From contig JAGVCD010000371.1 of assembly GCA_020059425.1 (NCBI GenBank), positions 1-52,500 of the forward strand: DNA of 52,500 nt, given 5' to 3'. The notes beneath the pieces are model-generated. The model was not told where the DNA came from. It saw only the letters and a list, made by a program, of their open reading frames with translations, and searched no databases. Below are positions 1 to 52,500 of this stretch, one piece after another (the first letter of the stretch is position 1; every line of letters begins with the position of its first letter). The position numbers and the translations under genes are program-made. The stretch is from Chamaesiphon sp. Lineage in GTDB: Bacteria; Cyanobacteriota; Cyanobacteriia; Cyanobacteriales; Chamaesiphonaceae.

Positions 1-99
1 ACCCGCCAACCTCGCCGGCAAGACGCAAGCTGAGATTATCCAACTGGCTAGCGACTACCTCCAAGTTCGCGAGACTGCCGCTAAGCAGATGCCCACACT
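1..99. repeat. Left terminal inverted repeat
   Basis: The first 99 bases are identical to the reverse complement of the last 99 bases (52402-52500). Base 100 is the first mismatch, after which the copies remain alignable at lower identity through a coding region. The cut at exactly 99 bases could be a k-mer overlap left by an assembler at a repeat, or the visible part of a longer terminal inverted repeat of a linear replicon. Confidence 0.95.
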
Positions 100-385
100 A
101 ATTACAATCCTTGACCACCTCGCCGATCCTTCCAGCGTACAAGAGGCTACAGACTGGTTTACCGCTAAATCTTGGCTGCATTCCAATGGCTACAGCCTGA
201 AAATGAACCCACGACAAAAGCGGCACTTCTACCGCGCGATCGCTGATTGCCACCGTTTCCTCACCATTGCTCAACCACAGAAGCACTCTGGCATCAACTA
301 TTACAACAACCTCCACCACATTCTGTTCGCAGCCTGTGCTGACAACACAGTCAAGCTGGTACGTCCCACTATCCCTTTTGTCTAA
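2..385 (+). CDS. Unknown protein, 3' part of gene (5' end off the window)
   Basis: An open frame enters from the left edge without a start and ends at 385 (127 codons visible). I do not recognise the family. The visible part is mostly polar and helical-looking, with a PTLITILDHLADPSS segment near visible residue 30. A diverged copy sits inverted at the right edge (52305-52499). Most differences between the copies past base 99 fall at third codon positions, so both evolved as coding sequence. The gene is followed by a hairpin-T-tract terminator. An internal ATG at 89 gives a 98-aa version, but the frame is open upstream and conserved in both copies, so a start outside the window is more likely. 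Confidence 0.7.
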   Translation, partial: PANLAGKTQAEIIQLASDYLQVRETAAKQMPTLITILDHLADPSSVQEATDWFTAKSWLHSNGYSLKMNPRQKRHFYRAIADCHRFLTIAQPQKHSGINYYNNLHHILFAACADNTVKLVRPTIPFV

Positions 386-414
386 CCCCCTATCCCGCAC
401 CCCAACTACCCACC

Positions 415-435
415 GCCCCCACACCGGGGCTTTTT
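415..435 (+). terminator. Rho-independent terminator
   Basis: Stem GCCCC (415-419) pairs with GGGGC (426-430), followed by TTTTT. The inverted right-end copy of the upstream gene has the same terminator (52285-52304, minus strand), so the duplication includes it. Confidence 0.75.
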
Positions 436-483
436 GTTGCCTAAAGCCCCCTGCCAATGTACAAGCGATCTTACCTGCTGAGC

Positions 484-513
484 TTGACATCCTACGTCCG
501 GGTCGCAGACAAT
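484..513 (+). promoter_or_regulatory. Possible sigma70-type promoter for the 257-aa gene
   Basis: TTGACA (484-489), an 18-bp spacer and GACAAT (508-513) lie 50 bp before the ATG at 563. The spacer is long and the -10 box is weak. The spacer contains GTCCGGGTC, resembling the 14-mer GTCCGGGTCTTGCG found elsewhere but in the opposite orientation to the gene. Confidence 0.35.
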
Positions 514-562
514 AGGAGTATCATCCAAATCGGTTGTACAAAAGACTTTTGAGGTTCTGGTT

Positions 563-1336
563 ATGGTTTCCGAAGTTTCCCTACAAAACTTAATCCCAAT
601 GCCCTCCCGATGGGGTGTAGCCACAAAGGCGATCCGAGTGCCACTGGAGTTTTTGGAGGATATTTACGCTTTAGTTGAGGAAAAAGTGGCTCAACTAAAA
701 GAAGCTTGTGCAAGTGCCGTTCAGGCTGAGGTAGTGCAAGAGGTAGTGCAAGAGCTAGGGCAAGTTGAGCCAGTGCCAAATGAAGTGGATTTATTGGCGA
801 TTCACGAGCAAGAAAAGCAATCAAAAACTCGCCAGCAAGCTAAACTCGAACGCCGGAAAGCAGCAGCCAAAAAAAATGCTGCTGTAACCTTCACCGACGT
901 AAGAATAGAAACAAACGACGAAATAATTGAAGATGCTAAATATCGATATTCTTTGAAATTAGCCACAGACAAGCATCAGGAAATGGTAGAGTTTCTCGCT
1001 AAGATTGAGAAAGAATCCGGCAAAGAAAAAAGAAACAGCTACATCCAGCAGCTTATGTATTTCCCGTGGCTTTCCCATTTAAGTGATGGCTTGGATTGGC
1101 AGTGGCATACGTGCGACGGAATCCCGCTCAAAGAAGAGTGTGAGAAGTATTTTGACAACTGGATTCTCACCACAGAATTCATGCAAGATGAGATGGATTT
1201 TGTGAATTTAATCACCGAATTGCTTCAGACTTACAATGAGGCTTCATTGGCAATTGATGCTTATATCCTTGACTGGAAAGGCACTGATAAAGAGTTAATT
1301 AAGCAATTAGATAGATTCAGAAAGCAATACTATTAA
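563..1336 (+). CDS. Hypothetical protein, 257 aa, possible DNA-binding N-terminus
   Basis: Unrecognised soluble protein. The N-terminus carries TKAIRVPLEFLEDI (about residues 22-35), which resembles the short beta-strand plus helix start seen in many small cyanobacterial plasmid and phage DNA-binding proteins (ribbon-helix-helix-like). That resemblance is inference. Residues 85-110 are very basic and the C-terminal 120 residues are rich in acidic residues and tryptophan. TGAGG lies 7 nt before the ATG. The gene stands alone, with a promoter-like sequence upstream and a hairpin at 1337-1352 downstream. It converges on the large fusion gene. Confidence 0.7.
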   Translation: MVSEVSLQNLIPMPSRWGVATKAIRVPLEFLEDIYALVEEKVAQLKEACASAVQAEVVQEVVQELGQVEPVPNEVDLLAIHEQEKQSKTRQQAKLERRKAAAKKNAAVTFTDVRIETNDEIIEDAKYRYSLKLATDKHQEMVEFLAKIEKESGKEKRNSYIQQLMYFPWLSHLSDGLDWQWHTCDGIPLKEECEKYFDNWILTTEFMQDEMDFVNLITELLQTYNEASLAIDAYILDWKGTDKELIKQLDRFRKQYY

Positions 1337-1355
1337 ACCGCCTTGTGGCGGTCGT
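1337..1355 (+). terminator. Hairpin after the 257-aa gene
   Basis: ACCGCC (1337-1342), loop TTGT, GGCGGT (1347-1352). The following sequence has only a short T run, so termination is probable but not certain. It lies in the gap between converging genes and could act for either. Confidence 0.45.
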
Positions 1356-1374
1356 TTGGTGTCGCAAATATACT

Positions 1375-4212
1375 TTACCTTGTTACAAAAGGATTTAACC
1401 CTTTATTGTGTTTGGCTAGTAATTCTCGATTTTCTTTAATCCAAGTATTGGCTTTGTTATTGCCAATTTTGCAAAGCTTTGCCACTACCGTTTGCCCAAC
1501 ATATACTCGCCGATTGCCTACATTTTGCTCCATAAATTGAAGCATTGTTTGAGTAATGCGATCGCCCTCTTCAACTGGCTTGCTTTCCATAATCCGCTGC
1601 ACTTGGGCCTCTATTTTTTCAACCGAGGGAATGCCCTCTGGCGTGCGGTGAAATAGGGGAATCTCATCAGCCCCTAAAGTAATTATTTTGGTTAGCCCCG
1701 ATCGATTGGATTTATCCCAAATATAGATCCAGGTTGGGCATTGGTCGGTTGCCCAAGTACCATTTTTACCCTTGCGGTAACAATACCGGGGAACGCTGAT
1801 AGCAAGTGTGGGCGGGTGCGCTTTGAGGAAGTCGCGGCGATCGTCGCACCCCTCAATCCAGTTTTGTCGCAGTATCATGACAATCCCCTTTTTAGCATGG
1901 GAATAGGCATTTTTGACTATGGGTGCGCTCATATCGGCGTAAGGCGGATTAGTGACAATCCAATTAGCGGGCGGTAGCTGCTGCCAACTTTCCGGCAGTC
2001 TCGCATCACTGTGGTGATCCGCTGGTTTAGCGGGGTCAATGTCGTTTGTCCAGATTTTGAAGTTAGCCATTTGGAGGATTGACGCGATCGCCCCGTGACC
2101 GACACAGCACTCTCCGATCGTTCCCGACAGCGGTACGTTAGCTAGAGTGAGCAAGGTTAGCCACGGTGGAGTTTCGTAAAAATCGAACTCGTGGCGAGAC
2201 GCGATTTGTGGTATAATCGCATCAATATTTTTTGAGGGCGCGGTTGCGTCCACATTTTCGATTGGGCATTCTTTTTCCAATTTTGCACGCACCTCTTCAT
2301 GACGCCCGCTGATATCAGCGGTAATTGCGGGGCTGCTGTCAATTTTTACTAACTTAATTGCAGTCGCAACAACAGGGACAAATTTGTGATCGACAACCTC
2401 AAGAAATGGCGGCATCTCCCACTGCCAAAGCCCCTGCATCCCTCTCGCGGCTACAGGCTCGATTGTCCGCACATTTTCCAATCTCCAAGCCCAACGCCCA
2501 ACCGACCAATCGCCACACATCCGCTCTGTGTCGGATTGAGCTGCAATAAATGCTGCATCCATCTGCACGCAATCCGCCAAATCCGCGATCGCAACTATTG
2601 CACCGCGCGGCACTTTAGATGCAGGGATGCCAAGTAATTTGAGCAAACGCGGATCTTCCTCAATTTTTTTAGCAGCGTGAATTGCGATCGGGCCTCTGTA
2701 TTTTGTAGGCCACGATCTAGTTTCAAAACATTTATGCCCGCTGGCTATTAGTGAAGCCCAAGGCTGATGCAGGCTAATTGCTGTAATTTGCTGCTGATTC
2801 TCAATTGCTGACTTTTGGCTAGCTGGCAACTCATCCACTCTGGCCACCAACCTATTTAATCCCTGCGACCATCCTGACCAATGTTTGCCACCATCATTTT
2901 TGAGGAAATAATCGTAGCCGACTCCATTCTCAGGCTCTCTGAGATCAGCGACAATCGCGGGTAGATCGCACCACAGAACCCGATCGCCAATTTCAAAAAC
3001 AGGGACTTGCTCTGCGACTACTTCTTCCTTTTCCCACTTTTCAACTACTGCCTCAACCTCTCTTAAATCCGCCACAAAATCAGATTTAGACTTAACTGCA
3101 TACCGCGAATAATTAAGCGCGGGAATGTTGCCTACACTCAATTTATGCCCTAATATTTCGCTGCGGTACAACAACGAATACTTAGAATCATTTTTGTATT
3201 TTGACTCGACAATTGTCACCCATGCAGCGCGTAAGTCGCTGCAAGTAGGTACGTTTTTTTCGACTGGAATCCACGCCAAAATGGGTGCAATTCCTAACCG
3301 ATTGATTTGGATTCTGATATTATCGGCCTCTTTCCCCTCTGCAAATTCACCCGCCTCAACTCTGGCGAGATGATTCTTGATTTGACATGACTCCCTAAAT
3401 TTCTCCAGCTTCTCAACAAACAACTTAGGGCTGCACCTAATTAGCGGGATGTAATAATCCTCAAAAACCTCATCCCTTTTCTTGGCTTGACCCCCAAACT
3501 TTAACCCCTCACCATCTACCTCCTCAAACTCGCCACTAATTACAATTTCGATCGGACGGCGACCGCTAGCAGCAATCAAGCCCGCTCCAATTTCCCAAAC
3601 TTGCTCTGAGGCGAGTAATTTGCCGACACATTGCTCGTATAGATCGGCATCAATTGGCTTCTGATCGGCTAAACTTTCAACTACTTTTTGACTGGCTTTT
3701 TGATTGATTTCAGCCCAATTAGTGTCAGCAATCCCCGTGTACTTGTAGTAGAGATGACGCAGCCACTGGCTACCATCTGGTTTGATTTGATAAAATCCTG
3801 TTGTGCCTTCTGTAGCTGGCAATTCTTTGACCAACTTGCTGTACGGGGCAAGCTTGTTGCTCCGGGATTTTGGGCTGTATTCTCGCCCCTTAACAAACAA
3901 CCACACACACAGCAAAAAGCACAATTCTTGAATCGCCACCGCATCATTTAATTTAGCCAGTGCATCCGCAAACTCTTGAGGATTAGCAAGGTTAATTGGT
4001 GCTGGTGCTGGTGCTGGTGCTGGTGCGCTAGCTTTGATGGCTGCGTATTCCTCCAAAGTAATCAGATCGGAAAGCTTTGCCCAAAAGCTTTCACCAGTAC
4101 AAAACGACACCCGAAGCGATTTAGATTTTTGCGAAATTTGGTTACGAGCGCAAGTGACAGGCATATATTCGCCGTCAACTTTCAATACTAATTTGTCGTT
4201 AAATTTAAACAT
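1375..4212 (-). CDS. Telomere-resolvase-like recombinase fused to ASCH and DNA methyltransferase-like domains
   Basis: A 945-aa multidomain protein. The start at 4212 has GAGG 6 nt upstream; an in-frame TTG at 4224 is less likely. Residues 80-380 resemble the catalytic domain of telomere resolvases (ResT/TelK/TelN type): GRRP at 217-220, a Lys pair in GGQAKK (K244), R328, H356 in ILGHK and Y368 in NYSRY. The order R-K-R-H-Y and the spacing from the first Arg to Lys and from His to Tyr match that group better than Xer-type integrases. An Ala-Pro repeat (about 63-72) separates a small N-terminal domain. Residues 475-598 look like an ASCH domain (ISLHQPWASLI). Residues 672-845 look like an N6-adenine methyltransferase with NPPY at 755-758. 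Hairpin-ended linear DNA formation is known for the family; activity here is inferred. A 22-bp operator covers the promoter. Confidence 0.75.
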   Translation of the reverse strand: MFKFNDKLVLKVDGEYMPVTCARNQISQKSKSLRVSFCTGESFWAKLSDLITLEEYAAIKASAPAPAPAPAPINLANPQEFADALAKLNDAVAIQELCFLLCVWLFVKGREYSPKSRSNKLAPYSKLVKELPATEGTTGFYQIKPDGSQWLRHLYYKYTGIADTNWAEINQKASQKVVESLADQKPIDADLYEQCVGKLLASEQVWEIGAGLIAASGRRPIEIVISGEFEEVDGEGLKFGGQAKKRDEVFEDYYIPLIRCSPKLFVEKLEKFRESCQIKNHLARVEAGEFAEGKEADNIRIQINRLGIAPILAWIPVEKNVPTCSDLRAAWVTIVESKYKNDSKYSLLYRSEILGHKLSVGNIPALNYSRYAVKSKSDFVADLREVEAVVEKWEKEEVVAEQVPVFEIGDRVLWCDLPAIVADLREPENGVGYDYFLKNDGGKHWSGWSQGLNRLVARVDELPASQKSAIENQQQITAISLHQPWASLIASGHKCFETRSWPTKYRGPIAIHAAKKIEEDPRLLKLLGIPASKVPRGAIVAIADLADCVQMDAAFIAAQSDTERMCGDWSVGRWAWRLENVRTIEPVAARGMQGLWQWEMPPFLEVVDHKFVPVVATAIKLVKIDSSPAITADISGRHEEVRAKLEKECPIENVDATAPSKNIDAIIPQIASRHEFDFYETPPWLTLLTLANVPLSGTIGECCVGHGAIASILQMANFKIWTNDIDPAKPADHHSDARLPESWQQLPPANWIVTNPPYADMSAPIVKNAYSHAKKGIVMILRQNWIEGCDDRRDFLKAHPPTLAISVPRYCYRKGKNGTWATDQCPTWIYIWDKSNRSGLTKIITLGADEIPLFHRTPEGIPSVEKIEAQVQRIMESKPVEEGDRITQTMLQFMEQNVGNRRVYVGQTVVAKLCKIGNNKANTWIKENRELLAKHNKGLNPFVTR
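3998..4026 (-). repeat. GGTGCT microsatellite encoding an Ala-Pro linker
   Basis: About four and a half tandem copies of the hexamer GGTGCT on the plus strand encode alternating Ala and Pro in the linker of the recombinase fusion. Copy-number slippage would keep the frame and only change linker length. Confidence 0.8.
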
Positions 4213-4240
4213 GATAGACCTCAAGTTGAATAAACTACCT

Positions 4241-4262
4241 TTATCCTAACATACTGGGATAA
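4241..4262 (-). promoter_or_regulatory. 22-bp palindromic operator (copy 1) over the recombinase promoter
   Basis: TTATCC (4241-4246), ten bases, GGATAA (4257-4262). On the minus strand a TTGACT box lies just upstream and TAGGAT just inside, giving a promoter overlapped by the palindrome. The same layout (TTATCC, 10 nt, GGATAA) recurs at 5137, 15305 and 18521, consistent with one repressor controlling four transcripts. Confidence 0.7.
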
Positions 4263-4309
4263 GGGTAGTCAATCAGGAAAAAACTAAGCTCAGGTGCATT
4301 TATTATTAA

Positions 4310-5056
4310 TTAAAATTCGATCCATTCAAACTCAATTCGTCCGTCGCGACCATCGCCTCGGCCGGGTGGCTGATCGTCGATACAGCCGATCAATTCGCCA
4401 TTTTCCCAAATCTCATTATCGCAATCGTATGCGATAGGATCATTAAGTAGAATGCGATCGTGAATACGCTGAATGTGATTAGGGATCTCTGCAAGAATCG
4501 CATTAATGTAGCGATTCTTTTTCGTCGAAGACCAGCGAGAATCAATCCATTTACCCGCGCTAGATAGCACCTGAACCACGGGATGGCCGTAAAGGCTGAT
4601 GACCTCAAATTGACGTTTTTCTCCATCCACCGTAATTGTGCCACGATGATCATCGTGCCACCAAAACTCAGTTTTGGGCGGGGCGATCACGGCATCGATC
4701 CGATTAATCAAGCTCCGGATTTCTGCCATTTGATTGCTCAAAGTAGCTTGCACCGATGCCAGCAACTTTTGGGTAGCGGCTAGCTGCTCTTCGAGTTCGC
4801 GGTGGGCTTCAGAATCACCTTGGTACACGGCCACTTGTGCAGCATCGGCAACTGCATCAATGTCGGCGGTGAGTTCGGCAACCAACTCATCAGCGACAGA
4901 TTGAATCTTTGCTACTTGGCTATTGAGTACCGCATCCGCCCAACTAGCCCGCTTCCGCAGGTCGGCAGTGGGTACAGCGCCGATTTTGCGGGCGATCGCT
5001 TTGATTTCAACCAGAGATAGAGACGAAAGAGTTTCGACAGTGTAAAATGGGTTCAT
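4310..5056 (-). CDS. SAP-like N-terminal domain protein, 248 aa
   Basis: Residues 8-45 (LSSLSLVEIKAIARKIG then a Trp-containing helix) resemble a SAP/Rho-N-like helix-turn-helix fold common in cyanobacterial nucleic-acid-binding proteins. Residues 50-125 are predicted coiled coil. Residues 130-185 form a Trp-rich region of unknown type, and the C-terminus is acidic with a Gly-Arg patch. The start at 5056 is preceded by AAAGGA within the CCACCAAAGGA context shared with two other operator-controlled genes. A strong hairpin lies in the 5' leader and operator copy 2 lies at the promoter. Function unknown; nucleic-acid binding is inferred. Confidence 0.7.
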   Translation of the reverse strand: MNPFYTVETLSSLSLVEIKAIARKIGAVPTADLRKRASWADAVLNSQVAKIQSVADELVAELTADIDAVADAAQVAVYQGDSEAHRELEEQLAATQKLLASVQATLSNQMAEIRSLINRIDAVIAPPKTEFWWHDDHRGTITVDGEKRQFEVISLYGHPVVQVLSSAGKWIDSRWSSTKKNRYINAILAEIPNHIQRIHDRILLNDPIAYDCDNEIWENGELIGCIDDQPPGRGDGRDGRIEFEWIEF

Positions 5057-5086
5057 GATAATGATCCTTTGGTGGGTTTGTTATTG

Positions 5087-5120
5087 ATACGCCGCTTGGC
5101 CTGATAACTTAGCGGCGTAT
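5087..5120 (-). promoter_or_regulatory. 5' leader hairpin of the SAP-like gene
   Basis: ATACGCCGCT (5087-5096) pairs perfectly with AGCGGCGTAT (5111-5120), a 10-bp stem with a 14-nt loop. It lies between the promoter and the start codon at 5056, so it would form in the mRNA leader. Confidence 0.7.
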
Positions 5121-5136
5121 ATCTTAGTATACAGCC

Positions 5137-5158
5137 TTATCCCAAGACTTCAGGATAA
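5137..5158 (-). promoter_or_regulatory. 22-bp palindromic operator (copy 2)
   Basis: TTATCC (5137-5142), ten bases, GGATAA (5153-5158). Reading leftward it is followed by TATACT, a likely -10 box, so the palindrome lies in the -35/spacer region of the SAP-like gene's promoter. Confidence 0.7.
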
Positions 5159-5224
5159 GGTTGTGATTAATATTCTAGGAGTTTGAGCGCTACTGAGATA
5201 AGCAGCGCTAATTGGTGTGGGGAT

Positions 5225-6100
5225 TTAGGTATTTTGATAGTGAGAGGCTACCAAATCGTCGATCAATCGCTTGTAGATTGGATCTGTCGGCAAGTAGCCC
5301 ATACTCCTCAAACTCTCCACAAGATTGACAATCCGAATGTCGATTGGTGGTAGTTGCTGTTTTTGTGGCTGCGGTGGTGTTGGTTTGGGTTTGGCGATCG
5401 CCTCACTGTCAATCTTGAATCCAGCCAACTGGTGCATATATACTGTTGCACCAGCCGTTCCCATTGCTTCGGCTAGTTCGGGATTGTCTTTGATAGCCCA
5501 TTTAAAAACTAGGCTTGCAGGGATTAAGTTGTAGGTCTTTAAACCTTTTACTGTCTGGAGTTCAGCCGTTTTAAGTCCATATTGGTTGTAGGTATTGCAG
5601 CGTTTATTTATAGCCTGCTGACTCAATCCACTCATGCGGGCATAGCCGGATTGTGTTGCCCATGCCTCACCGGTTTTGCGATCAATTATCAACTCGATCC
5701 CATCTCGATCGAACCGCTCCAAATTTTCATTCGCTAGCGGTTCCGCAATCGGCACAATCTCAGCTTTCTTGTGGAACTGACTCAAGTCGATCGGCTGTTG
5801 CAAAAACCCGAACAAGTCGCCATCAACTGCTTTGGCCAACTCAGGGTTGTCCTTGGCTAGCCACTCGCAAGCCAAATCGCTAGGGATGAGATTGCAAGGC
5901 CGATAGCCGCGACCGGGTACTTTGAGATCCTTTGTCTCTTTGACTTTGCCTGCAAGCATGGCCCTGATAGTCCGCTCCGAGATGGTTTGCTTTGGTTTAC
6001 CGCTGAGCTTGATGTAGCCGTTGAGCGTAATGAAAATTTCGCCACGCTTGCTTAGCGCCAATTGAATGCCGTTTTTGATGGAAAGTGTTAGATTGTTCAT
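5225..6100 (-). CDS. KilA/antirepressor-like regulator with duplicated DNA-binding module
   Basis: 291 aa. Residues 18-85 (a RGEIFITLNGYIKLSG segment, then a helix-turn-helix-like QTISERTIRAML) and residues 135-205 (KTGEAWATQSGYARMSG, then SQQAINKR) are two copies of one module, each ending in a YNLIP or CNLIP plus LA..WL..DNPELA segment. This resembles phage antirepressor/KilA-type N-terminal domains. The C-terminal 60 residues follow a Pro/Gln-rich linker. The mRNA leader has the 15-nt hairpin shared with other regulators here (6105-6119) and an outer nested stem (6126-6161). A TATAAT box precedes it at about 6172-6177. It probably regulates lysis-lysogeny or plasmid maintenance; that is inference. 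Confidence 0.65.
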   Translation of the reverse strand: MNNLTLSIKNGIQLALSKRGEIFITLNGYIKLSGKPKQTISERTIRAMLAGKVKETKDLKVPGRGYRPCNLIPSDLACEWLAKDNPELAKAVDGDLFGFLQQPIDLSQFHKKAEIVPIAEPLANENLERFDRDGIELIIDRKTGEAWATQSGYARMSGLSQQAINKRCNTYNQYGLKTAELQTVKGLKTYNLIPASLVFKWAIKDNPELAEAMGTAGATVYMHQLAGFKIDSEAIAKPKPTPPQPQKQQLPPIDIRIVNLVESLRSMGYLPTDPIYKRLIDDLVASHYQNT

Positions 6101-6161
6101 GTCGCCTATGTACAGTAGGTTGACTGCCGACGGTGAGGGGTGTTTGCTGCACCCTGTCGGC
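6101..6161 (-). promoter_or_regulatory. Structured mRNA leader with 4-7-4 hairpin
   Basis: On the minus strand: outer stem GCCGAC/GTCGGC (6126-6131 with 6156-6161) enclosing GGGTG, a 7-nt loop CAGCAAA and CACCC; then a linker; then CCTA-CTGTACA-TAGG (6105-6119), four bases before the ATG. This is one of nine such hairpins in the window. Confidence 0.65.
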
Positions 6162-6191
6162 TAATACTCCTATTATACACCATATCCAAAC

Positions 6192-6220
6192 AAAAACCGC
6201 CCAATTAACGGGCGGTTTTG
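6192..6220 (-). terminator. Rho-independent terminator of the exonuclease gene
   Basis: AAAACCGCCC and GGGCGGTTTT form a 10-bp stem around a 7-nt loop. Reading leftward, the T-rich arm continues as a T tract. It ends the transcript from 7085 just before the promoter of the 6100 gene. Confidence 0.75.
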
Positions 6221-6236
6221 CTATTACCAAATCTGG

Positions 6237-7085
6237 CTAAAACGGAATTGGATCGAAGTCCTCATCTTCCTTATTGGCTAATTCAAACTTTCTAGGATGA
6301 TGGCTGCACAACTTGATAGGGCGCTTCTGGAATGGCAATCCAACGTAATCACGCCACGGCTGCGAGGGGAATATCCAAATAGGAAACTTGATCGAAATAC
6401 TTTCAGCCACAACAATAAACAGGAATAGAATATTAGCCTGTGTCCAGTGGTAGTTATCTCTAACAAGTGCCACTGATACAATCCGCTCTGCAAATAATTG
6501 ATTTAGCACCGCCCATACTTCCCGCCAATTTGTAAGCGAAGGATCGCAATGCAGCACCCTGGTTTCGTAGCAAACCGGATCGATTAGATGGGTGCGACGC
6601 TGATACAAATCATGCAACAACATCACGTCATTCAGGCAGTAATCAATCACCTCCTGCCTCTTCCCCGCTTCCCACAAGACCGGGACATTTGCCCCGCGAC
6701 CTGTTTTTTCGCGCCCTAAATTGCGCTTAACCAGTTGTGCCAGATTATACCCTGGTGTACAAGGGCCGCTGATAGGCTCACCCGCAGCGCGTCGCACTTC
6801 CACCATCAAATCGTAGGTAGTTTCGATGTGGATGCCGTGGGCTTTGCACAAAAGATCGTCAAACGCGATCGAGTTAAATCCGACAATTTCCTCAGCTTGG
6901 TTAGCTAACTCCTGAAAGCGATCGAACCCCTCATCGCACGTAAAAGCTTGCAGCCGCTGATCTTTGGGTAGCCACGAGACATGACAGCCAATTACCGAGA
7001 TACCCAGATAGGTGTAGTTTTGCCAGTCCGATCCGCTGCGGATCGGATTAATAATTTCGCAGTCGTAGAATAGTGTGCGTTTCAT
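6237..7085 (-). CDS. DEDDy-family 3'-5' exonuclease
   Basis: 282 aa. It shows the three exonuclease motifs of the RNase H-like DEDDy group: D8 and E10 in FYDCE, the ExoII segment GFNSIAFDD (69-77), and ExoIII with Y149 and D153 (YCLND). This matches small phage and plasmid proteins related to the exonuclease domain of family B polymerases. Residues 180-282 have no motif I recognise and no polymerase domain is present, so it is a stand-alone nuclease. AGGAG precedes the ATG at 7085. A role in DNA processing, perhaps with Bet (41476-42231), is plausible but unproven. Confidence 0.7.
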   Translation of the reverse strand: MKRTLFYDCEIINPIRSGSDWQNYTYLGISVIGCHVSWLPKDQRLQAFTCDEGFDRFQELANQAEEIVGFNSIAFDDLLCKAHGIHIETTYDLMVEVRRAAGEPISGPCTPGYNLAQLVKRNLGREKTGRGANVPVLWEAGKRQEVIDYCLNDVMLLHDLYQRRTHLIDPVCYETRVLHCDPSLTNWREVWAVLNQLFAERIVSVALVRDNYHWTQANILFLFIVVAESISIKFPIWIFPSQPWRDYVGLPFQKRPIKLCSHHPRKFELANKEDEDFDPIPF

Positions 7086-7151
7086 GGCTTAATCTCCTGT
7101 ATTGCTGAGTTGGTAAGGTGTGTGGTGTTTTTGTGATTTTGACGATCGGAA

Positions 7152-7450
7152 AATGATGATCGTCATACATCAAGTCTTGTGTGATAAGGGTTTTAGCCAA
7201 AATTGGACGCTTATCGGGTAAAAAAAGTGATCAATGACGATCATAAAAAACGATGATCAGTATGGCTTGTTTTAACGTCGGAATCAGGGTTGCGACGTTT
7301 TCGTAAAAAACAATGATCATCACTGCGTTTTATGATCATTGTTTTTTAGAGAGCAAAGGGTTCAAACCTTTGCTGTGTAAGACTTGACGTATGATGATCA
7401 TCATTTTCGGCGTTTTATGATCATCATTTTTTTTATGATCATCACTTGTT
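7152..7450. repeat. Cluster of TGATCATCA-type repeats in a gene-free block
   Basis: The 365-bp gap 7086-7450 has no credible gene. It holds about eight copies of a degenerate ATGATSATCAT element: near 7152, 7228, 7238, 7251, 7312, 7332, 7391, 7417 and 7434, several of them palindromic. Copies at 7306-7320 and 7332-7347 form a 16-bp inverted repeat (AAAAAACAATGATCAT and its complement) that could also end the 792-aa ATPase transcript. Iterated short repeats in a gap are typical of replication origins, partition sites or clustered operators. Confidence 0.75.
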
Positions 7451-9829
7451 TCAGCGAGTTAGTGAAACCCTGAAAACCTTTCTACAAAAGGCTTTGCCGC
7501 AGATATATCTCAAATCGCCATTAGCGTATGGCGATTTGAGATGAACAATTGTGCTACCGCAATGGGTGCAACATTGAGTAATAGCAGTGTCCGGCTTTGT
7601 TGCTACAGCCCAGTGCGGGGAAGTGACCCGCGCCTCGGTAGGGAATCGCAACCCCTCAAGCGATAGGGAACTGTAAGGGGGTAGCTGCATAAAGAAAGGT
7701 TCGCAGGCAGGCGACACCACAAAGGCAATGCGGTAAGCTTCGGGGCTGACCTTTTTGGCTTGACCGACAGCAGGGCGGGACATCAAGCCCTCTTCCTGAT
7801 TGAGTTGTTCGCACAATTCATTAAGCTGTGTGAGTTTCTCCAAAAGCTCAGCGCGGTTTTTGAAAGGTGTTGCTTGCAAATAGGCGTAAGCTTGTTCAGA
7901 AGTGTAAATTCTGACCGCATTTTGAAAGTCCTCTTTCATTAACTTGGTTGCATTTCCCGTGCGTTTCTTGCTGTTTTCCTCTTCACCTTTGCTTTTTTTC
8001 CCACCCCCGCCAGACAATCCAGACACGTTGTTACCCTGACCCGCGCTGACAAAACCCATATTTACGTGGTCAGACAACTGGTACATATCTTTGATAAATG
8101 TGCCAATCTCCTCATACTCGCGGGCTGTAGCGTTGTCTTCATCCACAGCCAAAAGCAAGAAATCCTTGCCCTTGACTGATGGTAGATTATTACGCCTCGC
8201 CTGAAATTCAGCATGGAAATCCTCAAAAACCTCTACGATTTTGGCATTCGCATCGGTTCCTGGCTGGATGATTCCGGGGATTTTGAACCAATCTTTTTCG
8301 CTACCGGGAATCGGATTGAGTAGCCAAATTACGCCATTATTTGCCTTGGCTAGCTCGATCGCCACCATTTCCAAAATCGGCGATTTGCCGCCAGTTGACC
8401 CCGCACACACTCGCACGCGGGTCACAAATTTTTGCCGAACTACTTCGCTAAACTGATCGGCGGCAAAACACCCCAGATCGATAAATTTTTGGCGGTGTAT
8501 GTCCTGTTTTTCGATCGGGACATACGATCCGCCGTTGCTTTGCTGCGAGGGCTTTTCAGCCTTTATTGTAGAGCTTAGTTTATTGACAATAGAACCCCCA
8601 ACTGTTGACAATGATTTAATTCCTACGTCCTGTTGGTTTTTGCCAGATGTCCCGGTCGCGTGATCGAAACCTGAAAAAACCTTGACCGAAATTAGGAAGT
8701 TTTGGGCATCCATTTCAAAGTGAATTGGCTGAGTCGAAATACCCATCAGTCCGCATTGATTAGTCAATTTGTCAAATTCCTCTCCTGACAACTTAGTTTT
8801 GTCTTGGTTGCGATCGACTCGGAATCTCAGACAAAATCCACCTGGTACTACGGATGCGTCGTGTGCATCAAACAGCACTCCGTACTGCGCGAAGTGGGCA
8901 ATGATGCGATTCCCGGCTGAGTCTGCATAAGTCAATCCTGGGAATTGGCGGGGTGCTTCTAAATCTGCAATTTTCTGCTGCAACAATTCATTTTGCCCTG
9001 CAAGTTCCATTAGTTTAGAATCGCGGGCGGACATTTCCGAGTTATAGGTTTTTTCGATGTCGGGAAGCGTCCCTTTTTCCAGCGATTCCATTAGCTGCTG
9101 GTAATTAGCTAAATCTTCCTGCTGCATGGCAATTGCTTGCCTCAGCTTGTCAATCTCGGCTAACTTCTTTTCAAGTGCGATCGACACAGCTTGGTTGCAG
9201 TAGGGCTGTAATGCTTGGTGCAGTTCATCGCGTAGTTTGTAGTCAAAGTTAGTTTTGAGTTGAGCTAACTCTAGCAGTCGCGCTGCTAACTCTCCATCCA
9301 GTTCGTCATTGGCATTTTCAAGCTCTGCGATTCTCTGCCTGAGCAGTTTGTTCTCTTCTTTAAGTTGTGCAATTTCTGCTAATGCAGATTGTAATTTTTC
9401 ACTGGTTTCTGTTAGTTTGGCGCGCAAAGTTTCTACCAGTTTTTTCACTGGGGGAAGATCCAAGATAGCCGGGTGCGTTCCTGTTTCCCAGTATTCAATG
9501 CCGTCCCTGAGTTCTTGGCAGCGCATTTTGAACTCAGCCACTTCAGTCTCTAGCCTGCGCTTGTAGTCGTTGCGCTCTACCACCGCTGTCTTGAGTTGAG
9601 ATCGTAATTCCTCCAATTCGGCTAGAGCCTGCTCTTTCTCATCTTGCGATAGCCCGATCTTATCTAGCGCCCCAAAACTAGAAGCGCTAGCACCCGCAAG
9701 CATGAATGCAGCCGAACCCCAAGCTAAAGGAGCTAAGCCGGCGGTAAACAGGCTAGCAATGCCAGCGCCAGTGAGGCTAATTGCTCCAACCGCTGAGAGG
9801 ATTTTTTTGAATTCATTTGTGTTACTCAT
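7451..9829 (-). CDS. Membrane-anchored coiled-coil P-loop ATPase
   Basis: 792 aa. Residues 9-55 hold two hydrophobic segments (SAVGAISLTGAGIASLF and APLAWGSAAFMLAGA), probably membrane-spanning. Residues 60-295 are coiled coil. Residues 295-390 form a unique mixed region. Residues 470-700 carry a P-loop NTPase: Walker A AGSTGGKS (476-483) and Walker B FLLLAVDED (557-565), with a later MGFVSAGQG that could be a sensor motif. The C-terminus has a Cys-x2-Cys...Cys-x4-Cys zinc-ribbon-like end. The fold resembles FtsK/HerA-type DNA pumps only in outline. It is the last gene of a leftward operon and faces the repeat block at 7152-7450. A role in DNA segregation or transfer is a hypothesis. Confidence 0.65.
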   Translation of the reverse strand: MSNTNEFKKILSAVGAISLTGAGIASLFTAGLAPLAWGSAAFMLAGASASSFGALDKIGLSQDEKEQALAELEELRSQLKTAVVERNDYKRRLETEVAEFKMRCQELRDGIEYWETGTHPAILDLPPVKKLVETLRAKLTETSEKLQSALAEIAQLKEENKLLRQRIAELENANDELDGELAARLLELAQLKTNFDYKLRDELHQALQPYCNQAVSIALEKKLAEIDKLRQAIAMQQEDLANYQQLMESLEKGTLPDIEKTYNSEMSARDSKLMELAGQNELLQQKIADLEAPRQFPGLTYADSAGNRIIAHFAQYGVLFDAHDASVVPGGFCLRFRVDRNQDKTKLSGEEFDKLTNQCGLMGISTQPIHFEMDAQNFLISVKVFSGFDHATGTSGKNQQDVGIKSLSTVGGSIVNKLSSTIKAEKPSQQSNGGSYVPIEKQDIHRQKFIDLGCFAADQFSEVVRQKFVTRVRVCAGSTGGKSPILEMVAIELAKANNGVIWLLNPIPGSEKDWFKIPGIIQPGTDANAKIVEVFEDFHAEFQARRNNLPSVKGKDFLLLAVDEDNATAREYEEIGTFIKDMYQLSDHVNMGFVSAGQGNNVSGLSGGGGKKSKGEEENSKKRTGNATKLMKEDFQNAVRIYTSEQAYAYLQATPFKNRAELLEKLTQLNELCEQLNQEEGLMSRPAVGQAKKVSPEAYRIAFVVSPACEPFFMQLPPYSSLSLEGLRFPTEARVTSPHWAVATKPDTAITQCCTHCGSTIVHLKSPYANGDLRYICGKAFCRKVFRVSLTR

Positions 9830-9848
9830 TGTAGTTTCCTGTAGTAAA

Positions 9849-9862
9849 GTCCGGGTCTTGCG
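9849..9862 (-). promoter_or_regulatory. 14-nt leader motif CGCAAGACCCGGAC (copy A)
   Basis: Minus-strand CGCAAGACCCGGAC lies 19 nt before the ATG of the 792-aa ATPase and just after a terminator. Identical 14-mers lie in the leaders of the genes starting at 11751 and 45399, always sense to the gene. This suggests a shared operator or RNA signal, perhaps for antitermination. Confidence 0.5.
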
Positions 9863-9875
9863 ATTTTGTAAGGGT

Positions 9876-9899
9876 AAAAAAAAGGGGGATGCACCCCCG
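9876..9899 (-). terminator. Terminator or attenuator between the 231-aa gene and the ATPase gene
   Basis: On the minus strand GGGGG-TGCAT-CCCCC is followed by eight T. It sits between the stop at 9922 and the ATPase start at 9829. No clear promoter lies between, so read-through control of the ATPase is likely. Confidence 0.75.
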
Positions 9900-9921
9900 C
9901 GTGTTTAGTGACCATTTGAGA

Positions 9922-10617
9922 TTAGCCACCGACCAAAGCCATTACTTCAGCTTGGCGAATTTGAAATTTTGCTTTAGCCTCAGTAAGATTTAATTGAGCT
10001 TCCTGCACTTTTAAATACAAAGATTGCCCTTCCAAGATATTCATTGTGCTTTCATGTTGCTCTTTCATTACCTCGCGATCGAACTTGTAAAACGCTTGAT
10101 TGGTTTTGCTTTGTTGAATCTTGAAATTCACTTTTTCTGTTTCAATGGCTTCACGCGCTGTCGCATACTTGACCATTTGTTGACCAAGTTGAGCGCCCTT
10201 GATTGCAGCGCCCGCCATAGAAATCAATACCCCAATGCCGTCACTGGTGTTATCCGCCCAGTTTTTCAACTCCTGATAATGCACCTTATCAAGCCCCCTT
10301 TGTTGCTCGGTTACTCGCTTATAGCCAGCGGCATCAAACGAGCTTGGGTTGCAAACGTCCGAAACATTTAGTAGTGATTGAAAATCTGGCAAGTTTACTG
10401 TCAGAGTTTGCGGTAGTTTGTCAAAACTAATTGTCGGAGCTTGCATTTTATCAGGTCTTTGTGTTAACTCCATTTGAGAAGTTTCAGCTTGTTGGGGCGG
10501 TGTGTAAGTTGTTGCCTTAAGTAGTTCGTGAGAATTATCTTGAACGAGTTCTTTTTCTAAAGAAACATTTTCTTTAATAGCTTCGTTAGCTATTTGCCTT
10601 GCAGATTTTCTTGGCAT
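9922..10617 (-). CDS. Hypothetical coiled-coil protein with hydrophobic segment, 231 aa
   Basis: Start chosen at 10617 (AGGAG 7 nt upstream) over an in-frame TTG at 10638. The first 90 residues are polar and rich in Gln and Thr. Residues 128-145 (GIGVLISMAGAAIKGAQLG) may be a membrane-associating helix. Residues 150-228 are a long amphipathic or coiled-coil helix. No family recognised. It lies within the leftward operon directly upstream of the ATPase and could be its membrane or adaptor partner (inference from neighbourhood and from both having hydrophobic plus coiled-coil architecture). Confidence 0.6.
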   Translation of the reverse strand: MPRKSARQIANEAIKENVSLEKELVQDNSHELLKATTYTPPQQAETSQMELTQRPDKMQAPTISFDKLPQTLTVNLPDFQSLLNVSDVCNPSSFDAAGYKRVTEQQRGLDKVHYQELKNWADNTSDGIGVLISMAGAAIKGAQLGQQMVKYATAREAIETEKVNFKIQQSKTNQAFYKFDREVMKEQHESTMNILEGQSLYLKVQEAQLNLTEAKAKFQIRQAEVMALVGG

Positions 10618-10627
10618 TGTTTTACTC

Positions 10628-10756
10628 CTAAAATTCAATGGGTGTATTTAGCATTAGCCAGACAAACTGCATGGCTAATTTAAGCGATGCCCAATCCTGA
10701 TAAATTGCGGTGTTGTTACCTTTTAGAAGATATTTGGCTGTCGATGGTGTAAGCAT
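10628..10756 (-). CDS. Small protein, 42 aa
   Basis: The ATG at 10756 is preceded by a very strong GGGAGGGAG ribosome site. The peptide ends with a hydrophobic segment (LKLAMQFVWLMLNTPIEF), so membrane association is possible. It ends 11 bp before the next start (10617), consistent with tight coupling in the operon. A longer reading from 10924 lacks a ribosome site. Function unknown. Confidence 0.5.
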   Translation of the reverse strand: MLTPSTAKYLLKGNNTAIYQDWASLKLAMQFVWLMLNTPIEF

Positions 10757-10856
10757 AATTTTCTCCCTCCCAAAAAGCCTCGCAGTAGGCTGTATATAAT
10801 TGTTTTGTGTTGTTATCGTGCGATTTTGTGTACTCTTTCCAAAGCACATCGCACAT
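10716..10856 (-). CDS. Possible small protein, 46 aa
   Basis: An open frame in the leftward operon reads MCDVLWKEYTKSHDNNTKQL and continues to a stop at 10716. The frame stays open upstream to the stop of the 171-aa gene, so a non-ATG start further up is possible. Composition is protein-like (Trp, Tyr and charged residues), and it fills what would otherwise be an empty gap in a tight operon. It overlaps the 42-aa gene by 41 bp in another frame. The ribosome site is weak, so this is tentative. Confidence 0.35.
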   Translation of the reverse strand: MCDVLWKEYTKSHDNNTKQLYTAYCEAFWEGENYAYTIDSQISSKR

Positions 10857-10933
10857 TGTTTTGAGTGCATCCTGATAGCTTTTGAAATCGCTAGCCCCGC
10901 TCTTGTGGTAGGGGGTTGGGGCAAGGGGCTTGC

Positions 10934-11449
10934 TTAGCGCAATTTTGGCAAGCTGTCGATCGATGCTTGAAGATCCGCTGTTTGCTTGGCTAGTTTGGCT
11001 CGCGTCGCTAGTTTGTTTCGCGCTGCTGGCAAAAAAGCCTCGGCATCTCTTCGAGCTTTCTCAATCTGCCCTTTTGCAAGAGCTGTTTGGGAATCGAAAT
11101 AAGCCTCCCAGACAGATGACTTACCTTGTTCGTAAGCTTGGATTTCGCGGGCTGCGGACACTTGACCGCTGTAGGTGAGAGCGCTTAATTGATAGCTTTC
11201 AATAGCCTCCAAAATGCCAAACTCGATCGACTCTTGAGCAATTGTTGAAGCCTCGGCTACAGTAAGCTTCCCTTCTACTTGTGGGGCTGCCTCACGGTAC
11301 TCTTGAGCTTTTGATTCAATAATTTGTACCAGCTCTTCTGGCACTTCAGAGTTAGTTGTCCAGTTAATCTCAGGAGATTTTTTGGACAGTTCGTTGATAA
11401 TTTTTTTTGGAGTTGTACCGAGATATTCGGCGGCTTCTGTGATAATCAT
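10934..11449 (-). CDS. Hypothetical protein with HTH-like N-terminus and coiled coil, 171 aa
   Basis: Residues 1-22 (MIITEAAEYLGTTPKKIINE) look like a MerR/excisionase-type helix-turn-helix start. Residues 60-165 are largely helical, Ala-rich and probably coiled coil. The start overlaps the stop of the preceding gene by 4 bp (ATGA), so the two are translationally coupled. It belongs to the leftward ATPase operon. DNA binding is inferred from the N-terminus only. Confidence 0.6.
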   Translation of the reverse strand: MIITEAAEYLGTTPKKIINELSKKSPEINWTTNSEVPEELVQIIESKAQEYREAAPQVEGKLTVAEASTIAQESIEFGILEAIESYQLSALTYSGQVSAAREIQAYEQGKSSVWEAYFDSQTALAKGQIEKARRDAEAFLPAARNKLATRAKLAKQTADLQASIDSLPKLR

Positions 11450-11751
11450 TGAGCTTGTTCCTGTTGCGAGTAAAGAAAAGTACGGATCTTTTTTAGAGAA
11501 ATGCGCTGTGCCATTGATCGAACCATCTGTAACTCTGGCAGATGCCAGTTCGTTAGCTTGGTGTCTTTATTCAGCCCCCCAGTTTCGGGATGCTCAAATT
11601 CCTTAAACCTGTCAGAAAAAAGCATTAAAACTTCTAGATAGCGTCTAACTTGCCTTTCTGAAATCGGCGGATCGAGCCGTTGTCCCGCAGCCTGACGAGA
11701 TAGAATTTGGTCGCAAGAAATTGACCCCGGTTGTGGGGTAATCTGTTTCAT
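11446..11751 (-). CDS. Hypothetical protein, 101 aa, first gene of the ATPase operon
   Basis: The start at 11751 has GGAGGAAAT immediately upstream; the longer TTG-started reading to 11793 is unlikely. The segment ISERQVRRYLEVLM (about 30-43) looks like a recognition-helix region, and SLKKIRTFLYS lies near the end. No family recognised. It leads a leftward operon with a consensus promoter at 11866-11894 and a leader of more than 100 nt that contains a CRISPR-repeat-like element. Confidence 0.6.
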   Translation of the reverse strand: MKQITPQPGSISCDQILSRQAAGQRLDPPISERQVRRYLEVLMLFSDRFKEFEHPETGGLNKDTKLTNWHLPELQMVRSMAQRISLKKIRTFLYSQQEQAQ

Positions 11752-11790
11752 ATTTCCTCCTAGTCGAAAGATTGATATCGCCCTTGTGGA

Positions 11791-11814
11791 CAATCCCTAA
11801 AAGGGATTTTTGGG
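11791..11814 (-). other. Solitary CRISPR-repeat-like element in an mRNA leader
   Basis: Minus strand reads CCCA then AAATCCCTTTTAGGGATTG. It differs by a single base from the corresponding 19 nt of each CRISPR-like repeat near 35.7 kb (AAATCCCTATTAGGGATTG and AAACCCCTTTTAGGGATTG). Unlike those, it is followed by TCC rather than AAAC. It lies about 40 nt after the 5' end expected from the promoter at 11866-11894, so it would be transcribed in the sense orientation. Confidence 0.6.
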
Positions 11815-11839
11815 AGCCGACCGAGGGCGACCGGGTGAT

Positions 11840-11894
11840 GTCCGGGTCTTGCGTTCAATAAATTGAATCTAACTTACTTTCCCGCATTTGTCAA
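11840..11894 (-). promoter_or_regulatory. Sigma70 promoter and 14-nt motif (copy C) of the ATPase operon
   Basis: Minus-strand TTGACA (11889-11894), a 17-bp spacer and TAGATT (11866-11871). CGCAAGACCCGGAC follows at 11840-11853, just inside the transcript. The -35 box is 5 bp from the palindrome at 11900-11931, so this promoter may be controlled by the divergent ribbon-helix-helix protein. Confidence 0.75.
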
Positions 11895-11899
11895 GTAAA

Positions 11900-11931
11900 T
11901 TCACTGTAAATATTGGCGTTTTTACGGTGAA
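11900..11931. promoter_or_regulatory. Operator-like inverted repeat between divergent genes
   Basis: TTCACTGTAAA (11900-11910) and TTTACGGTGAA (11921-11931) are complementary except at one position. The site lies between the divergent promoters of the ATPase operon and the ribbon-helix-helix gene, the usual place for an autoregulator's operator. Confidence 0.6.
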
Positions 11932-11983
11932 TCTGAGGTAAAGCCTTATGGTATGGTAGTTTTATAAATTTAGGAATTTTCAA

Positions 11984-12205
11984 ATGGCACAAATATCAAT
12001 CACGATCCCAAACGATCTTGAAGAAATCTTGAACCTGCTTAGCTCAGAGCAAAAGCGCTCAAAATCCGAGCTAGCCAGCCACGCGCTAGAACTGGGTTTG
12101 GCTCAATATCTTGAAGCTTTGAATAAAAGGGAAGTTTATAAATCTCTTGTAGAAAAAAGAAAGGCTAAAGCTACAGAATCCGCCTCCGCAGAAACAACAG
12201 ACTAG
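11984..12205 (+). CDS. Ribbon-helix-helix (CopG/Arc-like) regulator, 73 aa
   Basis: The N-terminus ISITIPNDLEEILNLL supplies a beta strand and first helix, followed by SKSELASHALELGLAQYL as the second helix, the classic layout of a ribbon-helix-helix dimer. The C-terminus is basic then acidic. It is divergent from the ATPase operon across a 32-bp palindrome, suggesting autoregulation and control of that operon. No toxin gene follows, so it is not an obvious antitoxin. Its last 35 bp overlap the 3' end of the converging tail-fibre gene. Confidence 0.75.
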   Translation: MAQISITIPNDLEEILNLLSSEQKRSKSELASHALELGLAQYLEALNKREVYKSLVEKRKAKATESASAETTD

Positions 12206-13187
12206 CGAACTCTTCCGATCCGCTCCCACTCCCAACCGCCCGCCCCAAAGCCACCCCGCTACTGCTAGGGTGGCTTGCTTGTACGATCGCCTCTAGTCGC
12301 AATTCTGGCGATGTACCTCCCACAGAGAAAGCCCCAAAGCCTACCGATACCTGGTTAAAATCTTCACTCGCAGAAGCCCGCCCCGCAATCGACTGTACCG
12401 CCCCGCCACCTGATATCAGCGCACTATCGAGTGTTAGCCGACTGTTTGCCCCGCCGATACCACAGAAATTAGCCAACGACCATACATAGTATTTGCAGTC
12501 TCCACCCGTGCATGGCAAAGTCAGCGCGTTATTGCTCAGGCTCGTTTCCACAAGGCCGAACTGGTTGCGGGCGTTCATGTACCCGGTGGTATTGAGTGGG
12601 ATGGTGGCAAAAGCTCCCACCGCCAAACTGCCGCCATCCGCACCAGCCGATCGCCTCAAACTGACATAGCCCATCTCTACAGTGAAACTTTGCCCGCTAG
12701 CCAACAGCCAAGTTGCCCCGCCCGTGCCGCTTGTCCCCAGCATTGAATTGTTGGGGCGGCTCAATTGTGCGATCGCATTTAGCAGCGCATTATAAGGTTG
12801 TGCCTCGCTGGCTACTGTGCTCAGATTGTTGTTGGCGGTGGTTAGTGCGGTGTTGGCGGCCCCGATTTTGTTAACTGCGTTGGTGTTGGCAGTGTTGAGC
12901 GCGTTTGCGTCCGAGTTGCGTTGTAGTGAAGTAGCCAGTACCGGTGATGCTGCGGATTGTGCGGTGCTTAGCGCTGATAGCTGCGTGTTGTAGCTTCCCT
13001 CAATGCTGGTAATCGTATCGGTGATGCTTGCCACTTGCTGCGTAAGTTCAGCAAGGATGTTGGCCCCTAGTTGGAGGTTGTCGGCGATCGCCTGCCATGA
13101 TTGGTTAAATACGCTGGCCAGTTGCTCGTCGGTTTGTCGGAGCCGGCGAACTAGGGAGCGATCGGGACGGGGGGTAAAGTTGGGCAT
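12171..13187 (-). CDS. Tail fibre / receptor-binding protein 1
   Basis: 338 aa. The N-terminus (PRPDRSLVRRLRQTDEQLASV) is followed by a Ser/Thr/Ala/Asn-rich coiled-coil shaft (about 30-135) and a beta-rich tip (about 160-338). The tip ends in a short Arg-rich strand (FLRRRIL) like the ends of the other two fibres (VLLRVIY, VIMRISN). Architecture rather than sequence supports the call. No clear ribosome site is visible; the leader TTAAAATATTTT just before ATGCCC is shared with fibre 2. It is on the opposite strand to the neighbouring regulator genes. Confidence 0.6.
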   Translation of the reverse strand: MPNFTPRPDRSLVRRLRQTDEQLASVFNQSWQAIADNLQLGANILAELTQQVASITDTITSIEGSYNTQLSALSTAQSAASPVLATSLQRNSDANALNTANTNAVNKIGAANTALTTANNNLSTVASEAQPYNALLNAIAQLSRPNNSMLGTSGTGGATWLLASGQSFTVEMGYVSLRRSAGADGGSLAVGAFATIPLNTTGYMNARNQFGLVETSLSNNALTLPCTGGDCKYYVWSLANFCGIGGANSRLTLDSALISGGGAVQSIAGRASASEDFNQVSVGFGAFSVGGTSPELRLEAIVQASHPSSSGVALGRAVGSGSGSEEFASLLFLRRRIL

Positions 13188-13205
13188 TTAAAATATTTTA
13201 AAAAA

Positions 13206-13311
13206 TACTGGACAGGGCATCAAAACTGTGTATGCTGGAAGAGTGCCGCGAGGGATAGCGCAAACTACCCCATTACCAGCGACACTTTACCCACATCAGA
13301 GATTACCTGAC
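13206..13311 (+). promoter_or_regulatory. Promoter and structured leader with 4-7-4 hairpin
   Basis: TGGACA, 16 bp, TATGCT forms a promoter-like pair ending near 13236. The leader has GTGT (13228) and GCTGG (13234) pairing with CCAGC (13276) and ACAC (13282). Inside is GGG-A-TAG / CTACCC with a CGCAAA loop. The 15-nt hairpin TCAG-AGATTAC-CTGA (13296-13310) lies one base before the ATG. Confidence 0.55.
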
Positions 13312-14097
13312 ATGGACAACAATATTGTATACCAGAGCCAACTGGATAATTTTGGTGTATCGCTGCATCGGGCAATCGTAAATCAATTAATTGGAGAGAT
13401 CGAATCTGCGATCGCAGATGGACGCATTCGGAGCGCTGATGGCAAGCATTCAGTGTATGATTTCATTCGGGAAATTTTGGAAAAGAAAACAGAACGACAA
13501 GTCTGGAAACGTTTCGTAACTGACTTTCCGGCTTGCGTCACATTTTGTGACGCAAATACTTTTCCTGAGAAAGATAAAGCAAAGGCAAGCAAAAAGACTC
13601 CTACGACAGACACAGGTGGATTGATCTATATTGCGTATTTTGCAAATTGCAATTTCTCGCATAATTTACGTGCATCATCGGCAGCTTATTTTGCAGCCGA
13701 TCGCCAAAACGCACCCGACAGCCTAGTGGCCCAAACCCGCGAGAACGCAATTACGCAACTGTCCAACGCGCTCAATAATTTTCCCAACACCTTGAACAAA
13801 GTGTGGAAAACATCAGGCATTGTTAACAAATCGCAAGTCAAAAAAGCGATTCTACGCGATTTTGTAGAAGAGCGCGATTACGTTTGGGCTGATGGCATTT
13901 TGTGCGTAAATGACAGCACATTTCACATTTTGATAGTCAGTTTTCGCAGCTTGGCGGGTGCAGACATTGAAAGTTTGCCGGAAATAATTCACATCAAAAC
14001 TCGCGAATATTTCCAGTATCAGGCGGCTAAAAAGATGAACAAGCGGATTGCTCAAAATTCTGAATGGGAGCAACCCTTGCTACTTTTAATCTACTAG
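13312..14097 (+). CDS. Antirepressor/KilA-like regulator, 261 aa
   Basis: Start chosen at 13312, next to the conserved leader hairpin; the frame is open upstream to 13228 but that region forms the structured leader. Residues 42-95 (SVYDFIREILEKKTERQVWKRFV) and a central segment with SHNLRASSAAYFAADRQ resemble cyanobacterial phage antirepressors. Residues 140-200 look like a second helix-rich module (KSQVKKAILRDFVEERDYVW). The C-terminus ends PLLLLIY. A 33-aa gene follows 9 bp downstream. The pair lies on the plus strand between two minus-strand fibre genes, like an inserted cassette. Confidence 0.6.
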   Translation: MDNNIVYQSQLDNFGVSLHRAIVNQLIGEIESAIADGRIRSADGKHSVYDFIREILEKKTERQVWKRFVTDFPACVTFCDANTFPEKDKAKASKKTPTTDTGGLIYIAYFANCNFSHNLRASSAAYFAADRQNAPDSLVAQTRENAITQLSNALNNFPNTLNKVWKTSGIVNKSQVKKAILRDFVEERDYVWADGILCVNDSTFHILIVSFRSLAGADIESLPEIIHIKTREYFQYQAAKKMNKRIAQNSEWEQPLLLLIY

Positions 14098-14106
14098 GAG
14101 ACCGAA

Positions 14107-14208
14107 ATGGAGATATCACTTTACGGAAACAACAAAGGAAACCTTTACACATGGGGTGAATTCCTCACCTACCATCATACTTTTGGAAAAAGAATAAAGT
14201 ACAATTAA
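14107..14208 (+). CDS. Small protein, 33 aa
   Basis: The ATG at 14107 has AGGAG 6 nt upstream, overlapping the stop of the preceding regulator. The peptide (MEISLYGNNKGNLYTWGEFL and 13 more residues) is aromatic-rich and ends in a basic tail. It is probably co-expressed with the antirepressor-like gene and is followed by a terminator. Function unknown. Confidence 0.5.
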   Translation: MEISLYGNNKGNLYTWGEFLTYHHTFGKRIKYN

Positions 14209-14246
14209 TTTGTACTTTATGAGGCTGACTTCGGAATATCAACAGG

Positions 14247-14280
14247 CAGAAATCCCCTGGTACAAACCGGGGGATTTTTG
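14247..14280 (+). terminator. Rho-independent terminator
   Basis: ATCCCC-TGG pairs with CC-GGGGGAT and is followed by TTTTTG. It separates the plus-strand regulator cassette from the converging fibre 2 gene. Confidence 0.75.
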
Positions 14281-15285
14281 TTAGTAAATTACTCTCAGTA
14301 ACACTAACGCCGACTGCTGCGGGGTATAGCCAGCCAAATTAGAGCTAGCCCCCTGCGTATTTCCAGCGACAGCGCCCGCAGAGTCAAACCAACTCTGGAA
14401 ATCAACACTGACAGAGCTACCAATAAAGAATGCCCCCTGCAACCTACTAATAAAATTAAGCGGTTCAGCGCCCGAAATAGATGCACTGGTAGTGCCTTTG
14501 GCGGGTGTACCGAAAGCTAGCACAGTATTGTTATTTATATTTCTTAATCTACATTTGAAACCGTTAGATGAACCCACAGAAAACCCAAAACAAACGTATT
14601 CACCACCCGGTAAAGTAGCTTGCTTGGTGGTGTTGTTCCAGGTCAGCCCAATATTATTAAAACTTGGCGGATCGAGTGCGATCGCATTCCAAGTTTGCAG
14701 CGCCACCACAGTTCCTCCCGCTGCGGTATCGGTGAGGCGGCGGGAGAAGATAGCGGCCTTTAGAAGCACCCCAGATCCGACACTTCCCTGAGTCCGCCAA
14801 ACCACATTACCGCTGGCATCCGTACCCAAAATTCTGCTGGCTAATCTGCTAGCGCCGGCAATCCTATTTAGTAAGTCAGAATATCCCTGAATTTCCTCAC
14901 CAATTGTGAGGCTATCAATTAGTGCCGTAATGGGGCTGATGCGGTTGAGTTGGATTTGGGCGTTTTGGTCGTTGGTGCTGAGGTTATTTTGGATCGAGTC
15001 CAGTGCCACGCCGCTGCTGCTATTGGCTGCGATCGCGTTGCTCACTTGCTGCTGTAGGGTATTGGCATCGTTAATGAGCGCCGTAAAATTTGGCGTGGCT
15101 GCTGCTACCCGCGTCTCTAGGCTGGTTAGCTGCGATTCTAGGGCTATCCGAATAGCTCGGTTTGCCTCTACGCTGTCGAGCGCCTTTTGCGCTAGTAAGT
15201 TGTAAAGCGCGGCGGTGGACTGCTGGCCGCGCTCAAACATTGGCAACGGTTGGTATTGGGGGGATGGGCTGGGAGTTAGGGGCAT
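14281..15285 (-). CDS. Tail fibre / receptor-binding protein 2
   Basis: 334 aa with start at 15285. The N-terminal Pro-rich segment precedes a region with LYNLLAQKALDSVEANRAIR, then a coiled-coil shaft with heptads (to about 150) and a beta-rich tip (about 185-334) containing LPGGEYVCFGFS and CRLRN, reminiscent of C1q/TNF-like jelly-roll tips. The overall layout matches fibres 1 and 3, but the tips differ, suggesting alternative receptors. The leader TTAAAATATTT before ATGCCC matches fibre 1. It diverges from the 240-aa gene across operator copy 3. Confidence 0.6.
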   Translation of the reverse strand: MPLTPSPSPQYQPLPMFERGQQSTAALYNLLAQKALDSVEANRAIRIALESQLTSLETRVAAATPNFTALINDANTLQQQVSNAIAANSSSGVALDSIQNNLSTNDQNAQIQLNRISPITALIDSLTIGEEIQGYSDLLNRIAGASRLASRILGTDASGNVVWRTQGSVGSGVLLKAAIFSRRLTDTAAGGTVVALQTWNAIALDPPSFNNIGLTWNNTTKQATLPGGEYVCFGFSVGSSNGFKCRLRNINNNTVLAFGTPAKGTTSASISGAEPLNFISRLQGAFFIGSSVSVDFQSWFDSAGAVAGNTQGASSNLAGYTPQQSALVLLRVIY

Positions 15286-15304
15286 AATTTGAAATATTTT
15301 AATC

Positions 15305-15341
15305 TTATCCTGTTGACACAGGATAGGGCTTGTAGTAGGAT
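15305..15341 (+). promoter_or_regulatory. Promoter with 22-bp operator (copy 3)
   Basis: TTATCC (15305), ten bases, GGATAG (to 15326). TTGACA at 15313-15318 lies in the operator's centre, with a 17-bp spacer and TAGGAT (15336-15341). Repressor binding would block the -35 box. The transcript leads to the 240-aa gene at 15371, with ACCACCAAAGGA before its start. Confidence 0.8.
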
Positions 15342-15370
15342 ATAGAAACAACCACCAAAGGAATAATTAT

Positions 15371-16093
15371 ATGTCAATCACAGTAGACACAACCACCGAA
15401 AAATTTGAGCTAACAATTTCCAATATGCCTGCACGGGGCAAAAGAGGCTGGGTACGGCAAGGCGAAACATTCTTGCGGGCTGATAGCCAAAGCAGTTACG
15501 GAGCCTCAGCCCAAAAGCTCACTTTTTTATTAGCGGATGGCATCTATCAGGTGCAAGATGCCAATTTCGGCAGTAGTCGCACCAACAATTATTGGCTCAA
15601 AGTTGAAGAGGGAGAAGGGATCGAGATTGAAGAGCCAAAAGAAGATTTAGAAATTGATTTTCCAGAATTAGAAGGCTCAGAAAAGCAAATTGCTTGGGCC
15701 GAAAAAATCCGAGAAAAGGTTGTTAAAAAGATATTGTCAAAGGCACCGGCTGAAACCCTGCATTTAACAAAAGTTTGCTTTGAGGAAACCCCATCCTACA
15801 AAGCTGCGTGGTGGATCGAGCGGGAAAAAGCTTGTTCTCTTGAGAAAGATTTGCTAGCTTGGCTAGCAAAAACCCTTAAAGAAAATGCCAAACCTTATCC
15901 CACGAGAAAATGGGAATTGTACCCTGAAGAATCTGCTCACGAGGGTGAAGGCGGGGAATGGGCTTGGAGAATTGAAGATTTTAAATATGAGGTTTTCAAA
16001 GGCAAAGGTGACGATCTAGACTGGAATGTTTTTTGTAAAAATCCAGAAACAGACGCATGGGAAATCTGGTATTACACACCATCTATATATTAA
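15371..16093 (+). CDS. Hypothetical protein, 240 aa, under operator control
   Basis: Soluble, acidic and Trp-rich. The N-terminal 80 residues are predicted beta-rich (LTISNMPARGKRGWVRQGE). The centre has LEGSEKQIAWAEKIREKVVK (about 99-118), a motif I have the impression of seeing in other phage and plasmid proteins but cannot name. The C-terminal 100 residues hold many Trp and Glu. It has its own strong operator-controlled promoter and a terminator at 16117-16145. Function unknown; early or lysogenic expression is suggested by the operator shared with the recombinase fusion. Confidence 0.65.
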   Translation: MSITVDTTTEKFELTISNMPARGKRGWVRQGETFLRADSQSSYGASAQKLTFLLADGIYQVQDANFGSSRTNNYWLKVEEGEGIEIEEPKEDLEIDFPELEGSEKQIAWAEKIREKVVKKILSKAPAETLHLTKVCFEETPSYKAAWWIEREKACSLEKDLLAWLAKTLKENAKPYPTRKWELYPEESAHEGEGGEWAWRIEDFKYEVFKGKGDDLDWNVFCKNPETDAWEIWYYTPSIY

Positions 16094-16116
16094 TGGAGTC
16101 TGTTTCTTTGATAAAG

Positions 16117-16145
16117 TAAACCCGCTTTCAACAGCGGGTTTTTAA
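16117..16145. terminator. Bidirectional terminator
   Basis: AACCCGC (16119-16125) and GCGGGTT (16134-16140) with flanking A and T runs separate converging genes (240-aa gene and fibre 3). Confidence 0.75.
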
Positions 16146-17707
16146 TTGGAGATCCGCATAATAACAGCCTCTTGGAACACTTGCTCGATCGCATTACTTG
16201 TACTTTGCCCAGCCGTCAATGCAGCGCCGTTTGGGTGCAGTATTTTAGCCCTAAATTGAAACTCAATATTAGTATTTGAGCTAATACTAAACACCGCCAA
16301 CAAGCCACCATCAGCAGCCCAAGTATCGCCGATCGAACCGCCCGCAGTAGCCGTAAGTCCAGGGCTTCCTTGTTCGATTGCCACGCCCGCTGTTTGATTC
16401 CACAACCGCCCGCCAAACCCCAAGCAACCGCACCCCTGCCAATTGTAAGAAATGATGTAAGTTCCGGCTGGCAAAGTAAATCTGCTAGCCGAAATAGTAG
16501 CTAGGAAATTATCATCATTACTGGCTACAGTGAAAGGCATTGCAGCCCATACGTCAGCAGTGGGATAATTCCCCGCATTTGTACCCGCAGTTTGCTTGAA
16601 TTCTAAGCTAGCCACCTGTGGAATAAAAGCACCAAGTGCAGGCGTATCTTGGAATGCAATATTGTTACCCGGTGTGCTTGCAATTACTTTGTTTGCGGGG
16701 AAAGGTGCGGTTATAGCCAGCGCTGCAATTGCGGTTAGGTTCCCGTTTTTCCGCTGCACATTTACATCCAATTGGCGTGCATTTGAAGCTGTTGTAATTG
16801 TGGCTGTTTGTGTTTGCAAATCGTTGGTTTTTGTAGTCAGGCTACCAACTGAAGGTGTTAGACTATTTAGTCGGGTTAGTAATAATTGATTGGAGTTTGT
16901 CAGCGTAGTTAGTCCTACGCTGACAGATGTTAGTTGTGGTGTAATACTCCCACCGCCCAAACTGGCTAACTGCTGGTTTAACAGTGCTGTGCGCTGGATT
17001 AAAATTTGGTTGGCATTATCTTCTAGTTTAAGTATGTTAATCAACGCTTGCAACTGCGGGTTAAACGAACCGAGCGCGTCGTTGTTATTCGAGTTTACAA
17101 GCTCAGGCACGGGTGTTAGTTCGGCTATTGGTGCTAGCGCTGTAGCTGCATCTAACCAGGGAGTTGGTGAATCCTCTACACCCGGCAAACCTTCTAGAAT
17201 TGTGCTGCCATCTAGCAGCCTCGATCCATCTAATAAAATTGCATTAATATATCGAATTGATATCAACTTCCTACTAGGAGGTTTCAGCATATTTATAATA
17301 GCTTCCACCTCTGAATAGCGAAAGGGCTGCTGCATTAATACCTCAAATTCTCCCCACTTTTTTATCGTGTCAATTGTGGGGTTTTCGCTGAATGTTGTGC
17401 CTGGGTAGCCAAAGATTTCTAAAGTGCGCTTGATTGAATACGGACTACCTGATATCAGCGCAATTTGACTGGCTTCTGCTAGTAATTGGCGCTGGGATGC
17501 GATCGGCAATCTGGCCGCTTGACCTGCGATTTGACCTAGCCCAAACTGAGCCAATTTGTAGGGGATGAGTGACGGGGGGATGGTAGCGGTGTCTAGTTGG
17601 TCAGCCTCGCAGCACATCCAATAGACAATCTTCACAAAATGCTCACCGCGCGTATCTCTGATCGAGGCGGGTAGGAGATTCAGGGCGTCGGTGAGGGTGA
17701 TGGGCAT
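16142..17707 (-). CDS. P2 GpI-like baseplate protein fused to tail fibre 3
   Basis: 521 aa with start at 17707; the reading from 17857 adds an implausible extension. Residues 1-170 resemble phage tail protein I (GpI): LPASIRDTRGEHFVKIVYWM, a Leu/Pro-rich middle, GSPYSIKRTLEIFGYPG and PPSRKLISIRYINAILLDGS. Residues 180-370 form a long Ser/Thr/Asn-rich coiled-coil shaft, and residues 380-521 a beta-rich tip with LPAGTYIISYNWQGCGC. The baseplate protein and receptor-binding fibre are thus one polypeptide, whereas in P2 they are separate (I and H). It is on the same strand as baseplate J (18998-19678) but split from it by three plus-strand genes. Confidence 0.7.
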   Translation of the reverse strand: MPITLTDALNLLPASIRDTRGEHFVKIVYWMCCEADQLDTATIPPSLIPYKLAQFGLGQIAGQAARLPIASQRQLLAEASQIALISGSPYSIKRTLEIFGYPGTTFSENPTIDTIKKWGEFEVLMQQPFRYSEVEAIINMLKPPSRKLISIRYINAILLDGSRLLDGSTILEGLPGVEDSPTPWLDAATALAPIAELTPVPELVNSNNNDALGSFNPQLQALINILKLEDNANQILIQRTALLNQQLASLGGGSITPQLTSVSVGLTTLTNSNQLLLTRLNSLTPSVGSLTTKTNDLQTQTATITTASNARQLDVNVQRKNGNLTAIAALAITAPFPANKVIASTPGNNIAFQDTPALGAFIPQVASLEFKQTAGTNAGNYPTADVWAAMPFTVASNDDNFLATISASRFTLPAGTYIISYNWQGCGCLGFGGRLWNQTAGVAIEQGSPGLTATAGGSIGDTWAADGGLLAVFSISSNTNIEFQFRAKILHPNGAALTAGQSTSNAIEQVFQEAVIMRISN

Positions 17708-17734
17708 GGTTGATAGTTGACAGTTGACGGCTGC

Positions 17735-17815
17735 ACCCATGATACAATACAAGAATGGCCACAGCGGTATTCGACTACCCTGGGGCCTGGTTAACCTAGT
17801 CTTAGTAGGATCAAC
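17735..17815 (+). promoter_or_regulatory. Leader with 4-7-4 hairpin
   Basis: TACAAT lies near 17741. GGTA-TTCGAC-TACC forms an inner hairpin, enclosed by GGCC arms. CCTA-GTCTTAG-TAGG (17795-17809) lies six bases before the ATG at 17816. Confidence 0.5.
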
Positions 17816-18508
17816 ATGAACATTGTACTCGATACATACCTTTTTGACGCGCTGCAAGCTGAACTTGAAGGCGTAAAATTTTCAATTGATTTTGATGTAG
17901 TTTGGGAAACATACGGATTTAGCAAGTTTTTCAATGCCCGCAAGTACATCAAGAAAAACGCTGAAATCCTTATTGCGCTTGGCTTGCTCCAAGTGGAATC
18001 GAAAAATATCAATCAACCCGAATTAGATAAATATTACTTATGCCTGAAAGGGTACAAGTTTTCTTTAGCGCGTGCCAAAACTCAAGAAGGTGCGGAATAT
18101 TTGTTGCACCTTTTAGATATTGAAGAGAGGTTTGTAGCAACACTTAACCACCAACTAGCAGCCCCCGCCTATACTGCCCCCACATTCAGCTACCCGATCG
18201 CACAACTCCAAGCGATCGCCAACTACTGCACCCTTGCCTACACCAAAGCCGCCATCCGCCGCGATTACGTGGAAGGCCTGCACTACGTGATGGTCGGTTC
18301 CGAGATGATGCTCAGCGAAATCTGTTTTGGGTTGACGGTCAATGCCAGCCGATCGCGGGCGGGTGTCGATCTGGAAAATTGCCCAGACATCCAAATCAGC
18401 ATCCGAGATGCGATCGCCCACCACAACGCCAAAGCTGCCAACAAGCAGAATGCACGGCTAACCAGGCAATCGGAATGTCCGGGCCAGTTGAGTTTTGCAC
18501 TTGGCTAA
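17816..18508 (+). CDS. Rha/KilA-type antirepressor-like regulator, 230 aa
   Basis: The N-terminal domain SIDFDVVWETYGFSKFFNARKYIKKN then KYYLCLKGYKFSLARAKTQEGAEYL (about 23-90) resembles the DNA-binding part of phage antirepressors of the AntA/Rha sort. A Pro/Ala linker leads to a second domain (115-210) with TKAAIRRDYVEGLHYVM and NCPDIQISIRDAIAHHNAKAA. The basic tail ends in GQLSFALG. It is placed as a plus-strand cassette between the two minus-strand baseplate genes. Confidence 0.6.
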   Translation: MNIVLDTYLFDALQAELEGVKFSIDFDVVWETYGFSKFFNARKYIKKNAEILIALGLLQVESKNINQPELDKYYLCLKGYKFSLARAKTQEGAEYLLHLLDIEERFVATLNHQLAAPAYTAPTFSYPIAQLQAIANYCTLAYTKAAIRRDYVEGLHYVMVGSEMMLSEICFGLTVNASRSRAGVDLENCPDIQISIRDAIAHHNAKAANKQNARLTRQSECPGQLSFALG

Positions 18509-18520
18509 AAAAATTTAACC

Positions 18521-18557
18521 TTGTCCTGATGACACAGGATAAGGCTTGTAGTAGGAT
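18521..18557 (+). promoter_or_regulatory. Promoter with 22-bp operator (copy 4)
   Basis: TTGTCC (18521), ten bases, GGATAA (to 18542). ATGACA at 18529-18534, a 17-bp spacer and TAGGAT at 18552-18557. About 50 of 60 bases match the copy 3 promoter and leader, including ACCACCAAAGGA before the start, so the two arose by duplication or strong co-selection. Confidence 0.8.
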
Positions 18558-18585
18558 AAAGACAACCACCAAAGGAGACAAAATC

Positions 18586-18768
18586 ATGACCAAGTACGTA
18601 GCAATCGTAAACAAAGCAGGCGCAAAAGAAGTAATCGTTGCGGCTAAATCAGTCGAAGAAGCCACGGAAAAAGTAGCTCAAGCTTGGGGGCGGGATGCAA
18701 TTCTAAGCAAACCAGAGTTGCCACAGCCGGGTCAAATTGAGTCAATTTTAGAAGCTGACCAATACTAA
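18586..18768 (+). CDS. Small hypothetical protein, 60 aa
   Basis: The ATG at 18586 has AAAGGAG upstream. The sequence MTKYVAIVNKAGAKEVIVAA followed by KSVEEATEKVAQAWG suggests a small beta-beta-alpha fold that could bind a protein or nucleic acid. Unrecognised. It is the first gene of the operator copy 4 transcript, followed 14 bp later by a 72-aa gene. Confidence 0.6.
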   Translation: MTKYVAIVNKAGAKEVIVAAKSVEEATEKVAQAWGRDAILSKPELPQPGQIESILEADQY

Positions 18769-18782
18769 GGAACAAACAACTT

Positions 18783-19001
18783 ATGTCTAGTGATGATGAC
18801 ACTCTTGAAAAAAGATTGCTTGAAATTCAAGCAACTTATAAACTCAATAAAAGACAAACAGATTGCTTGAAAGCTGCAATTATTTGCAAATCCAATTCTA
18901 GCTGTCTGTCTTGGAGACAAGTGTTTTTTATTGCTGTTGCATCGTTAGGGCAAGGATTTGAGTTTGATCAAATAATTGAAAAAATATTATTATCAAACTA
19001 A
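18783..19001 (+). CDS. Small hypothetical protein, 72 aa
   Basis: Starts 14 bp after the 60-aa gene with AAGGA upstream. Helical, with an acidic N-terminus, three Cys residues (two in CKSNSSC) and a hydrophobic RQVFFIAVASLG segment. No family recognised. Its stop overlaps the stop of the converging baseplate J gene by 4 bp. Confidence 0.55.
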   Translation: MSSDDDTLEKRLLEIQATYKLNKRQTDCLKAAIICKSNSSCLSWRQVFFIAVASLGQGFEFDQIIEKILLSN

Positions 19002-19678
19002 ACCCGCCCCGCAACACTTAATACCGTCGCAGAGCAAAACCCATAACTCTGTGGCGGTATTATTATGTTTGTGGTTGGTAGCGTTACCAACACGTCTCTA
19101 ATCTCAGGAAAGTTCCTGAGTAGATCGATAATATCACTCCTTACGATATCCGCCCCTAATGTGTTCTGCTTGCCGTCTGTATATGTTTTTAAAGCGGCTG
19201 TTGCCGATGCAATGGTAGTTTGTTCGTTGGCGGTAATTGACAGGGTTAGACTTGCGTTTATCTGATAATTTTGTGCGGTAGCTGGCTGCACTGTAACTAC
19301 GTCACAAACCATGCGGTTACTATCAGCTTGCATGGTGCTTTGTACAAGTGCCAGCAACTCTGTAGAAGGTTGCCCAGCCTTAGCCAATAGGTGAATTGTG
19401 AGGTTGTTGCCGCTGGGGTTGGTGATGCCCGCGTCTACAATATCCGCTGATATCAGCAGTACCCGGTCGCGGTAAGCTTGTGCGCTACCACCAATTGTGC
19501 CGGGTTTGGCGGTAGTTGCGATCGCCTTTCTGGCATTCAGGAAGAAGCCGACTAAGTATGTAAGAGGCTTGAGATAAAGGCGTTCTAGTTGGCTGGGTAG
19601 GCTGGGTTTGTCTGTGAGGTATTCCCAGATTGCGATCGCTTCGTTTTCTAATTTTTGTAAATCTTGTTGTAGTGTCAT
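18998..19678 (-). CDS. Baseplate J-like protein
   Basis: 226 aa, shorter than P2 GpJ (about 300 aa). Recognisable features are GTIGGSAQAYRDRVLLISAD (about 80-100), LLALVQSTMQADSNRMVCD (about 128-146) with VVTVQPATAQNY, and an end with FPEIRDVLVTLP and a Ser-Tyr-Gly-Phe segment. These match the baseplate assembly J/gp47 family that forms the baseplate wedge. The start at 19678 overlaps the stop of the upstream gene (TAATG). It lies 20 kb from gp25/W and on the other strand, an unusual break of the usual W-J-I order. Confidence 0.75.
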   Translation of the reverse strand: MTLQQDLQKLENEAIAIWEYLTDKPSLPSQLERLYLKPLTYLVGFFLNARKAIATTAKPGTIGGSAQAYRDRVLLISADIVDAGITNPSGNNLTIHLLAKAGQPSTELLALVQSTMQADSNRMVCDVVTVQPATAQNYQINASLTLSITANEQTTIASATAALKTYTDGKQNTLGADIVRSDIIDLLRNFPEIRDVLVTLPTTNIIIPPQSYGFCSATVLSVAGRV

Positions 19679-20100
19679 TATTTTTTTGATTTTTGGTTTT
19701 GAAGTTTCAGCCACTCATCCAATTTAGCCCCGTCATACATTTGGCTAAACTTCTTGTCTACCGCCCTGTGCCAAGCGTCATGTGCAGCTTGATCGGGCGG
19801 TTTTAATATATGCACTTCTTCATCCTGAAATGGGTTAATTTCTAATCGCATAATGATGTCTTTATAGTCTGCGGTAAAGATAAAAGCTTGATTAACTTTC
19901 TGTTGCTTGGCTTCCTCTGAGCCTAGCAGATTCCACACGCAGAGCGCACACCAGCGCTTTTCCCAGTCGGAATTAGCCAAGCGCGGCACTTCGATCTGAA
20001 TCTCCCCAATCAACTCCTCATGCTCACCTGTCGCATCATCTGGCGGGCGGTGCTTGAGTTCGACTTGGAAGCGTCGCACTGGGATTTTGTCAAGCTTCAT
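19678..20100 (-). CDS. Hypothetical protein upstream of baseplate J, 140 aa
   Basis: Basic N-terminus (DKIPVRRFQVELKHRPP), a Trp/Cys-rich middle (WEKRWCALCVWNLLG) and a basic C-terminus. No family recognised. Translational coupling to baseplate J (TAATG overlap) suggests a baseplate or tail role. The leader contains AATATTTTACC rather than a clear ribosome site, similar in composition to the fibre leaders. Confidence 0.55.
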   Translation of the reverse strand: MKLDKIPVRRFQVELKHRPPDDATGEHEELIGEIQIEVPRLANSDWEKRWCALCVWNLLGSEEAKQQKVNQAFIFTADYKDIIMRLEINPFQDEEVHILKPPDQAAHDAWHRAVDKKFSQMYDGAKLDEWLKLQNQKSKK

Positions 20101-20134
20101 GGTAAAATATTGTTATTTTACGGGATGTTTCATT

Positions 20135-20722
20135 ATGGATTATAAAGCAGCGATTGCAAAAGTAGCAGCCGATTTGCCAGAGGTTGCCGAGATCATAATG
20201 GGTCATGTTGGTAGTTTGAATTCTGAATCTGCTAGTCGCAGACACGAGCTATCAGAAGCTTTAAAAGTAATTCAAGAGTTAAAAAAAATAGCTGGTGAAG
20301 ATGCGGATCTGGTGAAATTCGCATCAGAGACTAAGAAAAAATCAGAAAACAACGACGCAACTGTTGCCAATTTGCAAACTAAATTAGACGCTGCATTAGT
20401 GACAGCAGCAACCGAGCAAAGGCAATACTTGCTCTTGAAAGCAGCGCAACTTTCTAAGGCTGATGAAAAGGCGTTGCACAAGCTATTAGAAGCTGTACCA
20501 ACTGATAAAATAGCAGTAGATTCAGAGGTAAAAATTGAGGGCAAAACCCTCAAAGATTATGCAGTTGCACAGGGTGAATTCTGGGAAAGGGCGCTGTTTC
20601 CGACAGCACCAAGCGAAGCTGTACCGACGGGCGGGGCGTCGCCGGAAACACCCGCTAATCCAACCTCTGTATACCTGAGTAATCAGGCATCAGCACTGGC
20701 TAAAACGTTAGGAATAAAGTAA
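20135..20722 (+). CDS. Possible capsid scaffold or head-associated protein, 195 aa
   Basis: Start at 20135 (MDYKAAIAKVAADLPEVAE). Residues 30-110 are charged and helical with heptad character. The last 45 residues are Pro/Ala/Thr-rich and end in a short helix (NQASALAKTLGIK). A helical acidic body with a low-complexity linker and a short C-terminal helix is typical of phage scaffold proteins, and it lies 3 kb before the capsid gene. The call rests on composition and place only. Confidence 0.45.
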   Translation: MDYKAAIAKVAADLPEVAEIIMGHVGSLNSESASRRHELSEALKVIQELKKIAGEDADLVKFASETKKKSENNDATVANLQTKLDAALVTAATEQRQYLLLKAAQLSKADEKALHKLLEAVPTDKIAVDSEVKIEGKTLKDYAVAQGEFWERALFPTAPSEAVPTGGASPETPANPTSVYLSNQASALAKTLGIK

Positions 20723-20726
20723 AACC

Positions 20727-21080
20727 ATGAGCAAAGATCCGCTGTACGATCGCATTGAAAAAATAGCCAGCAGAAGGCACATGATCGGCTCTCGTGCTAG
20801 TCGCATCTGCACCCGCGAAGCTCTGAGCAATCTGGCTGTCGATGCTTTTGAACTATTCAGCCGAACCTACGATGACAACTTGCCTTATCCGCAAGAGCTG
20901 ATTTATTTACTAATAGAAATTAATCGAGCTATTGCTAATAAGAATTGGGAGCGATTGGAAGAATTGCAGGAGAAGATTGAGGCGAATATTGAATACTTGG
21001 AGAGTTGGAGTGCGTCGGTTAGCTTGGCTGAAGTGGTGGCCGAAGGCGTGACCAAAGTTGGCGGTTCGTATATTGTGTAG
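20727..21080 (+). CDS. Hypothetical protein, 117 aa
   Basis: Starts 4 bp after the preceding gene. The N-terminus is basic (RIEKIASRRHMIGSRASRIC) and the rest is helical and acidic (LIYLLIEINRAIANKNWERL). No family recognised. Likely a structural or assembly protein by operon membership. The following regulator cassette and TnpB element interrupt the operon after this gene. Confidence 0.5.
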   Translation: MSKDPLYDRIEKIASRRHMIGSRASRICTREALSNLAVDAFELFSRTYDDNLPYPQELIYLLIEINRAIANKNWERLEELQEKIEANIEYLESWSASVSLAEVVAEGVTKVGGSYIV

Positions 21081-21082
21081 TA

Positions 21083-21157
21083 GAATTAGGATACGCAATC
21101 GCATTGGTGATTCAGACCATGCGATCGCTGACCAGCAAACCTACCTTTTCTAGGCTG
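21083..21157 (+). promoter_or_regulatory. Promoter and leader with 4-7-4 hairpin
   Basis: TAGAAT (21081-21086) preceded by TGTAG resembles other cassette promoters here. ATCGCA-T-TGGT (from 21098) pairs with ACCA-TGCGAT (to 21125) around a 7-nt loop GATTCAG. CCTA-CCTTTTC-TAGG (21140-21154) is three bases before the ATG at 21158. Confidence 0.55.
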
Positions 21158-21450
21158 ATGGCTAAAAATATTGTAGCAAAAGATTTCGTGTTCAACTCCG
21201 ACCGTACCCACGCAAAGCTGTCCAAGCGTGGTGTTACCAGCTTGTTGAAAATTTCTCACACCGCAGTTAACAAGGTTTTGCAAGGTGGAAACCTGTTTAC
21301 TGATTTAGAGCTTGAAACCATTGAAGTAGAAGGGTTTGAGGGTGGAAACCTGATTAAGCTAATCAAGCATTTTGCTACATCCGCCAAGACAAAACCAGAA
21401 ACCAAACTTCATTGTTGGGTTGATTGCTGAAATAATTTCCTTGGACAGAG

Positions 21451-21621
21451 CTACCCATCCGTAGACGTTTTGGGTAACTCTCTAGCCATTCTTTCTATGG
21501 CATCGCTCAAACTGCTAGCCGTGAGTTGAGTTTGCCTTGACTCTAGCCATTTGATAGCTGTATCTGTCAATGTCAAGCTCAGTCTACGTTTTTTCTCACT
21601 GTAAATCTTTTTTCTTGCCAT
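21451..21621 (-). CDS. Ribbon-helix-helix protein of the TnpB element, 56 aa
   Basis: Start at 21621 (MARKKIYSEKKRRLSLTLT). Basic N-terminus, a short beta strand (RRLSLTL), then two helices (DTAIKWLESR and SSLSDAIERMAREL), a CopG-type layout. It lies head to head with tnpB. An imperfect inverted repeat (CTCATT near 21631 with AATGAG near 21649) over the tnpB promoter could be its operator. Small DNA-binding partners beside tnpB are found in cyanobacterial elements. Confidence 0.7.
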   Translation of the reverse strand: MARKKIYSEKKRRLSLTLTDTAIKWLESRQTQLTASSLSDAIERMARELPKTSTDG

Positions 21622-21622
21622 C

Positions 21623-21651
21623 TTGACGTACTCATTTAATATGCGTATAAT
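21623..21651 (+). promoter_or_regulatory. tnpB promoter
   Basis: TTGACG (21623-21628), 17-bp spacer, TATAAT (21646-21651), 25 bp before the ATG. CTCATT and AATGAG flank the spacer as a likely operator. Confidence 0.7.
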
Positions 21652-21676
21652 GAGAGTAGCACAGAAAAAAGGAAAT

Positions 21677-22804
21677 ATGCTACTCAGTTTCAAGACAGAA
21701 TTAAAGCCTAATAACAAACAGGTAACTCTATTCCGTCAGCATTGTGGAGTAGCCCGACACGCTTACAATTTTGGCAATGCTGTTATTCAGGAAGTTTTGC
21801 AACTCAGAGAGACTGACAAGACTGTTAAAATTCCCTCTGCTATTGACTTGCACAAACGGCTAGTTGCTGAGATTAAACCAGCAAATCCCTGGTATTATCA
21901 AAGCTCCAAAGCAAGTCCACAACAGGCTTTAGCAGAGGTGAGGACGGCGTGGGATAGATGCTTTAAAAAAATCTCTAAACAGCCTAGATTCAAGAAAAAA
22001 GGCAAGTCTAAGGACAGTTTCTATCTAGAGCAAGGAACCAAAGCAAAACCCGGTATCAGCAATGATGGTAAGCGTGTTAAACTTCCTAAAATTGGATGGG
22101 TGCGACTTCATGAACCTCTCCCGATCACGGCTACTCATAACTGCGTGATTAGTCGCACTGCGGACAAATGGTTCATAGCTATTAAGTATGAAATTGAACA
22201 GCCTCCAATACCTCTAGACCGCCCCTCTATTGGCGTTGATATTGGTATCAAAGAATTGGCTGTTACCAGTGACAAGAAAGTTTTTGCTAACCCAAAAGCT
22301 TATCGCAAAATGAGTAAGAAAATGAAGCGATTGCAGCGTTCTGTTAGTCGCAAAGTTAAAGGCTCAAAAAACAGAACCAAGGCAGTCAGGAAGCTAGCTA
22401 AACTGCATTCTCGCATCTCGTTTATCCGCAAAGATGCTATTCATAAACTCACAAATTATCTCGTTAAAAACCACAGCGTGATTAAAATTGAGGATTTGAG
22501 TATCAAAGCATTTTTGAAAAATCACAAATTAGCTGGTGCAATTGCAGATTGTGGAATGTACGAATTTAAGCGTCAACTAGAATACAAGACTGAAAAGTTT
22601 TCTAGTCAGCTAGTATTAGTTGACCGCTTCTTTCCTAGTTCGCAGATTTGCTCAAATTGTGGAAATCACCGACACAAAATGCCATTAAAAAACCGCGTTT
22701 ATCACTGTCCTGAGTGCGGACACACAGAGGACAGAGACTTGAACGCAGCTAAGAACATCCAACGATGGTTTGAAGGAATATTTATTCCGATTCGTTCAGA
22801 CTGA
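21677..22804 (+). CDS. tnpB: TnpB RNA-guided endonuclease
   Basis: 375 aa, a normal length. RuvC-like catalytic residues are all present: D188 in VDIGIKELAV, E272 in IKIEDLS and D354 in DRDLNAAKNI. The zinc finger is intact (C325, C328, C344, C347; CSNCGNH and CPECGHT). TnpB proteins are RNA-guided DNA nucleases that use an omega RNA from the element's right end; here that region is 22800-22920. Start at 21677 has AAAAAAGGAAA upstream. All key residues are kept, so it is probably active. The guide would be read from sequence just past the right end, that is, from the interrupted antirepressor gene. Confidence 0.93.
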   Translation: MLLSFKTELKPNNKQVTLFRQHCGVARHAYNFGNAVIQEVLQLRETDKTVKIPSAIDLHKRLVAEIKPANPWYYQSSKASPQQALAEVRTAWDRCFKKISKQPRFKKKGKSKDSFYLEQGTKAKPGISNDGKRVKLPKIGWVRLHEPLPITATHNCVISRTADKWFIAIKYEIEQPPIPLDRPSIGVDIGIKELAVTSDKKVFANPKAYRKMSKKMKRLQRSVSRKVKGSKNRTKAVRKLAKLHSRISFIRKDAIHKLTNYLVKNHSVIKIEDLSIKAFLKNHKLAGAIADCGMYEFKRQLEYKTEKFSSQLVLVDRFFPSSQICSNCGNHRHKMPLKNRVYHCPECGHTEDRDLNAAKNIQRWFEGIFIPIRSD

Positions 22805-22920
22805 GTGAGTCAAACGGTAAGCTCTACCGAGATTGCCTGTGGAGTAGACAAACCTCTCAGAAGTCATTCTGAGACTACACTGAAACAGGAAATAAGCTTC
22901 AAAGTAAGAATATCTAACGG
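22800..22920 (+). ncRNA. Candidate omega (reRNA) of the TnpB element
   Basis: The 120 bp after tnpB have no gene but can fold, for example CCTCTCAGAAG with CATTCTGAGA, and CCTGTGG near 22838, and they carry GAAACAGGAAATAAGCTTC. By family rule the scaffold covers the 3' end of tnpB and the right end, with the guide starting at the element boundary. The exact ends are not visible from sequence alone. Confidence 0.5.
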
Positions 22921-23400
22921 TGTCTAACTTTGTCTAAGTCTTATAGAGCGGATCTGTTTGAGAAAATGGCAGAGATGGGCGCTCAACTTTTTATCGACAG
23001 CCTTGCCGGAGTCAGCCCCACACAACAACAATTGCCGTGTCGCATTTTAGATAATGCAGCGGTATGGGAACGGCTTTATGACAAAGCTTTTTGCGATTGT
23101 ATTTTTGACTGGTTTGGCGCACAGTTTTATTGGGATTTTGTTTATTGCTTCTTGACCCCGATTGAAATCTGTCGCCTCAACGAAGTGAACCCAGTTATTA
23201 AAGGAGATCGCCGATACCGCATTCACCAATTTCTACAGCCTGAAACGCGCGATCGATTAGTCCCCTACGTTCGCGAGTTGATAGCCATTTGCAACGCCTC
23301 TGAGGACAAGCAACAGTTCCTCAATGGTTATCAACGCCATTTCAACAAAAATAACCAGTTGAAACTCAACTTCTAACCCCATTACAATTTGTAACAAAGT

Positions 23401-23430
23401 CCCCGCAGTTTGACCGCTGCGGGGATTTTG
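23401..23430 (+). terminator. Rho-independent terminator
   Basis: CCCCGCAG (23401-23408) and CTGCGGGG (23417-23424) form a perfect 8-bp stem followed by ATTTTG. It closes the antirepressor/TnpB cassette before the capsid operon. Confidence 0.85.
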
Positions 23431-23560
23431 TGTATGCTAGGGGAGTCCGTGCGGGTCAGGAGACCGGGACACGGAACAAAGCCAGCTAACGACTGGATCG
23501 GCGAGATGCCACAAGGATCGGGCGGGATGCCCAAAAGTCAACACATAATCCTTTGAGGCT
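23430..23560 (+). promoter_or_regulatory. Promoter and structured leader of the capsid operon
   Basis: TGTGTATGCT near 23430 matches the box before the 13312 gene. The 120-nt leader folds as GTCCGTG/CACGGA enclosing GGTC-AGGA-GACC, then CCAG-CTAACGA-CTGG (a 4-7-4 hairpin), then GGG-AT-CCC-type pairing. A 16-codon open frame (ATG 23506, stop 23554-23556) starts after that hairpin and could be a leader peptide, but it is too short to call. Confidence 0.5.
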
Positions 23561-24031
23561 ATGGCCAAAATCACGGCGACAACAACGCCGACATTTCTTC
23601 CAGACTTTTTAGCGGAACCAATAGGCTCAGGCACGGATCACCTAATCCCTGCGGGCTTGCCTGTCGATGTTGCCAGCGTGACCGCAGTTGGTGGCATCAA
23701 GTCGATCGTCGCCGGCGCGATCGTAAATCGCTTGTGGGCTAACCAGCAAGGCGTAGGTGCTTTGGGCAAATTCAAATTGTGGGATGGCACAGGCACACCC
23801 GACGCGCTGGAGGAATTTTACATCGTGCCATTCCCGGTGATGGATTTGGAAGGTGTGCGATCGGATATGCCACCACTTCCCACAGGAGAAGCAGCTTGCA
23901 ATGGTTTGCGGTGGAACACTCTGATTTATGAAGATAGGCTACCTGCTTACTACCAATCTCTATCGGCAGTGCTTAAATCCACAATCCGAGGCAAATATCA
24001 AATGATAGCGGCTCGGAAGGTGGCACTATGA
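23561..24031 (+). CDS. Hypothetical head protein upstream of capsid, 156 aa
   Basis: Starts MAKITATTTPTFLPDFLAEP, rich in Gly/Ala/Val and with no charged coiled-coil region. No family recognised. The last 4 bp overlap the start of the major capsid gene (ATGA), so the two are coupled. Position directly before the capsid gene suggests a decoration, scaffold or head-assembly protein. It is too short for a typical maturation protease and no catalytic Ser/His pattern is seen. Confidence 0.5.
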   Translation: MAKITATTTPTFLPDFLAEPIGSGTDHLIPAGLPVDVASVTAVGGIKSIVAGAIVNRLWANQQGVGALGKFKLWDGTGTPDALEEFYIVPFPVMDLEGVRSDMPPLPTGEAACNGLRWNTLIYEDRLPAYYQSLSAVLKSTIRGKYQMIAARKVAL

Positions 24032-25200
24032 ATGTCACCAACATTAGCCAATTAATCAGTTGGATGAACGATACGGGTCAATTCTCTGCTTTGGCTAATT
24101 CACCTTTGTCGCAATTTGGCACACCACAAGAGCGATTGCTGGGTGCAACAATCCTGCCCGAACAGCAGGAAATGGAGAATTCAGGAAAGGAATCAGGAAT
24201 AGCTATTGAGGGGGAGATAGGCAACAGCGGAGCCGATCTTTCACCCGCACAATTAAACAAAGCTTTCGGTGATTATTCCGGTGCTTGGACACTGGGAAAA
24301 ATCGACGCAGCAACGCAATTAACTGGCGGTGATATTGAGAAAATCATCCAATATTTGATGAAGCTTAGACCATCAAATACACCAGTTGAAAGCAGCGCCG
24401 AAATCGTCACGCGGTGGTTCGATCGCGGGGTGATGGGAAGCTTAGCCAAAGTGATCGAGCATCAACGGTGGCAAGCAATTATAGATGGGGTGGTGAAGCG
24501 ACGCGGTGCTAACGGCTATGCTGAGGATGTCACTTATCCTTTTCCATCTGGGCATCAGGTTACTGTTGCTAGTTCGGGTACTGTTGTAGCTCCTGCGGGC
24601 TGGTACGATCGCAATCCAGCGACGGCGGCTGATGCTTTGGAGGATATTCTATCCGCACAGCAACGACTAGCAGACAAAGGGTATACGCTCAATCGCATTA
24701 TTTCCAGAAAATCGATTAAAACCGTATTCATGCGTAACGGCAAAGTGCGGCAAAGTGCTTTGCCAGATGGTGCTACCCGCGCAACTAGCCAAAGCGATAT
24801 TGCTGCAATGCTGGAAAGCTATGAACTGCCACCGTGGGAAACCTACGATGTGACATTTCCTTACAGAAGCCCTAACAATTCTAGTATATTGACCCGCGTT
24901 GCTTACCTCGATCGCGCAACATTTGACCCTGTAATTCTGCTAGCTTCTACTTCATTGGAAGCTCAAATTGACATGGGCAGAGACAATGGCATTCTGACAC
25001 TTCCTAATACTTTGGGTTTTTACAAATTGGGCAGACCCGAAGGGCAAACCCAGTACGGCAAAGTTGCAAAAGCCATTGTGTACGACGAAAAATACCCGCC
25101 ATCGGTGTATGGTGAAGTGGTAGCAAAAGGACTGCCAGTTATCAATACGCAAGTGATGGAAGGTATTATCATTTTGAAGGTTCCTAAACCTACTACTTAA
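24028..25200 (+). CDS. Major capsid protein (phage capsid family E-like)
   Basis: 390 aa. It has a helical N-terminal part with an acidic region (to about 80), then NKAFGDYSGAWTLGKIDAAT, a central VVKRRGANGYAEDVTYPFPS (about 150-170), a helix with ADALEDILSAQQRLADKGYT and a late IDMGRDNGILTLPNTLGFYKLGR. This order fits HK97-fold capsid proteins of the lambda E/SU10-like group: an N-arm, the sequence before the spine helix, and the A-domain. It is translated with the upstream 156-aa gene by a 4-bp overlap and followed by a 47-aa gene. Confidence 0.7.
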   Translation: MNVTNISQLISWMNDTGQFSALANSPLSQFGTPQERLLGATILPEQQEMENSGKESGIAIEGEIGNSGADLSPAQLNKAFGDYSGAWTLGKIDAATQLTGGDIEKIIQYLMKLRPSNTPVESSAEIVTRWFDRGVMGSLAKVIEHQRWQAIIDGVVKRRGANGYAEDVTYPFPSGHQVTVASSGTVVAPAGWYDRNPATAADALEDILSAQQRLADKGYTLNRIISRKSIKTVFMRNGKVRQSALPDGATRATSQSDIAAMLESYELPPWETYDVTFPYRSPNNSSILTRVAYLDRATFDPVILLASTSLEAQIDMGRDNGILTLPNTLGFYKLGRPEGQTQYGKVAKAIVYDEKYPPSVYGEVVAKGLPVINTQVMEGIIILKVPKPTT

Positions 25201-25202
25201 TC

Positions 25203-25346
25203 ATGAAATACAAATTCATTGAAAGTTTTTCTTTTAACGGTGTGTATTACGAGCAAGGGCAAGCTTACGAGCTTACCCCTGAGATTGTAGCTGCATTACC
25301 GCCCGGTATCGCAGAGTTGGAAGTAGTAGCCAAATCTGCAAAATAA
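25203..25346 (+). CDS. Small protein after capsid, 47 aa
   Basis: Starts two bases after the capsid stop. MKYKFIESFSFNGVYYEQGQ followed by AYELTPEIVAALP matches the short family of phage proteins found next to capsid and head-tail connector genes, with a beta-hairpin then a helix. Its job is unknown, perhaps head completion. It ends one base before the converging 135-aa gene on the minus strand. Confidence 0.55.
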   Translation: MKYKFIESFSFNGVYYEQGQAYELTPEIVAALPPGIAELEVVAKSAK

Positions 25347-25347
25347 C

Positions 25348-25755
25348 TCACCAAATTACGTTTTTTCGCACTCCCAAAGTGCAAGCTGGCAAGTTTGATA
25401 CGTTGGGGCTTAGTGCCTCTACTAAGCCTACAAGGCGCAAATATTCATCGCAAAACGGGTTGTTTTTAGAGCCGCCTGAATTGCTTAAATATTTGACCCG
25501 ATACCCGGCTTCTTTAACTTCAAATTCAGCTAAACCAGCAGAACCTAAAAACTCAGGATTGATTTTAGACAATTGGCAGGCAAGTAAATTTTTGGTTGCC
25601 CTATCTTTAAATCCTTCCCAGCCAACTCCTAGCAATTCCCATTCGTAGCGATCGACTTCTGCCACAACATCAGGTAAAAGCAAATCAAACTGAGGCTGAG
25701 TCAGATCAGCAAAGTTGACAAACTTAGTTTTGAACCCTAAAAAAGTAACTGTCAT
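25348..25755 (-). CDS. Head-tail connector-like protein (DUF4054-like) on the opposite strand
   Basis: 135 aa. It begins with F-rich strands (FKTKFVNFADLTQPQFDLLLPDVV) and continues with LLACQLSKINPEFLG and GYRVKYLSNSGG, resembling phage head-tail adaptor proteins, though the match is by eye. The place between capsid and virion morphogenesis genes fits an adaptor. It is encoded on the minus strand inside an otherwise plus-strand morphogenesis block. Its ATG (25753-25755) is one base from the ATG (25757-25759) of the next gene, reading away, so each ribosome site lies inside the other gene. Confidence 0.55.
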   Translation of the reverse strand: MTVTFLGFKTKFVNFADLTQPQFDLLLPDVVAEVDRYEWELLGVGWEGFKDRATKNLLACQLSKINPEFLGSAGLAEFEVKEAGYRVKYLSNSGGSKNNPFCDEYLRLVGLVEALSPNVSNLPACTLGVRKNVIW

Positions 25756-25756
25756 A

Positions 25757-26212
25757 ATGACCTACCTCGACCGATTAATTCAAAGTACAAAACGCTCTAT
25801 CCCTGGCTATTTTAAGCCTGAGATTTTCAATCATAGCGTAATTACTTTTAGAATTAACGGCCCGCAGACTGGCACTGATAGTCGAGGCAATCCGATTTAT
25901 GGAATTACTGAATTGATTGTTAAAGCAATTTTGTACAAAAAGCCCCGCATCAACAAAGTGATTCAACGATTGGATAGACTATCAAGCTTTGATATCTACG
26001 AAGGGAACGTAATTGAGCCTTTAGAATTTCCTTCTGTCCTTCAGCGGGAAATATCTAAATCTGAGGGTGAGATTGTAGGCGATGCGGTAATCAATGGGGT
26101 AGCTGGTAAAGTGCGGTTAGTGTCGATCGGGCGTGGTTTCTTGGAGCCTTACAATCGGCTAATTGGCAGAGTGATTCAGATTGAATTTATTGGAGATAAA
26201 ATCAATGTCTAG
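25757..26212 (+). CDS. Hypothetical head-tail joining protein, 151 aa
   Basis: Start at 25757. The sequence includes NGPQTGTDSRGNPIYG, typical of small beta-barrel head-closure or joining proteins, and ends in a beta-rich SIGRGFLEPYNRLIGRVIQI. No family name can be given. It overlaps the next gene by 8 bp. A ribosome site is poor and would have to lie within the 5' end of the antisense connector-like gene. Confidence 0.55.
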   Translation: MTYLDRLIQSTKRSIPGYFKPEIFNHSVITFRINGPQTGTDSRGNPIYGITELIVKAILYKKPRINKVIQRLDRLSSFDIYEGNVIEPLEFPSVLQREISKSEGEIVGDAVINGVAGKVRLVSIGRGFLEPYNRLIGRVIQIEFIGDKINV

Positions 26213-26636
26213 ATCCAGACAGATTGTAGTTGACAATAGCGATCTGAAGCAATGGACTGGTGCAATCACAAGCCGACTTCGTGATTTACGAGCGCCATTG
26301 CGGGCTGCTCGTAACCACATAGAGGCTAAATTAGAGTACCAATTTGCCACGGAGACAGACCCCGACGGCGACCCTTGGGAACCGCTAAAACCTGACACTT
26401 TGGCTAGAAAGCAAGGTAGAGGATCGATATTAGTCGAATCGGGAAAACTCCGAGATAGTTTTCGATACGATTTGACTGAAAAGTCGCTAAGAGTATCGTC
26501 GGATTCCCCAGTATTTGAAGCGCACGATCAAGGCGTTCTACCACAGCCAGAACGTCAAATCTTAGGCTTGAATGCTGAGGATAAGAACAAGATAGCCGGA
26601 CTGGTTCGTGGGTATATCAAAGGGAGTCGCCGATGA
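26205..26636 (+). CDS. Phage virion morphogenesis protein (P2 GpS / Mu gpG-like)
   Basis: 143 aa with start at 26205 (TGGAGAT upstream). The signature segment TDPDGDPWEPLKPDTLARKQ (about 53-72), then ILVESGKLRDSFRYDLTEKSLRV, is characteristic of the tail completion/virion morphogenesis family, which joins tails to heads. It overlaps the genes on both sides by 8 bp and 4 bp. Length is normal for the family (about 150 aa). Confidence 0.8.
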   Translation: MSRSRQIVVDNSDLKQWTGAITSRLRDLRAPLRAARNHIEAKLEYQFATETDPDGDPWEPLKPDTLARKQGRGSILVESGKLRDSFRYDLTEKSLRVSSDSPVFEAHDQGVLPQPERQILGLNAEDKNKIAGLVRGYIKGSRR

Positions 26637-27133
26637 GCAGTTTCTCCGACTACGAAAAGCTGATATCAGCGCAGTTGCAGCCACTGCGGGCGGTATTGGT
26701 TAGTGGGAATATTCCCGTTACTTCATTACCCAAAGAAGCGGCTAAGTTTACTCAAAAATACCCCGGCAGTTTGCGGGTGCTTGTTGGACATTCTTACAGG
26801 GGAAAAACGGTTAGCATGGGAGCGCAAGAAAGAGAAGTTGACGTTGCTGTATTCATCCGATTATCGAACCGCTACGATGACGCACCGCCAGAAACTCGCA
26901 ATGCTGCGATCGACTGGGTTGAAGATGAAGTTGTAGGCTTGCTACTAGGTTTTTTACTACCAACAGCAGCCACTGAACTAACTCTTTCTAGCGGGCGTTT
27001 ATTGCCACCTGAAGAAGGGGAATGGCAAAAGGAAATTACCTTTAAATTTTCAGATTATTTGGAATACAGGAGGCTGGAAACACCAATTCTATCGCTTGCT
27101 GAAATTGTGCAAACCAAAGCAATAGTGGAGTAA
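26633..27133 (+). CDS. Tail terminator-like protein (Gp37 family)
   Basis: 166 aa. The segment GAQEREVDVAVFIRLSNRYD, followed by an acidic helix and WQKEITFKFSDYLEYRR near the end, resembles the Mu gp37/tail-terminator group. Position after the virion morphogenesis gene and before the sheath agrees. Start overlaps the previous stop by 4 bp (ATGA). Confidence 0.6.
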   Translation: MSSFSDYEKLISAQLQPLRAVLVSGNIPVTSLPKEAAKFTQKYPGSLRVLVGHSYRGKTVSMGAQEREVDVAVFIRLSNRYDDAPPETRNAAIDWVEDEVVGLLLGFLLPTAATELTLSSGRLLPPEEGEWQKEITFKFSDYLEYRRLETPILSLAEIVQTKAIVE

Positions 27134-27136
27134 AAG

Positions 27137-27325
27137 ATGCGCTATTTGTATGTAGGAACAGTCGTTGACACACTTGATTTTAGTGGTAAAGAAGTTTATC
27201 TTGTACCACAAGCAGAGGTGGATTTGCCGGAAGAGATAGAGCAGTATCGATACTTCCAGAAGCTCATAGCCAGCGGAATATTAAAGACAGTATCACCCGC
27301 ACCAGCACAGGAGGCTACTAAATAA
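27137..27325 (+). CDS. Small hypothetical tail-region protein, 62 aa
   Basis: MRYLYVGTVVDTLDFSGKEV begins a short protein with an acidic middle and an Ala/Pro-rich end. It starts 3 bp after the preceding gene and overlaps the sheath start by 1 bp. Small genes at this place (like P2/Mu gp38) are common and poorly characterised. Confidence 0.55.
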   Translation: MRYLYVGTVVDTLDFSGKEVYLVPQAEVDLPEEIEQYRYFQKLIASGILKTVSPAPAQEATK

Positions 27326-28692
27326 TGCCCTTAGCAATTGGCTTGCAATTTACTCAGGGTACGCCTGTTTTGGCTACCGCCCCCAGCAGCGGGGTAATCG
27401 CGATCGTAGGCACGGCTGCGATCGGCACAAAGGATACGCCATTCTTAATTAAAAGTATGGCTGAAGCTATTAGCATTTTTGGATATGCAACTACGGGAGC
27501 AACCATTCCCGACGCATTGGCTAGAGCTTATGAAAGTTACGGTCAAATCCCGTTTGTCGGGATTAATGTTGCGACACCTGCGGTTGTTGCTGTCACTGAG
27601 GCAGAATTTACTTTCGATCTCCAAGATCGAATTCAACTGCCACACAAACACGTCAGTTTAGTAGTAGTAAAAAACCAGGCTGGGACAACCACTTATGTAT
27701 TGGATACAGACTACACTCTCGATCCAATCAAAGGGATTGTGCAAAGAAAAGGATCGACAATCTTAGCCAAAGCAATAGTTAAAGTCGGCTATTCCCGCCC
27801 TGATTTTAGCGCTGTAACAGCGGTGCAAATAGTAGGCGGGGTAAATGGAACGACGGGGAAAAGAGAGGGTTTAGAGGCATTAATTGATGCCGAGTTTGTT
27901 GACTTAAGTCCGAGCAATATCACCGATATAATTTGCCCTAGTTATTCGCAGGTGCAAACTGTTGCTACAAAGATGGCTGAATTGGCTACTAAATTGCGCG
28001 CTCAATACTACCTCGATGCACCTGCATCGGCAACTGTTGCTCAAGTAATAGAGGGGCGGACGGCTGGCGCTTCACCTGTGGCACATTTCACCACTAAAGA
28101 TCCGAACGCAATCCTCTGTTACCCAAATGTGATGGTTGGCACAAAGGAAGAATGGTACAGCATTCATGTAGCTTGTGCGCGGGCGATCGCTCCCGAATGG
28201 CAAGCACCAACAAACTTAGAAGTAAGAAGCATTACAAGCTGGAAAACAGCATTGCTTACTTCTGCTAGCAACCCATTAGCTGACAACAGTCGGCTGGTAG
28301 AAAATGGCGTAGTCACTTACCTAAATCGCAGCGGTCAAAATCCCGTAATTTGGGGACACTTCAACGCTAGTTACAAGGAAGAAAACGCAGCTAAGAAAGG
28401 GTTAGACCGCATTCATGTAATCCGAATTATTAACTCGGTTTATGACCAAGCTGAGAAAGAGTTAGCTGGTTACATCGGTCGCCGACTTGGTATTAATTGG
28501 AATGCTGCAATCGCTGTAATCGAAGCTTCTGTTAGCCGAATAATAAGCGATAACGAAAGCATTGATTCTGGCAAGATAACCTATCTGCCTTTAGCTTCTG
28601 ATCTGCCTAATCGCAAACTTGCTTTTAGGTTAGAGGTAAAAATTGCCGATGTCCTGGACATCATCATGCTCGATTTGGTCTTTGTAATTTAG
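27325..28692 (+). CDS. Contractile tail sheath protein
   Basis: 455 aa. GLQFTQGTPVLATAPSSGVI then GYATTGATIPDALARAYESYG form the typical sheath N-terminal region. The middle has DIICPSYSQVQTVATKMAEL and YYLDAPASATVAQVIEGR. The C-terminal part includes SRSGQN-type and VIRIINSVYDQAEKELAGYIG sequences, as in the phage tail sheath family of P2-like and other myoviruses. It polymerises around the tube and contracts on infection. Followed 9 bp later by the tube gene. Confidence 0.85.
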   Translation: MPLAIGLQFTQGTPVLATAPSSGVIAIVGTAAIGTKDTPFLIKSMAEAISIFGYATTGATIPDALARAYESYGQIPFVGINVATPAVVAVTEAEFTFDLQDRIQLPHKHVSLVVVKNQAGTTTYVLDTDYTLDPIKGIVQRKGSTILAKAIVKVGYSRPDFSAVTAVQIVGGVNGTTGKREGLEALIDAEFVDLSPSNITDIICPSYSQVQTVATKMAELATKLRAQYYLDAPASATVAQVIEGRTAGASPVAHFTTKDPNAILCYPNVMVGTKEEWYSIHVACARAIAPEWQAPTNLEVRSITSWKTALLTSASNPLADNSRLVENGVVTYLNRSGQNPVIWGHFNASYKEENAAKKGLDRIHVIRIINSVYDQAEKELAGYIGRRLGINWNAAIAVIEASVSRIISDNESIDSGKITYLPLASDLPNRKLAFRLEVKIADVLDIIMLDLVFVI

Positions 28693-28701
28693 GGATAACC
28701 A

Positions 28702-29208
28702 ATGGCAAGAAGATTTATTTCAAGGGCTGAGATTTATTTGATAAATCCTGCTAGTATTGACCCCACAACTGGCAATTTTAGCAATGCAGCCCAAATTGGT
28801 ACGCCGTTGTACGCTTCATCAATTACAATCCCCTTTTCCATGAAAACAGATGAAGTTGAATTTTTGGGGACTAACGGCACTTACGTTCAGGTGATGGGCG
28901 TAGAGGCGATCGAAATGGAAATGACCATTACAAATTGGTCGTTGGACTTCATTGACGCCATTATTGAGCGTGACGAAAATAATAGAGTTTTCTCTAAGAA
29001 TGTATCTTTTCTTATTCAAGGCACATTACAAGAGCAAGGAAGTAGCCTTAAGGAGGATGTGGAACTGATAGCCTTTGGGCAATTTATGGAGGGAGATATT
29101 TTTAATCTAGAAGCCGGATCGGCTCAATCAACTGATTATACTTTTTCAGTTGAACAACTGAGCATTAAATCGCAAGGCAGATCGAACACTTACAATTTAG
29201 TTGGATAA
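28702..29208 (+). CDS. Tail tube protein
   Basis: 168 aa directly after the sheath gene. ASSITIPFSMKTDEVEFLGT, then a central EMEMTITNWSLDFIDAI and a C-terminal beta region, match the size and organisation of myovirus major tail tube proteins (P2 FII-like). The ring-forming tube lies inside the sheath. Confidence 0.8.
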   Translation: MARRFISRAEIYLINPASIDPTTGNFSNAAQIGTPLYASSITIPFSMKTDEVEFLGTNGTYVQVMGVEAIEMEMTITNWSLDFIDAIIERDENNRVFSKNVSFLIQGTLQEQGSSLKEDVELIAFGQFMEGDIFNLEAGSAQSTDYTFSVEQLSIKSQGRSNTYNLVG

Positions 29209-29209
29209 T

Positions 29210-29926
29210 ATGAGCAAACCCGCCAAACAAGATTTACCCGCACTGTTTGCCTTGCCTGATGCTACAGAACCAATCACACCAGAAATTGACAATTTAGAAG
29301 AAGAGGTAATTGGTGAAGCCGTACTTAAGGATTTTGTACCCGGTATTATCTATTTTGATTACCAGGATATTCTCAATCAAAAAGTAGCCAAAGCAGAGGG
29401 GGAAGAAGGCAAGCGCAAAGCCATTTACAACGCTCAAGTTTGGCTGATGTGCCAAATGTATGAAGTAGTTGAGCCTGATGAAAAGGTGCGACCTTTGGGG
29501 CTGCAAGATATCTCGTTTATGGAGGGTGAAGACCTTGCCTTTCGGATAGCAGATATTATGTCGTTGACTCTAACTGTCAACTTTCTGGATGAAAAGAACA
29601 GTTTAGAGGATAGTTGGCTGTTTGAAATTACGGAAAAAACGCAGCGATTTAGAGTGCATAGATTATCAGTAGAAAAAGGAGTCGAAATTCAGCAACAGTC
29701 GCAGAAAGATCCAACTGGTGTAAAGCTAACCAAATGGTTAATTACCGAACGAATTACACTCAATGATGAAAAAATAAAAGAGGAAGATTTTAAGGATAAA
29801 CTAGACTTTCAAACTACTGTTTTGCTAGCAAGTAAAATCAATTTTTTGTTAGCACAATTCCAGCGAAAAGGGACATCATTCTCTTTACGAAGTACGCGGG
29901 CTGGTCGTACTCCGACATCAAAATGA
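29210..29926 (+). CDS. Tail assembly chaperone, with probable -1 frameshift product
   Basis: 238 aa. Start placed at 29210. It lies between the tube and tape-measure genes, the usual place of tail assembly chaperones (P2 E/E'). The protein is acidic with a helical C-terminal half (LTKWLITERITLNDEKIKEE). Near its end the codons CGA AAA GGG (29864-29872) allow a -1 slip on the A run, after which the -1 frame continues in a protein-like sequence to 30003. The segment before the slip site (LASKINFLLAQFQRK) would be shared by both products. Confidence 0.65.
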   Translation: MSKPAKQDLPALFALPDATEPITPEIDNLEEEVIGEAVLKDFVPGIIYFDYQDILNQKVAKAEGEEGKRKAIYNAQVWLMCQMYEVVEPDEKVRPLGLQDISFMEGEDLAFRIADIMSLTLTVNFLDEKNSLEDSWLFEITEKTQRFRVHRLSVEKGVEIQQQSQKDPTGVKLTKWLITERITLNDEKIKEEDFKDKLDFQTTVLLASKINFLLAQFQRKGTSFSLRSTRAGRTPTSK

Positions 29927-30003
29927 TGGATTGCTTGGAGTTTCAGTCGTGGGTGAGCGAGGTGGTGAAATTGATACAGGAAGAGGCAGACGCGAGGCAA
30001 TAA
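29867..30003 (+). CDS. -1 frame extension of the tail chaperone / GpE-like
   Basis: In the -1 frame the sequence continues as RDIILFTKYAGWSYSDIKMM and DCLEFQSWVSEVVKLIQEEA, ending ADARQ at a stop at 30001-30003. The GW-Y-D pattern followed by an aromatic helix is what chaperone extensions look like in other phages. It could also be a separate 26-aa protein starting at the ATG at 29923, which overlaps the upstream stop by 4 bp. Frameshifting is inferred from frame continuity and the A-rich slip site, which is not a textbook heptamer. Confidence 0.5.
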
Positions 30004-30030
30004 AAAACCCGCTGGTTAGGCGGGTTAAGA
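30002..30030. terminator. Bidirectional terminator
   Basis: AACCCGC (30006-30012) and GCGGGTT (30020-30026) with flanking A-rich and T-rich ends lie between the tail chaperone and the converging antirepressor gene. Confidence 0.7.
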
Positions 30031-30042
30031 AAACTAACAAGA

Positions 30043-30819
30043 CTACATTAAAGTCAGTTGAGAAATTCCCTCAAAGTGTTTTTGATAGCCAGTTAGAAAC
30101 AGTTGTTTGTCTTCACCTGCTGTGTTCACAATGGCTATTAATTGCCAAACGTGAGGTGCTAATCGCTGCTTTGTGTCTTCCTCTAAATATTGGTGGATTC
30201 GGTACTTGCGGTTGCCTTTAATGGCTGGATTTATTTGGTCTAACTTACACCGTTCGACTGGAGTTAAAAAGCAATAGCAAAAAATCCAGTAAAATTGCGG
30301 GCCGTACCATTTAAAAACTTGTCGGCAAAAGTCAGTTTCATAAAGCTTAGACCACGGGTTAGGCGTATCCAATATTCGACTGAGTTGCTTGTGGGCTGCG
30401 GGGGCTGCGGTGTATTGTTCGGGTAGCCAGCCTGTTTGAGTTTGGATGTAAGACTCCGAACCTTTCCGACCAAACAAGCGATAAGTAGCAAGAGCTTGCT
30501 TTGTTGTTTTCTTAGCATCATGAGCAAAATAATCCGCGAAACAAGCCCAGCATTCGCTAGTGTAGATTTTGATATTTTTCCATTTTGCCTGACACTGAAT
30601 ATCTTGTCCTAGCAAAGGTTTCAGCGATTCTGGCAAGTCTGAGCCTGACACTGATTTTTGAACTTTGGCAGCCAAAGCAGAAATGCTTTCTTTAGACACT
30701 CCAAGACTTCTAGCCATGCCAGTGCCTGAAAGCCCTGATCGACCCGTCGCCTTAATTGTGAAATATTCTACGCCGTCACGCTCAACGCGCACAATCGCGT
30801 TATCATTGCTGTTAGCCAT
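30043..30819 (-). CDS. Antirepressor-like protein with P63C-like C-terminus, 258 aa
   Basis: Start at 30819, next to the conserved leader hairpin (a TTG at 30861 is less likely). The N-terminal module AIVRVERDGVEYFTIKATGR then GLSGTGMARSLGVSKESISA (about 8-50) is a helix-turn-helix-like region shared with the gene at 35558. The middle has GSESYIQTQTGWLPEQY. The C-terminal domain (QFYWIFCYCFLTPVERCKL, RKYRIHQYLEEDTKQRLAPH, then a final helix) resembles the P63C group and pairs with the end of the split gene at 22921-23376. It is inserted antisense between the tail chaperone and tape measure. Confidence 0.65.
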   Translation of the reverse strand: MANSNDNAIVRVERDGVEYFTIKATGRSGLSGTGMARSLGVSKESISALAAKVQKSVSGSDLPESLKPLLGQDIQCQAKWKNIKIYTSECWACFADYFAHDAKKTTKQALATYRLFGRKGSESYIQTQTGWLPEQYTAAPAAHKQLSRILDTPNPWSKLYETDFCRQVFKWYGPQFYWIFCYCFLTPVERCKLDQINPAIKGNRKYRIHQYLEEDTKQRLAPHVWQLIAIVNTAGEDKQLFLTGYQKHFEGISQLTLM

Positions 30820-30905
30820 GTTCCTAGTCCTTTTAGGTATGTGGTTAGCCACCTTGTTCAAGGGGGGCGCGGGCGGTTAAGTGGGCTGTTAGTCGCAGCC
30901 CTGTC
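30820..30905 (-). promoter_or_regulatory. Leader with 4-7-4 hairpin
   Basis: Minus strand: GGGCTG and CAGCCC (30883-30888 with 30896-30901) around a 7-nt loop CGACTAA, then GTGG-CTAA-CCAC, then CCTA-AAAGGAC-TAGG (30823-30837) three bases before the ATG. The second loop contains the ribosome-binding AAAGGA. Confidence 0.6.
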
Positions 30906-30928
30906 CCGTAAACTAATTCTACAACCTA

Positions 30929-33900
30929 ATGGCCGACACTCAGGTAAAAATCTTAATCACCGCGATCGACGATGCAAGTCGAGTATTCCGCGATGTGCTA
31001 GACAACAGTGACTCAATGGCTAGCAAGCTGATGACCGCTGGTGATACTTTTGAGACAATGGGTAACGCGGTAAAGGATTTTACGCGACCATTATCAAGAG
31101 GATTAAATGCTAGTAAAGATGCTGCTATTGGTTTCGAGTCAGAGATGGCAGAAGTAGCCAAAACGACTGGCTTTTCTGCTAAGCAAGTAGCGCAAGTTGG
31201 TGCTGTCACCAAGCAGTTATCGCGTGAAATTCCAATGACTGTTTCCGGGCTAAATAATATAGCAGTTGCCGCTGGACAGTCAGGGATTGCGCTTAAAGAT
31301 ACTAAGGGATTTATCAAAGATGTGAGCAAGGCTGCCACTGCTTTTTATGCAGGTGGAAGTGCTAAAGAAATGGAGGCGGGTGCTGAAAAGGCAGCATTGG
31401 CTTTTGGTAAACTTACCAATGTTTTCGGAATCCCTATTAGGGATGTAAATACTCTTGCAGCGGCTATTAATGTACTTGGAGATAGTTCGATCGCATCAGA
31501 AAAGGACATTCTAAATGCAATGACCCGGACGGCTGGGCTAGGTGTGCAGGCTAAAATGTCTGCAAAAGATTTAGCTGCTTTAAATGCTTCAATGATTAGT
31601 TTAGGGATGGCTCCAAGCGTAGCAGCAACCGCTACAAACGCATTGCTTTCCAGGCTAACCACAGCAGAAATACAATCGGCTAGATTTCAGAAAGGATTAG
31701 AAATGATTGGAATCTCTGCATCCGAAATGCAGAATCTCGTGCAAAGTGGAGGTAACAATGCCATCTTTGCCTTAAGTAATGCCTTGGACAAACTAGATCC
31801 TGTGAATCGAGCCAAAGCAATCGGTCAGATGTTTGGCGCTGAGCATAGTGATAATGTTGGTATTTTCCTGGAAAGGATTAACGTTTACAAGGATTTATTA
31901 GGTTCGGTTGCTAACGATCAGTCGAACTTGAATCGCTACAATAAAGTGTTTGAAGCGCAACTGAACACAACCGCTTCACAGTTGCAAATCCTTAACAATT
32001 CTTTTAAGGAATTAGCCGTCGAAATAGGGACAGCTTTACTGCCTGCTGTTCGAGCTTTTGTCAAGTTCCTCACCCCAATAATTCACGGGATTACAGCGTT
32101 TGTCAAAAAGCACCCCTGGCTAGTAAAAATTGGGGCCGCTTTAGTAGGTATAGCTGCTGCTGCGGGATCTACTTTGTTGGCAATGGCTGCACTAAGCCGA
32201 ATTTGGGGAGGGCTTAGCGCAGGAATACCGATCCTTTCTCAATTAAGTAATAGATTTTTAGGCGTAGGGCATCCCATATCCAAGATGCTTAATTGGCTAG
32301 CACAAGCCAACCAAAGATTAATTGGAGTTGGTGAAGCTTCTGAAGGAATCAAGCTTCCCAAAGTAGGGAAGTTGCCGACTGTTAAAGAATGTTTGCCAGT
32401 TTGTATTTGCCCTAAGATTTGTGCTGGATTTGAGGCAAAATTAAAGGCGCTTGTAGCCAAATTAGATTTGTGTATTCCCATCTGTATTTGCCCTGATGAT
32501 TGCGGAGATGGCAAGAAAAAAAGGCGCAAGAAAAAACCACCGGGAGATGACGATAAAGGGCCACCAGATACACCAGATACACCATTGCCAGGTGGTGATG
32601 CCTTACCAGTGGCTAAAGAGGTTCCCGCTTTACCAGTCGCGACGGAAATTCTTGCTTTACCCCCGGCTAAGGGTTTACCTGCTTTACCCCCAGCCAAAGC
32701 TTTACCTGCTTTGCCACCTGCAAAAGATTTAGTTGAGGGCAAGGGGGAAACTCCCAATACTTTAAAAAACAATGTAGTGGCACTTACCACTGCGTTAATT
32801 GGTGCTACGTCGGCAATCAACAAACTTGCAATACCTGCGAAAACACCCGCAGCCGTGCCTGTAACTTCTCCGGTAGATCTGGCAACACAAACAGCTTTGA
32901 TACAGCAACAAGCAGCCGAAAAGCTGGGGATTACCCAGCTAGAAAATGCCGAGAAACTATCAACATTTACGCAAGCAAATCAAGCTGCTGAAATAGCCAC
33001 AGCAGACAAGATTGCAGCGGGTAAATTGCTTGCACAACAAGCATCAAACCAACTGGCTACCCAACAACTGCAAACCCAACTAGCAGCCCAAAAAGCGGCT
33101 GCTGCAATTGAAACTGAGAAAGCGCGATCGATTGCCCAGCAGCAAGTCGCCGCCACTGCAACCCAGTCGATGATGCAGGCCGCCACCAAGTCTCACACCG
33201 CAGTAACTGATGTTGCGGGTGCTCAGCAAGTGGGAATGCAGCAGAATATTGCAGCCCAGCAAGTAGCAGCGACTCAACTAAAAGCAGATGCCGATCGCAG
33301 GCAAGCGCAGGAAGAAGCAGCCCAAAAAGCGGCAATTGCTGCTGAGGAAAAAAGGCAGGAAGCTGCGAAAATTGCTGCTGAGAAAAAAGCGGAAGAGGAT
33401 CGAAATTTTGTACCGGTTGAAGATTCCGAGGGGCCGACACGCTCTGAAATGCGATCGCAACCAGCACAAAAATCTGGTGGCGGTATTGGCGGTTTCGTGA
33501 AAAATGCAGCTTTGCTTGGAGCTGGTGCTGTTGGATTGGGTGGCGTTGCTTATGCTGTTTCTAAAGTTGCAGGGGGTTTGGGCGGTGTTGTCGGTGGGCT
33601 GGTGAATGCAACTAAAGCGGTAGCCGGAACTGTTAGCGGTGTGTCTGGCGCAATTTCTAAAGGAAATGCTATAGCCAGAGGTGCGGGTGAGGTTGCAGGC
33701 GGTGCAATCGGTACAGGTGTTAGAGGAATCGGGGCCGCAAGTTCTGTGGCCAGAGGTGCGGGTGAGGTTGCAGGCAGTTCGATCGGCGGGGTAATAAAAA
33801 GCTACGGGGCGGTGATGGATGCTGCCAAAAATTCAGGTGCTGCTGTCGGGCAAGCGATGGGTAGCGCTATAAAAGGCACTCAATCGCTTTCAGCAGCAGC

Positions 33901-34879
33901 TAACTCGGCTGGTAGTGGCATTGCTGGAGCTTTTGGTAAAGCAGGGTCTTCAATAGCAGGTAGTGCAGCAAAAGTTGGGCAAGCCGCTACGGGTGCGGTG
34001 GCAAATACCGCAACCGCACTGCAAAAAGTACAAAAAGCAGCATCCGTAACAGGGACTGCAATGAAAGGTGCTAGCGGGGCGATCGGAAGCGTGCTTGCAC
34101 CTGCAAAGACCGGGACGGCGGGTCTGCTGTCGGGATTGGGCAACTCGGTATCGGGAATTGCTAGCGGGGCGAAAGGGGCAATTTCTAGTGCAGCTACTGC
34201 TGCGAGCAAGTTTGCAGCGTCGCCTGCAAGTAAATTGATTTTACCTGTGGCTACCAGTGCCGCCGGGGCTGCGGGTGCTGCACAGATAGCCGGTAGTACA
34301 GAGCCGCCCGCAACTCCCATGCCCAAAAATGCGATCGCTAAATTTACCAGGCCGAGTTCGCCAGCAGAGACTACGCCTGCATCTGAATTAGCCAGTCAGT
34401 CGGCTGCGGTTGCCCAAAATAATATCGTGCCGCTGGTTAGATCGAGCAAGGAAAGCGGCAAAGCAATTGCTGGGGAATTAGCCAAAGGGATAGAGGAAAG
34501 CAAGCCACAGGCAGAATTAGCAGCCGCTGGTTTGGCTCAATCTGTAAGTTCGTATTTACCTCGATCGCCCGCAGAAAAAGGGCCGCTTTCTAACCTAGAT
34601 CAAACTGGGTTTGGATTGACTCAAGAATTTATTAAGGGCATTGACGGCAGTGCGATTCAAAATAAGTTTGAAGAGGTGATGAATCCGCCGTCAAAGTTTG
34701 CGGGTGTAGACATGGGCGGTAGTGGTGGCAATAGTTCCAGTAATGCGGTGTACTCGCCAACTTACAATCTTTCCGGTACACCACCTGAGAATTTTATTGC
34801 TGAATTGGAGAAGCACGATCGCAAGTTTATTGAGTGGTTGCAGCAGACTCAGGAACGATTTAATCGGGGGAGATATTAG
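30929..34879 (+). CDS. Tail tape measure protein
   Basis: 1316 aa, the longest gene. The N-terminal half matches the phage tape-measure family: FESEMAEVAKTTGFSAKQVA (about 65-85), VSGLNNIAVAAGQSGI, AAAINVLGDSSIASEKDIL and FGAEHSDNVGIFLERINVYK (about 310-330). Residues about 390-420 are hydrophobic. Residues 485-525 hold two copies of a C-x-P-x-C-I-C-P-x2-C motif, followed by a basic run and Leu-Pro-Ala repeats. Residues 650-850 are Gln/Ala-rich coiled coil, and 855-1130 Gly/Ala-rich. It sets tail length and enters the host on infection. The Cys motifs are not usual for the family. Confidence 0.88.
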   Translation: MADTQVKILITAIDDASRVFRDVLDNSDSMASKLMTAGDTFETMGNAVKDFTRPLSRGLNASKDAAIGFESEMAEVAKTTGFSAKQVAQVGAVTKQLSREIPMTVSGLNNIAVAAGQSGIALKDTKGFIKDVSKAATAFYAGGSAKEMEAGAEKAALAFGKLTNVFGIPIRDVNTLAAAINVLGDSSIASEKDILNAMTRTAGLGVQAKMSAKDLAALNASMISLGMAPSVAATATNALLSRLTTAEIQSARFQKGLEMIGISASEMQNLVQSGGNNAIFALSNALDKLDPVNRAKAIGQMFGAEHSDNVGIFLERINVYKDLLGSVANDQSNLNRYNKVFEAQLNTTASQLQILNNSFKELAVEIGTALLPAVRAFVKFLTPIIHGITAFVKKHPWLVKIGAALVGIAAAAGSTLLAMAALSRIWGGLSAGIPILSQLSNRFLGVGHPISKMLNWLAQANQRLIGVGEASEGIKLPKVGKLPTVKECLPVCICPKICAGFEAKLKALVAKLDLCIPICICPDDCGDGKKKRRKKKPPGDDDKGPPDTPDTPLPGGDALPVAKEVPALPVATEILALPPAKGLPALPPAKALPALPPAKDLVEGKGETPNTLKNNVVALTTALIGATSAINKLAIPAKTPAAVPVTSPVDLATQTALIQQQAAEKLGITQLENAEKLSTFTQANQAAEIATADKIAAGKLLAQQASNQLATQQLQTQLAAQKAAAAIETEKARSIAQQQVAATATQSMMQAATKSHTAVTDVAGAQQVGMQQNIAAQQVAATQLKADADRRQAQEEAAQKAAIAAEEKRQEAAKIAAEKKAEEDRNFVPVEDSEGPTRSEMRSQPAQKSGGGIGGFVKNAALLGAGAVGLGGVAYAVSKVAGGLGGVVGGLVNATKAVAGTVSGVSGAISKGNAIARGAGEVAGGAIGTGVRGIGAASSVARGAGEVAGSSIGGVIKSYGAVMDAAKNSGAAVGQAMGSAIKGTQSLSAAANSAGSGIAGAFGKAGSSIAGSAAKVGQAATGAVANTATALQKVQKAASVTGTAMKGASGAIGSVLAPAKTGTAGLLSGLGNSVSGIASGAKGAISSAATAASKFAASPASKLILPVATSAAGAAGAAQIAGSTEPPATPMPKNAIAKFTRPSSPAETTPASELASQSAAVAQNNIVPLVRSSKESGKAIAGELAKGIEESKPQAELAAAGLAQSVSSYLPRSPAEKGPLSNLDQTGFGLTQEFIKGIDGSAIQNKFEEVMNPPSKFAGVDMGGSGGNSSSNAVYSPTYNLSGTPPENFIAELEKHDRKFIEWLQQTQERFNRGRY

Positions 34880-34888
34880 GCAAGAAAA

Positions 34889-34967
34889 AACCGCCCGGAG
34901 GCGGTGTGTTTAACACCGTCACAAATTGTGACGGTGTAAAGCAGTTGTCGGACTTTCCGACAACTGC
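34889..34967. terminator. Tandem hairpins after the tape measure
   Basis: CCGCC-CGGA-GGCGG (from 34891), then ACACCGTCAC/GTGACGGTGT, then GCAGTTGTCGGA/TCCGACAACTGC (34941-34967), a perfect 12-bp stem with a 3-nt loop. Three strong hairpins in 80 bp separate the tape measure from the converging broken antirepressor. Confidence 0.75.
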
Positions 34968-35558
34968 TAACTTAAATCAAGTTCAATTTGAATGGCATCG
35001 CCAAAGCGGTTTCGCATCAATTGCCAGAATTGAAACTCAGAGAAAGACACTTTCAAAAGCGTTCCAATTTCGTCAATATGACGCTGTAACAAAGTTTCGT
35101 CAACGTCGGGTGAAAAGTGTTCGTATGCGATCGATCGCGCTGCGGGCTATTTGGGATGCTTGGTATTGTTCGGGTAGCCAGCCTGTTACGCCGTGAATAT
35201 AGCTGGTTAGACCAATAACCCCGGTAAGTTGATCTATTTCTTGCGCTTGCTCGGAACCCGAATAAGCATAGTGTTTGATAACTGCTGAGCAAAAACTAGC
35301 GTTATAGACGATCGCACCTGCGCCGCGCTTTCCAGTTCTGACGATTTCAGTAATCAATTTCAAATCCTTACCTACAAAGGATTGCAGCCACTTTGAAGGC
35401 GATTTGGTAATCAATTGTTTTTCAAGTTTCAGTATTGCTGGGTTTGTTACTCCACAGGCCCGTGCTAGCCCGCGTTGGCTCATACCTGATTCACCTGTGG
35501 CTACTAGCGTGTAATACTCAACGCCGTCACGCTTGACACGCAAAATGCTATTATTCAT
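34967..35558 (-). pseudogene. Antirepressor-like gene frameshifted by a 4-bp GATC insertion
   Basis: From the ATG at 35558 the frame runs to a stop at 35100 (152 aa), with an N-terminal module (ILRVKRDGVEYYTLVATGES, MSQRGLARACGV) matching the 30819 gene and GWLPEQYQASQIARSAI further on. At 35127-35138 a HIP1 site reads GCGATCGATCGC instead of GCGATCGC. Removing one GATC restores the frame as AIAYEHFSPDVDETLLQRHI and on to WQLMRNRFGDAIQIELDLS, which matches the end of the 40551 gene (WRHMSNHFGNAIQLEIDL). The intact protein would be 195 aa. The 152-aa product may still be made. Confidence 0.8.
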
Positions 35559-35613
35559 GTGTTGACCTGCTAACTAGGTTGACCATGCCGCTGGATCGTA
35601 AGTCCGAGCGGCA
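35559..35613 (-). promoter_or_regulatory. Leader with 4-7-4 hairpin
   Basis: Minus strand: TGCCGCT/AGCGGCA (35586-35592 with 35607-35613) enclosing GGA-CTTACGA-TCC (7-nt loop), then ACCT-AGTTAGC-AGGT (35565-35579) six bases before the ATG. Conserved although the gene itself is frameshifted. Confidence 0.6.
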
Positions 35614-35636
35614 CTTTCTAATATTCTAGCACCGCC

Positions 35637-35665
35637 TTGACAAACCCCGCTAGCATTGCTAATAT
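35637..35665 (+). promoter_or_regulatory. Strong sigma70-type promoter before the CRISPR-like unit
   Basis: TTGACA (35637-35642), 17-bp spacer, TAATAT (35660-35665). The expected start near 35672 is about 7 nt before the first CRISPR-like repeat. It also could drive the baseplate genes from 35856. Confidence 0.75.
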
Positions 35666-35678
35666 CAACTCAAGCGCT

Positions 35679-35772
35679 GGTTAAACCCCTTTTAGGGATT
35701 GAAACGAACTCTAAAACTGTGCTTAAATTTCAATTTTTTCTCAGCCCCAAAATCCCTATTAGGGATTGAAAC
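35679..35772 (+). CRISPR. Mini CRISPR-like array: two degenerate repeats, one spacer
   Basis: Repeat 1 (35679-35705) ends AAACCCCTTTTAGGGATTG then AAAC; repeat 2 (35745-35772) ends AAATCCCTATTAGGGATTG then AAAC. Their last 20 bases differ at two positions. The ATCCCTATTAGGGAT palindrome and GATTGAAAC end are typical of cyanobacterial CRISPR repeats. The spacer is 39 nt if repeats are 27-28 nt (35706-35744), or nearer 30 nt if they are about 37 nt as usual. There are no cas genes in the window. A hairpin (AAGCCCC/GGGGCTT near 35795-35817) follows. Confidence 0.6.
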
Positions 35773-35855
35773 AATACAAAAACCACACCCCAAAAGCCCC
35801 TTCATTGACAGGGGCTTCATGCTGTGCGAGCATAAAATCACTCTTACATTTGGCT

Positions 35856-36317
35856 ATGTTCGGAAATTTTGGCTCTATCCCTATCAAAAAAGCCACGATG
35901 CTCAATAGGTCGCGGTTTTTTCCTGTGGCTGAGGCTGATGTTGCATTGGGCTTGCCATCGCTGCAAGCGGTAAGTCGCAAGCTGGAGGATATTGAGCTAG
36001 CACTGAGTTTTTTTGGCGATAGCACTGCCGATGATGTTGCGGTGTGGCAGAGAGTAGCCAGCAGCAGAGAGCCTGCTGTGTTGGTGATTGGAGGTAAGCC
36101 ACAGGGCCGATGGATTGTGACCGCGCTGACAGAAGAGATTAATCATGCGATCGACGATCGCATAGTTGCCCAAAAGTTGCGCGTCACTTTCAAAGAAGAA
36201 GGCGCATTTTTGTGGGCGGGTAATTACAGCCCCTACGAGCCTCCTCCTGTTGCGCGTCGGCAAGCTGAGCAGGGGCTGGGCGGGCTGATTGATGGATTAA
36301 AGGGGTGGCTGGGATGA
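35856..36317 (+). CDS. P2 GpU-like tail protein
   Basis: 153 aa with start at 35856 (MFGNFGSIPIKKATMLNRSR); a start at 35898 is possible. The Gly/Phe N-terminus, then ADVALGLPSLQAVSRKLEDI, AVLVIGGKPQGRWIVTALTE and a C-terminal FLWAGNYSPYE segment, match the phage U tail protein family in order and length. GpU helps complete the tail end. It overlaps the GpX-like gene by 4 bp (ATGA). Confidence 0.7.
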   Translation: MFGNFGSIPIKKATMLNRSRFFPVAEADVALGLPSLQAVSRKLEDIELALSFFGDSTADDVAVWQRVASSREPAVLVIGGKPQGRWIVTALTEEINHAIDDRIVAQKLRVTFKEEGAFLWAGNYSPYEPPPVARRQAEQGLGGLIDGLKGWLG

Positions 36318-37867
36318 CAACAACATTTACGACTAGAGCTAACGATCGCTGGGATTTGATAGCCGGCGATTTGTGGCAGTTGCCAGAGTTGGGATGGGCA
36401 ATTGCTGAAGCAAACCCCGATATTGCAGACAACCTTATCCTGAGTGCGGGGATAAACCTTACGTTGCCAGAATTGCGATCGCTAAGGCGGCCGCTAACTG
36501 CTGCTAATCCAGCGCGTGAGGATGACGGGGAGTTTCAGCAATTACCGCCACAAGCGCCGTCGCCGATCGTGCCTCCTAGTGGAGGGGGAGGATCGGTGGT
36601 ATTCCCAATTACTGTTGCTCAGGGTGGCACAGGTGGGATTACGGCTCAGGAAGCTTTGCAAAATCTGGGAGCCGTAGCCTTAGCCAGTGTGGGAGCGATT
36701 GGGGGAGTTGCAGGGCTTGATGGTAGTGGCAGGGTGTCAGTGGCTAATTTGCCGCCATACCCCACACTAAGTAGTTTAGGAGGAATTCCACTTACTCAGA
36801 AAGGGGCTGTAAATGGTGTTGCACCGCTTGATTTTAATAGTCTTGTTCCTTCTCTCAACCTCCCCCCATATCCAACGCTAACAAGTTTGGGGGGTGTTTC
36901 TACAACTACATTTGATAATGCAATTGCGCTCAAATTGGATGCTAGCGCTCGAAATGCTGCTAATGGGGTTGCGGGATTAGATGTAAATTTATTGTTAGCT
37001 TTGAGTCAGATTCCATTAGACCAATTTTTTCCATTTACAGCAGGTGCAAGTTTCAGAGGTGGCAACATTCCAGGTGTTGGAACTACCTTGGTGCAGGCTG
37101 GTGTCGATGCTTCTGGCAATCCTAGATTGTGGTTAGTGAATGCCTCAGCACCCGCAGGAAACAGGCTAAAAAGCATCACAATTGTTAGTAATGGCAATAT
37201 CCAATTGCGACATCATGCCGACAACGGAACTGATGGAAATGTATTGGAACACACGGCCAGCGGTAACATTCTCACTAATGGAACGCTACGGCCCGGAAGT
37301 GGGAATACTGCATTTACTGGTGCATCGTTTGTCGCTGGATCGATTTATTTCCGAACAGATGTAACAGGAGATAGCGGAGTCGGAACGCTTACTTATAGCG
37401 ATGGTTCCGTTTGGCGAAGAATTAGCAATGGTTCGCTTGCCTCTAACCCAGATTCGGGAATTGTGGATTTAAAAAACAATCAAGATATTTTGGGGAATAA
37501 AATATTTTTGTCAAAAACACAATTTGGGAATGCTACAATTGATTTTACTAATGCTACTGTTGCCGCTGGCGTTGGAACTTTTTCGCAAGATGCCGTTTTT
37601 TCATTGCATTGCAGTGGTTCGGGATTAGGTATTTTCGCTTTTGACGTTAGTGCTTTGCGATTTGTGATTGGCTCAAATGCCGGGAGACCAATTGATTTTT
37701 GCACAAACGTAGGGGGAACACCTGGTGCAGACAACTTAGCTTCTGCTACTCCTGTGATGAAAATAATAAATAATAATATTGTAATGGTGAATCTTCCCAC
37801 ATCTGCATCTGGATTGACAAGCGGAATGCTATGGAGGAATGGAAATATACTAACTGTAGTGCCTTAG
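36314..37867 (+). CDS. GpX/LysM-like tail protein fused to a fibre-like C-terminus
   Basis: 517 aa. Residues 1-60 (TTRANDRWDLIAGDLWQLPE, then AEANPDIADN and AGINLTLPEL) resemble P2 GpX, a small LysM-like tail protein that is normally about 70 aa alone. After a Pro/Ser linker the rest is fibre-like: VAQGGTGGITAQEALQNLGA and several repeats of a VSLAN-type LPPYPTLSSLGGIP segment (about 130-150, 165-185), then a beta-rich C-terminus. The fusion suggests that a fibre or spike is anchored directly to the tail spike/hub region. Confidence 0.7.
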   Translation: MTTTFTTRANDRWDLIAGDLWQLPELGWAIAEANPDIADNLILSAGINLTLPELRSLRRPLTAANPAREDDGEFQQLPPQAPSPIVPPSGGGGSVVFPITVAQGGTGGITAQEALQNLGAVALASVGAIGGVAGLDGSGRVSVANLPPYPTLSSLGGIPLTQKGAVNGVAPLDFNSLVPSLNLPPYPTLTSLGGVSTTTFDNAIALKLDASARNAANGVAGLDVNLLLALSQIPLDQFFPFTAGASFRGGNIPGVGTTLVQAGVDASGNPRLWLVNASAPAGNRLKSITIVSNGNIQLRHHADNGTDGNVLEHTASGNILTNGTLRPGSGNTAFTGASFVAGSIYFRTDVTGDSGVGTLTYSDGSVWRRISNGSLASNPDSGIVDLKNNQDILGNKIFLSKTQFGNATIDFTNATVAAGVGTFSQDAVFSLHCSGSGLGIFAFDVSALRFVIGSNAGRPIDFCTNVGGTPGADNLASATPVMKIINNNIVMVNLPTSASGLTSGMLWRNGNILTVVP

Positions 37868-37870
37868 ATT

Positions 37871-38992
37871 ATGCTAAAACCCTCGCTTAGAATATTCCTA
37901 GAGCAAGCTGATATCAGCGCAGACATACTGCCTGATATCATTGACTGCGAGTACAATAACGAGGGCGACAACGCATCAACTCTGCGGCTAATTGTGCGCT
38001 CATCACCACGGCTGTTTAATAGCGACTGGATGCCACGCCCGTTCCAATATATTAAGTGTCAATTTTATTATGAGGGGGATTCAACTGTTTTGAATGCTGG
38101 TAATTTCCAAGTTTGGGAAGTTGAAGAGTATGTAAGTGTTGGTTATGATGTTATCCATATCAATTGCGTTTCCGTGCCAATAATAGGCCGGTTTTACGAG
38201 AAAAAAAACTTAGTCTACAAACACGTTCAATTAGAAACAATCTTGAGAGATAGAGCGCTAAATCTTCAACTAGAAGGCAAGTTTGAAGTACCACAAATTT
38301 TTATAAATATTGAGCAAAAAGAGCAGTCAGATTTAGAGTTTCTAAGAATGCTTGCAGGACAATGGGGTTTGAATGTCACCATTGATAATGGTAAATTAGT
38401 AGTTGCCGGAGATGCTTATTTTTGGAGTATTCCCCCAATCTTGACAATAGATAGATCGCATTACACAGGAAAACTCAGGCATGGAGGATATAATATGTAT
38501 TCTCACTGCGAAATAAAATATAAAGTAATTTACGATCCTTTATCTGGCGACATTTCTAAAGATAAAAGTTTAAGAGTCACGGATTTTGGAGTGTTTACTG
38601 ATAATATAGTTTCGTTACGTCCGTTTCGACTTCTTGAGACTGAGGCAAAATTCCCACTCGCAACAGACTATCATGCCGCTTATCAAGCAATGACAAGGTT
38701 AGCAAGAGCAAATAATGGTGCAATCACCGGACAAATAGAATCCATAGGAAGAGCCGAGTTTGTAGCGTTTAATAATATTAGAATACTTGGGAATCGCTTT
38801 AATGGAAATTATCAAATATTGAAAGCGACTCATCGTTTTAATAAAGATCGAGGGTGGGTATGCAGTTGTGATGTTCGTTTTATACCTCTTAGAGCTGGTG
38901 ATCAACAACTAACCTGGTATGATATGCTATCTATATTACAAGGCTCAATCAAGGGCTTTGGCATTGACATTCCTGGTATTCCTGGTATTTGA
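37871..38992 (+). CDS. GpD-like late control / baseplate hub protein
   Basis: 373 aa. The pattern IIDCEYNNEGDNASTLRLIV near the start, the long beta-rich middle (FQVWEVEEYVSVGYDVIHIN), EQSDLEFLRMLAGQWGLNVT (about 155-175) and a late NRFNGNYQILKATHRFNKDR match the GpD/gp27-like hub family. It forms the centre of the baseplate that holds the tail spike. Length is close to P2 GpD (387 aa). Confidence 0.75.
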   Translation: MLKPSLRIFLEQADISADILPDIIDCEYNNEGDNASTLRLIVRSSPRLFNSDWMPRPFQYIKCQFYYEGDSTVLNAGNFQVWEVEEYVSVGYDVIHINCVSVPIIGRFYEKKNLVYKHVQLETILRDRALNLQLEGKFEVPQIFINIEQKEQSDLEFLRMLAGQWGLNVTIDNGKLVVAGDAYFWSIPPILTIDRSHYTGKLRHGGYNMYSHCEIKYKVIYDPLSGDISKDKSLRVTDFGVFTDNIVSLRPFRLLETEAKFPLATDYHAAYQAMTRLARANNGAITGQIESIGRAEFVAFNNIRILGNRFNGNYQILKATHRFNKDRGWVCSCDVRFIPLRAGDQQLTWYDMLSILQGSIKGFGIDIPGIPGI

Positions 38993-38994
38993 TT

Positions 38995-39291
38995 ATGCAA
39001 GATATCCATCGCTACACGGAAGGCGTCAATCCTGGTTTTAGGGAGTTCTCTGCTGAAGATTTTGCTGAAACAACAGAAACACCCGAACAATTGATGTTAA
39101 GAAATCAGCTAAAAATATTGACTTTAGCAGAGTTTGGCAGGCTTGACTTAGAGCCTGAAGATTGGGAATATCTGATTTACTCCAAGCTCGGAGTAACCAG
39201 GTTAGATGATTGCTCGTCACTTTTTGCTATTAATGAGTTTCATCAATGGCTGCAAAGATTAGAGTCTCGGAGGGTTGAGGATGGCATTTAA
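38995..39291 (+). CDS. Hypothetical baseplate-region protein, 98 aa
   Basis: Start at 38995 (MQDIHRYTEGVNPGFREFSA), two bases after the hub stop. Acidic and helical. No family recognised. It lies between the hub and gp25/W genes, with 11 bp overlap into the latter, so a baseplate assembly role is likely. Confidence 0.55.
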   Translation: MQDIHRYTEGVNPGFREFSAEDFAETTETPEQLMLRNQLKILTLAEFGRLDLEPEDWEYLIYSKLGVTRLDDCSSLFAINEFHQWLQRLESRRVEDGI

Positions 39292-39568
39292 GTTAGGTGA
39301 AATTAACGCAGAAATTGATGGCATAGGCGAGATTTATCAACGCGTCAAAATACTCTGTCTTACTGAGAAACGATCGTTACCCGGCGATCCTAGCTACGGC
39401 GTGGCTATCAGTCAGTACATCCCCTACTCTGAGAGCAACAAGCCTGCAATCATATCGCAGATACTGGAAGCAATTGGGCGCTATGAGCCTGATATCAGGG
39501 TAGCCAAGATTGAGGTGAGTGGTAATATCACGATTACTGTTGAAGGTGTTGGAGCAATTGTTATATGA
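39281..39568 (+). CDS. gp25/GpW-like baseplate wedge protein
   Basis: 95 aa. Start at 39281 (GAGG directly upstream). QRVKILCLTEKRSLPGDPSY then GVAISQYI and AIISQILEAIGRYEPDIRVA are the family signature: the LL-T..G-R-..P.YG core and the EPR/EPD segment. gp25-like proteins link the baseplate to the sheath. Normal partners J and I are 20 kb away on the other strand. Confidence 0.8.
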   Translation: MAFKLGEINAEIDGIGEIYQRVKILCLTEKRSLPGDPSYGVAISQYIPYSESNKPAIISQILEAIGRYEPDIRVAKIEVSGNITITVEGVGAIVI

Positions 39569-40020
39569 AAGGAATGAACGAATGGATAAGAGATATAAAT
39601 GCTAATCCGCAAAAACTTGCTAGGTTTACTATGTTAAGAATAGTCCAAGATTGGTGCAAGGATTTAAACAATATTCCACACGGAATTATTAGGGGAATAT
39701 TGTTTAGTGGCGACAGATTTACTTGCTGCGATGAGGCAGTTATAGCTTACGATAACGATACTTTTGTCGGCATTGCAACTATCTCATTTAAAGGCGAAGA
39801 TTACAGCGGTAAACCAGAGGTTGTAGGGCTGTATGTTGTCCCCGCGTTTCGATGTAAGGGGTATGGGTTTATGCTGCTGAAAGATGCAATTTTGCGGTGT
39901 TTGGATGCGGGCGATCGCGTTCAGGTTGTGGCGGTTAGCGCAAACGTGGATCGCTTGTGGAGAAATTGCCGGAATCTATCAGGGCTAAGGTGGATTTTTC
40001 TGATTGCAGTTTGGGGCTAA
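39565..40020 (+). CDS. GNAT-family acetyltransferase-like protein, 151 aa
   Basis: The segment TFVGIATISFK, then VVGLYVVPAFRCKGYGFMLL, gives the GNAT acetyl-CoA binding motif A (R-x-x-G-x-G/A pattern as RCKGYGF, about residues 101-107). Start overlaps the previous stop by 4 bp. The last 25 residues (LWRNCRNLSGLRWIFLIAVW) look unlike a GNAT end. Another frame from about 39956 continues as VEKLPESIRAKVDFSDCSLG, which looks more natural, so a one-base loss near 39953 is possible. Substrate unknown. Confidence 0.6.
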   Translation: MKGMNEWIRDINANPQKLARFTMLRIVQDWCKDLNNIPHGIIRGILFSGDRFTCCDEAVIAYDNDTFVGIATISFKGEDYSGKPEVVGLYVVPAFRCKGYGFMLLKDAILRCLDAGDRVQVVAVSANVDRLWRNCRNLSGLRWIFLIAVWG

Positions 40021-40044
40021 ATTTGATAGATTCCTGATTTTTGT

Positions 40045-40131
40045 TATTGGGTGTGGTAGTATAGATACAGGCAAGGTCGTTGCAAGCGACCTCTTTTCAG
40101 CCTGTATCAACCAAATCAGAGGAAACCTGAC
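40045..40131 (+). promoter_or_regulatory. Promoter and two-domain structured leader
   Basis: TAGTATAGAT near 40058 is the -10 region. GATACAGGC (40064-40072) pairs with GCCTGTATC (40100-40108), enclosing AGGTCG-TTGCAAG-CGACCT (7-nt loop). TCAG-AGGAAAC-CTGA (40116-40130) lies one base before the ATG at 40132. This is the most stable example of the leader family. Confidence 0.7.
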
Positions 40132-40377
40132 ATGGCTAACAATATTATAGCAACAGACAATGACAACTTTGCAGTCGTTTTTAATGTTCGACTGATAATG
40201 TTTGACTATTTCAAAAAATCATGGTTTTGTGTCTACGAACAAGATGAGGTTTATGTTGTTCCCCCGGAAAAACAATATTGGGATGGAAAAACTTTTCTGC
40301 TCAGAGAATCTTACGAAGAAGATGGAAAAACTTTTTTGATTTATCATCCTGAGGTAGATAGTTTTTACCTTAGCTAA
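40132..40377 (+). CDS. Hypothetical protein, 81 aa, with conserved leader
   Basis: Starts MANNIIATDNDNFAVVFNVR, like other genes in this leader family that begin MAN or MAK. Aromatic-rich with a repeat (YWDGKTFLL and EDGKTFLIY). No family recognised. It sits alone between its structured leader and a large terminator-like palindrome, like an inserted cassette. Confidence 0.55.
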   Translation: MANNIIATDNDNFAVVFNVRLIMFDYFKKSWFCVYEQDEVYVVPPEKQYWDGKTFLLRESYEEDGKTFLIYHPEVDSFYLS

Positions 40378-40382
40378 ATCTA

Positions 40383-40447
40383 ACCAAATTTTAGTAAACA
40401 AACCCACTAATTCCAATAATTAGCGGGTTTGTTTACTAAAATTTGGT
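40383..40447. terminator. Long palindrome acting as terminator
   Basis: A 23-bp perfect inverted repeat (40383-40405 with 40425-40447) is extended inside by CTAATT/AATTAG, giving a 65-bp near-palindrome. Its core AAACCC...GGGTTTGTTT resembles the terminator at 41365-41400, so bidirectional termination is likely. The right arm runs into the next promoter (TATAAT at 40450-40455). Confidence 0.7.
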
Positions 40448-40550
40448 GTATAATACAAAATACGGGCAAAAGGGCGTGCGACCGCCCCGATATCAACCCG
40501 CCTCTCCCTTCAGTAAGGAGAGTGACCACAAATCAGAGGATACCTGAATC
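40448..40550 (+). promoter_or_regulatory. Promoter and structured leader with 4-7-4 hairpin
   Basis: TATAAT near 40450. GGGCG/CGCCC hairpin, then CTCTCC (40502-40507), loop CTTCAGTAA, GGAGAG (40517-40522), linker TGACCACAAA, then TCAG-AGGATAC-CTGA (40533-40547) three bases before the ATG. The 41476 gene has the same arrangement with different stem bases (GGCTCC/GGAGCC and TTAG/CTAA). Confidence 0.7.
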
Positions 40551-41360
40551 ATGGCTAACAACAGTTTAGAAGTTTTTCGCACATCTATCAAGCTCGGCAG
40601 TATCGAGATTGATGCGTACACAGCGCATCAAAAAGATGAGCATGGTCGCTGGATTAATTACCTCAGTGGTGCGGGAATGGCGACAAGTATTAAATTACAC
40701 AGAAATACCACGTTACAAAATCGGATGTCTGAAGAGCTAAAAGCTTTACTGGGGAAGGACTTTACCACGTTACAAGGCAAATATCGCAACAGCCAAAATT
40801 CTTTTTCTAAGGTTGAGCTTTGGACAACAAGCCAAGCTCCAAAATATTGGCGGTATCACGATCGAAAGGGGAACCAAATTGCTGGACTGATTATTGATGC
40901 TTTAACTGGGGTGAGTCTTGACGCTATCATCAACGATCGCTTCAAGCGAACCTACTCGCTAGGAAGCACCGAGCAATGGGTTAACCAAATTATCAACAAA
41001 ACACCTGATACCGACCGCCCTGTTCATTTCAATAAAGACTGGCAAAAAGAAGCAACCCGCGTCACTGGGCATCATTGGCAAGGATTGGCGATGGCTAACT
41101 TCATTCATCGCGCAGTCTACAAAATGTTTGGTTCTGCGGTGCAAAAACGCTTAAATGAGGTCAACCCCTATGGCGATTCTGGAGTGCGTCGCGACGCTTT
41201 GCATTATCAGTTTTTCGTTACTAATGCTGACGAGAAATTGGTGCGAGCACAAATCCAGACAACTTACACCTTGCTTAAAATAAGTGCTTGCGAAAGTGAT
41301 TTTTGGAGGCACATGAGCAATCACTTTGGCAACGCAATTCAGCTAGAAATTGACCTCTAA
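40551..41360 (+). CDS. Antirepressor-like protein with P63C-like C-terminus, 269 aa
   Basis: The N-terminal half has GSIEIDAYTAHQKDEHGRWI, then LSGAGMATSIKLHRNTTLQN, related in layout to the module of the 30819 gene. The middle has GLIIDALTGVSLDAIINDRF. The C-terminal domain (FGSAVQKRLNEVNPYGDSGV, RRDALHYQFFVTNADEKLVR and an end in WRHMSNHFGNAIQLEIDL) resembles the P63C group. The N-terminal-DNA-binding plus P63C layout is known in phage and plasmid regulators, but the molecular role is unclear. The first gene of a run with Bet next. Confidence 0.65.
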   Translation: MANNSLEVFRTSIKLGSIEIDAYTAHQKDEHGRWINYLSGAGMATSIKLHRNTTLQNRMSEELKALLGKDFTTLQGKYRNSQNSFSKVELWTTSQAPKYWRYHDRKGNQIAGLIIDALTGVSLDAIINDRFKRTYSLGSTEQWVNQIINKTPDTDRPVHFNKDWQKEATRVTGHHWQGLAMANFIHRAVYKMFGSAVQKRLNEVNPYGDSGVRRDALHYQFFVTNADEKLVRAQIQTTYTLLKISACESDFWRHMSNHFGNAIQLEIDL

Positions 41361-41364
41361 AAAT

Positions 41365-41400
41365 AACCCGCCAATTTTAATAATTGGCGGGTTTCTTTTT
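41365..41400. terminator. Rho-independent terminator
   Basis: AACCCGCCAATT and AATTGGCGGGTT form a 12-bp stem, followed by TCTTTTT. It ends the 40551 transcript. Confidence 0.85.
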
Positions 41401-41409
41401 GAGGGTGTA

Positions 41410-41475
41410 GTATAATAAGGATAGAACGGCTCCCTTGAGTAAGGAGCCTGACCACAAATTAGAGATTACCTAATC
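41410..41475 (+). promoter_or_regulatory. Promoter and structured leader of the bet operon
   Basis: TATAAT near 41411 after GTGTAG. GGCTCC (41428-41433), loop CTTGAGTAA, GGAGCC (41443-41448), linker TGACCACAAA, then TTAG-AGATTAC-CTAA (41459-41473) two bases before the ATG. Both stems covary with those of the 40551 leader. Confidence 0.7.
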
Positions 41476-42231
41476 ATGGCTAGCAACAATACTATCACGG
41501 TAGTCGCGCATCCACAGTACAGCAGCGACCAAATTGAGCTAATTAAGCGCACCATCTGCATGGGTGCAACAGACGACGAACTGGCTATGTTTGCCAGTAT
41601 TTGTAACCGTACCGGGCTAGACCCATTTGCCCGCCAAATCTACGCAATCAAGCGCTGGAATAGCCAATTGAGAAAGGAAGTGATGAGCTTCCAAGTATCG
41701 ATCGATGGCTTTCGGATTATTGCCCTTCGCAGCGGTCAATATGCAGGGCAATTAGGGCCGTTTTGGTGTGGTGAAGATGGGGCATGGATTGATTGCTGGT
41801 TAAAACCTACACCACCCCTAGCAGCTAAAGTTGGGGTGTTGAGGCATGATTTCAAAGAGCCTGTTTGGGGTGTGGCTAAATTTGATAGCTACTGCCAAAA
41901 AAACAAAGATGGTTCGCTAAGCTCAATGTGGGCAAAGATGAGTGATTTAATGCTAGCTAAGTGTGCGGAAGCTCAGGCACTTCGTAAAGCTTTTCCACAA
42001 GATTTATCGGGATTGTATACACCCGATGAAATGGCACAAGCCGACAATCCGCAAGCAGTTTACAGTCAATGGAAAACTGCATCTGATGCAATCGATTGGG
42101 CAGTTAAGGAAACTGGATTAGAGCGTGAGTGGCTAGAATCAGAGTTTGCTGCTTTGCCCGAAGTAAATGGCAAAAAAGCGGTGGCATGGGTTAGTTTCAT
42201 CGGCAGTTGTGCGAAGGGGGCGGTATGGTAA
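41476..42231 (+). CDS. bet: Bet (RecT/Red-beta family) single-strand annealing recombinase
   Basis: 251 aa. The sequence [20 protein letters not shown], then [40 protein letters not shown] and [20 protein letters not shown] is the Red-beta family core in full. The C-terminal 60 residues are the partner-binding part. It anneals complementary single strands in phage replication and recombination. No SSB was recognised; the DEDDy exonuclease at 6237-7085 is a possible partner. It overlaps the next gene by 7 bp. Confidence 0.9.
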
Positions 42232-42437
42232 AAAAAATAGTATTCAATGGTGATACGCCATTAGAAAGAGCATTGAGAAAGCCACAAAAACCAGAGCCTA
42301 TCTCAGTAAAGCCCGCCCTTTTTGCTCGAAATCCTAAGCACAAATACGGCACTTGCTGGCAGTGTGGGAGTGCAAAAAGCATTCCCGGCGGGGATTATTT
42401 CAAATGCGACAATTGCGGTTGGCTAGTAATTAAATAA
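42225..42437 (+). CDS. Small zinc-ribbon protein, 70 aa
   Basis: Start at 42225, overlapping the end of bet. The C-terminal part has [10 protein letters not shown] and CDNCGW, four Cys in two C-x2-C pairs 16 residues apart, a zinc ribbon. The N-terminus is basic and Pro-rich. Zinc binding is well supported by pattern; the role (DNA binding or protein contact) is unknown. Confidence 0.65.
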
Positions 42438-42449
42438 GGAGCAAAACTC

Positions 42450-42902
42450 ATGACTAATGTTAAAGAATTTTTGAGTAAAGCAGGAACTATTACCCTTTGT
42501 GGTTCTACTCGCTTTTATGAGGCTTATGTAGCTGCAAATCGGTTACTTACACTCAAAGGCTGGACTGTACTGAGCTGCGGACAATTCGGTCATTCTTACC
42601 ATAAAGAAGTAGCTGGGGAGATACCGTTAGCTAAGATAAAGGCTTTGCATTTTTGGAAAATTATGCAGAGCGATGCAATTTGCATCGTGAATGGCAATCA
42701 ATATTTAGGCAAGTCATCGAAGCTAGAAATTGACTTTGCAATTAAAAACGACAAGTCAATTATTGAGTTTGAAGCGACAAGTTTGCACGATGGAATATTT
42801 GAGGTTATTGATACTCGTCCTCAAGTTTACCCGACATTAGATGAATTCCTACTAAGCGAAACCTGGCAAAAGTTTACACAAATCAACCCTAATTTTTATT
42901 AA
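42450..42902 (+). CDS. Nucleoside 2-deoxyribosyltransferase-like protein
   Basis: 150 aa. ITLCGSTRFYEAYVAANRLL (about 14-33) is the family's opening segment, SDAICIVNGNQYLGKSSKLE (about 74-93) has the conserved D and the active-site-like E93, and IDFAIKN follows. These proteins form a Rossmann-like fold that moves deoxyribose between bases or, in relatives, handles other N-glycosides. In phages they act in nucleotide salvage or base modification. Exact substrate unknown. Confidence 0.6.
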   Translation: MTNVKEFLSKAGTITLCGSTRFYEAYVAANRLLTLKGWTVLSCGQFGHSYHKEVAGEIPLAKIKALHFWKIMQSDAICIVNGNQYLGKSSKLEIDFAIKNDKSIIEFEATSLHDGIFEVIDTRPQVYPTLDEFLLSETWQKFTQINPNFY

Positions 42903-42911
42903 GGAAAGACC

Positions 42912-43049
42912 ATGACTGACAACAACAAAACCTGTGCTAATTGCAAATACTTCAATGGAAACCCAGGCGTAGGATTTGGGTATTGCTACGAACATTCTGA
43001 AGGAACAAAATCGACTGACACTTGCTATTGCTTTGTTAAAAAAGATTAG
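42912..43049 (+). CDS. Small Cys-rich protein, 45 aa
   Basis: AAGGAAAG precedes the ATG at 42912. The sequence TCANCKYFNGNPGVGFGYCY then DTCYCF contains five Cys (CANC, GYCY, TCYC) that could bind zinc in a rubredoxin- or knuckle-like fold. It lies within the operon between the transferase-like gene and the DUF5131 gene. Function unknown. Confidence 0.6.
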   Translation: MTDNNKTCANCKYFNGNPGVGFGYCYEHSEGTKSTDTCYCFVKKD

Positions 43050-43060
43050 GAGAATAAACC

Positions 43061-43747
43061 ATGACTACAGGTATTGAATGGACAGATCGCACCTGGAACC
43101 CAATTACTGGCTGCGACAAAGTAAGCCCCGGCTGCGCTCACTGCTACGCAAAGGAAATTACCCAGCGATTTCCTAATGGGTTTCCCAATGGATTTAACCT
43201 GACAATGCATCCCGACCGCCTTGACTACCCTATTAAATGGCGAAAACCCAGCCTTGTTTTTGTCAATTCAATGAGCGATTTGTTTCACAAAGATGTACCG
43301 CTCGAATTTATTCAAAAAGTATTTGACGTGATGGGACAAACACCCCGTCACACCTATCAAATACTAACCAAGCGACACAAGCGCTTAGTTGAGTTAGCAC
43401 CACATCTTAACTGGCACTCTAATATTTGGATGGGTGTATCAGTTGAGAACCAGCAATATACCCGTAGAATTGATGCTTTAAGGCAGGTTCCGGCTGCTGT
43501 TAGATTCCTTTCCTGCGAACCGCTTTTAGGGCCGCTAAATTTAAATTTAGAGGGCATTCACTGGGTAATAGTTGGGGGAGAGTCAGGGGCTGGCTATCGC
43601 GCACCAAATCCCGATTGGGTGCGCTCGATCCGCGATCGATGTCAGGATGCCAATGTCGCGTTTTTCTTCAAACAATGGGGAGGACGCACACCTAAAGCTG
43701 GGGGGAGGTTGTTGGATGCAAAAATTTGGGATGAAATGCCTGTTTGA
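43061..43747 (+). CDS. DUF5131 / phage Gp37-Gp68 family protein
   Basis: 228 aa. [20 protein letters not shown] followed by CAHCYAKEI is the family signature, with three Cys in C-x6-C-x2-C that may hold an Fe-S cluster (radical-SAM-like). Later [40 protein letters not shown], and [10 protein letters not shown] and WVIVGGESG are also typical. Members are frequent in phages and near DNA modification or defence genes, but the reaction is not known. AGGAG precedes the ATG. Confidence 0.8.
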
Positions 43748-43769
43748 ATTTTTATTGAAGGAGATTTCA

Positions 43770-44057
43770 ATGGCAATCTGTGTAGATTTCCTACAGACCA
43801 TCCCACCCCAAAAAGCCTCTGTTGCTCGGTATGGGGATAAATGGTGTCATTTGTTTACCGATGAAAATAGCCAAGAAGAAGACTTGCATCTGTTTGCGGA
43901 AAAATTAGGCTTGAAAAGAGCTTATTTTCAAGATCATCGACTTCTTGCTCATTACGATCTAACTCCTACTAAACGCGCATTAGCCTTAAAGTATGGAGCC
44001 GTAGAAAGGCAAAGCGCTGATATTGTCAAACAACGGTTAAAAGAGAAAAAGCTCTAA
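43770..44057 (+). CDS. DUF4031 family protein, 95 aa
   Basis: Start at 43770 (GAAGGAG upstream). KWCHLFTDENSQEEDLHLFA, then EKLGLKRAYFQDHRLLAHYD and LTPTKRALALKYGAVERQSA give the family's His/Asp core (HYDLTP-KR-AL-GA). The family is small, found in phages and bacteria, and uncharacterised. It ends two bases before the converging portal gene. Confidence 0.75.
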   Translation: MAICVDFLQTIPPQKASVARYGDKWCHLFTDENSQEEDLHLFAEKLGLKRAYFQDHRLLAHYDLTPTKRALALKYGAVERQSADIVKQRLKEKKL

Positions 44058-44058
44058 T

Positions 44059-45399
44059 CTAACCACCGCCTGCATCTCCTACTGGTGCGGGCGGTTTTTC
44101 TTTGGCTAATTGTGCCAGTTCCGCATCGGCATCGGCAACAAATCCAAGCTGTTCGATTGCCGTCTTTTTACTGACAAGCCCCTGAGATTGTGCCTGCAAA
44201 AGTAAGTTTTTATGTTCAATTCCACGCTCAACTCGCGGCAAAACCTTGACTGAGATTTTAGATTTAACACCTAATAAATAGCTGCACACAGACAGCAGAT
44301 CGCTGAAAGCATAGCCAAGTTTGCGGGCATCAGAGCCTACATAATCAGAGAAATCTCTACGACTTTGCTCTCGACTGATACCGCTTAAAAGCAAGTCCGC
44401 TCCTAATACAAAGGATTGGTCAGCTTGGGCATAGATTGACTGACTGAATATCTGAAAAGTCTCAATAAAAGTTTTTGGGTCAATCGGCTGCTGTAGCCTG
44501 ATATCAGGCTGCGTGTAGCCAACAAGGTTATTGCGTTCATCATTCAGCGGAAGCCCCTGCACAAACCGAGTAATGCCCGCACCGCTGGCTAATCCTTCAG
44601 GGTTTGGGGTAAAAACCTCTCTGCCTTGCGCGTCGTATTCCCACTTTCCCGGTGGCTGTGCGTTGAGTATCGACTCTTGAATCCATCCCGAATAAGCCAG
44701 ATTGTGGGGCAATAGAGTTAATGCAAAGTTAATTGCATTTTGGTTCTCCTTAATTGATTTAGTCACCATTGCTGGCAAATTGATTTCAATTACTGTAAAT
44801 CCACCGCCTAAGTCAAGCAAAAACTCTCTAACAACTTCATTCTTAAATATAGTTTGAAAGACTGTTAAGCCTTTACTTAGAAACTGGCGTTCAATAAAAC
44901 TTTCGCCGTTTTCAGTGTAGTGATAGTCAAATTGGGTAAGAAATCGATCGTTATTTCTATAAGCAACCACGCTACCAATTGGAGCGCAATGCACTTCTAG
45001 CGCTTCTTCCTTGGTTTCCGTGGTATAGGATTGCTGGAAAAATAATCGGAGGTACGATCGCCCGTCAATTTTTGCCTTGAGTGCTGCTTCTTCCAGCGGA
45101 TTACCAAATACCCCGGCATTTTCTCGCTCCCATTTAGCTGTCAGCGCCGACAGCACTGGATCGAGTGTGGATAGGTGGCTGGGGGACAATGCTGCCAAAT
45201 GGCGATCGACCACCTCAGCAATTTTGTTGCAACTTTGAAAGTTGCGGGCAATCGCTTGACTTGTGCGCTGATTTTCGGGCTGGCTTAGATCGAGGATCGA
45301 TTCTAGCCAAGCGGACAGAAAGGCTTCCCCTGTGTACCATTCCCAGTTGCTTTGTGTAGAGGAAAAGTTTGGATAACGGTTGTCAGGGTATTTTGACAT
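44059..45399 (-). CDS. Phage portal protein
   Basis: 446 aa, about usual length. NWEWYTGEAFLSAWLESILD near the start, VEVHCAPIGSVVAYRNNDRF-like stem region (about 130-150), QSYTTETKEEALEVHCAPIG, then a C-terminal region with LSGISREQSRRDFSDYVGSD and LLQAQSQGLVSKKTAIEQLG fit portals of the SPP1-like type (clip, stem, crown). It lies on the minus strand, away from terminase (49094-50780) and capsid (24028-25200), whereas in most phages the three are adjacent. Leader carries the 14-mer CGCAAGACCCGGAC. Confidence 0.65.
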   Translation of the reverse strand: MSKYPDNRYPNFSSTQSNWEWYTGEAFLSAWLESILDLSQPENQRTSQAIARNFQSCNKIAEVVDRHLAALSPSHLSTLDPVLSALTAKWERENAGVFGNPLEEAALKAKIDGRSYLRLFFQQSYTTETKEEALEVHCAPIGSVVAYRNNDRFLTQFDYHYTENGESFIERQFLSKGLTVFQTIFKNEVVREFLLDLGGGFTVIEINLPAMVTKSIKENQNAINFALTLLPHNLAYSGWIQESILNAQPPGKWEYDAQGREVFTPNPEGLASGAGITRFVQGLPLNDERNNLVGYTQPDIRLQQPIDPKTFIETFQIFSQSIYAQADQSFVLGADLLLSGISREQSRRDFSDYVGSDARKLGYAFSDLLSVCSYLLGVKSKISVKVLPRVERGIEHKNLLLQAQSQGLVSKKTAIEQLGFVADADAELAQLAKEKPPAPVGDAGGG

Positions 45400-45420
45400 A
45401 TTGCCTAAAACATCAATGGT

Positions 45421-45446
45421 GTCCGGGTCTTGCGCTATTTATTATA
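45421..45446 (-). promoter_or_regulatory. Portal promoter and 14-nt motif (copy B)
   Basis: Minus-strand TATAAT (45441-45446), then CGCAAGACCCGGAC (45421-45434) near the 5' end of the transcript, 21 nt before the ATG at 45399. The motif is shared with the ATPase operon leaders. Confidence 0.65.
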
Positions 45447-45479
45447 GTAGGTCAAAATAGTAATATAAAAAAATTGGCT

Positions 45480-45595
45480 CCCTGCACCTAAAGGTATTTA
45501 TCAGATACCACACAGAAAAACCAAGAAAACAAATTTTTGAATATAACCCCATTATAAGGTGCAGGGGGCTGATTGGCAAGTAGGAGCCGATCAGA
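45480..45595 (+). promoter_or_regulatory. Structured leader of the replication gene
   Basis: CCCTGCACCT (45480-45489) pairs with AGGTGCAGGG (45557-45566). Inside, GGTAT-TTATCAG-ATACC has a 7-nt loop. CTGAT-T-GGC and GCC-G-ATCAG (45569-45594) form a second hairpin with TAGGA in the loop, one base before the ATG at 45596. Such leaders can set replication copy number. Confidence 0.6.
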
Positions 45596-48500
45596 ATGTC
45601 AAATCTAAAAGCTACAAACAAATCAAAGCCTTGCCCAGTATGCGGCACAACCTCTAACGCTTGCCGAGAGCAGACTGACGGCGACCAAGAATTGTGGCAC
45701 TGTCGCACTTATTCCGATGCGAGTAAAGGCGAGAAAATAGCCGGAGTGGATGGCAGGCGATATATTTGCCTGTCGCCACTCCGGGGCCACACCGCGATGT
45801 TTGGTGTGGATAAGGGCGTGTGGTCGGCAGAGGAGAAGGAAGAATACCAGCGTCGGCAATTAGATCGGCGGGTAGAAAGCGATCGCCGCAGGGCTGAAGC
45901 GCTGGCAAAGGAGATGTCAGCGGGCGATCGCGATAAATACTTCAAGAAAGTGCTTGGCGAGCTGGGATTGCTGGAAAGCGATCGCCAAAATTTGCTCGAT
46001 CGGGGCTTCACTGATAACCAGATCGAGGCAATTGGCTTTCGGTCGCTAATTCCACAGCAGCCGCTGACCGGAAACTACCCGCACAATCTGCCGGGTTATC
46101 AATTTGGGTTTGGGGCTGGCAAGCTTCAAAATTCCGGCGCGGGTATTTTATGCCCGATTCCCGATTGGCAGGGCAATATCGTAGGGGCCCAGATTCGGCT
46201 CTCGAAAGTTGGCGAAGGTGATGGCCGGTATCGCTGGCTATCTTCAAAAAACAATTCATCACACCTGAACGGTGAAAATCCGATTGCTTGTTGGGATAAG
46301 GCAGAGGATAAGGTTGATAAAATTTGGCTGGCAGAAGGTACGGGTATCAAGCCCGCACTGGCAAGTCTCAGGCTGGGCGCTCCTGTGGTTGGCGCGGCCG
46401 GCGGACTGTTTGCCTCTAGCCCCAAAAATACTGAGGCAGCACTCGCACACCTCAGCCAAAAGTACGGCACTCGGTCGCTGGTGTTAGCCGCCGATGCTGG
46501 GGATGTGGTGAATCCACAGGTGATGAATCGGTGGAGAATACAGGTAAGTTTTCTTGAAAAATTGGGTTACACCGTAGCGTTCGCTTGGTGGGGTCAAGTT
46601 AGCAAAGAGTCAGATGATATTGATGAACTGGCTAACTTTGATGGGATTCGATACATCAGCCCTGATGAGTTTTGGGCGATCGCTGACAAACCAAAGGTGA
46701 TTGCAGAAGTGCAATCGTCGGACGCTTCAAGCGATACGGAACTTGGAGCTTGGATTGAAGGTAAAAAGTTTACTGCTGACGACAAATTTAGTAGTAAATA
46801 TTACGAATATCGAGCGCCAAATCAAGGCGAAATTCTACTTGGCAAATCGCCAACGGGTACGGGAAAAACTGAATATGTAGCCAGATTATTTAAAGAAGGC
46901 GGAGAGTTCGCAAACAAGAAATTAATCGGGTTCTTTTCAAGAAACAGCTTGATTGTTAATACCTGCAAACGCATTAACGGGCTATTTCAGTTGAGCGACG
47001 AGAGAGCGATGATGGTGAAAGATCCTACTGGGAAAGTGGGATTATGCACCAACAGCATTAAGAAATTTTCAAATCCAGAATGGTTTGACGATGCTGTCAT
47101 TTTTGTGGATGAGCTTGAATCGGTGATGAGCCACATCCTGGTTAGTAGTACGCACAAAAAGGATCGAGTTGAGGCTCTAAACTTGCTTAGAGAAGCCTTT
47201 AGTCGGGCATACTGCGTTATCGGAATGGATGCGAATTTGACCGATCGCGCTGCTGATTGGGTACAAACTCTTGCACCCCAAAAACGGGTAACAAAGGTTG
47301 AGAATACTTTCAAACAACTGAGGGCAAATGTTGAGTTGTTTGCCGGAACTCCGAGGAAATCGGGCAAATTGAACAGCAAGAAAATATCTCCTTTGGTGGG
47401 CGCGATGCTATCAAGCACAAAGCCATTTTTGGTACTATCTGACAGCCAAATCAAGCTAGAACAAATCGAAAAGATATTGGTTGAAAATGGGAAAACTGGC
47501 ATTAGGATCGACAGCAAAACATTAAAGCCAGACAGCGAGGAAAAGCACTGTTTAGCCGATGTCAACGATTATATTAGAGAGAGGGTAAAAGAGGGAAAAC
47601 CTATCGATTATTTCCTCGGTTCCCCTTCTTTGGGTGTCGGCGTTGATATCAACGTCCCTGGCTACTTCTCTGACAGCTACGTGCTGTTATCAGGGGTACT
47701 AGGGACTGACGATGCGATGCAACTGGCTGGCAGATGCCGAGATACTGGGACACTTTGGCACATTTCTACACCAGAAAAGTCGTTTCTTCCTAGTAAGAAT
47801 TTTATAGGATTCGACAATTTTGATGTCGCCAAAATGTCACAGAGATTGATTGAATTTTCCAGGATGGACATCAGTCATCTTAAAAAGCAAACCTCGAAAC
47901 TGGCAGAAGAGTTTAGCCAGTGGATAGAGGAAGCTAGAAGTAATTCAGATTCGCATTTTGCCTTGATGTTATTGGGTAAAGATGCCTACGAGAAACGCAA
48001 CCTTAAACGCTGCCTCAAGTATGCTTTGGAGACGGCAGGGCATTCGATTAAAGAGGTTTCTGATATTGAAAATCAGAGGATCGAGGCATTGCTTGAACTT
48101 TCTAAAGAGGAGATAAAGGAGAGGACAGCACAGGAGATATTTGAAGCGCCTGACATTACAGAGGAAGAGGCAGAGCAACTGTCGCGCTCTTATACTTCTA
48201 CTTGGGAAGAGAGGCTGCAAATTAAGAAGGCCGCAATCAGGAGGCTTTGCCCTGGATTAGATGAAACTGAATTTTGGACACAGGATTTATTCTATTATTT
48301 GGAGTGGGAGAATACTAGGGCAATTTCACAAGCTAATTTGCTTTACCTCTTCAATAACCCAGAGGTAGCCACCAAGAAACAGGTCAACACTTGGGCAAGA
48401 ATAGCAGCCGATCGCAAGCTGTTTTTGCCCGATTTGAACTCCGACAAAATGCGAGTTGAAGCGCTGCGATTTTTGAAGTTAGAACAATTTTTAGATCCTG

Positions 48501-49078
48501 ACAAACAGTGGCACAAAAACAGCCCTGAGATACTTGAACTGGTTAAAAAAGGGTCAAAGCAAACAGTACAAATTAATTTAGGAAAAGTCCCTAAAAACAA
48601 ACTTGGTGAGGCTGACGGCATCAAATACCTGTCAAAATTGCTGGAGATGGTCGGCTTGAAATTGGGCAAAGCTAGTTTATTGCCAAGGGTTGAAGGTCAG
48701 CCCAGAGTCAGAGTTTATGGGCTTGATGCAAAAACCTTGCACAGTCCGCTAAGATTAGCGATCACCGAAGCGGTAGAGCGCCGCTATCAGGAGTTTGATC
48801 GTGAGTGGGTGCTACCCGAAGTGTTGCAGGTTCCAGTGCAGCAGCCAGCAGTTGAGGAAGAGCAGCCAGTAATTGAGCCTGAAACCGACGCTGACGGCAT
48901 TGATTGGCGCGGGGTGACTGTGGAGCTTAAAGAAGCTTTTGGAGGGTTTATGGCGGGCGCAAGATTAGAGCTAGTCACTCAACCGCAGCAGATTGGCGAT
49001 CGGTTAATGGTTTGGGCGCGATCGGTTTCAGGGCAAATTCGGGTAGAATGGGATTTGTTAAGCTTATGTTTTGATTAA
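45596..49078 (+). CDS. CyRepA1-type plasmid replication protein (zinc finger, Toprim, helicase)
   Basis: 1160 aa. An N-terminal zinc finger (CPVC at 13-16, then C23 and H35-C36), a Toprim-like region (LAEGTGIKPAL with E247; LAADAGDV with D300 and D303) and an SF2-type helicase: Walker A GKSPTGTGKT (416-425), DELE at 505-508, then GSPSLGVGVDI and QLAGRCRD motifs. This domain order matches the large primase/helicase initiators of cyanobacterial plasmids and parallels N15 RepA, which also serves a hairpin-ended phage-plasmid. It is likely the replication initiator. The C-terminal 100 residues are Glu/Gln-rich, then a small basic domain. Confidence 0.8.
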   Translation: MSNLKATNKSKPCPVCGTTSNACREQTDGDQELWHCRTYSDASKGEKIAGVDGRRYICLSPLRGHTAMFGVDKGVWSAEEKEEYQRRQLDRRVESDRRRAEALAKEMSAGDRDKYFKKVLGELGLLESDRQNLLDRGFTDNQIEAIGFRSLIPQQPLTGNYPHNLPGYQFGFGAGKLQNSGAGILCPIPDWQGNIVGAQIRLSKVGEGDGRYRWLSSKNNSSHLNGENPIACWDKAEDKVDKIWLAEGTGIKPALASLRLGAPVVGAAGGLFASSPKNTEAALAHLSQKYGTRSLVLAADAGDVVNPQVMNRWRIQVSFLEKLGYTVAFAWWGQVSKESDDIDELANFDGIRYISPDEFWAIADKPKVIAEVQSSDASSDTELGAWIEGKKFTADDKFSSKYYEYRAPNQGEILLGKSPTGTGKTEYVARLFKEGGEFANKKLIGFFSRNSLIVNTCKRINGLFQLSDERAMMVKDPTGKVGLCTNSIKKFSNPEWFDDAVIFVDELESVMSHILVSSTHKKDRVEALNLLREAFSRAYCVIGMDANLTDRAADWVQTLAPQKRVTKVENTFKQLRANVELFAGTPRKSGKLNSKKISPLVGAMLSSTKPFLVLSDSQIKLEQIEKILVENGKTGIRIDSKTLKPDSEEKHCLADVNDYIRERVKEGKPIDYFLGSPSLGVGVDINVPGYFSDSYVLLSGVLGTDDAMQLAGRCRDTGTLWHISTPEKSFLPSKNFIGFDNFDVAKMSQRLIEFSRMDISHLKKQTSKLAEEFSQWIEEARSNSDSHFALMLLGKDAYEKRNLKRCLKYALETAGHSIKEVSDIENQRIEALLELSKEEIKERTAQEIFEAPDITEEEAEQLSRSYTSTWEERLQIKKAAIRRLCPGLDETEFWTQDLFYYLEWENTRAISQANLLYLFNNPEVATKKQVNTWARIAADRKLFLPDLNSDKMRVEALRFLKLEQFLDPDKQWHKNSPEILELVKKGSKQTVQINLGKVPKNKLGEADGIKYLSKLLEMVGLKLGKASLLPRVEGQPRVRVYGLDAKTLHSPLRLAITEAVERRYQEFDREWVLPEVLQVPVQQPAVEEEQPVIEPETDADGIDWRGVTVELKEAFGGFMAGARLELVTQPQQIGDRLMVWARSVSGQIRVEWDLLSLCFD

Positions 49079-49093
49079 AAAAAAGAGGAAAGT

Positions 49094-49354
49094 ATGGGAC
49101 AACGCAATAAAGTAGCCGTTTTTAGTAAGCAGCCCATTACTCACGAGAGATTAATGGTTGAGGCTTGTGAAGGAGCCTACAAAGCACTCCAAGTTCTGAG
49201 AGAAATTTCGGAAAATGCAAGTTGCGAACCGCGAGATCGGATTGCGGCAAGTTACAAGCAGATAGAAACTTACGTTAAACTAGCTGGTTTAGTTGAGGTT
49301 GATTCAATCGAATCATTACCTGTTCTCAGAGCGATCGGAAATGCTGGTAACTAG
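49094..49354 (+). CDS. Terminase small subunit-like protein
   Basis: 86 aa, directly before the large terminase and overlapping it by 14 bp. Helical, with LMVEACEGAYKALQVLREIS and RIAASYKQIETYVKLAGLVE. The size and place fit a small terminase, which selects DNA for packaging, but no clear HTH signature is visible. Other possibilities are a chaperone or unrelated gene. Confidence 0.5.
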   Translation: MGQRNKVAVFSKQPITHERLMVEACEGAYKALQVLREISENASCEPRDRIAASYKQIETYVKLAGLVEVDSIESLPVLRAIGNAGN

Positions 49355-50780
49355 GTCGATTTACAAGCAATATCAAAAAGCTCAAGCCAAGTCGGTTGGG
49401 GCTAGCCTTGATTTGCTTATTCCCGATACTTGGCACGAGTTTTGCTCAAATATTTATATGAGAAGTGGGGGGGGGATGCGTCAGTTTGTCCCCTACAAAT
49501 ATCAAATATTACTAGAAGAATTAATTAGAAAATACAATAATATAACAGTTGTAAAAAGCCGACAGCTTGGTACAACTCAAATGTTAATCTCTCTATTTTT
49601 GTATGAAGCTATTAAAAATCCGGCTTATGTTGCATCTGCATTTATGCGGAATGATGATGATGCGATAGCCATCAATCAAAGAATTCGCAGGCTAGTAGAG
49701 CAAACAGAGATACCATTAGCCACAGAAGAAAATAAACTGATTCGACTGGCTAACGGCGCTGAAATACGCACCCACAATAGCAGCAAAGAAGGCAATAGAA
49801 GTGCCGACAGCGTGTGCGCTCTGCTATTTGATGAAGCGGCATTCCAGCGCAATATTAAGAGCATTTATGCGGCAAGTACAGCATCAACTATCCTCACAGG
49901 AGATAGCGCTAAAATCATAGTAGTCAGTACCCCGTCGGCTAAGTCTGGCTGGTACTGGGATTTGCTAACCGAAAATAATGGCGATCGCGACGTAGAAGAG
50001 ATTTGCAAAGTAGTTGGTGAAGGTCAGCTTTACTCGGACGATCTGCCTGGTTTTTATTGGTTTGAGGATGAATTAGGCGGGTGTAAAGTGTTTATCCATT
50101 GGAAATGCCACCCGGTTTACAGCCAGTGGCCCGATTTTGTCGATCGCATGGCTAAAAAGTACAAGTTGGATAGCGCTGATGCAGAGCGTGAGTTTAATCT
50201 AGTGTTTCACGATCCGGCTATTGAAGTGTTTAGCGCTGAGTCAATTATTGACGCTGAAAATGCGTTTGAGGAGCCTGAAGACAAATCAAAATGCTCAGTA
50301 GGCTTGTACGTGTCAGAAACTTACTCAACTGCTGTAGCTTTGATTGATAATGTGGTTATTAAGTCGATAAGCGAAAAAAATCCATCGGCTAACACAGCAA
50401 TTGGATTGATTTCTAGAATATCTGATGAATACAGCATTTCTTCTATTGTTCTGAAACGCGCTGATGGAGGTGAAGAAATAGCCAGAAGGCTAAGAACTCA
50501 GCACCACAAAACTAGAATTATTGACATTCCTAAATCTGAATATCCTAATGCAATTGCCAGCCTAAGTGTCCTTCTAGATGAAAGGAAACTTAATATTCCA
50601 AAATACAAAAGTCCATTGCACGACCCTCCAATTGCTAAGCACTTACGGGATTTTAGAAGGCAAGATAACAAGCTGGGAAGCCTTCAAAAAGATAAGCGCG
50701 ATGATTGTGCTTGGGCGCTTGCTTTTGCAGTGATGGCAAGCGAGAATGGGAGCAAGCGATTGCCTTTTGGGAGTGGATGA
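49341..50780 (+). CDS. Terminase large subunit
   Basis: 479 aa with start at 49341. ATPase part: VVKSRQLGTTQM (K72, R74, G77), a Walker A variant lacking the usual Lys before Thr, and Walker B CALLFDEAAF (D164, E165). The coupling-type segment KIIVVSTPSA follows (about 195-205). The nuclease domain comes after (VGLYVSETYSTAVALIDN, then DGGEEIARRLR, DCAWALAFAV at the end) with Asp residues at expected places. It drives DNA packaging into the head. The K-x-R-Q-L-G variant is found in other terminases, where another Lys serves. Confidence 0.85.
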   Translation: MLVTRSIYKQYQKAQAKSVGASLDLLIPDTWHEFCSNIYMRSGGGMRQFVPYKYQILLEELIRKYNNITVVKSRQLGTTQMLISLFLYEAIKNPAYVASAFMRNDDDAIAINQRIRRLVEQTEIPLATEENKLIRLANGAEIRTHNSSKEGNRSADSVCALLFDEAAFQRNIKSIYAASTASTILTGDSAKIIVVSTPSAKSGWYWDLLTENNGDRDVEEICKVVGEGQLYSDDLPGFYWFEDELGGCKVFIHWKCHPVYSQWPDFVDRMAKKYKLDSADAEREFNLVFHDPAIEVFSAESIIDAENAFEEPEDKSKCSVGLYVSETYSTAVALIDNVVIKSISEKNPSANTAIGLISRISDEYSISSIVLKRADGGEEIARRLRTQHHKTRIIDIPKSEYPNAIASLSVLLDERKLNIPKYKSPLHDPPIAKHLRDFRRQDNKLGSLQKDKRDDCAWALAFAVMASENGSKRLPFGSG

Positions 50781-50827
50781 TATGCAAATGCAAAAATTAG
50801 AAATACTAGCATAAAGGCGGTTTAATC

Positions 50828-50911
50828 ATGGCTGTAGCTTATAACCCTAACTTCCCGCAACCGGAAAGGTTTGTGCTTCTGGGGAAAGACGAGCCTTATC
50901 CAAGTTTTTAG
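50828..50911 (+). CDS. Small open frame after terminase, 27 aa
   Basis: ATG at 50828, 47 bp after the terminase stop. MAVAYNPNFPQPERFVLLGK ends with DEPYPSF. It reads like the start of a larger structural gene and may be a remnant of one that was lost or replaced, since the portal gene is missing from this place. No function can be given. Confidence 0.35.
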   Translation: MAVAYNPNFPQPERFVLLGKDEPYPSF

Positions 50912-50920
50912 ATAAAAACT

Positions 50921-50949
50921 TTGCTTTAACAACAGTTAAATGCTACAAT
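50921..50949 (+). promoter_or_regulatory. Promoter of the candidate small RNA
   Basis: TTGCTT (50921-50926), 17-bp spacer, TACAAT (50944-50949). It points into a gene-free, structured stretch. Confidence 0.5.
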
Positions 50950-50955
50950 AACAAT

Positions 50956-51145
50956 GAATCTGCTATCCCCTCCAAGCGTTAGATTGAAGTTAAGATAGTG
51001 GCGGTCGTAAGGGGTATAAGACCGTCACCCTGCACGGGGTCATAGTAAAGTTGGTAGGCGGTAAACTTTCTTAAAGTGCAAAAAATCGCCAAGAAAAAAC
51101 ACCCATTTTGTTAATCAAAACAGGCTAACAGCGGGTGTTTTTTCT
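50956..51145 (+). ncRNA. Candidate structured non-coding RNA
   Basis: The 245-bp gap 50912-51156 has no credible gene. From about 50956 it can form AATCT/AGATT, CTATC/GATAG (crossing the first, pseudoknot-like), GTGGCGGTC/GACCGTCAC (9 bp with one G-U, 50998-51029), ACCC/GGGT and AAAGTT/AACTTT (51047-51068). A strong terminator follows. It matches no RNA family I can name. It lies between packaging and lysis genes. Confidence 0.5.
51094..51143. terminator. Bidirectional terminator
   Basis: AAAAAACACCC (51094-51104) and GGGTGTTTTTT (51133-51143) form an 11-bp stem. It ends the small RNA and, from the other side, the lysis transcript. Confidence 0.85.
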
Positions 51146-51156
51146 ATGCAATCCAA

Positions 51157-51711
51157 TCAGGTAATTTTGCTAATTCGATGGAGCCAAATATGTTGCGGAT
51201 TAGCCAGCGATTCGGGACTGCATAATCTACTAATTAAACCCCATGAGTAATGCAAATTTTTGCCTTTTTCGGGGTTAACGTCATCATTGCGATCGTAACC
51301 CCAATCATACCACTCGCCCCAAGGATCGTGAACAAATACCCCTTTGTCGTCAAATCCGTGAGCAGCTATAATATGCCCAAAGCGAGTAAAATAACCATGC
51401 AAAATACACGGCACACCACTTGTAAGGGATTGCTTAATGTCAGTCAAAGTGCCATTTGTAGTCAAATTGTTTTTGATATCAGGGTAACTTTCGGCAACAG
51501 CTTTTAATCCTTGCGGATCGTGCCTTGACCAACCATTATTAAGGCATCGCTGATAAATCTGATCCTCTAATTGCGGGTAACTTGCATCACCTCGAATACC
51601 TAAATGCAGCAAGCACATTGCGACACTGGTTACATTGCAACTACCTGATGGATTTAATTGGTTATCGCGTTGATTTCGATATGGAAAGTTCTTGATAAGA
51701 ATGCTGTTCAT
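51157..51711 (-). CDS. C39-like cysteine peptidase, putative endolysin
   Basis: 184 aa. The core GSCNVTSVAM gives the catalytic Cys25, FGHIIAAHGFD gives His (113 or 118), and VFVHDPWG supplies Asp129: a Cys-His-Asp triad typical of the papain-like C39_2 group. Such enzymes cut peptide bonds in cell-wall peptides and serve as phage endolysins or virion lysins. It is coupled to a membrane protein gene upstream (4-bp overlap), a normal lysis pair. No signal peptide is seen, so it would need the holin. Confidence 0.75.
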   Translation of the reverse strand: MNSILIKNFPYRNQRDNQLNPSGSCNVTSVAMCLLHLGIRGDASYPQLEDQIYQRCLNNGWSRHDPQGLKAVAESYPDIKNNLTTNGTLTDIKQSLTSGVPCILHGYFTRFGHIIAAHGFDDKGVFVHDPWGEWYDWGYDRNDDVNPEKGKNLHYSWGLISRLCSPESLANPQHIWLHRISKIT

Positions 51712-52205
51712 TTTTTTATTTCTGATTCTTTAATTGGTACTGGAGGTTGCGCGCTGTTAAGATTGTTGTAAAATTCTTGCAATCGCTGCTTCCATTTAGG
51801 ATTAGATTGCAATAAATTTAGCTCTACCCCAGGATCTAAAATTTCCTCAACTAAATTTTTACACAATTCATTATATTCTGGGACACTCAAGCTTTTTCTA
51901 ACTAAAAAAGCCGAGACATTTTGCTCAACCCCTTTTTTGACCAAAGCATCTGGGACTGGAAATTGGATTGCGACTATTCGACTATCTAGCCGAATTTTTT
52001 GCTGATAGCACCAACCACCAACCCGCTCAATCCTAGGAGAAATAAGCTCAGAGATTACATCTTGAGATCGACTCAACTGATAAGTCAAAAACATTAATCC
52101 CAACAACATTATCAAACAGGCAAGAAATAAAAGCTTGCGAGTTGAGTTAACTATTGTTAACAGTCGTTCGATAGCCGTAACAATTGTATTTAAGATTTCG
52201 CCCAT
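51708..52205 (-). CDS. Holin-like membrane protein
   Basis: 165 aa. One strongly hydrophobic segment KLLFLACLIMLLGLMFLTYQ (24-43) near the N-terminus, followed by a polar domain with two Cys and an acidic end. One membrane span and a large soluble part fit a type III-like holin or a spanin-like protein. The call rests on its place directly before the endolysin-like gene and on the membrane span. Confidence 0.55.
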   Translation of the reverse strand: MGEILNTIVTAIERLLTIVNSTRKLLFLACLIMLLGLMFLTYQLSRSQDVISELISPRIERVGGWCYQQKIRLDSRIVAIQFPVPDALVKKGVEQNVSAFLVRKSLSVPEYNELCKNLVEEILDPGVELNLLQSNPKWKQRLQEFYNNLNSAQPPVPIKESEIKK

Positions 52206-52282
52206 ATGTTTTGTAAATGTATTGTAATATACATTTTAAATTTACCAAGCTTTATCTAAATCTTACATTATTTTTTTAAGCA

Positions 52283-52304
52283 ACAAAAAAGCCCCGGTTG
52301 GGGC
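52283..52304 (-). terminator. Rho-independent terminator (right copy)
   Basis: Minus-strand GCCCC-AACC-GGGGC followed by TTTTTTG. It matches the terminator at 415-435 and the surrounding GTTGC-TAAA, as part of the inverted duplication. Confidence 0.75.
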
Positions 52305-52499
52305 TTATCCTGAGTTGTGGGATAGCCACGACTTAGCAGTAAACCAGCCCGTAACTGGTTGTGCGCTCGAAGGATCGGCGAGGTGGTCAAGGATAGTTAG
52401 GAGTGTGGGCATCTGCTTAGCGGCAGTCTCGCGAACTTGGAGGTAGTCGCTAGCCAGTTGGATAATCTCAGCTTGCGTCTTGCCGGCGAGGTTGGCGGG
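52305..52499 (-). pseudogene. Shortened copy of the left-edge gene (5' end off the window)
   Basis: The frame enters from the right edge and ends at 52305 after 64 codons. It matches the left-edge protein (PTLLTILDHLADPSS, TGWFTAKSWL) but ends SHNSG-stop and runs straight into the shared terminator. Compared with the left copy it lacks about 200 bp encoding the last 60 residues. It may be a truncated relic or a short isoform. Confidence 0.6.
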
Positions 52500-52500
52500 T
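52402..52500. repeat. Right terminal inverted repeat
   Basis: Exact reverse complement of bases 1-99. Joined end to end with the left end it would form a perfect 198-bp palindrome. Confidence 0.95.

Follow-up and report, generated by a model that had tools for sequence, protein, structure and literature searches.

Directly before the start codons of nine genes in a cyanobacterial virus record stands a hairpin whose shape is constant and whose sequence is not, and the question this raises is whether it controls the expression of those genes, and at what level. The window (here the whole 52.5-kb stretch of DNA that was analysed) is a virus record with genes for a major head protein, tail sheath, tape measure, baseplate and terminase. 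A fixed-shape, variable-sequence hairpin of this kind before regulator-like genes of cyanobacterial viruses most likely controls their translation, to judge from the model developed below.

The P2 hairpins and the genes that follow them

An earlier note on this DNA had reported nine 15-nt hairpins, and all nine are present, with four-base-pair stems that are Watson-Crick throughout, loops of exactly 7 nt and the ATG 1–6 nt further on. They are termed P2 here, and the genes bearing them lie on both strands:

6105..6119, minus strand, P2 hairpin CCTA-7-TAGG, 4 nt 5′ of ATG 6100
13296..13310, plus strand, P2 hairpin TCAG-7-CTGA, 1 nt 5′ of ATG 13312; predicted weakly in context (0.07)
17795..17809, plus strand, P2 hairpin CCTA-7-TAGG, 6 nt 5′ of ATG 17816
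21140..21154, plus strand, P2 hairpin CCTA-7-TAGG, 3 nt 5′ of ATG 21158
30823..30837, minus strand, P2 hairpin CCTA-7-TAGG, 3 nt 5′ of ATG 30819
35565..35579, minus strand, P2 hairpin ACCT-7-AGGT, 6 nt 5′ of ATG 35558
40116..40130, plus strand, P2 hairpin TCAG-7-CTGA, 1 nt 5′ of ATG 40132
40533..40547, plus strand, P2 hairpin TCAG-7-CTGA, 3 nt 5′ of ATG 40551
41459..41473, plus strand, P2 hairpin TTAG-7-CTAA with a fifth outer A-T pair, 2 nt 5′ of ATG 41476

Three of the genes served can be described from their products or relatives:

30043..30819, minus strand, Nostoc relatives named P63C domain-containing proteins
40551..41360, plus strand, phrog_2384 (unknown function) matched weakly; P63C present in distant relatives
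41476..42231, plus strand, RecT/Bet-type single-strand annealing protein (PF03837, E 7e-35)

The last bears out the suggestion that one of the genes is bet. The description of most of the others as antirepressor-like is fair for the members of P63C, KilA-N or HTH type, but at E ≤ 1e-3 neither Pfam nor PHROG gives a match for six of the nine proteins of the window, and phrog_2384 is matched weakly by two of the nine. Among genes served elsewhere, KilA-N is found in L173:7977 and P63C in L140:2067 and L139:13477, while the family resembling the 35558 gene, with ten members, has P63C in four and HTH_3 in five (E ≤ 0.01).

Several features of the setting may be recorded here. The P2 cassettes 30043–30819 and 35100–35558, both on the minus strand, flank the tape-measure gene (30929–34879), which is on the opposite strand, a moron-like arrangement. 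A TnpB-like transposase ORF (phrog_506, 21623–22804) splits another P2 cassette gene into halves at 21158–21430 and 22930–23376, to which an uninterrupted relative, P0012, has 69% and 78% identity. The ends of the window (1–177 and 52324–52500) form an inverted terminal repeat of 177 nt, 92% complementary, which suggests either a near-complete linear genome or a feature of the assembly. A second repeated upstream element (15292–15346 and 18508–18562, 87% identical) precedes other genes and, by eye, is without a 4-7-4 hairpin, that is four pairs, a 7-nt loop and four pairs.

Occurrence relative to chance

Whether such hairpins are as common before other ATGs of the window was the doubt that the earlier note raised against its own proposal, and it is dispelled only in part. 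Under a loose criterion (a 4-7-4 ending 0–7 nt before any ATG, on either strand) there are 72 matches at the 1,266 ATGs of the window, so that 4-7-4 hairpins before arbitrary ATGs are not rare. However, at first-ATG ORFs of at least 60 aa the 7-nt loop is the most frequent, occurring at 10 of 94 (eight of the ten being the listed genes), against two to six for each of the loop lengths 3–6 and 8–12. The excess within the window alone is modest, and it is the related leaders that decide. A 7-nt loop precedes 38 of 719 ORFs of related loci (16–27 for other loop lengths) and 32 of 575 ORFs of five related contigs (7–21 for others). When alternative starts are also counted (up to three per frame, at distances of 0–13 nt, in twelve contigs with 3,238 candidate starts) the signal is diluted, 245 against 169–246; with a −10 box required in the same count it is 80 against 36–62.

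The clean test uses genes chosen by protein homology alone, namely homologs of the nine window genes in cyanobacterial viral and genome contigs. The 51 non-redundant leaders, in which a single gene (L085) is represented by two starts, include 22 with a 4-7-4 that ends 1–7 nt before the start. At 0–13 nt the number is 26 of 51, where shuffles that preserve base composition only lead to an expectation of 3.0 and other loop lengths give 0–5. With the window excluded 17 of 42 have it, and with its two close relatives also excluded 13 of 38, for which P is about 1e-7, a value that like the other enrichment P values is too optimistic because the leaders are related to one another. This is the comparison with homologous leaders on which the earlier claim was to stand or fall, and it stands. 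A perfect 4-7-4 is missing in 25 of the 51, including most of those in Nostoc-type genome contigs; a 4-7-4 containing a G-U pair is present in only two of the 51, with 4.6 expected.

Covariation and the composite leader

Enrichment thus rests on leaders chosen by homology. Covariation rests on two other comparisons, flank-anchored pairs and an alignment of eight leaders, since in the hand-picked list considered later the stems are paired by selection. The flank-anchored comparison takes leaders that agree to at least 70% in the flanks beyond the hairpin, which gives 16 pairs, some with a leader in common. Where stem pairs have changed, 11 are double changes that stay Watson-Crick and four are breaks; three of the four breaks are in Nostoc-type genome contigs, as is one of the 11 compensatory changes.

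The alignment of eight leaders is free of gaps along its 46 nt, which comprise an upstream hairpin, P1, of 6 bp with a 9-nt loop, a linker of 10 nt in which ACCACA is invariant (TRACCACA in the alignment) and which joins P1 to P2, and P2 itself. In this alignment 96.3% of cells are paired, the three unpaired of 80 being all in P1; double changes occur at eight of the ten pairs, and no single-sided or G-U change is seen in either helix. The covariation score was reached by none of 500 shuffles, and slid controls are 32–46% paired. The earlier observation that the stems differ while their pairing is kept is therefore confirmed by both comparisons.

The earlier reading covered only half of the leader, for P1, the conserved linker and a promoter-like box also belong to the element. 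In the window these are:

6126..6161, minus strand, P1-type hairpin GCCGAC...GTCGGC, 6100 leader; predicted fold, letters
17757..17787, plus strand, P1-type hairpin with mismatches, 17816 leader; by eye, predicted fold
21095..21128, plus strand, P1-type hairpin, 21158 leader; by eye, predicted fold
30848..30868, minus strand, P1 hairpin with one mismatch, then linker TAACCACATA, 30819 leader; covariation, model match, letters
35586..35613, minus strand, P1-type hairpin TGCCGCT...AGCGGCA, 35558 leader; predicted fold, letters
40064..40108, plus strand, P1-type hairpin GATACAGGC...GCCTGTATC, 40132 leader; predicted fold, letters
40502..40522, plus strand, P1 hairpin CTCTCC-9-GGAGAG, then linker TGACCACAAA, 40551 leader; covariation, model match, letters
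41428..41448, plus strand, P1 hairpin GGCTCC-9-GGAGCC, 41476 leader; covariation, model match, letters
6172..6177, minus strand, TATAAT box, 6100 leader; consensus match
40449..40454, plus strand, TATAAT box, 40551 leader; consensus match
41411..41416, plus strand, TATAAT box, 41476 leader; consensus match

In Nostoc-type genome contigs the linker before P63C genes (L075, L077, L078, L080, L084, L086) is related, and in L075, L077, L084 and L086 it is CTAACCACAA; by eye, P2 is reduced to a 3-bp version in some of these Nostoc-type P63C leaders.

The window leader 30819 and L129:12750 have P1 and linker in common, with P2 being CCTA/TAGG in one and TCAG/CTGA in the other and the genes being different, so that in this cassette exchange recombination seems to have fallen within the leader. 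An integron attC-like or other recombination site, which that comparison brought to mind, was rejected, since copies within one genome do not have the same 7-nt centre.

Anatomy of 41 leaders

Leaders were first hand-picked by leader-like context (39); L104 was then dropped and L193 added, and L222:12382 and L223:4089 brought the list to 41. Near-identical copies (L128:2840, L129:1499, L129:4614, L176:16655) were left out, and the doubtful members L139:68, L074 and L140:2067 were retained. The 41 have 14 different stems, CCTA being found most often (16). In the loop, 38 have a purine at position 6 and 36 have C or G at position 7, compared with 50% and 42% in 4,133 random 4-7-4s, and 12 have T at position 2. 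A Watson-Crick pair across the loop ends occurs in none of the 41 leaders and in 1,145 of 4,103 controls (28%). A fifth outer pair accompanies five of nine weak stems (at most one G-C pair) and two of 30 strong ones (Fisher P 0.004), which is what selection for a stable hairpin would lead to.

P2 ends 1–8 nt before the ATG in 38 of the 41. Its distance to the ATG has a median of 5 nt and an s.d. of 2.8; relative to the −10-like box the s.d. is 15. A box with at most one mismatch from TATAAT is upstream in 36 of 41 (background 712 of 3,238), though part of the list was chosen by that box. The placement of the Shine-Dalgarno sequence within P2 counts for little, the range searched being nearly the same as P2.

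The predicted stability of the P2 stem has a median of −1.2 kcal/mol (range −3.9 to +2.0). In leader context a pairing probability of at least 0.5 is predicted for 29 of 41, and for 185 of 540 4-7-4s taken from elsewhere as controls; 13312, L140:2067, L139:68 and L074 are predicted not to form P2. A third helix, beside P1 and P2, may be possible from the letters, in which NCA of the linker would pair with the start codon and next base (UGN). This fits 24 of 39 leaders (14.3 by permutation) and, outside the ATGGCT group, 12 of 27 against 7.5, and is contradicted by several, for instance L145:9312 and L172:1098.

Further members

A covariance model, R1, was built on the P1–P2 block of the eight leaders, the ATG forming no part of it. 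Over 1.1 Mb of loci its own members score at least 58.6 bits and everything else at most 16.1 bits. The window leaders 40132 and 13312 score 14.9 and 12.8 bits, so the P1–P2 block is one subclass of leaders. In 118 Calothrix-family genomes there is some match at E ≤ 1 in 114 and three matches are strong, two being Calothrix leaders already known. The third (48.8 bits, the next best of all being 26.2) is in genome G414. The covariance-model search that the earlier note had recommended thus yielded one further leader, with an ATG 2 nt past P2, a TCTA/TAGA stem that was new to the model and a fifth T-A pair. By eye the gene behind it is similar to the 13312 family. Baseplate, head-protease and major-head genes in the 40 kb around the leader mark the region as a prophage; two more leaders in the same 40 kb have a CGTA/TACG stem and the linker AACCATAAA.

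In 28 weaker R1 loci (L194–L221, central 150 nt, both strands) a 4-7-4 precedes some ATG in six. One chromosomal copy, L214 (1430–1620, minus strand), has P1, a AACCACAT linker and a TTTG/CAAA 4-7-4 in register, with a frame after the ATG that by eye is nine codons long; it is either a leader remnant or chance.

Exact patterns returned little. The pattern AGAGNNWACCTRA...ATGG matched 71 stretches of IMG/VR, where only L011 (two matches) was related, as judged by eye on 40 nt upstream; L015, whose leader looks similar, was set aside since its surrounding 5 kb is by eye an unrelated prophage. Of 16 stretches matching CCTTSAGNAAGG...GACCACA one is genuine by eye, and it is a known Calothrix leader. 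A search of 386 cyanobacterial genomes with a pattern of this kind gave one match, again the leader already known, and the P1–P2 form seems rare in the genomes searched. A protein search for close relatives of 40551 found none, and a scan with the alignment of its family (A5) found three loci, all in contigs already in the set. Plasmid-borne P63C homologs account for 29 records.

Proposed mechanism and its alternatives

The geometry of P2, its covariation, its link to the ATG, its presence in other phages and its predicted folding are the ground for the preferred reading, to which a probability of about 0.6 is given: P2 acts in cis as a translational operator that covers the ribosome site, its shape probably read by a trans factor. 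The place of P2 follows the ATG and not the box, and it coincides with the Shine-Dalgarno position; from this, together with the predicted folding, translation is the likely level of control. In the model each cassette gene would have its own TATAAT-type promoter, giving a leader of roughly 50–110 nt (with the transcription start sites inferred). From its upstream end the leader would consist of the folded P1, an unpaired linker rich in A and C (in many cases TRACCACA) and the 15-nt P2, which would occupy the Shine-Dalgarno position and in most leaders end 1–8 nt from the AUG. Closed P2 would keep the 30S subunit off the ribosome site. A trans-acting factor (a phage or host protein, possibly an RNA) would read the shape of P2, so that many unrelated cassette genes could respond together. 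We infer the effect on translation, its direction and the existence of such a factor.

A factor is suggested by the fixed 4/7 geometry, by loops that no fifth pair closes from inside and by the preference for a purine at loop position 6 and for C or G at position 7. A 4-bp stem with a median of −1.2 kcal/mol would be a poor switch alone, and the exact geometry across unrelated genes, with a loop left unclosed, speaks for a factor that reads shape; structure conserved beyond the needs of stability, as in protein-bound operators, is what the constant 4-7-4 with inner Watson-Crick closure in none of 41 presents. Counting against the operator model are the 25 of 51 leaders without a perfect 4-7-4, the weakness of P2, the instances predicted to stay unformed and the low R1 scores of other leaders of the window. 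The stronger proposal, a shape-coded RNA regulon in which a single phage or host factor reads the 4-7-4 geometry alone and switches unrelated antirepressor-like cassettes together, is tentative, and has perhaps less chance of being right than of being wrong.

The alternative that survives best, unlikely as it is, is that P2 is a DNA operator, an inverted repeat bound as duplex by the HTH/KilA-N-type proteins of the cassettes for transcriptional autoregulation, with half-sites specific to each protein. Its half-sites are 11 bp apart, about one helical turn; G-U pairs are absent, which counts against an RNA helix since some would be expected; several products are DNA-binding-like (the KilA-N of L173:7977, weak HTH_3 in 5 of the 10 members of the family resembling the 35558 gene); and the single stem CCTA is dominant. 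However, the repeat is at the ATG, about 40–100 bp past the −10-like box, and not at the promoter. The stem letters vary while the geometry is constant, the fifth pair tends to compensate weak stems, and the recT cassette also carries the hairpin. CCTA-N7-TAGG has 28 copies in 847 kb, of which 20 are beside an ATG and the other eight do not exceed chance (12 expected in all). Neither a conserved half-site nor copies at promoters were found, there being 14 stems in 41 leaders, and it is as a set of cassette-specific operators that this reading could yet hold.

Also improbable, and next in order, is that P2 is an intrinsic mask of the ribosome binding site, setting a low constant translation or keeping the site from other pairings, with no trans factor. 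Its place at the Shine-Dalgarno position agrees with this, and translation-lowering structures at phage initiation regions are known (PMC3014915), but stability alone needs neither exactly 4 bp and 7 nt, nor an unclosed loop, nor a purine at loop position 6.

An RNA thermometer, in which P2 would melt on warming and open the ribosome site, is very improbable. A short weak hairpin over that site would suit it, but predicted pairing, far from being lost in the physiological range, is nearly steady between 15 °C (median 0.86) and 50 °C (0.71), and the identified genes served are regulator-like or recT, with no heat-shock genes. Equally disfavoured is chance with shared ancestry, that is a few related leaders from one inherited sequence and short stems that are easily found: the loose count of 72 matches and the unremarkable 7-nt loop over all 3,238 candidate starts speak for it, but the diversity of stems, the two-sided stem changes where the flanks agree and the enrichment for genes picked by homology alone are against it. 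CsrA recognizes GGA in loops, and many P2 loops are without GGA, so recognition of that type was rejected.

As to novelty, the earlier note had called the hairpin an undescribed translational control element. A conserved, covarying structure at the ribosome site is indeed present, and it is matched by no Rfam family: release 15 gave no match for the whole window at the gathering threshold and, for 39900–41700, 14 sub-threshold matches, none covering a P2. No description of the element came up among the open-access papers listed by literature searches, which does not prove its absence. The translational role is probable, to judge from the ATG-tied place and predicted folding. If it is geometry and not sequence that is kept across unrelated genes and phages, P2 would mark a regulon that plain sequence comparison misses. 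It would then show which moron-like cassettes are co-controlled, provide a compact part for reporters and allow a direct search for its reader.

Comparison with known systems

The E. coli thrS operator is a mimic of the anticodon arm, with a hairpin of 7-nt loop before the start codon, and tRNA anticodon loops have a purine at position 6, loop ends without a Watson-Crick pair, U at position 2 and a 5-bp stem. P2 is like both in its 7-nt loop, the purine at position 6 and the unpaired loop ends. It differs from the thrS operator in having no conserved U at position 2 (12 of 41), a 4-bp stem and served genes that show no sign of a link to tRNA synthetases. The conserved U in the second place of the loop and the 5-bp stem by which an anticodon-arm mimic would be recognized are lacking.

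Translational control of antirepressors at the ribosome site is exerted by the antisense RNAs c4 (phages P1 and P7) and sar (P22) (PMC12197685). These act by trans-RNA complementarity, and P2 sequences seem too diverse to be matched by a single antisense RNA. A single trans factor acting on many phage initiation regions, as proposed for P2, is known in T4 RegA. Its sites are described without RNA structure (PMC3014915), whereas structure is what marks P2.

In the T4/RB69 gene 43 operator a phage protein binds a hairpin of 16–18 bases together with a sequence that covers the ribosome site (PMC3014915), and that hairpin is small, as P2 is. However, it stands some 40 bases upstream, T4 and RB69 share its top 10 bases and one gene is autoregulated, while P2 is at the AUG, variable in sequence and before many genes.

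RNA helices mask the ribosome sites of T4 e, soc, 49 and I-TevI and of Aeh1 mobE (PMC3014915). Like them, P2 is by position and predicted pairing a helix over the Shine-Dalgarno sequence and/or the AUG. Structures in the initiation regions of T4 genes 38 and 25 are reported to improve translation (PMC3014915), so that the sign of the P2 effect could go either way. In that account the T4 and Aeh1 hairpins are described gene by gene, whereas P2 has one geometry with varying sequence in many unrelated cassettes and phages, and in one subclass has, unlike them, P1 and a conserved linker in addition.
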